From: Blastocatellia bacterium
GTDB lineage: Bacteria > Acidobacteriota > Blastocatellia > HR10 > J050
Direction: 5' to 3'
Assembly (NCBI GenBank): GCA_025054955.1
Contig: JANWZE010000104.1
Span: forward strand, 1 to 35,825
Length of the DNA stretch: 35,825 nt
Positions within the stretch are counted from its first letter, which is position 1. Each line of letters opens with the position of its first letter. This document shows, one piece after another, positions 1 to 35,825 of the stretch. The notes under the pieces were generated by a model. The model worked only from the letters and a program-made list of their open reading frames with translations, searched no databases and was not told the origin of the DNA. The translations under genes and the position numbers were made by a program.

Positions 1-65
1 GATCCAATTGAACTCAGGCCAACCAGCAAGAGAATGACAACTAACGAGAGATAATGTTTCTTCAT
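1..65 (-). CDS. N-terminus of an exported protein, cut by the window edge
   Basis: Only the first 21 residues are inside the window. They read as a bacterial signal peptide: two lysines after the initiator Met, then a hydrophobic core rich in Leu and Val, then small residues. A GGAGG ribosome-binding site lies 5 nt before the ATG, which supports a true start. The mature protein is outside the window, so no function can be given. It is on the same strand as the small-protein cluster upstream of it and probably belongs to it. Confidence 0.7.
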   Translation of the reverse strand, partial: MKKHYLSLVVILLLVGLSSIG

Positions 66-229
66 AGATTCCTCCATACAAATGGTGTGGTTGGGGCGAG
101 GGCAGGGCCGATGCACGTTCATTTCGGCTTCCATCTACTCACGTGCATAGGTGGGCCAAGGTCCCCCGAAAACATCCTGTTTCTCACTGGTTCGCCGATT
201 CAGTTGCAGGGCGACGCTGAGTTGATCTT

Positions 230-315
230 TCACATTCACTGGTGAAGGCCTGCCACATTGTCGCACGAACATCTCTGTTCGCAGCCTGAGCCAGAACGAC
301 TTTGGCCATCGTGGC
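230..315 (-). pseudogene. Fragment of a GYD-domain protein
   Basis: Translating this stretch on the minus strand gives a segment reading MAKVVLAQAANRDVRA followed by a QAFT motif. It lines up with the C-terminal third of the intact GYD protein at 2241-2534 (VAKVILAQAAKGSIRT, then RAFT). The upstream two thirds of the domain cannot be found in any frame here. No start codon with a ribosome-binding site is in place, and the reading frame runs into unrelated sequence after the match. I read this as the remnant of a second, degraded GYD gene. Confidence 0.55.
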
Positions 316-372
316 CTCCCCCAATCTTGGCCAGGGCCATGCATGTCCGTTCGCTCCGACTCGCGGATACAA

Positions 373-828
373 TCACCGTCGGGGTTCTAACACGATCTCC
401 CGCGCCAGTCGTTGGCCCATGACCTCCCGAATTTCGAGCCGCTCTTTATACCCTTGCATCTGTTTCTGGTCGTCGCCAATGATCCGCTGGGCCAGGGCCT
501 CGGCCTTCGGCTCATTGGCCTCCATCGTGGCCAAATCTTTGTACTCGGTCAGCAGAAGCAAATTCCAATCCATGCTGCCATGCGCCTCCGTCATTAACAC
601 TTTGTATGAGAGAATCAGTCCTTCTCGTTTGGCGGCCTCCTGATTCCGTTTCCACTCTGAGGCGAGGTAGTTGAGATAGGCCGTGTCCATCCCCGGTTTC
701 ACTCTGATAAAGCCGATCTCCCAGACCGAACCGTTGCGGTAGGGCCGACTCACTTGAGCGAAAATCGAGATGCCAACCAAGAGCATTGATGCAACGAGTG
801 AACTGATGAGTATGCGTTTTGTCTTCAT
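373..828 (-). CDS. Secreted 151-aa protein of unknown function
   Basis: The product starts with a clear Sec signal peptide (MKTKR, a hydrophobic stretch of about 16 residues, then a cleavage-like Ala-Gln near residues 24-25). The mature part, about 127 residues, is charged and rich in Glu and Lys. It carries a VWEIGFIRVKPGMD segment near residues 35-48, which resembles the start of dimeric alpha-beta barrel proteins (NIPSNAP/ABM-like). That resemblance is inferred from pattern only. A strong GGAAGGAG site lies about 6 nt before the ATG. The gene follows a DUF4440 gene on the same strand with a hairpin-containing gap. The role is unknown. Confidence 0.75.
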   Translation of the reverse strand: MKTKRILISSLVASMLLVGISIFAQVSRPYRNGSVWEIGFIRVKPGMDTAYLNYLASEWKRNQEAAKREGLILSYKVLMTEAHGSMDWNLLLLTEYKDLATMEANEPKAEALAQRIIGDDQKQMQGYKERLEIREVMGQRLAREIVLEPRR

Positions 829-840
829 ATCATTCTCCTT

Positions 841-851
841 CCCATCATGGG
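841..851. promoter_or_regulatory. Small palindrome next to a ribosome-binding site
   Basis: CCCAT-C-ATGGG is a perfect 5-bp inverted repeat with a one-base centre, directly upstream of the GGAAGGAG site of the 151-aa secreted protein gene. It could be an operator half or chance; nothing else supports it. Confidence 0.2.
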
Positions 852-871
852 TGTCGTTTGAGGGCTCATCA

Positions 872-943
872 GACGAGCGGCCGCGCCGTCTCGTCCTGGT
901 GAACCCAGGTGGTTAATTAAGGGAGCGTGGATAGCTCTCCCTT
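872..943 (-). terminator. Two stem-loops between two secreted-protein genes
   Basis: Going 3' of the DUF4440 gene on the minus strand, the first stem is AAGGGAG (937-943) with CTCCCTT (919-925), 7 bp with an 11-nt loop, followed by an AT-rich AATTAA. The second is GACGAG (890-895) with CTCGTC (872-877), 6 bp with a 12-nt loop. The first is a plausible intrinsic terminator or processing site, though it lacks a pure U tract. Confidence 0.4.
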
Positions 944-997
944 CACTGTGGTTGCTCACCGTTTCGCCGCCACAGGCTTTGCCTTGTGGTGTAGTGC

Positions 998-1465
998 CTA
1001 TTGGCTCAATGGTGTTTCCTGATAGGAAACCAATTGCCACCGACCTCCCCGACTGACCCATACACTCGTGGCATAAACCGGCTTCAACGGTTTCCCCTTG
1101 AATGAACCCTTGAGATCACATTTATACCGGATAATAGCCACATCTTGGGTGACTGGTGCGATGTGAGGCTCGTCTATTGAATAAGATTCAATGGTCAATT
1201 GGGCGATGCTCTCTATGTCTTCCTGTCTGGTGGATGGTCCTCCCTGCGTATAAGCTCTGTAATCTTCGGCCACCAGAGCCTTGATCGCCTGAACGTTTCT
1301 GCTTTTATACGCCTGCCATGATTCTCTCTCCAAGGCAATAAGTTGTTGCGCGAGCGTATCCCTCCCCGTCACCGGCTTGGAAGATTGTTGGGCTGCCCCG
1401 GTCAGTCCCAGAGCGGTCAAAACACTGGTCATAATCAAAACCAAAAAGATTTTTTTTGTCATCAT
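998..1465 (-). CDS. Secreted DUF4440/SnoaL-like (NTF2-fold) protein
   Basis: The start at 1465 is chosen because AAAGGAG sits 8 nt upstream, and because the first 25 residues then form a good signal peptide ending in GAAQQ; a second ATG follows immediately. The mature part of about 130 residues shows the DUF4440 pattern: an amphipathic helix with LERESWQAYKSRN near residues 45-57, then VAEDYRAYT, then a beta-rich C-terminus ending in GGRWQLVSYQ. The family covers small periplasmic or cytoplasmic NTF2-fold proteins, mostly of unknown substrate. The neighbouring gene 3' of it is also secreted. A longer in-frame extension to 1657 crosses a hairpin cluster and is not believed. Confidence 0.75.
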   Translation of the reverse strand: MMTKKIFLVLIMTSVLTALGLTGAAQQSSKPVTGRDTLAQQLIALERESWQAYKSRNVQAIKALVAEDYRAYTQGGPSTRQEDIESIAQLTIESYSIDEPHIAPVTQDVAIIRYKCDLKGSFKGKPLKPVYATSVWVSRGGRWQLVSYQETPLSQ

Positions 1466-1512
1466 AAGCTTGTCTCCTTTGATTGATTGGTTAAGGGCGT
1501 ATCTGAAAGGGT

Positions 1513-1650
1513 CGCTCCAGAGGAGCGTCATGTTTATAGCCCATGTCCAAGAAGCCATCTCCAGCTCCGATAGGAGCGACATGTCGCCCCTGACAGGGCT
1601 GGAGGGATGGGGATAGCTCCAAACGATAAACCTGTCGTCCCTCACGGGAC
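1513..1650. repeat. Cluster of four short hairpins (REP-like)
   Basis: Four small palindromes stand in a row: CGCTCC-AGA-GGAGCG (1513-1527), GCTCC-GATA-GGAGC (1564-1577), GCCC with GGGC (1586-1599) and GTCCC-TCAC-GGGAC (1637-1650). The first two share the flank CATGT just 3' of the stem. This alternation of GCTCC and GCCCC hairpins with CATGT spacers looks like a palindromic intergenic repeat family rather than gene-specific terminators. From memory, similar sequences occur between genes in several phyla, but I cannot name the family. Confidence 0.6.
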
Positions 1651-1697
1651 TTTGCAAACACGCCCTACCTCCTTGATGGAATGGCGAAGTGTCGGCA

Positions 1698-2132
1698 TTA
1701 TTCCGCGCCTGCCGCTTGCCCCAGCGCCGGAACCGCGCCGATCTGTTGCATCAGGCCGAGCGTGTCCCAGATGGTCGTTTCCTCGACGATCTGGCCGCCG
1801 GCAAATCGCGCGAAAGCAGTTCCCTTGACCAAGACCGGCTTGCCGCTCGGAGCGATGCCCATCAATTCACCCGTGTGTGTACCCACGAAGGTATAATGCA
1901 CCATCACTTTGTCTCCTTCGCTGAGGGTTTCTTCAATGGTGGCTTGGCAGTCGGGAAACGCTCGGGTGTAAGTCTCATAAAGTTGTCTAAAACCAGACCG
2001 GCCGCGCAGCACTCCGCCCGGCGTGTGAATGACGCAGTCGGTGGCGTAAGTCTCCTCGATGAGCGCCGAATTCTTTTGGTTCCAGATTTCCTCGACGACG
2101 CGATTGTAAATGGCTGTGTTTTGTTTTGACAT
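1698..2132 (-). CDS. SnoaL-like ester-cyclase family protein
   Basis: This 144-aa cytoplasmic protein has the SnoaL-like polyketide-cyclase/ester-cyclase pattern: an N-terminal helix with NRVVEEIWNQKN (residues 10-21), then YATDCVIHTPGG, a GFRQLYETYTRAFPD segment, then the beta strands with VMVHYTFVGTHTGELMGIAPSGK and the closing GGQIVEETTIWDTLGLMQQIG. These elements match the NTF2-like small-ketone or ester cyclase group, in which substrates are seldom known. The start at 2132 has AGGAG 9 nt upstream; the in-frame extension to 2210 lacks such a site. It lies 108 nt after the GYD gene on the same strand and may be co-transcribed with it. No signal peptide is seen. Confidence 0.85.
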   Translation of the reverse strand: MSKQNTAIYNRVVEEIWNQKNSALIEETYATDCVIHTPGGVLRGRSGFRQLYETYTRAFPDCQATIEETLSEGDKVMVHYTFVGTHTGELMGIAPSGKPVLVKGTAFARFAGGQIVEETTIWDTLGLMQQIGAVPALGQAAGAE

Positions 2133-2240
2133 GCTCTGTTCTCCTTTCTGTCTGACATGTGCTGGCGGTTGTTGACCGCCGGTGGATGGCTGTTTGGCGT
2201 GACGTAGCATGAGATTGAATGCTGGCCCCCGCCAAGCCAG

Positions 2241-2534
2241 CTAGGGTAACGCTGCGATGATCTGGCGGTATTCAGGCTCAGTGAACGCACGGAGGGTGAC
2301 CGTGCGGATGCTTCCTTTCGCGGCTTGGGCCAAAATGACTTTCGCCACCGTTTCATCGTCCGGCGCTTCGACCAGGAGGACAAAGTCATACTGGCCCATG
2401 GTGAGGTAAAACGCTTTCACTGTCGCGCCCATCTCTTGCCACGCCTCCTTGGCCGCTGCCAGTCGTTTGGGGCTTTCCTTGATGTTCTCGATGCCTTGTT
2501 GCGTCCAGTTTGCTAATAGAATGTACGTTGCCAT
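2241..2534 (-). CDS. GYD-domain protein
   Basis: This 97-aa protein covers one complete GYD domain (PF08734-like), a dimeric alpha-beta barrel fold. It opens with MATYILLANWTQQGIENIKE and has the diagnostic GQYDFVLLVEAPDDETVAK region near residues 47-65, closing with VRAFTEPEY-like sequence (TLRAFTEPEY). Family members are small cytoplasmic proteins without firm biochemical function. AAGGAGG lies just upstream of the ATG. A broken second copy lies about 2 kb further on (230-315), so the cluster once carried two GYD genes. The receiver-only regulator gene is 56 nt upstream on the same strand. Confidence 0.85.
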   Translation of the reverse strand: MATYILLANWTQQGIENIKESPKRLAAAKEAWQEMGATVKAFYLTMGQYDFVLLVEAPDDETVAKVILAQAAKGSIRTVTLRAFTEPEYRQIIAALP

Positions 2535-2590
2535 TATGTCCTCCTTGTCGTTTTGAGTTAAAGATCAGGTCGGTTGTAAGAGCCACTCCT

Positions 2591-2947
2591 TCACGTTTTG
2601 TGCGCGTGTTCTCGCAGTAGTTGCGACAGCGTGAACAGATTCTCTTTCAAGACATAAGCGAAGGCGCCCGCCGCCCGCGCCGATTCGCGTAGGATCGGCT
2701 CATCGTAGTTGGTCACGATGATGATCCTGGCGTCAGGATAGGTGGCTTTGATCTGTTTGGTGGCGGTGAGCCCATCCACCGGCTCCAGTTCGATGTCCAT
2801 GAGCACCCAGTCAGGTTGGTGCTCGGCGTAGGCGGCCAGCGCATGGCTGCCATCCGAGCATTCGTAGAAGTGCGTGACCAGGTCGCTCAACAGTGACTTG
2901 ATCGTCCGGCGCATGGGTTCATTGTCTTCGACGATTAACATGTTCAT
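2591..2947 (-). CDS. Receiver-only response regulator
   Basis: The 118-aa product is a single CheY-like receiver domain with no output domain. The acidic pocket is Glu7-Asp8, the phospho-acceptor is Asp51 in WVLMDIEL, the switch Thr is in IIIVTNY, and the conserved Lys is in AYVLKEN. AGGAG lies 4 nt before the ATG at 2947; a second ATG two codons later is also possible. The gene is on the same strand as, and 205 nt after, the NarL-type regulator and histidine kinase genes. It may therefore take phosphate from that kinase and act as a sink, a competitor or a protein-binding output. That connection is inferred from position only. Lack of an effector domain is not a truncation: the domain ends cleanly. 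Confidence 0.85.
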   Translation of the reverse strand: MNMLIVEDNEPMRRTIKSLLSDLVTHFYECSDGSHALAAYAEHQPDWVLMDIELEPVDGLTATKQIKATYPDARIIIVTNYDEPILRESARAAGAFAYVLKENLFTLSQLLREHAHKT

Positions 2948-3091
2948 GCTTCTCCTGGTGCACACTGAAAATCTGCTTGTCAACAGCGTGCTGGCAGATA
3001 TATACATTGAATCGCATGAAGGCGGTATCGCGGATGAGGGGTATTTTGACTCCCTTAGTGCGGGTATTTTTCTACCTACTTTGGGTAGAGT

Positions 3092-3148
3092 GGGGGCGCA
3101 CACCTCTGGCGTGCGGCCTTCAATAGCACGTTGGAAGCGTGCGTCCCC
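3092..3148. repeat. Large compound palindrome between two regulator genes
   Basis: An outer pair GGGGGCGCAC (3092-3101) and GTGCGTCCCC (3139-3148) matches in 9 of 10 positions. Inside lie alternative hairpins: CGCACACC-TCT-GGCGTGCG (3097-3115, 8 bp with one G-T pair) and GCACG with CGTGC (3126-3142). It starts 4 nt 3' of the NarL-type regulator stop codon, so it may end or trim that transcript, but its compound build looks like a dispersed repeat. Confidence 0.5.
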
Positions 3149-3152
3149 AGGC

Positions 3153-3806
3153 TTACAATTGCGACTCGTGCTCAAGAGCGAATTTCATCAGGGCGTGGCT
3201 GCCCTGTAGCTCCAGTTTGAGGCAGATATTCTTCCGGTGAGTGCGGACCGTGTGAGGGCTGATGTACAACAGCTCAGCAATCTCTTTGCTGGTTTTGTAT
3301 TCGGCGATGAGCTTGAGGATCTGGCGCTCGGTGGGCGTCAGCAGATCAAGACTGAGGCGGGGCTTGGCGGGCAGCGATGACGGTCGCCGTCGGCCCACCA
3401 GATACGAGGTCAACGCTGGGCTGGTGTAATGCTGTCCTGCCATCACAGCTCGGATGCTACTGACAATGTCGGTGACGGCGCTGTCTTTGAGCACGTAACC
3501 CTTGGCCCCCAGAGCTAACGCTTCGTTGAAAAAGTCTTCTTCGCTGTGCACGGTGAGGAAGATGATCTGGACGGCGAGGTGTTGTTTTTGGAGCGCGCGC
3601 GCCACGCTGAAACCATCCATCTGCGGCATGTCAATATCAAGGATGACAATCGCCGGCCGCAGCGCGGCAATCTGTTCCAGCGCCGCCTGACCATCGCCCA
3701 CTTCTGCCACCACCTTCAAGTTTGACTCGCGTTCAATGACCTGCCGCAAGCCTTGACGAAAGATCGGGTGATCATCGGCAATGAGCAATCGAATTTCATT
3801 GAACAT
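3153..3806 (-). CDS. NarL/FixJ-family response regulator
   Basis: A 217-aa two-domain regulator. The receiver occupies roughly residues 4-120, with acidic pair Asp11-Asp12, phospho-acceptor Asp57 in VILDIDMPQMDG and Lys in GYVLKDS. A LuxR-type helix-turn-helix follows at about 148-210, with LTPTERQILKLIAEYKTSKE, then the recognition helix in SPHTVRTHRKNI. I use the ATG at 3806, which has AAGG 5 nt upstream; an ATG three codons earlier at 3815 is the alternative. Either way the gene overlaps the 3' end of the histidine kinase gene by 11-20 nt, so the two are translationally coupled and almost surely cognate partners. It should bind DNA as a dimer after phosphorylation; target promoters are unknown. 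Confidence 0.93.
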   Translation of the reverse strand: MFNEIRLLIADDHPIFRQGLRQVIERESNLKVVAEVGDGQAALEQIAALRPAIVILDIDMPQMDGFSVARALQKQHLAVQIIFLTVHSEEDFFNEALALGAKGYVLKDSAVTDIVSSIRAVMAGQHYTSPALTSYLVGRRRPSSLPAKPRLSLDLLTPTERQILKLIAEYKTSKEIAELLYISPHTVRTHRKNICLKLELQGSHALMKFALEHESQL

Positions 3807-6800
3807 AGCATCCATCCTTCAAGGCCACTCGGAGGGTGACCGTCGTGCCCTGGCCCGGAGCCGATTGAATGAGCGGACTAGCGCCCAGAATGCGCGCGCG
3901 CTCCTTCATGCCAATCCAGCCGAATCCGCCGCCCTCATCTCCGGGCAGGTCAGCCGTGCATCCCTTGCCATTGTCTTGAACCACGATCTCCATGAACTGC
4001 CCGTCTTTCTTAATCATCACTTTCACTTCGGTCGCTTCCGCGTGCTTGACGACGTTACTGAGACTCTCCTGGACGATGCGGTAAAAGTGAATCTCCAACT
4101 CGGGCGGCAACACCCCATCAATCGGATCGAGCTCGGTCGTAATGCTCAGCCTGTTGGAACTGGCCACGTTGCGGATCACTGCTTCAATGGCTTTGGTCAA
4201 GCCGAGGCGATCAATCTGGAAAGGACGCAGATCATACGCGATCTGTCTCACTTCAGCGAGGGCTTGGCTGGCGGCCTCAGCAATCTCTTCCATCTGCTCG
4301 AAGGCGTGTTCTGAATTTTCAGGCGTTTGCAAGCTGTGCAACGCCCGGTTCTTGATGATGACCAGGCTTTGACTGAGGCTGTCGTGCAGTTCCGAGGCAA
4401 TGCGTTTGCGCTCATGCTCCTGCATCTCGATCAGACGCCGCGAAAATTCTTCGTGCGCCGCCTTCGCCCGCTTCAGTTGCGAGACCCGCCGATGATAGAT
4501 CAGCAGGACCAGGCCTCCCACGCCCAAGACCGTGAGCGACACAAACCACCACGCCTGCCAGAATGGAGGCAAGAGCACAAACTGGATGCTCGCGCCGTCC
4601 AGATTCCACACGCCGTCATTGTTCATCGCAATCACTCTGAACCGATACTGACCCGGCGGCAGGTGGGTGTAGTACGCCGTGCGCCGCGTGCCTGCCTCCA
4701 CCCAAGTATCATCGTAGCCTTCCAGTTGGTACTTGAAGCGCACTTTTTCCGGCGCGGTGAAACATAGGCCCGTGTAGTGAACCTCAAAGTCTTTCTGGTT
4801 CGGCGCGATTTCAACCGTTTGTCCAAGATCAACCGAGATCTTATCAGCCAACATCTGCTCGATATGTATAGGCGGGGGTAATGGGTTGCCGACGCTTGGG
4901 TCCACGACGACGACGCCTTTGATGGTGGGGAACCAGAGCTTGCCATCCCGCGTCTTCCACCCGGCCGGTTGAGCGCCGCCATTACACTCGCTGATCGCCA
5001 TGCCATCACCCGTGCCATAAGAAATCGAAGTGACGGCCTTGATCTTCCCATCGGCCAGATCGTTCAACTCGCGCCGGTAGACGCGATAGATGCCTCGGTT
5101 GCAACTCATCCAGAAGTAGCCGCGATCATCTTCCAGAATCCTCGACACGATGTTGTCAAACAATCCATTCTTGGCGGTGATCGGCGTGAATGCTCCGTTT
5201 TTGAACCGGTTCAACCCGCCGCCGTAGGTGCCGATCCAGAGCGCGCCGTCAGCAGCTTCATAGATGTCCCGGATGTAATTGTGTGACAGGCCATTTTCAG
5301 TTGTATAGTTTGTAAACTGGCCATCTTTCAAACGACTGAGTCCGCCCGTCGTGCCGATCCAGAGCGCGCCTTGACGGTCTTGCGTGATGACCCGCACATC
5401 GCTGCAGACCAATCCGTCTGCCACACGATAGTGAGTCATTTCACCATCCTTCAGTTGGTAGAGCCCGCCGGGGTTTCCGGGCGCATTGCCCTTGAGTGTC
5501 CCGATCCAAACGGCTCCCTGTTGGTCTTCGTAGATCGCCATGACGGGGACATCCACAAACCGCTCCAAGCTCGTCAGTCGTCCCTCTCGATACAGGTGAA
5601 GCCCCAGGTAATCGCCAATCCAGAGACTGCCATCGCGTGCTCGTCGTAGCGCCCATGGTCCGATGAGCGTGCGGCGTCCCTGGAGGTTGTAGGCATAGAG
5701 GTTGTGGACAGTGAACGTCCCATTCTGGAACTGGAACAACCCCCCAGACATGGAACCGAGCCATACCTTCCCATCCACGTCTTCCGTCACGGGGACAAAA
5801 CTGTTGTCAGAAAGTCCATCAACCTGCGTGTAAGCCGTCAATTGTCCCGGCCTGAATCGGTGCAGCCCTTTCCCATCCGTGCCGATCCAGAGGTTTCCTT
5901 CGCGGTCCACGAGCAATGCGCGCAGGCGTGGTATCTGATCAATCAAGCGCGTGAGTGCCCCGATCTCTTGCTCCATAACGATCCGCCCATCCTCAAACCG
6001 GGCCACACCCTGCGGCGTTAGGAAGCGGATGTTTCCCTCACGATCCTGAAAGACGCGAAGGACGAGGTCACTGCGCACGTCCTGCGCCGATGACAAGAGG
6101 TGGCGGGTGACGGTCGTCAATACGCCCGCGCGGTACCGGAAGAGTCCCCGCGTGGTGGCGATCCAGAGGCTGCCGTCCGGCCCTGCGCCCTGATTCAAAA
6201 TCCGTCCGGGACCATCGCCGATAATGGTTGTTGTAGTCATCCTGTTCCCGTCAAATCGCATCACGGCGCGATCGGAGGAAAACCAGAGGTGACCGTTCGA
6301 CTCCTCTTGGATGCATTTGATCGTCTGGGTTGGAAAACCATCCGCCGATCTGTCAGTGGTCAGCGCCCCGTGCGCGTAGCGCGTCAGCCCGCCCGGCTCC
6401 GTCCCAATCCACAGTGTTCCGTCACGGTCCTCACCAATCGCCCACACCAGATTGCTCGGCAATCCGTTTTCTACTGTGTAGGTGGTGAATCGGCCTTGTG
6501 CATAGCGGGTCAGCCCGCCATTCTCTGTGCCAATCCATAAGATTCCGGCTCGATCTTCAAACAGCGTGACGATCCGGCTGCTTCGTAATCCCGGACTGGT
6601 GGTGGCATCGAAGATGGTGAACTTCATTCCGTCGAAACGCGCCAGCCCGCCGAATGTGCCAAGCCAGAGGTAGCCATCACGGGTTTGCACAATGCTGGTG
6701 ACAGAATTTTGCGGCAGTCCATCTTCGGTGGTCCAAGCCTGATGCAGAGCAGGTGGCCCTTGTGGTTGGGATGCAGCAGCCGAGGCCGATCCTTGACCAG

Positions 6801-6876
6801 CCGCAAGCCACCATATCAGCATTGCCAGAGCAACACCCTGTACGCTACAACCACCGCTGCTCGTCGTCCAATTCAC
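3796..6876 (-). CDS. Beta-propeller sensor histidine kinase
   Basis: A 1026-aa one-piece sensor. A signal peptide of about 33 residues is followed by some fourteen two-component-regulator-propeller repeats, each with a W-x-G-T type strand (for example LWIGTENGG, LWIGTTGG), which would form two seven-bladed periplasmic propellers. Next come a Y_Y_Y-like beta-sandwich (about residues 680-780), one membrane helix (WWFVSLTVLGVGGLVLL), a HisKA_3 dimerisation helix with the phospho-His near 831 in ELHDSLSQ, and a HATPase domain with N box QESLSNVVKHAE, G1 DNGKG and GFGWIGMKERA. This is the NarX/LiaS-like class that pairs with NarL-type regulators, encoded by the overlapping next gene. The start codon is GTG, with no strong ribosome-binding site; an ATG 18 codons later is possible. 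The ligand is unknown. Confidence 0.93.
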   Translation of the reverse strand: MNWTTSSGGCSVQGVALAMLIWWLAAGQGSASAAASQPQGPPALHQAWTTEDGLPQNSVTSIVQTRDGYLWLGTFGGLARFDGMKFTIFDATTSPGLRSSRIVTLFEDRAGILWIGTENGGLTRYAQGRFTTYTVENGLPSNLVWAIGEDRDGTLWIGTEPGGLTRYAHGALTTDRSADGFPTQTIKCIQEESNGHLWFSSDRAVMRFDGNRMTTTTIIGDGPGRILNQGAGPDGSLWIATTRGLFRYRAGVLTTVTRHLLSSAQDVRSDLVLRVFQDREGNIRFLTPQGVARFEDGRIVMEQEIGALTRLIDQIPRLRALLVDREGNLWIGTDGKGLHRFRPGQLTAYTQVDGLSDNSFVPVTEDVDGKVWLGSMSGGLFQFQNGTFTVHNLYAYNLQGRRTLIGPWALRRARDGSLWIGDYLGLHLYREGRLTSLERFVDVPVMAIYEDQQGAVWIGTLKGNAPGNPGGLYQLKDGEMTHYRVADGLVCSDVRVITQDRQGALWIGTTGGLSRLKDGQFTNYTTENGLSHNYIRDIYEAADGALWIGTYGGGLNRFKNGAFTPITAKNGLFDNIVSRILEDDRGYFWMSCNRGIYRVYRRELNDLADGKIKAVTSISYGTGDGMAISECNGGAQPAGWKTRDGKLWFPTIKGVVVVDPSVGNPLPPPIHIEQMLADKISVDLGQTVEIAPNQKDFEVHYTGLCFTAPEKVRFKYQLEGYDDTWVEAGTRRTAYYTHLPPGQYRFRVIAMNNDGVWNLDGASIQFVLLPPFWQAWWFVSLTVLGVGGLVLLIYHRRVSQLKRAKAAHEEFSRRLIEMQEHERKRIASELHDSLSQSLVIIKNRALHSLQTPENSEHAFEQMEEIAEAASQALAEVRQIAYDLRPFQIDRLGLTKAIEAVIRNVASSNRLSITTELDPIDGVLPPELEIHFYRIVQESLSNVVKHAEATEVKVMIKKDGQFMEIVVQDNGKGCTADLPGDEGGGFGWIGMKERARILGASPLIQSAPGQGTTVTLRVALKDGCYVQ

Positions 6877-6944
6877 AACCTGGTCACCAGTGCGACCTTA
6901 GGAATTTGCTTACCGCCCTCATCCCGGAGGTCTACGCTGGCCTC

Positions 6945-6973
6945 AGTATAAGGTCTATGACCTGAAAGGGCAA
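6945..6973 (-). promoter_or_regulatory. Putative promoter of the two-component operon
   Basis: On the minus strand, TTGCCC (6968-6973) and TATACT (6945-6950) are separated by 17 nt. This matches four of six and five of six bases of the housekeeping consensus. It would give a leader of about 60 nt before the GTG of the kinase gene. Confidence 0.45.
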
Positions 6974-7048
6974 TGAGCAAACTGTATCGTGAGTGGTCAC
7001 GACAAAGACGCCGAACACGCGACGAACCACCAGCCGGTTGACGGCAGG

Positions 7049-7465
7049 TCAATCCCCGTCACCACTTTGTGCCGTGTTTCGGGAGATTCGTTTCGATTCA
7101 AATCCGCGGACGACAACGTAGGCAATGAGGGCGAACAGGAAAAACACGAGCAGCATCCAGGCGATCCCTTGGAGCGCGCCAATGATGGTTTTATAAACTT
7201 CGATCAGCCAACGATCCAAGTTGAGCGCCATTGACTGCCCGTCTTTATCCGGCGTGATGTATTTCTCCAGCTCCCACACACGGACGCCGCCAGAGATGCC
7301 CACCACATAAATGGCAAACAGAATGTAGCGTTGCCACGACGATGCCAGCTCTTCTGAAACAAGTCGGTCGAGGATTTTCTTGACAGGATGCGCGAACAAC
7401 CATGCCGCCACTGTCGAGACAACAGCAGCTATCAACAGAGTCACAGCCAACAGGGTGATGAACAT
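7049..7465 (-). CDS. Integral membrane protein of unknown function
   Basis: The 138-aa product has two or three predicted membrane helices: residues 1-26 (MFITLLAVTLLIAAVVSTVA), a weaker one at about 48-63 (YILFAIYVVGISGGV), and a strong one at about 98-118 (GIAWMLLVFFLFALIAYVVV). The loop between the last two holds a WELEKYITPDKDG segment and a WLIEVYKTIIGALQG helix. The C-terminal tail is short and basic, then polar. AGGAGG lies 7 nt before the ATG at 7465. It sits alone between two gene-free gaps on the minus strand. I do not recognise the family. Confidence 0.7.
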   Translation of the reverse strand: MFITLLAVTLLIAAVVSTVAAWLFAHPVKKILDRLVSEELASSWQRYILFAIYVVGISGGVRVWELEKYITPDKDGQSMALNLDRWLIEVYKTIIGALQGIAWMLLVFFLFALIAYVVVRGFESKRISRNTAQSGDGD

Positions 7466-7529
7466 GTGATGCCTCCTGTTTTGAGCATGGAGCACGGTAT
7501 GTGGCACAGGCGTTCCCGCCTATGCTCCG

Positions 7530-7577
7530 TTTTCATGCTTCGTGGTGTGCGCGGAGCTCATGGGCGATTCCTGACTT
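7530..7577 (+). repeat. Degenerate dispersed repeat, copy at 7.5 kb (first)
   Basis: It begins TTTTCATGCTTCGTGG and ends GCGATTCCTG. It shares this order and spacing with copies at 7639-7686, 18317-18360, 18398-18440 and 18482-18526. A module reading GTGGCACAGGCGTT precedes it, as at 18367. Confidence 0.6.
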
Positions 7578-7638
7578 TATCTTGGAGTGCGCCGGCAGAG
7601 CGAAGCGGCGACGGCGCTTTCACCTCTGCATATAACCC

Positions 7639-7686
7639 TTTTGATCGTTCGTGGCGTGCTGTTGCCGATGAACGATTCCCAGAGGA
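7639..7686 (+). repeat. Degenerate dispersed repeat, copy at 7.5 kb (second)
   Basis: It reads TTTTGATCGTTCGTGGCGTG, then GTTGC and ACGATTCCC at its end. Its right end overlaps the left arm of the 14-bp inverted repeat. Confidence 0.5.
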
Positions 7687-7764
7687 TGCGACTTGAAATA
7701 AGGAAGGCCCTTTACCATGACGCTCCGCTTGATGGTTGCGCGTTGACGCGCGCATCCTCTGGGA
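7677..7764. repeat. 88-bp element bounded by perfect 14-bp inverted repeats
   Basis: TCCCAGAGGATGCG (7677-7690) and CGCATCCTCTGGGA (7751-7764) are exact reverse complements separated by 60 bp. The inside holds a further small palindrome (GCGCG-TTGA-CGCGC). No reading frame, target-site duplication or transposase is evident. It may be a MITE-like or REP-like unit, or a long hairpin 3' of the DinB-like gene. Confidence 0.6.
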
Positions 7765-7804
7765 TACGCCTGAGCGCCAGCGAGGCGGGATCGCGGCCGC
7801 TGGA

Positions 7805-8353
7805 TCACAATCCGTGCTCCTGCCGCGTCACGCGAATTTGCTCAAGGTGATGCCGTGTGTGGTCCGTTTGATGATAGATCAGTTGACGGACGGTGAGCTT
7901 GGTCACTTCTGATGCGCCGGCTCGTTTGAGCATAACGAACCGCTCCCATGCCTGGGGCAGCTCGCGCAGCAGTTGCTCGATGTGCTGATGTTTGGCGCGC
8001 ATCAGCGCCAGGTCGGGCGCAATCGGACGACTGGCGTAATCCAGCGCCGCTGCGCACACCGTATTTGAATCGTACCAGCCCAGATCAACCGTGCAGCCAG
8101 AATGGCTCAAGGCAGCTTTGACAATCATCGAGCTGATGTCATCCATGTCTACGATATGGTGGACAATCTCGCGGATTGTCCATTTGCCAATCGTGTGCGC
8201 GACATCGAGGTCCGGCTCGGTTAGGCCAGCCAGAGCAGCTTCCAACTGATCTGGCGCCATGATGTACTGCACGAGTAATTCCTGCCGGGTCAGCTCCAGC
8301 TCGGCATCGCCTGTCGGTTGTTGATGTGTTCGAGAAATGGCCTGGGCTGTCAT
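7805..8353 (-). CDS. DinB-superfamily (four-helix) protein
   Basis: The 182-aa protein has the DinB/YfiT layout. An N-terminal helix precedes GKWTIREIVHHIVDMDD near residues 56-72, which contributes the first metal His. The C-terminal LIYHQTDHTRHHLEQI (about 158-173) supplies the H-x3-H pair. These three histidines normally bind a divalent metal at the open end of a four-helix bundle. Members act as metal-dependent thiol-S-transferases or have unknown function. No signal peptide is seen. TAGGAGG lies 11 nt upstream of the ATG. It is bounded by repeat-rich gaps, so it may be a single-gene transcript. Confidence 0.85.
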   Translation of the reverse strand: MTAQAISRTHQQPTGDAELELTRQELLVQYIMAPDQLEAALAGLTEPDLDVAHTIGKWTIREIVHHIVDMDDISSMIVKAALSHSGCTVDLGWYDSNTVCAAALDYASRPIAPDLALMRAKHQHIEQLLRELPQAWERFVMLKRAGASEVTKLTVRQLIYHQTDHTRHHLEQIRVTRQEHGL

Positions 8354-8401
8354 TACTCTTAGCCTCCTAAAAGCAGCGTTCGGCGATCAGCAGTCAGCCT
8401 G

Positions 8402-8418
8402 CCCGTTTGCTCAACGGG
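8402..8418. terminator. Perfect 6-bp stem-loop upstream of the DinB-like gene
   Basis: CCCGTT-TGCTC-AACGGG, extended by an outer CTG/CAG pair with a bulge. It lies between the baeRF and DinB-like genes and could end read-through from the former. No U tract follows. Confidence 0.3.
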
Positions 8419-8491
8419 TCAGGCCGAGCGCCGATCTCTGTTTTTCTCGGTTTAGCACTCCAGCAATTTTCAACCTGCCTTCATCGGCGAG

Positions 8492-8531
8492 CGCCCGCAA
8501 CCGGGCGAGTTGACGCCTGCTGGCGGGCGTC
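8492..8531 (-). terminator. Tandem stem-loops 3' of the baeRF gene
   Basis: Two palindromes follow each other: CGCCCG-CAAC-CGGGCG (8492-8507) and GACGCC with GGCGTC (8512-8531). They lie about 30 nt beyond the stop codon of the baeRF gene on its downstream side. GC-rich stems suit a termination or 3'-end protection role, though no U run is present. Confidence 0.4.
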
Positions 8532-8558
8532 GCAGCGTAAACGAATTGGCAAGCCGCT

Positions 8559-9644
8559 CTAATAGCGCAAAATCAACGCCACGCGCTGATGAGCCTGCAA
8601 TGCGCCATTGTCAACGAACACAACCCGTCCGTGTTTGCTCAACACGGTTTGTACTAATTCATCCACCGCGTCATCCAGGACATCTGAGGAGGTCACGTTC
8701 TCAGCGGGAATCAGGTACAAGCCGGTGGCATCGGTGCGGGCGGGATAATGAAAATCTTCTTCAACCAGCAACGTCTGGCCGCGCCCTTCGTGAGCGAGTC
8801 GCCAGACTTCCCCAATGCCGGAGACATAGCGTTGCGTGCTAACCGCTACGGCTAGCTCATCCAAAGCTTTTCGCTTTTCCATCTCCAGTTCGTTCCTGAT
8901 CAGCGGCCAGACCAGTTCAGCCAGCTTCGTTGGCGGTAGGTCCTGATAGTGCCCCGTCAACGTCGCGCGAATCATTCGTGTGTTGGTTGAGACCTCATCG
9001 AACAGGCTCAGCGCGCGTTTGGTTCCAACCACCACGGCGGGCAGCGCTTCCGCATTGAGAAGCTGTCCGAAAGCCGTATCCACACGACGCAGGAATTGAC
9101 GATACCGTTCATCGCGATGCTTTGACTTCTCATTCCCGAAATTGCTCGGCAGCGGCTTCGTCCAACCAAGTTGTTCAAGATTCATCGGAAATTCGCCGCC
9201 AATGACTTCCAGCAGTGTGTCACGGACGCCCTTGTAAACGCGCGTCCCCTTGGGGCTCAGCACCAGCACCCAGTAACGTGGCGTTCGGTTCAGCATCGCG
9301 ATCAGATCGCGTATGGCAAACGTTTCGTCAACGACCACCTGCTCTTTGAGCGGAAACGGCACGTAGTAGAGATTGGCGTAATCGCGATTGACAAACAAAG
9401 CCAGCCCATCCAGCGTCCGGTGATAATCAATCTGCGCGACCAGCTCCTCTAGCTTCTTGAGCAAGGGCTCGACGTCCGGTTTGGCACATTCTGCAAGCAG
9501 CCGATGGGTAGCTTGTGTCACCAGATTTTTAACTCGGATCGGGTCCTGGCGCCCTTCGACCGCATTGCGGTGGGTTGGCACCAAGATGGATACAGCCGGA
9601 TAGCCGCGAATGGATTGGAGACGTTGAATGTCTTTGCGATTCAT
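8559..9644 (-). CDS. baeRF family protein (eRF1-like, family 3 type)
   Basis: The 361-aa protein resembles the bacterial archaeo-eukaryotic release factor group, probably family 3. It shows SILVPTHRNAVEGRQDPIRV near residues 20-39, an LDGLALFVNRDYANLYYVPF segment, a PRYWVLVLSPKGTRVYKG strand pair, and a C-terminal Rossmann-like end with VVFVDNGALQAHQRVALILRY. Known members are cytoplasmic and are thought to act on ribosomes or in stress; the biochemical role is unsettled. The ATG at 9644 has AAGGAGG with a 9-nt spacer; the ATG at 9653 lies directly on the ribosome-binding site and is unlikely. A good promoter lies about 150 nt upstream, and a pair of stem-loops follows the stop. Confidence 0.8.
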   Translation of the reverse strand: MNRKDIQRLQSIRGYPAVSILVPTHRNAVEGRQDPIRVKNLVTQATHRLLAECAKPDVEPLLKKLEELVAQIDYHRTLDGLALFVNRDYANLYYVPFPLKEQVVVDETFAIRDLIAMLNRTPRYWVLVLSPKGTRVYKGVRDTLLEVIGGEFPMNLEQLGWTKPLPSNFGNEKSKHRDERYRQFLRRVDTAFGQLLNAEALPAVVVGTKRALSLFDEVSTNTRMIRATLTGHYQDLPPTKLAELVWPLIRNELEMEKRKALDELAVAVSTQRYVSGIGEVWRLAHEGRGQTLLVEEDFHYPARTDATGLYLIPAENVTSSDVLDDAVDELVQTVLSKHGRVVFVDNGALQAHQRVALILRY

Positions 9645-10115
9645 CGTGTGCATCCTCCTTGTCGTAACGGTTACACATAGGCCCCAGTGGGAGCCTTCCT
9701 TGAGGGAGGTCAATGCGATTGTCTGCGCGTGAACATCTCATCATGATGTCCCTCATGGGCGGGCCCCAACGAGCCATCAACAGGCAGCTTTCAACTATAC
9801 ACACCATGCTTTTTTATTCAAGGGCAAACACTATGCCATCGGGCGTCGCCTCCTGGCTCCGCGCAAGTGATAGGCGATCAGTCCATTGAATCGGCAGGAC
9901 GGAATGGTGGTCGGGTAGCCTTGGGCAAGCTCACGCAACGGCGGGGTGTTTTCGCGCGATGGGCGCTCCCGATGGATGGGCGCCGGTTGACCCGCTGCGC
10001 CATCTGCCGCGGTTGCCGCAAGGTTTTTGTGGGCTAATGCTATGTTGAAAGAGGCATGAGTGTCTGCAAACAGACAATGCCATCAGCGCAACCACGATCA
10101 GCCGGGTCAGGGAAG
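9645..10115. other. Gene-free stretch between cfa and the baeRF gene
   Basis: The right half, next to the cfa stop, shows no convincing coding frame, repeat or hairpin. The left half carries the promoter and a leader of about 140 nt for the baeRF gene, including a CATCATGATG palindrome at 9738-9747. Confidence 0.5.
9794..9821 (-). promoter_or_regulatory. Putative promoter of the baeRF gene
   Basis: On the minus strand TTGAAT (9816-9821) and TATAGT (9794-9799) are separated by 16 nt, in an AT-rich patch that stands out from its surroundings. The predicted transcript begins near 9787, giving a leader of about 140 nt before the ATG. Confidence 0.5.
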
Positions 10116-11348
10116 TTACCTCGTGCTTATCAATGAGGGTGATACTTCCCGATTCAATGCCTCGACATACAGATGCTCGCGCGTCCAGGGCAAAGCATTA
10201 TTCAACCCGTTGGTGAACGTGATCTGGTAGAGTCGCAGATTGCCGTAGCGGAAACCTGCTTCGGCCGAGTTCAAAAACATCCGCCACATGCGGACGAATC
10301 GCGCGTCAAACATGGCTTCAATCTCGGCGGCATGCGCTTCAAATCGCTGTCGCCACTGACGCAGCGTTTCACTGTAATGCAGCCGCAGGTTCTCTACGTC
10401 AATAGGGACGAGCCCGGCTTTTCCCATCTCTCGTAAGATTTCGTCAAGCAAGGGCAGGTACGCGCCGGGGAAAATGTACTTCATCGTCCAGGGATCGCCA
10501 GCCGAAGGGCGATCCTTGCCGATTGTATGAAGAAGCCCAAGGCCGCCTGGCTTGAGCAAGGCGCGCGCCTGAGCCATAAACGTGGGGATGAATTGTTTGC
10601 CGACATGCTCAAACATGCCGATGGAAACCAGCTTGTCAAATTGTCCTGACAGTTGCCGGTAATCTTGGCGCTCAATCCTGATGAACTGCTCCAGATGCTC
10701 GCGTGCGACGGTTGCGCGCGCCCACTCCACCTGGGGCTGTGACAATGTGCAGCCGACGCCTCTGACGCCATAGTGGCGAGCGGCGTACATCAACATCCCG
10801 CCCCAGCCGCAACCAATGTCCACCAGCGTGTCGCCAAGCTGAAGTTGGAGCTTACGGCAAATGTGCTCGTACTTTTGCTGCTGCGCTTGCTCCAGTGTGT
10901 CGTCGGGCCGCCGGAAGTAAGCGCACGAATAGGTCATGCTTTCATCAAGCCAGAGTCGGTAAAACTCGTTGCCTCGATCATAGTGATAAGCGATATTGCG
11001 CGGCGCGCGCCGTAACGTGTTGCGAGAGGTCACTGCGTGCCACAACATGCGCAATGCGACGTGCCATGGCAATTTAAGATTTTGGATACGCGGGTCCAGC
11101 CCGAGACGAATCAATGGCTGCCAGTCGCCCTCTACCGTGATGTGGCCTGCCATGTACTCTTCGCCGAATCCAAGCGAACCTTCGCTGAGCGTCCGCTTCA
11201 ACGCGCGTTCGGTTTCAAATCCCAGCACGAAAGCTGGCTCTTCTTCGCCGATGCGGAGCCGCTCGCCATCCCAGAATCGCACCTCGCATGAGACAAGCGA
11301 GCCATTGTCGGTGACCGCCTGCAGAAGCTGCTGGAAAACTCGTTTCAT
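10116..11348 (-). CDS. cfa: Cyclopropane-fatty-acyl-phospholipid synthase
   Basis: A 410-aa SAM-dependent enzyme that adds a methylene bridge across double bonds of membrane phospholipid acyl chains. The N-terminal lipid-binding part carries LGFGEEYMAGHITVEGDW (about 58-75). The core has IAYHYDRGNEFYRLWLD, the YSCAYF segment with the conserved active-site Cys, the SAM-binding VDIGCGWGG, the SIGMFEHVG segment with its conserved Glu, the LLHTIG His, and LRLHYSETLRQW with its conserved Tyr. These are all the residues expected of an active CFA synthase. GGAGG lies about 11 nt before the ATG, and a promoter-like TATAAT lies about 60 nt upstream. It appears to be transcribed alone. In other bacteria the enzyme works in stationary phase or under acid stress. 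Confidence 0.95.
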   Translation of the reverse strand: MKRVFQQLLQAVTDNGSLVSCEVRFWDGERLRIGEEEPAFVLGFETERALKRTLSEGSLGFGEEYMAGHITVEGDWQPLIRLGLDPRIQNLKLPWHVALRMLWHAVTSRNTLRRAPRNIAYHYDRGNEFYRLWLDESMTYSCAYFRRPDDTLEQAQQQKYEHICRKLQLQLGDTLVDIGCGWGGMLMYAARHYGVRGVGCTLSQPQVEWARATVAREHLEQFIRIERQDYRQLSGQFDKLVSIGMFEHVGKQFIPTFMAQARALLKPGGLGLLHTIGKDRPSAGDPWTMKYIFPGAYLPLLDEILREMGKAGLVPIDVENLRLHYSETLRQWRQRFEAHAAEIEAMFDARFVRMWRMFLNSAEAGFRYGNLRLYQITFTNGLNNALPWTREHLYVEALNREVSPSLISTR

Positions 11349-11410
11349 GGCTGATCAGCCTCCTTACAAGGATCTGTGTGATTGTCTGCCGGTCGTTTGC
11401 CGCCGCGCCC

Positions 11411-11440
11411 ATTATAGCGGATTGCCGGCGGCCAATCCAA
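11411..11440 (-). promoter_or_regulatory. Putative cfa promoter
   Basis: A perfect TATAAT (11411-11416, minus strand) lies about 60 nt before the cfa ATG. A weak TTGGAT (11435-11440) stands 18 nt further upstream. The -10 is convincing, the -35 is not. Confidence 0.45.
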
Positions 11441-11575
11441 ACTTTATTGATTCGGCTCGCTTGATTCCGCAACCGCCTGGTTGCTTCTGCAACCGCGCTC
11501 TCTTCGCATCCGGCCATCGCCACTGGCAATAGGCCTCGTTGGGAACGATTGCCGGCTCGCACAACAGAGGCATGC

Positions 11576-11708
11576 GCCGTCGCCACAACCCGCCATCGCA
11601 CTAGCCGCCGTCACAACAGCCGCTATCGCAACCGATCAACCGAATTTAACGGCGCACATCCGCTAGAATCACACTAACCGCTGTCACAACAGCCGCCGTC
11701 ACAACAGC
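11576..11708 (+). repeat. Degenerate repeats around GTCACAACAGC
   Basis: The 11-mer GTCACAACAGC occurs exactly at 11610-11620, 11683-11693 and 11698-11708. A diverged form reading GTCGCCACAACCC is near 11579, and related CCGCCATCGCA or CCGCTATCGCA runs lie between. Spacing is irregular (73 and 15 nt), so this is a decayed simple repeat rather than an array with spacers. Confidence 0.5.
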
Positions 11709-11739
11709 GACGCACTTGGTGGCCGCTCTCGCGCATCGG

Positions 11740-12429
11740 TTAGCTTCGGTTCTGCTCGAGGAATTCCCGTGTGAACTGGTTCCAGGTTTCGTCGTCCATA
11801 AGTTCGAGAACGCCGTCGGCCAGTTGACCGCCATCTTGAAGCACGTGCCCCAGCGCCACTGTAGCCATCGGTCGAGCGGCAAAGAATTCCTGGATGCGTC
11901 GCCATTCACCTTCCAACCATGTCCAGGCCTCTTCAGCGATCCTCAACTGTTTCAGGTCACGAGCCAGATGATGTGGCCTGATGTGGCAGACCCAGCCGGC
12001 TCGATAGGGGTCTTCTCGGATGACCTGTGGAGAGCGGTTCAGGTCGTGATTGACGGCATGCACCACACCATCAATAGGAGACCTGAATGTGGCCGCTCGT
12101 GCCCCTTGGCGAATGGTGAACAGCGGATCGCCACGATGGACCTCCTGCCCGTTGGCAGGCAATTCAATGGCGTCAATGCGACCGATCAGGCGTTGTGTCA
12201 CATCATCCATGCCAACCTGCGCCCAGCCCAACCGATCCACGTTGACCCAGGTGTGGCCGGCATCGAAGAAGACGCCTGCCGGCGCCATCGCCTCGAAGGC
12301 GAACGTGGGCACAGCTTCTGGCGTCGCCGACTGAAGGGCCGGCGCTCGCTTTTTCGCTTCATTCCACTGCACAATCGAATCAATCATGATGAAAGCGACA
12401 ATCGTTAAAATGACAAAGATAGCAACCAT
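11740..12429 (-). CDS. Membrane-anchored GcvH-like protein lacking the lipoyl lysine
   Basis: The 229-aa protein starts with one membrane helix (residues 1-20), then a segment matching glycine-cleavage H protein: GHTWVNVDRLGWAQVGMDD (59-76), RGDPLFTIRQG (99-109), FRSPIDGVVHAVNHDL (115-130) and REDPYRAGWVCHIRP (138-152). In true H proteins a lysine about eight residues before the SPxxG motif carries lipoate. Here that place holds Ala-Arg, and there is no lysine between residues 28 and 159. The domain therefore cannot be lipoylated in the usual way and is probably structural or binding. A strong GGAAGGAGGTGA ribosome-binding site lies inside the 3' end of the preceding gene, 3 nt away, so the two form an operon. 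Confidence 0.8.
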   Translation of the reverse strand: MVAIFVILTIVAFIMIDSIVQWNEAKKRAPALQSATPEAVPTFAFEAMAPAGVFFDAGHTWVNVDRLGWAQVGMDDVTQRLIGRIDAIELPANGQEVHRGDPLFTIRQGARAATFRSPIDGVVHAVNHDLNRSPQVIREDPYRAGWVCHIRPHHLARDLKQLRIAEEAWTWLEGEWRRIQEFFAARPMATVALGHVLQDGGQLADGVLELMDDETWNQFTREFLEQNRS

Positions 12430-12432
12430 ACT

Positions 12433-12864
12433 TCACCTCCTTCCGCCCGGCTCACGACGGACGTCGCCATGTTGGCTTGGCGTCTGTTCAGATGCGCGGA
12501 CGGTGGATAAGAATTTGTCAAGAATTGACTGCAACCGACGAGCATCAATCCAATGACCAGCCTCTGTAACAGGTGTCCCTCCATCCTGTAACGTGATGCC
12601 AACCTCTGCGCTGGCGCCGCTCGTCAACCGACGCAATTCTTCAATCAACGTCTCGATAGCCACTGGATCAAATGGCGCACGCTGAGCCGGCGATGCGCCC
12701 TGCTGTCCTCGCATGACTTGATCAAAGGCGCAATGCTCGCAGTCGTAGGCCTGGTCGCAGAGCTTGTAATCAACGACCTTGGCCAGCATCCACACGCACT
12801 TGAGCAGATGCTCCGTCGGCAGCGCGTCCGGATCGTAAGCTCGGTTGTGCGCATCGTTCATCAT
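12433..12864 (-). CDS. Small four-cysteine protein, partner of the GcvH-like protein
   Basis: The 143-aa protein has a cysteine-rich N-terminus: CVWMLAKVVDYKLCDQAYDC and CEHCAFDQVMRG give Cys23, Cys36, Cys42 and Cys45, spaced C-x12-C-x5-C-x2-C. This could hold a metal or Fe-S centre. I recall a similar CVWM...C...DC..C.FD motif at the head of longer GcvH-domain proteins in other phyla; if so, one protein there is split into two genes here. The C-terminal part (65-143) is polar and unrecognised. AGGAG lies about 7 nt before the ATG at 12864; a second ATG follows at once. The GcvH-like gene starts 3 nt after the stop. There is no signal peptide. Confidence 0.75.
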   Translation of the reverse strand: MMNDAHNRAYDPDALPTEHLLKCVWMLAKVVDYKLCDQAYDCEHCAFDQVMRGQQGASPAQRAPFDPVAIETLIEELRRLTSGASAEVGITLQDGGTPVTEAGHWIDARRLQSILDKFLSTVRASEQTPSQHGDVRREPGGRR

Positions 12865-13365
12865 ACTCTCACTCCTCCAGCTTATTTGGTTGTGCAAGCA
12901 GTGTGCCGAGCAACCCGCAATGGGGCTGAGCGCCGTGCGTCGCGGCAAGTCATGCTACGCTGCAAGTTACAAGCTGAGGCAAAATCCTATGAGGTGTTGC
13001 GCCAATCCTGGCCTGTTGAAAGGGTCAACACGAACCGGGCTGGCCAGTCAATAAATTCTGCTAATCTGTAGTCAGAAAGGCATCTAACGTCAGTAGAAAA
13101 AATCAACGCAGATTGTTGTGGATCTCAACAAAGACGAGCCGCTAAGATGCTGAGAAGTGAACAGCGATGATTCAAAAAGCCACTGGTGTGAAACACAGTC
13201 ACGTACCAGCGTGGATGACGAAGGAGAAGAGCGGCCGGGGAATCGCTTGTTGAGGACCAAAGCGAGTGGTCGCTAATGCCTCCGCGCTGGCATCTGCAGC
13301 GATCCGCCGACGTGGCGGCGTCTGTGTTCTCTTCTTTGGAGAATCGCCGATGCGCTGACGCCGCC
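12865..13365. other. Gene-free stretch between EF-P and the four-cysteine gene
   Basis: No supported coding frame. Three small palindromes are visible: TGTTG with CAACA (13013-13029), AGCGA-GTGG-TCGCT (13261-13274) and CCGCC-GACGT-GGCGG (13304-13318). The last lies about 50 nt 3' of the EF-P stop and may help end that transcript. No clear promoter for the four-cysteine gene was found. Confidence 0.45.
13304..13318 (-). terminator. Stem-loop 3' of EF-P
   Basis: CCGCC-GACGT-GGCGG is a perfect 5-bp GC stem about 50 nt after the stop codon. It has no U tract, so it may be a weak or Rho-assisted terminator. Confidence 0.3.
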
Positions 13366-13938
13366 TTAGCCGGATGGGGATTTGACCCGCTCTAGGTATT
13401 TGCCTGTTTCCACCTCGACCCTGACCACATCGCCCTGTTTGATGAATTGAGGCACAAGCAGCTCCATGCCATTTTCCAGCACGACCGCCTTGTAAGTTGA
13501 GGTGTCGTGTTCGCGCAGGCCGGGCGGCGCGGTGACAACCGTCAGATCAACGGTTTCAGGGAATACAACGTTGATCGGGTTACCATCGTAAAGCTCGATG
13601 CCAATGGGCCGACCGGCTTGGAGAAATTTATCTCGACCACCGATGAGGTCGCGCGGCAGGCCGATTTGATCGAACGTCTCCGGGTCCATGAAGTAGAAGG
13701 AATCGCCATCCGAGTAGAGATATTCCATGTCGCGACGCTCAATCAGCACCTCTTCGATTTTCTCTTCGGGATGCAGCCGCCATTCTTTGATGTGGCGCGT
13801 GCGCAGATGTCGCGCTTTGGCGTACATCACGCCGCCCAGTTTGCCGCCTCCGGCGTGGTATTCGGCGCTGAGGATGCGATAGAGTTCGCCTTCCATTTTG
13901 GCGACCATGCCGGCTCTGAGTTCGCTCGCCGTGATCAT
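13366..13938 (-). CDS. efp: Elongation factor P
   Basis: A 190-aa translation factor that enters the ribosomal E site and helps peptide-bond formation at proline runs. The three beta-barrel domains are recognisable: an N-terminal KOW-like domain, a middle domain with MEYLYSDGDSFYFMDPETFDQ (about 67-87), and an S1-like C-terminal domain with KAVVLENGMELLVPQFIKQGD and VETGKYLERV. The loop that contacts the tRNA acceptor reads HAGGGKLGG, with Lys33 at the usual modification site, but it lacks the Pro of the common KPGKG loop. The C-terminal domain has REHDTSTYK where most EF-Ps have GDTA-type sequence. This marks a distinct EF-P subgroup. GGAGGAG lies about 6 nt before the ATG. No modification enzyme gene is in the window. 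Confidence 0.93.
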   Translation of the reverse strand: MITASELRAGMVAKMEGELYRILSAEYHAGGGKLGGVMYAKARHLRTRHIKEWRLHPEEKIEEVLIERRDMEYLYSDGDSFYFMDPETFDQIGLPRDLIGGRDKFLQAGRPIGIELYDGNPINVVFPETVDLTVVTAPPGLREHDTSTYKAVVLENGMELLVPQFIKQGDVVRVEVETGKYLERVKSPSG

Positions 13939-14188
13939 ACGTTCTCCTCCTCGATGTGAACGGTGCTTGAACGAGATTTATAATGTAAGCCCATGATTCA
14001 ATTCCCGCAATGCAATTTGTGTCAAGAGGCTGCGGAGCTCATCAGCAAACGCTCTGGTGAAGTCAGGCGGCGCAATCCGCACACGTGCGCCGTGAGCGTG
14101 CTTGGCGGTCTGTATCAGCATGCGGCGAGCGATTCGCGGCGGTCTGCATGAGTACGCTGTCCGCAGCGGTGGGAGACAGGCGCTCCGC

Positions 14189-14218
14189 TTGACCGGTTGC
14201 CGTCCAGCGACCTATACT
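14189..14218 (+). promoter_or_regulatory. Promoter of the amidohydrolase gene (nearly leaderless)
   Basis: TTGACC (14189-14194) and TATACT (14213-14218) stand 18 nt apart, each matching five of six consensus bases. The -10 ends only 8 nt before the ATG at 14227, so the transcript should begin at or within a few bases of the start codon. No Shine-Dalgarno sequence is present. Confidence 0.6.
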
Positions 14219-14226
14219 GCCACGCC

Positions 14227-15309
14227 ATGCGATACCTTGCATTCATGCTGCTGTGTCTCATGCCGGTGGCGGCTCAACAGCCGACGATGACGATCGAAGA
14301 GTATGAGCCGAAATCCACGTTGGTTGTCCCACAGCACATCGTGACGCGAGCCAAGTATCCGTTCATTGACGTGCACAGCCATCAGAACTCGATGATGTCG
14401 GCTGAGGAACTGGCCAAATTGGTCGAGCAGATGGATCAGCTCAATATGCGTGTGATGGTCAACCTCAGCGGCGGCAGCGGCGAGCGGTTGAAACAGGGCG
14501 TTGCCAACATGAAAGGACGTTATCCAGATCGGTTCGTCCTGTTTGCCAATATCAGCTTTGAAGGGATTGACCAGCCCGATTACGGCAAGCGTGTCGCTGC
14601 TCAGTTGGAACAAGACGTGAAAAACGGCGCGCAAGGATTGAAGATTTTTAAGAACCTGGGCATGACAGCCCGCGACAGCGCCGGTCAGCGTATCCCTGTG
14701 GACGACCCGCGACTCGACCCGGTATGGCAAAAGTGCGCCGAGTTGAAAATCCCTGTGCTCATCCACACGGCTGATCCCAAGCCGTTTTGGGACCCGATGG
14801 ACAGATTCAACGAGCGCTGGCTGGAGTTGAAAGAAATTCCTAGCCGCGCGCGTCCGCCTGACAAATTCCCGCCGTGGGAACAGATCATCGGCGAGCAGCA
14901 TAACCTCTTTGCCAAACATCCGAAGACGATCTTCATCAATGCGCATCTGGGATGGTATGGCGGCAATCTGGAACAACTCGGCAAGCTGATGGACAGGCTG
15001 CCGAATATGTACACTGAAATCGGCGCCGTGCTGGCCGAACTGGGCCGCCAGCCACGCTTCGCGCGTCAATGGTTCATCAAGTATCAAGATCGCGTCATGT
15101 TCGGCAAAGATGCGTGGAATCCACAGGAATATCACGTCTATTTTCGCGTGCTGGAAACCGCCGACGAGTATTTCGATTACTACCGCAAACGGCACGCGCA
15201 CTGGAAAATGTACGGCCTCGAATTGCCTGACGAAGTGTTAAAAAAGCTCTATTACAAAAATGCGCTGCGCGTGATCCCCGGCATCAATCCGACTGGCTTT
15301 CCCCGTTAG
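14227..15309 (+). CDS. Exported amidohydrolase (metal-dependent TIM-barrel hydrolase)
   Basis: The 360-aa protein begins with a short signal peptide (MRYLAFMLLCLMPVAAQQ). The mature part is an amidohydrolase-2 type TIM barrel: the strand-1 metal motif DVHSH at 48-52, a beta-strand GLKIFKNLG, the His in VLIHTADPKPFWDP, the His in FINAHLGWYGG, and the catalytic Asp in VMFGKDAW. All expected metal ligands are present. Family enzymes hydrolyse or decarboxylate small cyclic or acyl substrates; the substrate here is unknown. The ATG at 14227 fits the signal peptide and the promoter, whereas the ATG at 14197 would lie upstream of the -10 box. It stands alone and converges with the kinase gene. Confidence 0.85.
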   Translation: MRYLAFMLLCLMPVAAQQPTMTIEEYEPKSTLVVPQHIVTRAKYPFIDVHSHQNSMMSAEELAKLVEQMDQLNMRVMVNLSGGSGERLKQGVANMKGRYPDRFVLFANISFEGIDQPDYGKRVAAQLEQDVKNGAQGLKIFKNLGMTARDSAGQRIPVDDPRLDPVWQKCAELKIPVLIHTADPKPFWDPMDRFNERWLELKEIPSRARPPDKFPPWEQIIGEQHNLFAKHPKTIFINAHLGWYGGNLEQLGKLMDRLPNMYTEIGAVLAELGRQPRFARQWFIKYQDRVMFGKDAWNPQEYHVYFRVLETADEYFDYYRKRHAHWKMYGLELPDEVLKKLYYKNALRVIPGINPTGFPR

Positions 15310-15463
15310 CACTGAGCTATGCGCGGGACATTACGAAACTTTGAAGAAGGGAAACCGGATGACGCGGGTCCAGCAGCGCCGGCCGATGGCTGCGCATCGT
15401 ATCTGCATGAGCCGCTCGCGTGCGCTGTCTTTCTCAGCGCTTCCCAGCCTGTGAGGTCCGAGC

Positions 15464-16999
15464 TTATTTGTCATCGCCGCCTTTGAATACACTGCCGACC
15501 TTTTTTATTCCGCCGCCCACTCGACGGAAGAATCGCCCCACCCGGTTGTCAGCTTGCTTCGTTTTTTGTGATACCTGCGATTGAGCGTGATGATTGTCCG
15601 GAAGTCGGCGCGGCTCCTTTTTCGCCAGTGCGATGCTTTGTTGCTCCGATGACTTTCGAGGTGGATTGGAAATGCGACGCGCTGGCGCAGCAGGCGCGTT
15701 GACCCTCGGTGGCGCCGTTTCTCTTAGTAAATGATCGGACGGCTTGAGTGATGATTGTGGCGGCGGTGGTGGCGCGACCGCGGGCGTTCTGGTGGTGGTT
15801 GCCAGTCCAGCAGCAAAGCTGATGAAACCGACAAGCGCAACAGCGATGGCATAAGATCGCCAGTTGAGTAGTGTGGCCTGATTGAGCGGCACTCGGGTCG
15901 CATGCCCCTTTCGTGGCAAGTTCGTTTGCTCAACCGGCGTGCTGTGGATTTCTCTGGTGCGGGCGGCCTGGTCGCATTCGTTCGCAACCGATAATTCATG
16001 GCGGTGGGCTGACTCATGTGTCTCGATGGGTGGGCTGGTGCCCGTCTTTATGGGTGGGCTGGTGGCCGTCTTTTCGCTCGGAAGGGTTTCCACCATGGTT
16101 GGCCTTGGCGGAACCGCTTGCGCAAGTTCGGCACGGAATTCGGTCGCCGATTGAAATCGCTGACTAGGTTTCTTGGCCAGCGCGCGCAAAATAGCGGCTT
16201 CGATTCGCGCCGGGATGCTGGGCACGAGCGCGCGCGGCGCCGGGGGCGTGGCTTCGACGTGCTGTTTCATCAGTTCGTATTCATTGCGGCCGGTGAAGGG
16301 GAGACGCCCTGTGAGCATTTCAAACAGCACAACGCCGAGTGAGTAAATATCGGAACGCGCGTCCAATTCTTCAGCGCCGAACTGCTCTGGCGACATGTAT
16401 TCAGGTGTGCCAACCAGCATGCCTTCTTGTGTGACACGCGCGATTCGCGGGAGCCGCGCGATACCGAAATCCATCACCTTGATCGTTCCCGCGTCGGTCA
16501 GCATGATGTTGTCCGGTTTAATGTCGCGGTGAACGATGCCGGCCTGATGCGCATGGGCGATGCCATCGAGAATTTCACAGAAGAGCGGTATAGCCTGTTG
16601 ATAGGGCATTGCGCCGGATTGCCTGATGATCCGGTCCAGTGGCAGGCCGCGGACAAATTCCATGGCGATGAAAAAACGATCGCCGTGCCGGAAGAAGCTA
16701 TACACCGAAGCGAGCGCCGGATGTCTCAGCTTGGCCAGCGTGACCGCTTCCAGACAGAATCGCTCCAAACTCTGCGAGTGACGGGCAAACTCAGGATGAA
16801 GCGCCTTGAGCGCAACGTCGCGGTGGTGGATCAAGTCGGTGGCCCTGTAGACGGCGCACATGCCACCCATGCCGATTTTTTCGATGATGCGATAATGACC
16901 GACGATCTTTTCGGTCCACTCATCATGCTGCTGAGCATGCGTGCGCGATGGCGTCATAGCGTTGGCGCTCGCCGAGCGTTCAATCACAGGACTACTCAT
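15464..16999 (-). CDS. Hanks-type Ser/Thr protein kinase with a membrane anchor
   Basis: The 511-aa protein has a kinase domain at about residues 34-300 with every key motif: glycine loop KIGMGGMCAVY (41-51), catalytic Lys65 in VALKALH, Glu84, HRDIKPDN (157-164), DFG (177-179), GTPEYMSPEQ and DARSDIYSLG. It should be active. A Pro/Thr-rich linker leads to one membrane helix (AIAVALVGFISFAAGLATT, about 386-404), then a basic, Pro-rich tail (VGRFFRRVGGGIKKVGSVF near the end) with no PASTA repeats. The start overlaps the stop of the double-FHA gene by 8 nt (ATGAGTAG), so both are co-translated, and the FHA protein is a likely substrate or partner. The ATG 9 codons earlier is less likely. Confidence 0.93.
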   Translation of the reverse strand: MSSPVIERSASANAMTPSRTHAQQHDEWTEKIVGHYRIIEKIGMGGMCAVYRATDLIHHRDVALKALHPEFARHSQSLERFCLEAVTLAKLRHPALASVYSFFRHGDRFFIAMEFVRGLPLDRIIRQSGAMPYQQAIPLFCEILDGIAHAHQAGIVHRDIKPDNIMLTDAGTIKVMDFGIARLPRIARVTQEGMLVGTPEYMSPEQFGAEELDARSDIYSLGVVLFEMLTGRLPFTGRNEYELMKQHVEATPPAPRALVPSIPARIEAAILRALAKKPSQRFQSATEFRAELAQAVPPRPTMVETLPSEKTATSPPIKTGTSPPIETHESAHRHELSVANECDQAARTREIHSTPVEQTNLPRKGHATRVPLNQATLLNWRSYAIAVALVGFISFAAGLATTTRTPAVAPPPPPQSSLKPSDHLLRETAPPRVNAPAAPARRISNPPRKSSEQQSIALAKKEPRRLPDNHHAQSQVSQKTKQADNRVGRFFRRVGGGIKKVGSVFKGGDDK

Positions 17000-18080
17000 C
17001 TTGTCGCGAAGCGAACGCGCCCACAAGGACGGCGATCACCACCAGTGTTGTGACAAAGAAAATCAGCATCTGGTAGCTCGACAACGCCCAGGCCGTTTGG
17101 CTGGCGCCCGGCTCACCCGCTTCGAGCTTGGAAGATGCTCCGCTCATCGAATCCATCACCGCCGTAATAAATCCGATGAAGATGGCCAGCAACGCCGTAC
17201 CGACGAGCAGGTTTCGCACGGTGAATGTCGTATCACCGGCCTCTGTGGGAGCAGCGATGACCTCTGCCACGTGTTCTTGAGCCGTTGGCACGAGGTCAGA
17301 GACGAGCGTTTCACCCTGATAAAATCTGATTTTCGGCCCATTCACGCCGAATTCGATGACATCGCCCGGCTTGAGTGGGCTCCGGCCGGTAACCCGTTGG
17401 CCGTTTACAAACGTCCCGTTGCGGCTGTCCAGATCAATGACCACGAAGCCATCGCCTTGCCGGATAATTTTGGCATGTTTGCGGCCGGCCAGCAGGTCTT
17501 TCTCCTGATCAAAAGCAATGGTGTTGGATGGGTCACGACCGATCGTCAATTCATCATCCGGCCCCAGTGTGTGCCACTCGGTTTGACCCGTTTTGGAACC
17601 CTGCAAGTGTTTGACGGCCACTGAGTGGTTGATCGCGTCAGTCGGCGTCATCTCAGAGGTTTTCAGTCTTCCTGTCGCGTCAACTGGCACGACAAATCGC
17701 GTTGGGCGAATAGTGGACGCCCGTTGAAGCACCCGCGTGGCCAAACCGGCCAGCGAATCTTTGCCTTGGTAGAATTGAATACTTGGCCCGCCCGGCCCAA
17801 ATTCAATCACGTCGCCTGATTTCAATGCGGTTGGTTCAGTGATGCGTTCATGGTTGACGAACGTGCCGTTGCGGCTCTGCAAATCCACCAGCACGGTTTG
17901 GTCATGTTGCCGGACGATCTTGGCATGTTTGCGCCCGACCAGATCGTCTTCGTCTTTGTGAAACTGTAGCCTGTTGGAGGGATCACGGCCAATGGTGAGT
18001 TCTTCGTTCAGTTCAAGATCAAACCATTCTGTCTGGCCGCTTTTTGAACCACGCAGATGTTTAATAATGATCGGCTCCAT
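16992..18080 (-). CDS. Double FHA-domain membrane protein
   Basis: The 362-aa protein carries two FHA domains that are near copies of each other, at about residues 5-95 and 155-245. Each has LTIGRDPSN, then GRKHAKI, then a D-x-x-SRNGTFVN segment. FHA domains bind phosphothreonine peptides. In both copies the usual SRxH motif reads GRKH, with Gly in place of the Ser that normally contacts the phosphate. Two membrane helices follow (NLLVGTALLAIFIGFITAV at about 293-311, and YQMLIFFVTTLVVIAVLVGA at about 336-355) with a short tail. It is co-translated with the kinase. The ATG at 18080 is chosen for the GAGGTGA site 7 nt upstream; a strong hairpin covers this site. Confidence 0.92.
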   Translation of the reverse strand: MEPIIIKHLRGSKSGQTEWFDLELNEELTIGRDPSNRLQFHKDEDDLVGRKHAKIVRQHDQTVLVDLQSRNGTFVNHERITEPTALKSGDVIEFGPGGPSIQFYQGKDSLAGLATRVLQRASTIRPTRFVVPVDATGRLKTSEMTPTDAINHSVAVKHLQGSKTGQTEWHTLGPDDELTIGRDPSNTIAFDQEKDLLAGRKHAKIIRQGDGFVVIDLDSRNGTFVNGQRVTGRSPLKPGDVIEFGVNGPKIRFYQGETLVSDLVPTAQEHVAEVIAAPTEAGDTTFTVRNLLVGTALLAIFIGFITAVMDSMSGASSKLEAGEPGASQTAWALSSYQMLIFFVTTLVVIAVLVGAFASRQDE

Positions 18081-18104
18081 ACAGCTCACCTCGAGCTGAG
18101 CTGT
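18081..18104 (-). promoter_or_regulatory. Hairpin over the FHA-gene ribosome-binding site
   Basis: ACAGCTCA (18097-18104 on the minus strand) and TGAGCTGT (18081-18088) form a perfect 8-bp stem that ends right at the ATG. The 8-nt loop GCTCGAGG carries most of the Shine-Dalgarno sequence. It could gate translation of the FHA-kinase pair. Confidence 0.6.
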
Positions 18105-18112
18105 GTGCAAGC

Positions 18113-18121
18113 ATCATACCA
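18113..18121 (-). promoter_or_regulatory. Extended -10 promoter of the FHA-kinase operon
   Basis: TGG-TATGAT on the minus strand is an extended -10 box (TGn before a five-of-six match). No good -35 is seen. Transcription would start near 18106, so the message would open directly with the hairpin at 18081-18104. Confidence 0.45.
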
Positions 18122-18316
18122 GAGGTGATCCCTGACATGGTTGGCAGTGAGTAGCCAAAAATCAGTCGTTTAGGCATTGCCGAGCTGCTGCATGAGTGGT
18201 TGCATGGTTGAAACTTTCCTTTCACGGCGTCGGCTCGGTGTTTCAGTCATGAAAACCGGTGGCGTCGCGCCAGCTTTGCCCTTGAGCGATTTTTCTGCTC
18301 TAAAAAATAATAACCA

Positions 18317-18360
18317 TTTTCATGCTTCGTGGCATACTGTTGCACATCGGCGATTCCCTT
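18317..18360 (+). repeat. Degenerate dispersed repeat, copy at 18.3 kb
   Basis: It begins TTTTCATGCTTCGTGGC and ends GGCGATTCCCTT. It is nearly identical at its left end to the copy at 7530. Confidence 0.6.
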
Positions 18361-18397
18361 GAGAATGTGGCGCAGGCGTTGCCTCCTGTGCTCTATA

Positions 18398-18440
18398 TTT
18401 CATTCTTCGAGCGTGCCATTGCGCCGGGCAATTCCCTTGA
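18398..18440 (+). repeat. Degenerate dispersed repeat, copy at 18.4 kb
   Basis: It begins TTTCATTCTTCGAGCGTGCC and ends AATTCCCTTGA. It is preceded by GTGGCGCAGGCGTTGCC (from 18367), the counterpart of GTGGCACAGGCGTTCCC at 7501. Confidence 0.6.
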
Positions 18441-18481
18441 AAATAGCCCACGGAACACACGAAGTTCACGAAAGAATTGCA

Positions 18482-18526
18482 TTTTCATGTTCGTGGCGAG
18501 CGCGGAGCACTGAGCGATTCCTGCTT
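18482..18526 (+). repeat. Degenerate dispersed repeat, copy at 18.5 kb
   Basis: It begins TTTTCATGTTCGTGGC, has GCGCGGAGC in the middle (shared with the 7530 copy) and ends GAGCGATTCCTGCTT. Confidence 0.6.
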
Positions 18527-18830
18527 GGAAGCAAGAGGAACCTGCATGGCTCTTTCGTTGGCCTGCATTCCGCGCCTGAAAATCGCATCACCACGTCCGT
18601 GCTTGCGCCGGCAACAGAAGCTGATTGACATTGTGGCAACTGCGCCATCGTTTGCGTGGCTGACGAGTTGACCGACATGCAGGAGTTAAGCCAGACCAGG
18701 AGGGATGGCAGCAACAGTTTTTAGGGCTGCCCAATGAGATCGGGCGCGCGCAAAGCGCGGCAACCGACGGCGAATCTCGACAAACATGGAGCGGGCGATT
18801 ACCATTTTGCCTTGCGTGAAATCGGGCATG

Positions 18831-19781
18831 ATGCGAGTCGCTGTCATTGGTGTAGGGCAAATGGGACGACACCATGCGCGTGTCTACGCCGGGTTAGAAT
18901 CGGTTCGCCTGGTCGGCGTATGCGACATCGAGCGGGCGCGAGCCGAGGCCGTCGCTGCTGAATTTCACACGACGCCGTATGAGGACTATCGCGCATTGTT
19001 CGATCAGGTGGACGCTGTCACAGTCGCCGTTCCGACCGAGCATCATAGCCGGATTGGTTGTGAGTTCCTGCGACGTGGCGTCGCGGTGTTAATGGAAAAG
19101 CCGATCAGCCGCACGTTGGAGGAGGCCGACGCCTTGATTGCTGCTGCCGAACAAGCCAATGTTGTGCTTCAGGTAGGGCATCTGGAGCGATTCAATCCGG
19201 CGGTGCAGGCGCTCGGCGAGATTGTCACACAGCCCCGGTTTTTTGAAACGCATCGGCTCGGTGTGTTCAGCCCGCGCAGTCTGGATATTGATGTGGTGAT
19301 GGACTTGATGATTCATGATCTGGATGTGATTTTGTCGTTGGTCAAGTCAGAGGTGACCGGCATCAGCGCCGTCGGCGTTCCAATCCTCTCGCCGCGCGTG
19401 GATATTGCCAATGCGCGGCTCGAGTTTGCTGATGGTTGTGTGGCCAACATCACTGCCAGCCGCATCTCGCGTGAGAAAGTGCGCAAGCTCCGCTTCTTTC
19501 AGCCTCACGATTATGTCTCGCTCGATTACACCAATCAGGAAGTGGAAATCTTCAGTCTCACGTCAAGCTCGCCGCCTCAGATTTCTCATCGTCTGTTGCC
19601 GGTTCAACCATGCGAACCACTGAAAGCCCAGCTTGAATCGTTCCTCCGTTGTGTGCGGGAGAGCGCCCCGCCACTCGTTGACGGGCGGCAAGGCCGGCGC
19701 ACGCTGGAGCTGGCCATGCGCGTGAACCAGAAGATTACTGAACACGCGCAACGCGCCGGCGTTTCACTGATGGTGTCATGA
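18831..19781 (+). CDS. Gfo/Idh/MocA-family NAD(P)-dependent oxidoreductase
   Basis: A 316-aa two-domain oxidoreductase. The N-terminal Rossmann fold has GVGQMG at residues 7-12, an Asp after strand 2 in VGVCDIERA, and AVTVAVPTEHH. The EKP motif is in VLMEKPISRT, and GHLERFNPA follows. The C-terminal alpha/beta domain supplies IHDLDVILSL with the catalytic-site His-Asp. GHLERFNP is typical of a subgroup acting on nucleotide-linked or lipid-linked amino sugars, sometimes near lipid A genes; the substrate here is not known. Two ATGs stand in tandem (18828, 18831); I use the second, which gives MRVAVIGVG. The gene heads the plus-strand train and overlaps the next gene by 4 nt (ATGA). Confidence 0.9.
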   Translation: MRVAVIGVGQMGRHHARVYAGLESVRLVGVCDIERARAEAVAAEFHTTPYEDYRALFDQVDAVTVAVPTEHHSRIGCEFLRRGVAVLMEKPISRTLEEADALIAAAEQANVVLQVGHLERFNPAVQALGEIVTQPRFFETHRLGVFSPRSLDIDVVMDLMIHDLDVILSLVKSEVTGISAVGVPILSPRVDIANARLEFADGCVANITASRISREKVRKLRFFQPHDYVSLDYTNQEVEIFSLTSSSPPQISHRLLPVQPCEPLKAQLESFLRCVRESAPPLVDGRQGRRTLELAMRVNQKITEHAQRAGVSLMVS

Positions 19782-20902
19782 AAGACCCGTTTGGCAAAAT
19801 TGATCAATGGTTGAGCGATATGATTGCGCGCGGCGCTGTGCCCAGCGCAGCATACCTGCTGGCCGCGCGCGGAGAGGTCATAGCCTGCCGCGCCTTTGGC
19901 AGAGCCGTGATCCACCCTGAAGACATCAAGGCCACCACAGAGACGATCTACGATATTGCTTCGTTAACCAAGCCGCTGATCACAACCACGCTGATCATGC
20001 AGGCCTGCCAGCGGCGCATCCTGTCGCTCAATGATCCAATCGCTCGTTTCGTCGCCGAGTTTGCCGGCACGGACAAACAGACGGTCACAGTTGAGCAATT
20101 GCTGACGCATACGGCCGGGTTTCCTGCCTGGCGCCCTATCTATGCCGAGATTAAGGAGCGCGGTCAACTGGGCGAGTATCTGGCGCGACTTCCGTTGACG
20201 CATCCGCCCGGAACCAAGGTGGCTTACAGCGATTTGGGATTTATCACGTTGAGTCTGTTGCTGGAGCGGATCTATCAGACCGGCTTTGACCAATTAACGC
20301 GCCGCGAGCTTCTTCAGCCCCTCGGCTTGACGCGGACGTTCTTCAATCCGCCTACGACGCTGCAGCGAAGCATTGCCGGAGGCGAGCTGAACATGGATCG
20401 CGAGCGCGAAGAAGCGCGACAACACGGCTATGACATCCCCGATCATCCCATCTGGCAGCGCCGTTTCATCTGGGGAGAAGTGCACGACGGCAACAGCTAT
20501 TTTCTCGGCGGCGCCACAGGCCATGGCGGGTTGTTCTCGACGCTGCGAGAGACGTGGGCACTGGCCCAGCAATACTTGCCTGGAAGCCGGTTGCTACAGC
20601 CGCACACGTTAGGATTTTTCTCGAAGAATTTCACACCGGGCCTCAACCCGCATCGTTCGCTTGGCTGGATGCTGGCCAGCACGCCCGGTTCGGCGGCCGG
20701 CTCGGCGCTGTCGCGTGATGCCTTTGGGCATACAGGGTTCACCGGCACCAGCCTGTGGATTGAGCCACGGCTGGAGCGCGTCTATATCCTGCTGACCAAT
20801 CGGACGCATCCACGTTTGACCGATGCCAACATGAATCACGTGCGTCAAACGTTCCATGCGTTGGCGGCTCGCAGCTTGAAGCAGGTGGTGAAGAAGGTGT
20901 AG
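19778..20902 (+). CDS. Class C beta-lactamase-like serine hydrolase
   Basis: A 374-aa protein of the beta-lactamase/penicillin-binding-protein-4-like fold. The active-site SxxK is SLTK (about residues 65-68), the second motif is YSD (YxN/D type) in VAYSDLGFITLSLLLE, and the third is GHTGFTG near the C-terminus. HTAGFPAW and GGATGHGGLFST are also family signatures. Enzymes of this fold cleave peptides, esters or peptidoglycan stem peptides. No signal peptide is evident, so it may be cytoplasmic, which favours an esterase or a recycling role over beta-lactam resistance. It overlaps the oxidoreductase gene by 4 nt and is 2 nt from the TonB-family gene, so these three are one operon. Confidence 0.9.
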   Translation: MKDPFGKIDQWLSDMIARGAVPSAAYLLAARGEVIACRAFGRAVIHPEDIKATTETIYDIASLTKPLITTTLIMQACQRRILSLNDPIARFVAEFAGTDKQTVTVEQLLTHTAGFPAWRPIYAEIKERGQLGEYLARLPLTHPPGTKVAYSDLGFITLSLLLERIYQTGFDQLTRRELLQPLGLTRTFFNPPTTLQRSIAGGELNMDREREEARQHGYDIPDHPIWQRRFIWGEVHDGNSYFLGGATGHGGLFSTLRETWALAQQYLPGSRLLQPHTLGFFSKNFTPGLNPHRSLGWMLASTPGSAAGSALSRDAFGHTGFTGTSLWIEPRLERVYILLTNRTHPRLTDANMNHVRQTFHALAARSLKQVVKKV

Positions 20903-20904
20903 CG

Positions 20905-21870
20905 ATGTTACAACGACACCTGTTTGCCAGTTACCAATGGTTGCAACAGGACCGCGTCTTTACGACGCCGGCGAAAGTGGGCACACTCGTGTCGGTGGCG
21001 GCGCATGCCATTCTCTTCGCTGTGGTCTATACGGCTGATTTAGGCACAAGCTGGTTATGGCAAACGCCTGCCCTGACAACACCGGTGCTCAGCCAAACGA
21101 GCGATGTCGTCGAACTCTATGGCCGACCGCTGATTCTCCCGCCGGAAGTGGTCAATCGCCTGCTTCAGCAAGGACCGACGCGCGAGCCGGCGCAGGCAGA
21201 CTTGATCGGCGAGCGCGGCACCGTCGCTCAAGGTGGAACCAGCCCACGCGCGCGCGACTCCTCGCAAAATCCTCGAGGCAGCAGTCCAGCCGGTTCGCCT
21301 CTGTCCGGTTCACCAACGATGCCGCAAGCGGGAGCACAAAGCCCGGAACGGCCGGTTGTCGAGTCGGCAACGCAGGCCCCGACCGTGGCCTCCAAGCCAA
21401 CTCCCTCACGCGGCGCAGGCGCAGGCGGTGATCAACAACTGCCTGATGTTGGTGGCACGACTGACCTGGCTCAACTGAATCTACCCAAGCGGGATGTGCC
21501 CGCAGGCGTCACCAGTGATGAACCGACGCTCGTGCCGCGTGGCCCGATTTCGCTCAATGTGCGCGGCGTTGGCGCTATCGAAGAATATCGCGTCTACTTG
21601 CAGCGCGCCATTCAGCAACGCTGGCAAATCCCGCCTGAAGCCAATTTGCTCGACAAGACCGTGTCGGTCACGATCGAGTTCGTCGTCGCGCAAGATGGCC
21701 GATTGGTCTCGGTTCGCCTGCATCGTTCAAGCGGTATCCGGGCGCTGGACCGCGCGGCGCAACGCGCCATTGAGTTAGCGGCGCCGTTTCGCCCCTTGCC
21801 GCGCGTCTTTCCCGGACCGACGCAGGTGTTTACCGACACGTTTATTTACTATCCACCATCGGGCAGTTGA
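20905..21870 (+). CDS. TonB-family energy-transducing protein
   Basis: A 321-aa protein with a cytoplasmic N-terminus, one membrane helix (about residues 24-46, TLVSVAAHAILFAVVYTADL), a long Pro/Ser/Gly-rich periplasmic linker (about 90-190) and a TonB C-terminal domain (about 228-321: YRVYLQRAIQQRWQIPPEA, VTIEFVVAQDGRLVSVRLH, RAAQRAIELAAPFRPLP). Such proteins span the periplasm and couple the inner membrane to outer-membrane receptors. This shows that the cell has an outer membrane. No exbB or exbD is in the window. The TGA stop lies in the first unit of a 70-bp tandem repeat that separates it from the SpoIID gene. Confidence 0.9.
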   Translation: MLQRHLFASYQWLQQDRVFTTPAKVGTLVSVAAHAILFAVVYTADLGTSWLWQTPALTTPVLSQTSDVVELYGRPLILPPEVVNRLLQQGPTREPAQADLIGERGTVAQGGTSPRARDSSQNPRGSSPAGSPLSGSPTMPQAGAQSPERPVVESATQAPTVASKPTPSRGAGAGGDQQLPDVGGTTDLAQLNLPKRDVPAGVTSDEPTLVPRGPISLNVRGVGAIEEYRVYLQRAIQQRWQIPPEANLLDKTVSVTIEFVVAQDGRLVSVRLHRSSGIRALDRAAQRAIELAAPFRPLPRVFPGPTQVFTDTFIYYPPSGS

Positions 21871-22033
21871 GCAGAGTATGGACACGTGAATTCACCACCG
21901 GTTCTTTCCCATCAGGGCGTTCTGGGCCAAGGCAAGTTGAGCAGAGTATGGACACGTGGGTTCACCACCGGTTCTTTCCCATCAGGGCATTCTGGGCCAA
22001 GGCAAGTTGACGGAGTATGGACACGTGGGTTCA
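21865..22033 (+). repeat. 70-bp tandem repeat, about 2.4 copies
   Basis: Units begin at AGTTGA near 21865, 21935 and 22005. The first two are identical over 70 bp except for three differences (GTGAA against GTGGG after ACAC, and GCGT against GCAT). The third is a partial copy with one base fewer (CGGAGTATGG against GCAGAGTATGG). Each unit carries AGTATGGACACGTG. The repeat holds the stop codon of the TonB gene at its left edge and the start codon of the SpoIID gene at its right edge. Confidence 0.9.
21948..22010 (+). CDS. Possible 20-aa leader peptide from the duplicated start
   Basis: The second repeat unit gives an ATG and 20 codons (MDTWVHHRFFPIRAFWAKAS) ending in TGA 6 nt before, and in frame with, the ATG of the SpoIID gene. 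It is a by-product of the duplication, but if translated it would feed ribosomes into the next start. The first unit's equivalent ATG at 21878 stops after three codons. Confidence 0.25.
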   Translation: MDTWVHHRFFPIRAFWAKAS

Positions 22034-24434
22034 TCGCCAGTTGACGCTGATTCATAGCGCAACCAAAGTGCGTCTAAGCGACGGCCTGAGGCGGCGGTGC
22101 CACGGCTCGATCGTCCGGTTGCGCACGCGTATTTCATCGCTCATGGCCTGGCTCTGCGCATGGGCGCTACTGGGCAATATCGGCGTGCCGGTTCAGGCTT
22201 GGTCGCTCAATGCTCAGGCTGAGCAGGCGACGGCGCAACAAGAATCTCCATCGCGCAAAGCGCGTCCCCGCCGGACGCGTCCTGATGCTGATGCAAGCGA
22301 GAGGGCGCCGACTGGCGCCAGCGCCGCCAGATCAGCTTCTTCACCTCAACCGTTCATTCGTGTGGCATTGGCCGTAGATGTGCCCGTTGCAACCATCTCT
22401 TGCGAGCAGTCGCTCGGTCGCATCGAGCAAGAAGGGGAACCGCCAATTCCATTGGGCGAAACGCAGGTGCGCGTGCAACCTGGAATGCTCCAGGAGCCTA
22501 CGCCTCTATATGCAGTGCAGGTGATGACCATTCGCCGGCGTGATCAGGTCAGCGGGCTGCTGCAACGATTGCGGCAAGAGTTCCAACAGCAAGAGGTGAT
22601 GGTCAAACACGACACAGCATCGGAGCGACACCATATTTATGTTGGCCGGTTGGCCGATGAAGCTGAAGCGAATCGCTTGGCGCTTCGTGTGAAGTCGGCC
22701 GGCTATAGCGAGGCGAAACCGGTGGCGGCGCCGCCCCGCCCAGGATTGGTGCTCAGCTCGCCAAGCAACGGATCACTGTTGCGCACCGCCTCTGGTTTGA
22801 CGCTTGTGTCACTGGCGCCGGCAGAAGCGCCTCTCAGATTCAACGGACGGGCCTATCGTGGCCGACTGGTCGTCCTATGCAATGCACAAGAACGATTGAC
22901 CATTGTCAATGAGCTGCCGCTAGAAGAATACCTCTGGAGCGTGGTACCTAATGAATTGGGGCCGACAGCCTTTGGGGAGCCGGAAGCGCTCAGAGCGCAA
23001 GCCATCGCTGCCCGCACGTTCGCCGTGCAACAAAAATTGAAGGCAACGGCTGAGGATGAGTACGACATTTTGTCCGACGCGCGCGCGCAGGTATACACTG
23101 GCGTAGACGCTGAACACCCATTGAGCACGCAGGCCGTGAACGACACGCGTGGCTTGATACTGACCTATCAAGGCGAGCCGATTGAGGCGTTGTATTCTTC
23201 AACCTGCGGCGGTTGGACGGAAGATGCCGAGGCTGCATTTGGCGAAGCAAAACCCTATTTGCGCGGCGTGGCGTGCGCGCCGGAGCGGAGCCAACTGGCC
23301 GCGCGCGCGATCACCTCGCTGCAAAAGCCAGCGCCGGAATGGTCAGTCGCCCTGCTTCATCTCATCGGCCTGCCGATGCCCTCTGCTTGGACTGCCGAAT
23401 CGCTTCAGGTGCCCGCGACCGTCGAGGACGTTTTCAACTGGATGAAGCGGCTTGCTACGATGCTCGGACGAGACGCGCAGATCGAAGCAGTGGATAAATC
23501 ATCACTGTCCCAACTGGAAGGATTGGCGCGCGCGCTCGTTTCGGTGTTTTACCCGCCTGACTATGCTACTGTCATGGTGCCGCCGGCCGATGTTGATTAC
23601 ATCCTGGACGGGAGCGATACGCAAAACTGGCCTTCTGAGACACGAGCCGCCATTGCCACGCTGATCCGCGATGGTGTGTTGAGCCTGCCGCAAGACGCTT
23701 CGCTCAACCGATCTTCGGCTGTGTCACGCCAACACGTGCTGACAGCCCTGTTTCGCCTGGCTGAACGCGCCGGTTTGATTCGACTGCAATCAGGGTTGGC
23801 GCGGCGGCTGGACAAGAACGGGTTGCTCATCCGCTTGGAAAATGGCGCAACGCAGACGTTTTCGCTCTCCGACAAACTGTTTTTGTTCAAACAGAGCGGC
23901 GACGTGCGCCAGCCGATCAAGCGAATCGCGATTGCGGGTGGCGAGCGCGTGTGGTTTCGCCAGGATACGAACGGGCGCATTGACTATCTGGCGGTTGAGC
24001 CGCATGCCAACGGCGTTTCGCTCGACCGTTATTCACCCGCTGCGGTGTGGGAGGTTCGTTTGACGCCGCGTGAGCTGGCCGACCGGCTCAGAGCGCGCGG
24101 CATAGATGTCGGCGATCTCGTGGACGTGATCATTGAGGCGCGAAGCGCCACACAACGTGTGACACTGGTGCGGGTGATTGGCGCGGGCGGCGCCAGAGAG
24201 TTGCGCGGATCAGCCATTCGCGCCGTGCTTGGAGTGCGTGGCAATCGGTTTGTCATAGATCGCCGACGCGACGCGCAGGGCAACGTTGTCGAGCTGGTCT
24301 TTGCCGGTCGCGGCTGGGGACACGGCGTAGGACTTTGCCAAGTGGGAGCCTACGGCCTGGCTCTGGAAGGCGCGTCCTACGCTGAGATTCTGCGCAGATA
24401 TTACACCGGCGTGGCGATCACCAGGATCTATTAG
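22017..24434 (+). CDS. SpoIID/LytB-domain cell-wall protein with SPOR and SLH-like segments
   Basis: The 805-aa protein is much longer than typical SpoIID proteins. After a signal peptide-like stretch (core about 43-55, ending near VQA) and a charged linker come a SPOR domain (about 163-238: YAVQVMTIRRRDQVSGLL to HHIYVGRLADEAEANRLA), the SpoIID core (about 285-420, with LPLEEYLWSVVPNELG, RAQAIAARTFA and STCGGWTEDAEAAFG), an SLH-like region (about 520-590), and the C-terminal SpoIID signature GRGWGHGVGLCQVGAYG (764-780). SpoIID proteins cleave peptidoglycan glycan strands stripped of stem peptides, and SPOR domains bind such denuded glycans, so the combination is coherent. The start lies in the third repeat unit without a well-spaced ribosome-binding site; the ATG at codon 43 is an alternative. 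Confidence 0.9.
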   Translation: MDTWVHRQLTLIHSATKVRLSDGLRRRCHGSIVRLRTRISSLMAWLCAWALLGNIGVPVQAWSLNAQAEQATAQQESPSRKARPRRTRPDADASERAPTGASAARSASSPQPFIRVALAVDVPVATISCEQSLGRIEQEGEPPIPLGETQVRVQPGMLQEPTPLYAVQVMTIRRRDQVSGLLQRLRQEFQQQEVMVKHDTASERHHIYVGRLADEAEANRLALRVKSAGYSEAKPVAAPPRPGLVLSSPSNGSLLRTASGLTLVSLAPAEAPLRFNGRAYRGRLVVLCNAQERLTIVNELPLEEYLWSVVPNELGPTAFGEPEALRAQAIAARTFAVQQKLKATAEDEYDILSDARAQVYTGVDAEHPLSTQAVNDTRGLILTYQGEPIEALYSSTCGGWTEDAEAAFGEAKPYLRGVACAPERSQLAARAITSLQKPAPEWSVALLHLIGLPMPSAWTAESLQVPATVEDVFNWMKRLATMLGRDAQIEAVDKSSLSQLEGLARALVSVFYPPDYATVMVPPADVDYILDGSDTQNWPSETRAAIATLIRDGVLSLPQDASLNRSSAVSRQHVLTALFRLAERAGLIRLQSGLARRLDKNGLLIRLENGATQTFSLSDKLFLFKQSGDVRQPIKRIAIAGGERVWFRQDTNGRIDYLAVEPHANGVSLDRYSPAAVWEVRLTPRELADRLRARGIDVGDLVDVIIEARSATQRVTLVRVIGAGGARELRGSAIRAVLGVRGNRFVIDRRRDAQGNVVELVFAGRGWGHGVGLCQVGAYGLALEGASYAEILRRYYTGVAITRIY

Positions 24435-24469
24435 TCGTCAGCTCATGCCGTTGATGGCAGGCCCCACGG

Positions 24470-24559
24470 ATGGTGACCCGCAAGCAACAAATCGGATTGC
24501 TCCTGCTGCTCGTTGTCCTGATGGTCTATGCGACACTGCGACTGCTCGACGTGCTATGA
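24470..24559 (+). CDS. 29-aa single-helix membrane peptide
   Basis: The frame reads MVTRKQQIGLLLLLVVLMVY, then ATLRLLDVL and a stop. This is a basic N-terminus, a helix of about 15 Leu/Val-rich residues, and a short end: the layout of a small inner-membrane peptide. It fits into the 144-nt gap between the SpoIID and miaA genes, 35 nt after one and 19 nt before the other. The ribosome-binding site is weak (GGCAGG). An overlapping 45-codon frame from 24445 ends on the miaA start but has no protein-like pattern. The role is unknown. Confidence 0.45.
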   Translation: MVTRKQQIGLLLLLVVLMVYATLRLLDVL

Positions 24560-24578
24560 TCCAACGATCTGACGCACT

Positions 24579-25541
24579 ATGACCCAACCATCTGCCGCAA
24601 CCCATCGCCCGATTCTAGCTGTGGTCGGGCCGACTGCTTCCGGCAAGAGTGACCTGGGCATTGCGATTGCCCTGCGCTTTGACGGCGAGATCATCAACTG
24701 TGATTCGGTCCAGATTTATCGCCGATTGCTTGTCGGAACCTCCAAGGTCCCGCCTGAACAGCAAGCGGGCGTTCCGCATCACTTGATTGACATTGTTGAG
24801 CCGACAGAACATTTCACCGCCGGCCAGTATGCGCGGCTGGCCACTGAGGTCATTCAAGAGATTGAAGCGCGTGGCAAGCTGGCCATCCTGGTTGGGGGCA
24901 CAGGCTTTTATCTGCGCGCCACGCGCCTGCCGCTCTTTGATTCGCCGCCAACCGATCTGCGGTTGCGCCAGCGGCTCACTGCCATCCTGAAGCGTCATGG
25001 CCCGGCGCACATGCATCGGCTGCTGCATCGAATAGACCGCGCATCGGCTCAGCAAATTCCTATCAACGATTGGGCGCGCACGATTCGCGCCCTAGAATTT
25101 TACTTGCAGACGGGTGAGTCCATTGTGGATCACTTAAATCGTCGGCCGCCGGCGCCTGAATTCGCCAGGCGACTGCGCGTGATAGCGTTGAATCCGCCGC
25201 GAGCCGAACTCTACCAGCGGATCAACGCGCGCGCCATGCGCATGTTTGAACAAGGGTGGGTAGAGGAAGTAGAGGCGCTGTTAGCTGCCGGCGTGCCCGC
25301 TTCGGCCAAAGCGCTTGGAGCGCACGGTTATCGTCGCATTGTCCAGTACCTACACGGCGAGCTGTCGTTGGAACAAGCGATTGAGTTGACGCAACAAGAT
25401 GTCCGACATTATGCCAAGCGTCAGTTGACCTGGTTTCGACGTGAACCGGACGTGACCTGGTTCGATGGGTTCGGCGACGATCCTGCTGTGCAACGTCGGG
25501 TGATTGACTACCTTTGCGGCCTATTTACGCGACCGGCTTGA
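24579..25541 (+). CDS. miaA: tRNA dimethylallyltransferase
   Basis: A 320-aa enzyme that transfers the dimethylallyl group to N6 of A37 in tRNAs reading UNN codons. The P-loop is VVGPTASGKSDLG (residues 14-26), then EIINCDSVQIYRRLLVGTSK with the substrate-contacting Asp and Ser, PHHLIDIVEP, the LVGGTGFYLRA motif, INDWARTIRALE, and the C-terminal tRNA-binding helices with LGAHGYRRIVQYL and YAKRQLTWFRREP. The length is normal for the family. hfq follows it after 60 nt, the same order as in many proteobacteria. In E. coli that pair lies in a complex stress-regulated operon; here only the gene order is seen. Confidence 0.96.
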   Translation: MTQPSAATHRPILAVVGPTASGKSDLGIAIALRFDGEIINCDSVQIYRRLLVGTSKVPPEQQAGVPHHLIDIVEPTEHFTAGQYARLATEVIQEIEARGKLAILVGGTGFYLRATRLPLFDSPPTDLRLRQRLTAILKRHGPAHMHRLLHRIDRASAQQIPINDWARTIRALEFYLQTGESIVDHLNRRPPAPEFARRLRVIALNPPRAELYQRINARAMRMFEQGWVEEVEALLAAGVPASAKALGAHGYRRIVQYLHGELSLEQAIELTQQDVRHYAKRQLTWFRREPDVTWFDGFGDDPAVQRRVIDYLCGLFTRPA

Positions 25542-25601
25542 AATCGGCCATGCATAATGCTAGCTTAAGGAGCTCTATACTCGTCTATGGGGGGCCATGT
25601 C

Positions 25602-25952
25602 ATGCCGGCAGAAAAAGAAATCATTGACAATAACAATGTCGTTCGGGAGAGCCATGACGTTGAGCCGGTTCAAAACGTACAAGACTCTTTCCTCAACCAA
25701 ATGCGTCGAGAGCATCTGACCGTCACACTCTATTTGATGAACGGCATTAAGCTCATTGGCCGCATCAAGAGCTTCGATAGGTTCTCGGTGTTGCTGGATG
25801 CCGGACAACAAGAGATGCTGATCTTCAAGCACGCCATCTCGACCGTCTCATCCCCGCGCCAAAGCGTGCAGGAGGCACGTCGGCCCGACACAGCGACAGC
25901 GCCTGCCAAGGACAAACCCAAGCCGCGGACCATCACCGTGAAAAAAGAATAG
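25602..25952 (+). CDS. hfq: RNA chaperone Hfq
   Basis: A 116-aa Sm-like protein. The Sm1 motif is VQDSFLNQMRREHLTVTLYLMNGIKLIGRI and the Sm2 signature is LIFKHAISTV (FKH in place of the common YKH). Hfq forms hexameric rings that pair small RNAs with mRNAs. Compared with E. coli it has an N-terminal extension of about 20 residues and a Lys/Pro-rich tail (DKPKPRTITVKKE). I place the start at 25602, 7 nt after a G run; the ATG at 25587, 14 nt after AAGGAG, would add five residues. The stop codon directly abuts the tmk ATG, so hfq and tmk are co-transcribed. Confidence 0.94.
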   Translation: MPAEKEIIDNNNVVRESHDVEPVQNVQDSFLNQMRREHLTVTLYLMNGIKLIGRIKSFDRFSVLLDAGQQEMLIFKHAISTVSSPRQSVQEARRPDTATAPAKDKPKPRTITVKKE

Positions 25953-26618
25953 ATGATCAGAGAAGATTCTCAAGCAGGACGCTTCATCACATTCGAAGGG
26001 ATTGACGGCTGCGGAAAAACCACGGTGATTCGCTTCGTTGAACAACATTTGCGCCAGCGCCAGATTCCTGTGCTGGTGACACGCGAGCCAGGCGGAACCA
26101 CCGTGGGGAATGAAATCCGGCAAGTCCTGCTGAAAGTCAGCGACCGCGCCGTCACGCCGAAAACGGAACTGCTGCTCTATGCTGCCGACCGCGCTCAGCA
26201 CGTCTATGAACGCATTTTGCCGGCGCTGCGCGAAGGGCGTGTGGTGCTATGCGATCGCTACACAGACGCCACACGAGCGTATCAAGGCTACGGTCGAGGA
26301 TTCGATTTAGCGTGGATTGAATCGCTCATGGAGTTTGCCACCGGTGGCTTAAAACCGGATTTGACCATCCTGCTTGATGTAGACGTGGCCGTGGCCCGAC
26401 AACGGTTGCAAGGGCGCCGCGAGCGCGTCGGCTCGGCCAGCCATGATCGGCTTGACGCTGAAGACATTCAGTTTCATGAGCGTGTCCGTCAGGCTTATCT
26501 GGAGTTGGCTCGCCAAGAGCCTGATCGCATCAAGGTCGTCTCCGCCGCCGGCACGCCGCAGCAGTCATGTCAAGCCGCGCTTGAATGGGTCTTGCGTCTG
26601 TTGGGCCTCCAGCAGTGA
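25953..26618 (+). CDS. tmk: Thymidylate kinase
   Basis: A 221-aa enzyme making dTDP from dTMP and ATP. The P-loop is EGIDGCGKTT (about residues 15-24), followed by TREPGGT, the nucleoside-binding DRYTDATRAYQGYGRG, and a lid region with RLQGRRERVGSASHDRLDAED. In most homologues DRYTDS has Ser where this protein has Ala, a mild change that need not affect function. It begins right after the hfq stop and is 3 nt from holB, the usual tmk-holB pairing of nucleotide supply with replication. Confidence 0.95.
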   Translation: MIREDSQAGRFITFEGIDGCGKTTVIRFVEQHLRQRQIPVLVTREPGGTTVGNEIRQVLLKVSDRAVTPKTELLLYAADRAQHVYERILPALREGRVVLCDRYTDATRAYQGYGRGFDLAWIESLMEFATGGLKPDLTILLDVDVAVARQRLQGRRERVGSASHDRLDAEDIQFHERVRQAYLELARQEPDRIKVVSAAGTPQQSCQAALEWVLRLLGLQQ

Positions 26619-26621
26619 GTT

Positions 26622-27605
26622 ATGTCGTGGAGCAAGATCGTCGGTCATGAGCAGATCAAAGCGCGATTGAAAACGGCGCTACTCCAGCAGCGGCTCGCGC
26701 CTGCGTTGATCTTCGTTGGACCGACTGGTGTTGGCAAGCGGTTGTGCGCGCTCGCGCTGGCAAAGGCCGTCAATTGTGAACGCGCTGATGGCGATAGTTG
26801 CGACCGTTGCGCTGCCTGTCGCAAGATCGCTGCCGGCACTCATCTGGACGTGAAGATGGTGGAGCCGGAGGGCGCGTTTATCAAAGTGGCACAAATTCGC
26901 CAACTCGTCGAAGACGCCAACTACAAGCCATTTGAGGGACGTCGCCGCGTGTTCATCATAGACCCGGCTGACGCCATGAATGAGACGGCGGCCAATGCAT
27001 TATTGAAAACGCTGGAAGAGCCGCCAGAAGATTCATTGCTGATTTTGATCAGCGATAAGCTGCATGCGCTCTTGCCGACCATTCGCTCCCGCTGCCAGAT
27101 TCAACTATTTACTCCGCTCAGCACAGAAGAAGTGGAGGCGTTCTTGCGCCGGTTTGATGCCCGCGCGGAAGCAGATATTCAATTGACGGCGCGGCTGGCC
27201 GCCGGTTGCATCGGCCGAGCCCTGGATGTGGACCTGGTTGTTTATCGCGAGCAACGCAAAGAGACCATCGAGCTACTGAAGCTGCTGGGCGCGTCGAGCC
27301 AGCGTGCGCGATTGATCCGCGCCGCTGAATATCTGGGCAAAAAACTCAGCCGCGATGAGTTCCAGAAGCGACTCGATATTTTGTACCTGGTCTTGAGAGA
27401 CCTGTTTCACCTGCTCGTGGAAGGCCCGACGGCCGACGTGACCAATATAGATATTGCGCCTACGCTCCAGCAACTCGCCAGAGAGTGGTCGTTGACGCGG
27501 ATTGAACAGTTCACTGCTCACCTGGAGACGCTGCAACGCAACCTCCAGCAAAACGTCCATCGGCAATTGGCGCTGGAAGAGATTTTCCTCGTGTCGCTGG
27601 CCTGA
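26622..27605 (+). CDS. holB: DNA polymerase III delta-prime subunit
   Basis: A 327-aa clamp-loader subunit that helps open and load the sliding clamp. It has the AAA+ Walker A FVGPTGVGKRLCALALAK (about 31-48), a zinc module with Cys52, Cys61, Cys64 and Cys67 (CERADGDSCDRCAAC), RRVFIIDPADAMNETAANAL in the Walker B region, LLKTLEEPPED, and the SRC motif in TIRSRCQ. GKR in place of GKS/GKT in the P-loop fits delta-prime, which in E. coli does not hydrolyse ATP. The C-terminal half is the usual helical collar domain. It ends the plus-strand train; the tRNA gene follows with its own promoter. Confidence 0.93.
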   Translation: MSWSKIVGHEQIKARLKTALLQQRLAPALIFVGPTGVGKRLCALALAKAVNCERADGDSCDRCAACRKIAAGTHLDVKMVEPEGAFIKVAQIRQLVEDANYKPFEGRRRVFIIDPADAMNETAANALLKTLEEPPEDSLLILISDKLHALLPTIRSRCQIQLFTPLSTEEVEAFLRRFDARAEADIQLTARLAAGCIGRALDVDLVVYREQRKETIELLKLLGASSQRARLIRAAEYLGKKLSRDEFQKRLDILYLVLRDLFHLLVEGPTADVTNIDIAPTLQQLAREWSLTRIEQFTAHLETLQRNLQQNVHRQLALEEIFLVSLA

Positions 27606-27696
27606 GCTGGACGTCACGATTCTGCCGACACTGCTGCTCTTGCCCAAGAACGGGGCCGTGCGACCTTGTCCGAATAACCTGCGAACGACGCGAGAC

Positions 27697-27742
27697 CTAA
27701 AAATCCGAAATTCGAAGCACGAAATCCGAAACAAATCCGACA
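27697..27742 (+). repeat. Short AATCCGA repeats
   Basis: AATCCGA occurs three times within 46 bp (27702, 27723, 27734), with a related TTCGAAGCACG between. From memory this resembles simple repeats of the ATCCGAA type found between genes in several phyla. No function is assigned. Confidence 0.5.
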
Positions 27743-27777
27743 TTCGGTGGTTGCGCTCTTCCGCAAATGTCTTTGTC

Positions 27778-27807
27778 TTGACGAACCGTTTGTTTTTCGA
27801 GTATGTT
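27778..27807 (+). promoter_or_regulatory. tRNA promoter
   Basis: TTGACG (27778-27783) and TATGTT (27802-27807) are 18 nt apart, matching five of six and four of six consensus bases. The -10 ends 12 nt before the mature tRNA 5' end, a normal short leader. Confidence 0.55.
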
Positions 27808-27819
27808 TCAAACCCGCGC

Positions 27820-27896
27820 GCACCCGTAGCTCAGCTGGATAGAGCGTTGGTCTACGAAACCAAAGGTCGGGTGTTCGAGCCACCCCGGGTGCGCCA
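27820..27896 (+). tRNA. tRNA-Arg (anticodon ACG)
   Basis: It folds as a complete cloverleaf: acceptor GCACCCG/CGGGTGC (7 bp, perfect), D arm GCTC/GAGC, anticodon arm TTGGT/ACCAA with loop CTACGAA giving anticodon ACG at 27854-27856, and T arm GGGTG/CACCC with loop TTCGAGC. The CCA end is encoded. ACG is normally deaminated to ICG by TadA and then reads CGU, CGC and CGA. The gene is single, with its own promoter just upstream. Confidence 0.97.
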
Positions 27897-28110
27897 TTTT
27901 GATTCATGATTTTGCTTCCTCCATCGGTTAATCTTGCCAAGGCATGTATTGAACGAGAGGAAGCTTCATTGTTTCTTGATGCAATTCGTCACCTGGTTGA
28001 TCATGATCTTCAGGTATGGCCTTTCATAATACGCTTCCGGCGGTTTTGAGAATTGTCACCATGAGCGATCACGACTGTCAGAGTGCCGCAGAGCTTTCAC
28101 GGAGGTTTCA

Positions 28111-29553
28111 ATGAACACAGACACCCGTTCAATTCATTGGTCATTATTTGTCTTGGCTGGCATAGTCACCATCATCGCGCTGCTGCCGGCGGCGTCGTTT
28201 AGTCAACAGAAGAAACCTGCGTCGCCGGACGTTAAGAAAAAAGAATTCAACCTGCGCTACACGGCACAAACGCGCACTGAGATGGCCAACATGCCGATAC
28301 GGATGCCCTCCACCAGCACGACCGTTTACATCAAGGGGCGTCGGCACCGAGAGGAAGACCCACAGCGGCAACTGATCACCATCGAGCAATGCGATTTGCA
28401 GCAGTATGTCTACATCAACCAGCGCAATCAAACCTGCTTCCAAAAACCGTTCAGCGAGCAAGACCAACTGCCGGAAACGGTCGGTCCCATGCCGCCCGAT
28501 CAAAACGAGCGTGAAGCGCCTCCGCCGCGGGGCAAGCCACGCAAAGGAGGGCTGGTCGTTATCGAAGGTGAGGTTACCGACACGGGCGAGCGCAAAGAGA
28601 TGTTCGGGTTGAAAGCTCGACATATCATCTCCAAGCAAATCTTCGAGGCCAAGCCTGAGTCATGCAATCCGGGCCGGTTCGAGATGACGATGGATGTCTG
28701 GTTAGTTGACTTGCCTGAGTGGAGATGCCGCCACATAGAGAAACCGGCAGTGCGCATGCCGCCGGGACGGCCAACGCGACCGGATTGTCAGGACACAATG
28801 CGCGTCAACATGAAAGGCAATCCCGCTTTGCTTGACGGCTTTGAGCTGTACAGCAAAATAACCACCATTGTAGAGGGTCAGGCCGTATCGGTGATCTATG
28901 AAGTCACCGAGCTGTCGTTAGCCGAGCTTGATCCGGCGCTCTTTGAGAAGCCTGCCAATTGCCGCGAGATTCGGGATGAGCAAGCTTTCTGGAAGCAAGT
29001 GAAAAGCCCCGACGGTTTTTCCATCGCCGAGATGATGCGCGGCGCGCGCGAAGCGGCGGAAAAAGAAGCAGCCGGTGAGACAGCCATGAAACCGAAACGC
29101 GCCGGCATGGTGCGCGTCGGCGTCTCGTTGAAAGACCAGTCGGGCGCCAGTCTTGACATCGCCGAGCTTCGTCACCAGATGGTCTCGACCATCAACCAAC
29201 GCAGCGGCGATGCGCTGGACGCTGTCCCGTTGCTCGCAACAGCGTCGCCCAGCCTACAAACGGAAGCCAGCAGCAAGCAGGTGGATTACATTTTGCTGGT
29301 AGATGTGCGGGAAGCTAAACCGGATACAGGCCGCAAACTGGGTGGCCTGTTGGGTCGCGCCGCTGGTGTGGATGTGAAAGATAAAACATCGGTCAAACTC
29401 GACTATCAGTGGATTCAGGCAAGCAACATGCAAACGCTCAGCAATCGCTCGTTGAGCGATAAAGTCACCGGGTCTGTCTCGGAAGCGATGGAGCAATTCT
29501 GTCGCAAGTCGGCTGAAGACGCGCTGAAGGAATTCTGGCGCATCCGGCGGTAA
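28111..29553 (+). CDS. Secreted protein of unknown function, 480 aa
   Basis: A signal peptide (residues 1-32, hydrophobic core LFVLAGIVTIIALLPAASF) is followed by a Lys-rich start and a beta-rich domain (about 45-290). That part resembles DUF4412-like or lipoprotein-localisation-like sandwich proteins: it describes strands such as STTVYIKGRRHREED and LITIEQCDLQQYVYIN, and holds several conserved-looking Cys. The second half (about 345-480) has a pattern close to periplasmic assembly proteins (VDYILLVDVREA, SVKLDYQWIQASN, a C-terminal amphipathic helix). GGAGG lies 6 nt before the ATG. Two hairpins follow the stop. I do not recognise a named family with confidence. Confidence 0.75.
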   Translation: MNTDTRSIHWSLFVLAGIVTIIALLPAASFSQQKKPASPDVKKKEFNLRYTAQTRTEMANMPIRMPSTSTTVYIKGRRHREEDPQRQLITIEQCDLQQYVYINQRNQTCFQKPFSEQDQLPETVGPMPPDQNEREAPPPRGKPRKGGLVVIEGEVTDTGERKEMFGLKARHIISKQIFEAKPESCNPGRFEMTMDVWLVDLPEWRCRHIEKPAVRMPPGRPTRPDCQDTMRVNMKGNPALLDGFELYSKITTIVEGQAVSVIYEVTELSLAELDPALFEKPANCREIRDEQAFWKQVKSPDGFSIAEMMRGAREAAEKEAAGETAMKPKRAGMVRVGVSLKDQSGASLDIAELRHQMVSTINQRSGDALDAVPLLATASPSLQTEASSKQVDYILLVDVREAKPDTGRKLGGLLGRAAGVDVKDKTSVKLDYQWIQASNMQTLSNRSLSDKVTGSVSEAMEQFCRKSAEDALKEFWRIRR

Positions 29554-29590
29554 CCTGAAGATCAGGTCATACGCTGAGTCGGGCAAGGCA

Positions 29591-29612
29591 ACCAACATCA
29601 ACGCTGGTTGGT
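29591..29612 (+). terminator. First of two sister hairpins after the secreted-protein gene
   Basis: ACCAAC (29591-29596) pairs with GTTGGT (29607-29612) around a 10-nt loop ATCAACGCTG. It lies 38 nt after the stop codon. No U tract follows. Confidence 0.4.
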
Positions 29613-29660
29613 GGCATGCTTCGAAGACTTGGCCCAAGCACGAAAGAAGTTCTGACAAGA

Positions 29661-29686
29661 ACGCCAACATCAGCGTTGGTTGGCGT
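29661..29686 (+). terminator. Second of two sister hairpins before purE
   Basis: ACGCCAAC (29661-29668) and GTTGGCGT (29679-29686) make a perfect 8-bp stem with a 10-nt loop ATCAGCGTTG, nearly the same loop as the hairpin 70 nt before. It could insulate purE from upstream transcription or be a repeat unit. Confidence 0.45.
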
Positions 29687-29721
29687 CGTCAGCCGTCTGC
29701 TGTCATCGTTTTCACCGGCGG

Positions 29722-29730
29722 TGCTATAAT
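29722..29730 (+). promoter_or_regulatory. Extended -10 promoter of purE-purK
   Basis: TGC-TATAAT is a perfect -10 hexamer with the extended TGn element; no matching -35 is seen. It lies 36 nt before the purE ATG. Confidence 0.55.
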
Positions 29731-29766
29731 GCTCGGCCCTGAAATCACGAGGAGGTAAGGGACATT

Positions 29767-30267
29767 ATGACAGCGCAGCCACTGGTGGGGATTATTATGG
29801 GCTCAACGTCGGATTGGCAGACGCTGGCTCATGCCGCCGAGACGCTGGAGCAGCTCGCCATCCCTTTTGAGGTGCGCGTGGTCTCGGCGCATCGCACGCC
29901 CGATTTGCTGTTCGAGTATGCCAGCTCAGCCGAACAGCGTGGCTTGGAAGTGATCATTGCCGGGGCGGGCGGCGCGGCGCATCTGCCGGGCATGACAGCC
30001 GCCAAAACGACGCTGCCTGTGCTCGGCGTGCCCGTTGAATCAAAATCGTTGCACGGCGTTGATTCATTGCTCTCGATTGTGCAGATGCCCGCCGGTGTGC
30101 CGGTGGGAACGCTGGCGATCGGTCGGGCTGGTGCTACCAATGCGGCTTTGCTGGCAGCGGCCATCCTGGGCAATAAGTACCCGGCGTATCGCGAGGCGCT
30201 GCGGCGCTATCGTCAAGCGCAAACCCAATCGGTGCTTGATCACCCTGATCCGCGGAGCGAAGCATGA
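29767..30267 (+). CDS. purE: N5-carboxyaminoimidazole ribonucleotide mutase
   Basis: The 166-aa class I PurE converts N5-CAIR to CAIR in purine synthesis. Signatures are IIMGSTSDW (residues 9-17) for phosphate binding, VVSAHRTPD with the catalytic-site His, [12 protein letters not shown], and [29 protein letters not shown]. The length is normal. AGGAGG lies 11 nt upstream of the ATG. purK follows after 67 nt on the same strand, which confirms the two-step ATP-dependent route over the vertebrate-type PurE. The active form is an octamer in the cytoplasm in known members. Confidence 0.96.
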
Positions 30268-30334
30268 TCGTTGGCGTGCTCCGGTGTGAAGGCCAGCAAA
30301 GGTTTCACAAAGGCTGCGATCCTTGGAGAGAACT

Positions 30335-31432
30335 ATGACTGTTGGCGTGCTGGGCGGTGGTCAACTTGGCCGCATGTTGGCGCTGGCCGGTTATCCACTC
30401 GGACTGCGCTTCCGATTTCTCGATCCCAAGCCAGACGCGCCAGTCGCCGGGCTGGCCGAACATGTGCGAGCCGCCTACGATGACGAACGCGCTCTCAGCG
30501 CATTTGCCGAAGCGCTGACGCTGGTCACTTATGAATTTGAAAATGTGCCTGTGCAGTCAGTTCGATTCCTGAGCCAGCACGTTCCGGTTTATCCGCCACC
30601 GCAGGCGCTGGAAGTGGCGCAAGATCGGCTTAATGAGAAAACGCTGTTTCGCTCCCTCGGCATCCCCACGTCGCCGTTTGCGCCGGTTGAGACGCTGGTT
30701 GATCTGCAACAATCGCTCAATGTCATTGGCTTGCCGGCGGTGCTCAAGACACGTCGCTTCGGCTATGATGGTAAAGGTCAGAGTGTGTTGCGCGAGCCGT
30801 CTGACGTGGATCGCGCATGGACGGCGTTGGGCGGCGAGCCGTTAATCCTGGAGGGTTTCGTGCCGTTTGAACGTGAGGTTTCGATCATCGCCGTGCGCCG
30901 TCGTAACGGTCAGACAGCGTTTTACCCGCTCGTAGAAAACCGGCATCATGATGGTATTTTGCGGCTCTCTTTAGCGCCCGCGCCCTGCCTGACGCCTGAG
31001 CTTCAACAGCGCGCCGAAGACAAAGCGCAGCGCATTTTGCAAGCCCTCGATTACGTCGGCGTGCTGGCGATAGAATTTTTCCAGCTCGATGGGCGTCTGC
31101 TGGCTAATGAGATGGCTCCGCGCGTGCACAATTCTGGGCATTGGACTATTGAAGGCGCTGAGACGAGCCAATTTGAAAACCATCTGCGGGCTATCCTCGA
31201 CCTCCCACTCGGTTCCACGCAAGCAGTCGGCCACTCAGCGATGCTCAATTTAATCGGGACAATACCTCCGGTGAACGATGTGTTGGCTGTGCCCGATGCG
31301 CATGTACACCTGTATGGCAAGCTTCCACAACCTGGTCGCAAGCTCGGCCACGTCACTATTCGAGCTGATGCGCCGGAACTTCTGCAGCAGCGACTGAATC
31401 AGCTCCGAAGCATTGTCCATTCGCCGGTCTAG
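30335..31432 (+). CDS. purK: N5-carboxyaminoimidazole ribonucleotide synthase
   Basis: A 365-aa ATP-grasp enzyme that makes N5-CAIR from AIR, bicarbonate and ATP. It begins with VGVLGGGQLGRMLALAGYPLG, followed by VTYEFENVP, the ATP-grasp loop VLKTRRFGYDGKGQ, EGFVPFEREVSII, the Mg-site residues in LLANEMAPRVHNSGHWTIEGA, and a C-terminal GHVTIRAD. Start choice: the ATG at 30335 gives MTVGVLGGG, with GGAGAG 5 nt upstream; an ATG four codons earlier is less likely. It works directly with purE. The gene converges on the acyltransferase gene. Confidence 0.95.
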   Translation: MTVGVLGGGQLGRMLALAGYPLGLRFRFLDPKPDAPVAGLAEHVRAAYDDERALSAFAEALTLVTYEFENVPVQSVRFLSQHVPVYPPPQALEVAQDRLNEKTLFRSLGIPTSPFAPVETLVDLQQSLNVIGLPAVLKTRRFGYDGKGQSVLREPSDVDRAWTALGGEPLILEGFVPFEREVSIIAVRRRNGQTAFYPLVENRHHDGILRLSLAPAPCLTPELQQRAEDKAQRILQALDYVGVLAIEFFQLDGRLLANEMAPRVHNSGHWTIEGAETSQFENHLRAILDLPLGSTQAVGHSAMLNLIGTIPPVNDVLAVPDAHVHLYGKLPQPGRKLGHVTIRADAPELLQQRLNQLRSIVHSPV

Positions 31433-31538
31433 CGCGATTTTCAATTGCCTTTAGCTGGAGGTCTCACGTCTTGCAGGCTCATGCACGCTGCATGCGCTCG
31501 CAGGGTAAACTCATTCACAACCGTTCTCGCGCACTGAA

Positions 31539-32684
31539 TCAAATCTTGATGAATATCTTCTTGCGATAGAGGATGGCCAGAGGAATGAGCCATGCGATGA
31601 CATAAGCGATGGCAAACAGCAGCGAACCGTTCATCGGCCCAGCCCAAGAAGCGAAAAAATGCTCATACACGTAGGTTTTGAAAGACACTGACGAACCATC
31701 CGGCTGAGTCAGTTTGTAGATGACCATCAAACGACCCAGCAGCCCGGATAATACGAATACGATGATCGGGTTCACGCCGTACATCACGAATGGTGTAACC
31801 AACCGCCGGTAGCCGAGACCATCTACGAACCACACGCATGCACCGAGGCACAGCAACGCCATCCCGGCTGTGAACACAACATAAGAGCTGGTCCATAGGT
31901 TTTTGTTAATCGGGAACCAAACGTCCATGAGTTGCCCCAGGAGAACGCCGGCCAGACCGGCCAGGAGCAGCCCGCGCGTTTTCTCGCTGACGCTGCGAGC
32001 TGCTTTCAGCCAGTAACCGGTCAACACACCACACAACGTCGTGGCAATCGCCGGTATCGTGCTGAGCAATCCTTCCGGGTCCCACGTCGGTTTCCACAGA
32101 TGGCCGCGCAACAACCGATAATCCACGTACGCCGCCAGATTTCCCTCCTGCTCCAGCACGCCGGCGCCGTAGCCGGGAACCGGCACCAGCGTCATCAATA
32201 GCCAGTAAAGAATCAAGAGCGCCACGGTGAACATGACCTGCCCTTTGAGCTTTGTCCACATGAAGATGAGCGAGGCAAAGAAGTAACATAGGGCAATGCG
32301 TTGCAGCACGCCGGGGATGCGAATCTTCGACAGGTCGTAGAACGGGAAGCCGTTTAACAACAGGCCGAGCGCAAACAGGATAAGCGTGCGCTGCACGATT
32401 TGCGCAAACAGCGCCCGCCGGCTATCGCCCCGCGCCAATCGCTTCGGCAACGAGAGCGTGATGGCCACACCGACGATGAACAAGAAGAATGGGAAAATTA
32501 AATCGGTCGGCGTCCAGCCGTGCCATTCGGCATGTTGCAGTGGTCTATAAACATGGCTCCAACTGCCCGGATTGTTCACCAAAATCATACCGGCTATGGT
32601 GATGCCACGAAACACATCAAGCGAAACCAGTCGCTCAGCATGCGCCGCGACGATGGGGTGAGGGCTGCCGGATTGAGGCGTCAT
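31539..32684 (-). CDS. Heparan-alpha-glucosaminide N-acetyltransferase-like membrane protein
   Basis: A 381-aa protein with about ten membrane helices. The N-terminal block RLVSLDVFRGITIAGMILVN, NPGSWSHVYRPLQHAEWHG and TPTDLIFPFFLFIVGVAI is the signature of the HGSNAT/NagX (DUF5009) group, with the His of AEWHG at the site proposed to carry the acetyl group in the human enzyme. Such proteins move acetyl groups across a membrane onto amino sugars; here the target could be peptidoglycan or an exopolysaccharide sugar (inference). The ATG at 32684 is chosen over one at 32741 because the added residues do not look like part of the domain; neither has a strong ribosome-binding site. AsmA lies 98 nt upstream. 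Confidence 0.87.
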   Translation of the reverse strand: MTPQSGSPHPIVAAHAERLVSLDVFRGITIAGMILVNNPGSWSHVYRPLQHAEWHGWTPTDLIFPFFLFIVGVAITLSLPKRLARGDSRRALFAQIVQRTLILFALGLLLNGFPFYDLSKIRIPGVLQRIALCYFFASLIFMWTKLKGQVMFTVALLILYWLLMTLVPVPGYGAGVLEQEGNLAAYVDYRLLRGHLWKPTWDPEGLLSTIPAIATTLCGVLTGYWLKAARSVSEKTRGLLLAGLAGVLLGQLMDVWFPINKNLWTSSYVVFTAGMALLCLGACVWFVDGLGYRRLVTPFVMYGVNPIIVFVLSGLLGRLMVIYKLTQPDGSSVSFKTYVYEHFFASWAGPMNGSLLFAIAYVIAWLIPLAILYRKKIFIKI

Positions 32685-32782
32685 AGCGATTATCCCATGG
32701 ATGAAAGAGGCACAGCGCCGGCGAGCGCACGCGCCAGACAAAGCGGAACCTCATTCATCGGTTCGATTCTTCACTGCTGTTA

Positions 32783-35134
32783 TCAAGGCTGCTGCTTCGG
32801 TCTCTTTTTGAAAATCTCCAACACATCCTGGATCGCCTCGACCGGCTTTTGCGGCATGCGGGGAAGATTTTCTCGTAGCACGTTGCCGTCCAGGTGAAAA
32901 TGAGGCTGCCGCAGCGGGCCTGACATTCTCAACGGCACCACGACCGTCTGATCCTTCAAAATATACTTGCCGGCAGCCGATAGGATATTGCCTGGTGGTA
33001 CCACCGCCGGCGTCAAGGATGGGGCCAGTTGAGCGCGCAGGACATAATCCGTCTGATGGGGCGAAGCCAACTGAAGGCTGCCGCGCCCAGTGACGGTGAC
33101 CTGATTCAAATCCCACTTGAGCTCTTCGGTGAGCAACCGTCCGCCACCGAGTCGGTAATTGGTGGTGAACTGTCGAAACCGCGTCTCTTTGCCATCAGCC
33201 GATAGCCCAACCAACTCACCGAGGGTGATGATTTGCTGCATCAGGTTAAACGCGGTCAAGCGACCATCCGTCACCGTCAATCGCCCATGCCCGGAAAGCG
33301 TGGCCAGCAGCACGTCAGCATGTCGGCCTCGCCAATGCATGTTCAATGTGCCGTCGGCCTGACCGTAGAGTGTGTCTTTCAGAGATGACATCGCCGAAAG
33401 AAATTGATTGACATCTACGCCGTTGAAATTTCCTATCGCTGTGATGTCCGGCTCAGTTCCGGTCAACGTCACTCGTCCGCTATATCGTCCGCCGTAGAGG
33501 CGACATGTCAACGGCGTGAGATCAACTGTCTGCCCTTGAAACTTGATTCGAGCAGCCAGGTCGGTGACCGTCAGGTTGTCATGGGTGATGCGTCCTCCGG
33601 TGATTTGCCCTTGGCCGGCGAGTGTCGGGCGAACGCGGCCATCAGCCAGAGGCGTTTCAACCATCGCTGTGAAGGTAAGCAGGCCAGCGCCCGACAATGA
33701 CGCGCCGTAGCCCAGTGCCGCAGCGGTTTTCAGCAGGTCTTCCACTCGGGCGTTCTCTACGGCCACTTGCAGTCGCGCCTGCGGCTGCCGACGGTAGTTG
33801 TGAACACTCAGCGAGGTGACGTCAACCACGGTGCGCTCGCCGAGCGTTGCGCGAAATGGTGAGACAGTGATGGCGTCAGGATCGAACACGAGGTTCAGCT
33901 CAGAGACTTGAATTGGCTGTGGCCATTGCGGGCTGCGGAGCTGGAAACGCTGAATAGTCGAGTGTCCGTGCAAGGTCAATGCCGCCGGCGACCCGTTGAT
34001 CTGAAGCTCAATCCGAGCCTGACCGGTCGCCGATATGGCTTGTGGCATGCTGAGGCCCAGTGCCTGAGCCGATTCCATCAAGCCTTCCAGCGCCATGGCC
34101 TCGCCCGTGATGCGAAGCGCGAGAGTCGGCTTTGTAGGAATTTGACTGATTTGTCCGGTCATCATGGCCTGCGTTTGCCCCATCGCCCATTGACATGAGG
34201 CGACGTCCACCAGATAGGAATTTTCCTGAGCTGTGACATCCAGAGTGAATCGGGCGGTTAGTGGCAACGGGGCCGGCTTCGGGGCATCGCCGAGTCGAAG
34301 CTGCTCCGTTTTCAGCTCGCCTTGAATCTGCACGCCGCTGCTTGGCGCTCCTTTCAGCGTGGCGGTCAATCTGAGCCGACCCTGCGCCGCAGGCGCCTGC
34401 CCAAACAATGCCGCTACGCCGCTCAACTCAGCTTGCTCAACGCTCAGGCGAGCATCGAGCGGCGAGCGGATCACGTCGTCAGGATCAACCGGCCCAAATG
34501 TGCCCTCCATGCTCAGTTGGCCTTGCTGTTGTCCCGGGAGCGTGACGGCCAGCTTGAAATTCGCCACGGTGTTTGAAGAGAAGTTGTTGAGCGTGGCTTG
34601 AATACCTGTGTAGGACTTTTCCATCGGCTGAAGTTGACGGCGGTTGATCAGCGTGACGCGACCGTCTCGGACGGTGATGTTGATCGGCGGTGCACCCGTC
34701 TCGCTTGGCTCCTGCGTCAGCGGATTCAGCGTGCTCCAATTCCAGCGGTCGTCCTTCTCTTTGATGAGCACGACGGTCGGCTCCACCAGTTCGATATGTC
34801 GCACTTGAGGATGGCCGGTCAGCAACGACCAAAATCCTATGTCCAGTTGGATAGTTTGAGCTTGTACAAACGCGCCGGTGTGAAACTGAGGATCGTCAAC
34901 GATGATGGTATCGGTCGCTTTCAGGCGGATGCGTGGATAGAGAGTTAATTGCAGACTTCCGAATGAGACCGAACGCCCCAGCCGTTGTTCAAGCTGGCGA
35001 GCAATCTGATCACGATAGAGATTGACATCAAACGACCAAATCCATCCGATCAAACCAGCAAGCAGCGTCAGAACCAGCGCGCTGATCACCATCCATCGCC
35101 GAGATGTCAATCTGAATCTGAGCCATTCCAGCAC
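32783..35134 (-). CDS. AsmA-family protein
   Basis: A 783-aa inner-membrane-anchored protein. The N-terminal helix (about residues 17-35, VISALVLTLLAGLIGWIWSF) is followed by YRDQIARQLEQRLGRSVSFG and SLQLTLYPRIRLKATDTIIVDD, the classic AsmA start. The rest is repetitive beta sheet (about 60-770), including an AsmA C-terminal-like block with LSGHGRLTVTDGRLTAFNLMQQI (about 620-642). Members form long periplasmic grooves, bridge to the outer membrane and probably carry lipids. The start is GTG, with no clear ribosome-binding site, 9 nt after the previous stop, so translation may be coupled. It supports a double-membrane envelope. Confidence 0.9.
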   Translation of the reverse strand: MLEWLRFRLTSRRWMVISALVLTLLAGLIGWIWSFDVNLYRDQIARQLEQRLGRSVSFGSLQLTLYPRIRLKATDTIIVDDPQFHTGAFVQAQTIQLDIGFWSLLTGHPQVRHIELVEPTVVLIKEKDDRWNWSTLNPLTQEPSETGAPPINITVRDGRVTLINRRQLQPMEKSYTGIQATLNNFSSNTVANFKLAVTLPGQQQGQLSMEGTFGPVDPDDVIRSPLDARLSVEQAELSGVAALFGQAPAAQGRLRLTATLKGAPSSGVQIQGELKTEQLRLGDAPKPAPLPLTARFTLDVTAQENSYLVDVASCQWAMGQTQAMMTGQISQIPTKPTLALRITGEAMALEGLMESAQALGLSMPQAISATGQARIELQINGSPAALTLHGHSTIQRFQLRSPQWPQPIQVSELNLVFDPDAITVSPFRATLGERTVVDVTSLSVHNYRRQPQARLQVAVENARVEDLLKTAAALGYGASLSGAGLLTFTAMVETPLADGRVRPTLAGQGQITGGRITHDNLTVTDLAARIKFQGQTVDLTPLTCRLYGGRYSGRVTLTGTEPDITAIGNFNGVDVNQFLSAMSSLKDTLYGQADGTLNMHWRGRHADVLLATLSGHGRLTVTDGRLTAFNLMQQIITLGELVGLSADGKETRFRQFTTNYRLGGGRLLTEELKWDLNQVTVTGRGSLQLASPHQTDYVLRAQLAPSLTPAVVPPGNILSAAGKYILKDQTVVVPLRMSGPLRQPHFHLDGNVLRENLPRMPQKPVEAIQDVLEIFKKRPKQQP

Positions 35135-35143
35135 AAACGCATT

Positions 35144-35773
35144 CTAACACATGGGGGTGAGCGAGGCCGATGTCGTTTTTCGTTTCAATACCAAATAGGT
35201 CACCCCGGCGCCGACGAGTTTTCCGGTCAGGTCCCACTGCAAGTCACGCGGCGCATCATAGGGGCTCCAGATGCGCTTGCCGCCGAAGTAAAGTTCATCC
35301 CACAACTCGATCACTTCATAGAAAGCCGCTGCGCTGTAGCTACACGTGATGCCAAAGAGCACGATCCATCTGAGCGATAACCGATACCCGCGCCGTTCGA
35401 TCATTTCTTTCAGCAACCAGATGATCGCCGGAATCGTCAGCGCGGAGGCTGCGCAGTGCGCGAACTCGTCATACATGATCGGGCCAAACGAGCGCCCATA
35501 CATGCGGAAGTAGTTGCCCAACGCATCAACAGCAACAGCAGCCATCAGCAACGCGACGACGACCCAAGGCGCCTTGATGCCATAGTAGGTGCGCACGTAG
35601 CCGTATCCCATGCCGACAAGCACCACCGTGATAACGGCAATCAATCCTGTCGGCAGGTAGGGCAGCTTCAACAGAAAGGCCGTCGTCGCCAGCGCCAAGA
35701 GAATGAACCATGGCGCTTCAAGTCGTTTCCAGGAAGTTGAAACTGACAGTACCGGTTGGATTGATCGGTTCAT
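35144..35773 (-). CDS. DUF2238 (YjdF-like) membrane protein
   Basis: A 209-aa protein with five or six membrane helices. The family pattern is visible: MYGRSFGPIMYDEFAHCAAS with a conserved Asp and His near residues 95-105, YSAAAFYEVIELWDELYFGG (about 150-170), then PYDAPRDLQWDLTGKLVGA near the end. These acidic and His residues are typical of the YjdF/DUF2238 group, whose function is unknown. The ATG at 35773 has AGAGG 8 nt upstream, whereas the earlier in-frame ATG at 35800 lacks one. The AsmA gene begins 9 nt after its stop, so the two form an operon. Confidence 0.85.
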   Translation of the reverse strand: MNRSIQPVLSVSTSWKRLEAPWFILLALATTAFLLKLPYLPTGLIAVITVVLVGMGYGYVRTYYGIKAPWVVVALLMAAVAVDALGNYFRMYGRSFGPIMYDEFAHCAASALTIPAIIWLLKEMIERRGYRLSLRWIVLFGITCSYSAAAFYEVIELWDELYFGGKRIWSPYDAPRDLQWDLTGKLVGAGVTYLVLKRKTTSASLTPMC

Positions 35774-35825
35774 GACGGCAACCTCTGCTTGCAAATTCAC
35801 CCGCTGTGTGAAGCACAGCGTAGCG

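Follow-up and report, generated by a model that had tools for sequence, protein, structure and literature searches.

What does a protein with the complete fold of the glycine cleavage H protein (GcvH) do when the lysine that should carry lipoate is missing? The question is raised by a gene on the minus strand (11740..12429) of the window, by which we mean the whole 35,825-nucleotide stretch of contig C104 of a Blastocatellia bacterium. A first-pass annotation of the bare DNA had read its product as a membrane-anchored H-like protein that cannot carry lipoate, lies far from any glycine-cleavage gene and was probably recruited for a different role. The ATG-start reading frame encodes 229 amino acids and contains both H-protein motifs quoted in that annotation (SPIDGVVHAVN and REDPYRAGW). 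Pfam GCV_H matches residues 55-168 with 81.9 bits against a cut-off of 22.2, and the NCBIfam equivalog model for gcvH (TIGR00527) gives 68.3 bits, below its curated cut-off of 115.85. We modelled the protein with AlphaFold2 from an alignment of eight rows; the mean pLDDT was 79.6, with about 90 in the barrel and less than 50 for residues 28-48. All 22 Foldseek matches at E <0.001 were H or H-like proteins, and VIA-align superimposed the model on the bovine H protein (3klr) with a Z score of 18.1 and 1.4 Å over 125 residues. The VIA-align rows, with Z scores up to 18.1, cover residues 52-175, which delimits the GcvH barrel (11905..12276, minus strand). An antisense frame of 230 amino acids runs over the same DNA, and a wrong frame or a chance frame was rejected on the homologues, the model and the profile, which favour the minus strand.

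Two additions flank the barrel. The predicted N-terminal membrane helix (residues 2-27; 12349..12426, minus strand) is a helix in the model and was also recognised by hydropathy and charge count, in agreement with the claimed membrane anchor. The hydrophobic segment ends with Lys26, Lys27 and Arg28, which suggests that the GcvH domain lies on the cytoplasmic side. The C-terminal tail (11740..11904, minus strand), which canonical GcvH does not have, contains LQDGG at 11827-11841 and a final helix. Pfam finds no receiver domain in the window protein. Identity to six order-level orthologues is 51-56%, and the residues invariant among them are kept.

The hairpin that bears lipoate in the GcvH fold is still present, both in the alignments and in the model, where strands 102-108 and 111-116 enclose the former tip Gly109-Ala110-Arg111 (12097..12105, minus strand). 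As the first-pass annotation had stated, the lipoyl-lysine column of alignments with H proteins is occupied by Ala110, followed by Arg111, and no lysine occurs between residues 28 and 159, Lys26 and Lys27 being followed only by Lys160. Among related proteins, lysine is found in this column in 1 of 62 family rows versus 20 of 20 canonical GcvH rows; the family has Gly in 30 rows and Ala in 12, then Glu, Asn, Thr, Ser, Asp, His, Pro and Phe. For these counts, seven repeat loci (L089, L111-L116) were removed, L137, being a piece of a family protein, was relabelled from canonical to family, L096 was counted as canonical instead, and two of the 64 family rows had no residue in the column. Likewise, none of the 62 family rows has the acidic-x-x-Lys motif at the hairpin tip, which every one of the 20 canonical rows has. 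Judged by these alignments, loss of the lipoyl site is a trait of the family and not of a single mutant, and the window protein itself is almost certainly free of lipoate. The proposal that a lysine at another site takes over was rejected for lipoylation, given the lysine-free stretch in the window protein and the lack of the tip motif in all 62 rows. In 22 of the 62 family rows, however, a lysine does occur near the tip, at a distance of up to about six residues, which leaves a small chance of a non-standard modification. Two described families of GcvH relatives were also rejected as a home for the window protein, namely the chlamydial-type not_gcvH (31.8 bits versus a cut-off of 144.05) and GcvH_rel_desulf (31.5 bits versus 150). 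The genome keeps a separate canonical gcvH on another contig, C127, and no glycine-cleavage neighbours were seen in the window, in line with the stated distance from such genes.

Canonical gcvH apart, a search through 199 genomes of Acidobacteriota, the phylum of the window's genome, turned up many relatives of full length that share the membrane helix and the tail, and distant members occur in one Calditrichaeota and one Eisenbacteria record. The family shares His59, Trp61, Gly73, Pro118, Gly121, Asn127, Pro141 and Trp146 (numbering of the window protein) with canonical GcvH. The Asp-Gly of the tail motif DGG is present in 57 of 62 family rows, where all 20 canonical rows have a gap. A tree computed from 98 rows and 103 columns contains a branch with support 91/91 that has the canonical proteins to one side; many other forks are unresolved. 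Plasmid-borne copies of the family were considered and rejected; 117 plasmid records match the window protein, none of them aligning over 80% of the query in one place, and at least 15 of the matches listed resemble canonical gcvH. One genome (G095) has two GcvH proteins about 10 kb apart (L138:212-655 and 10307-10777), which keep the lysine in the unusual contexts EAAKMTG and ESAKWVG and possibly have another use outside glycine cleavage. The standard GcvH family model picks the lipoate-free family up, so annotation may mis-name its members glycine cleavage protein H, and they are easily overlooked.

Directly upstream of the window gene, and ending 3 bases before its start, lies the gene of a 143-residue protein (12433..12864, minus strand) with a four-cysteine module, an LQDGG tail and no barrel, which had been named as a possible binding partner. 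The family profile matches only its tail (residues 99-147 of the longer open reading frame), and its structure model is poor (pLDDT 48.6). The four cysteines (Cys23-Cys36-Cys42-Cys45; 12730..12798, minus strand) and the LQDGG (12577..12591, minus strand) are invariant in 6 of 6 rows of the alignment with fused relatives. Six of seven order-level relatives encode, just upstream of the membrane GcvH gene, a fusion of this four-cysteine module with a second GcvH-like domain; the seventh (G204) is cut by a contig end. By this conserved arrangement, the four-cysteine gene is a true partner of the window gene. Because the six counterparts have a barrel between the four-cysteine module and the tail, the barrel was probably lost in frame in this lineage. 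Four loci (L097, L184, L189 and L192) encode barrel-less membrane peptides of 57-77 residues, each consisting of a helix and an AQDGG tail. They occur in two or three copies per locus beside the Fe-S/NrfD/kinase/archaemetzincin genes described below (L097:10446-10637 and 11383-11616; L184:3694-4309; L189:11511-11900; L192:96-466). That the tail occurs without the barrel, on a helix in these peptides and on a four-cysteine module in the partner, argues that the tail has a job of its own.

The gene neighbourhood gives the family a specific setting. The order-level operon runs from the four-cysteine-GcvH fusion through the membrane GcvH, a 4Fe-4S protein, NrfD with a C-terminal cytochrome c7, a histidine kinase and an NtrC-type regulator to an archaemetzincin. 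Among 41 family loci, some of them cut by contig ends and none of them the window itself, 29 had the Fe-S protein, 29 NrfD, 32 the kinase, 32 the regulator, 24 the archaemetzincin and 14 a c7 match. The corresponding numbers for 19 loci of the canonical gcvH type, which include L155 of G095 with its two GcvH proteins and unusual lysine contexts, were 0, 0, 6, 3, 0 and 0. Neighbours were counted by profile or sequence matches on all open reading frames, simple gene calls being unreliable in the GC-rich stretches. For the Fe-S association, Fisher's test gave p ~8e-8, a value that overstates the case since related genomes are not independent. Fe-S, NrfD and archaemetzincin genes were all absent within the stretch fetched at 9 of the 41 loci. 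At the genome level, 43 of the 47 genomes that have the family also have an NrfD relative (E<=1e-50) versus 23 of 152 counted without the family, although the latter include G124 and G056, which have loci with family members, and G079, which has the DGG mini-peptides. We conclude that the window protein very probably belongs to this Fe-S/NrfD/kinase/regulator/archaemetzincin gene set. The suggested recruitment to another role gains support from this setting, together with the retained fold and the family-wide loss of the lipoyl site.

Further features were seen around these loci. Some Fe-S proteins of the set have Tat-like signals and others none, so that the membrane side is not uniform across the set. 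Genes of 2-oxoacid:ferredoxin oxidoreductase lie near the GcvH-like gene at L047, L048, L051 and L052; a link was rejected, 4 of 41 family loci versus 0 of 19 controls being too few. A gene for a Cys-rich protein adjoins the operon in the opposite direction and is conserved in order-level relatives (L083:11434-12300, L084:12021-12827, L087:11043-11846, L088:7875-8678 and L111:1752-2573); the protein of L083 belongs to C_GCAxxG_C_C (Pfam, 51 bits) and has a weak cytochrome c7 match.

In the window's own genome, the GcvH pair stands alone on C104, between EF-P-like and cyclopropane-synthase-like genes, displaced from a partner set on other contigs. NrfD-c7 is encoded at C71:215-1798, with the Fe-S gene (L109:1795-2556) ahead of it. 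The kinase gene is split between the end of C71 and C16, where the regulator and an archaemetzincin with an intact HELGHTFGLVHC motif come next. Since all five components are found on C71 and C16, the Fe-S/NrfD-c7/kinase/regulator/archaemetzincin set is complete. Elsewhere in the window, the minus strand encodes a baeRF family 3 protein (8559-9713), which also scores above the cut-off as an NCBIfam AOC03_06830-family ribosome hibernation factor, and a large Reg_prop/Y_Y_Y propeller sensor kinase of the HisKA_3 type (3796-6876), unlike the haem kinase of the set.

The kinases of the set have putative haem sensors. At least two haem motifs, CxxCH and CxxxxCH, were found in 41 of 45 kinases and at least one in 44 of 45. 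The sensor of the kinase in the window's genome, which has both motifs, matches PF21563 with 28.2 bits against a cut-off of 27. A direct connection between signalling and the GcvH fold was seen in 17 genomes, in which the GcvH-like protein consists of a membrane helix, a CheY receiver and a GcvH domain (confirmed by Pfam in two representatives) and does not have DGG. The catalytic receiver pattern is kept in 17 of 17 fusions, and the kinase gene adjoins in 17 of 17. At five fusion loci among the 41, the sole match to the NtrC query was weak (6e-24 to 7e-26). The fusions form one clade (support 100/99 in the 98-row tree) and therefore count as one event. As a receiver domain must be cytoplasmic, they agree with the side suggested by the charge pattern of the window protein.

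Given the receiver-GcvH fusion beside a kinase in 17 genomes, we favour, with modest confidence, the reading that the non-lipoylated GcvH fold serves a redox two-component system, itself connected to a quinone-reactive Fe-S/NrfD module, either as an adaptor that binds proteins or as an output module. The GcvH-like protein would be held at the inner membrane face, and NrfD with the Fe-S and c7 parts would exchange electrons with the quinone pool. The histidine kinase would read this redox exchange through its haems, and the signal would pass through the NtrC-type sigma-54 regulator and the GcvH-like proteins, which would bind or release the membrane module. This best explanation starts from what the sequences provide, namely the lost lipoyl site, the retained fold, the gene association, the receiver fusions and the whole set in this genome; from these we infer the cytoplasmic side, the electron path, the direction of signalling and the adaptor role. 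A more specific version is speculative: the haem kinase would read the redox state of the NrfD/Fe-S/c7 module, and the membrane-held, lipoate-free GcvH-like protein would be the effector, acted on by phosphorylation where it is fused to a receiver and otherwise by the archaemetzincin at its xxDGG tail.

The same neighbourhoods would be produced by a plain structural subunit, and gene association and fusion are no proof of signalling. The favoured reading is also weakened by the displaced GcvH pair in the window's genome, the nine loci without Fe-S, NrfD and archaemetzincin genes, the four family genomes without the NrfD relative and the mixed membrane side of the Fe-S proteins. The GcvH-like protein could belong to an NrfD/Fe-S/cytochrome c7 electron-transfer complex as an accessory structural subunit, without any signalling, the kinase and the regulator controlling only the expression of that complex. 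We regard this explanation as possible but rather unlikely. The Fe-S and NrfD genes adjacent at 29 of 41 loci and the NrfD relative in 43 of 47 genomes fit it well, and the weak likeness to the NqrA barrel-sandwich recalls barrel domains that are structural parts of redox complexes. Against it stands the fusion to a receiver with its catalytic residues kept in 17 of 17 cases. Moreover, four genomes (G022, G035, G048 and G101) keep the family without an NrfD relative, and the locus of G022 keeps matches to the kinase, the regulator and the archaemetzincin. We therefore lean slightly towards a part in signalling rather than in an electron-transfer complex only.

The archaemetzincin offers another explanation, in which the GcvH-like proteins and the DGG-tailed membrane peptides are substrates or docking partners of the protease and regulated cleavage of the tail is the output. 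The protease gene occurs in all 30 genomes that encode the DGG-tailed form, in none of the 17 that encode the receiver-fused form and in 30 of 152 others, and its motif is largely intact (HExxH in 34 of 35, the full motif in 33 of 35). The AQDGG membrane peptides, in which the barrel is dispensed with, also fit this idea. However, the receiver fusions, without tail and without protease, are one clade, so that the contrast amounts to one evolutionary event. The protease gene also tends to follow the regulator gene and not the GcvH gene, directly behind the regulator in 21 of 33 cases, probably a lower bound as the best regulator match was sometimes another gene or had a mis-called start. PMC3427221 reports that no activity of the M. 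kandleri archaemetzincin on typical substrates was found and that the related CarG takes part in controlling transcription. We consider cleavage as the output of the system quite improbable, and any action of the archaemetzincin on the tails of GcvH-like proteins doubtful. Among the archaemetzincin loci, L110:2951-3511 encodes a bacterial enzyme whose protease motif is intact and whose gene immediately follows that of an NtrC-type regulator, and several loci fetched from genomes counted without the family have a lone archaemetzincin gene. Finally, that the displaced pair in the window's genome is a decaying remnant, as its separation from the partners and the missing barrel of the four-cysteine gene might suggest, is very hard to reconcile with two open, tightly spaced frames, the conservation relative to the six orthologues and the presence of the rest of the set in the genome.

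If the adaptor reading is correct, a lipoate-carrier fold has given up its cofactor and taken on the task of a switch or adaptor in redox sensing, and such reuse spans Acidobacteriota and at least two other lineages. For archaemetzincin, proteins that combine a membrane helix with an xxDGG tail would be a specific candidate. Were the effector version with archaemetzincin acting on the tail true, this bacterial protease would have a natural substrate, and the GcvH fold would have a part in regulation.

How does this system compare with those already known? The window protein has in common with GcvH (PF01597) the whole barrel fold and the conserved residues, but differs in the absent lipoyl lysine, the membrane helix, the DGG tail and the separate canonical gcvH in the genome. 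LbpA of sHdr sulfur oxidation is likewise a GcvH-like protein in a redox system outside glycine cleavage, as described in PMC6067878, in which all 95 aligned LbpA proteins keep the lipoyl lysine. Unlike LbpA, the family described here has no lipoyl lysine, is membrane-tethered and adjoins NrfD and a kinase; no hdr genes were noticed on reading through its neighbourhoods. Despite the retained fold, the window protein is, on these sequence grounds, not to be filed as either, because it fails the lysine and the equivalog cut-off for GcvH and the lysine for LbpA. The N-terminal barrel-sandwich of NqrA and RnfC is also a lipoate-free barrel in a redox complex, and one family member weakly matches NQRA_N (21.1 bits, below its cut-off). 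In contrast to those proteins, the family keeps the full GcvH fold and sequence, and no NqrA or RnfC context was seen.

The 4Fe-4S protein with 16-17 cysteines beside NrfD, in some loci with cytochrome c7, resembles the quinone-reactive modules of the CISM type, which are HybA/HybB-like. Here GcvH-like proteins, a haem kinase and an archaemetzincin are added, and, unlike in CISM-type systems, an unsystematic reading of the neighbourhoods noticed no molybdenum or hydrogenase catalytic gene. The kinase sensor of the window's genome matches the c-haem sensor domains of the Mcp40H-20 type (PF21563), which in this case form part of a histidine kinase associated with NrfD and GcvH-like proteins. No description of such a gene set was found in the open-access literature, an absence that is weak evidence. 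All the parts come from known families; their combination and the receiver-GcvH fusion look new.
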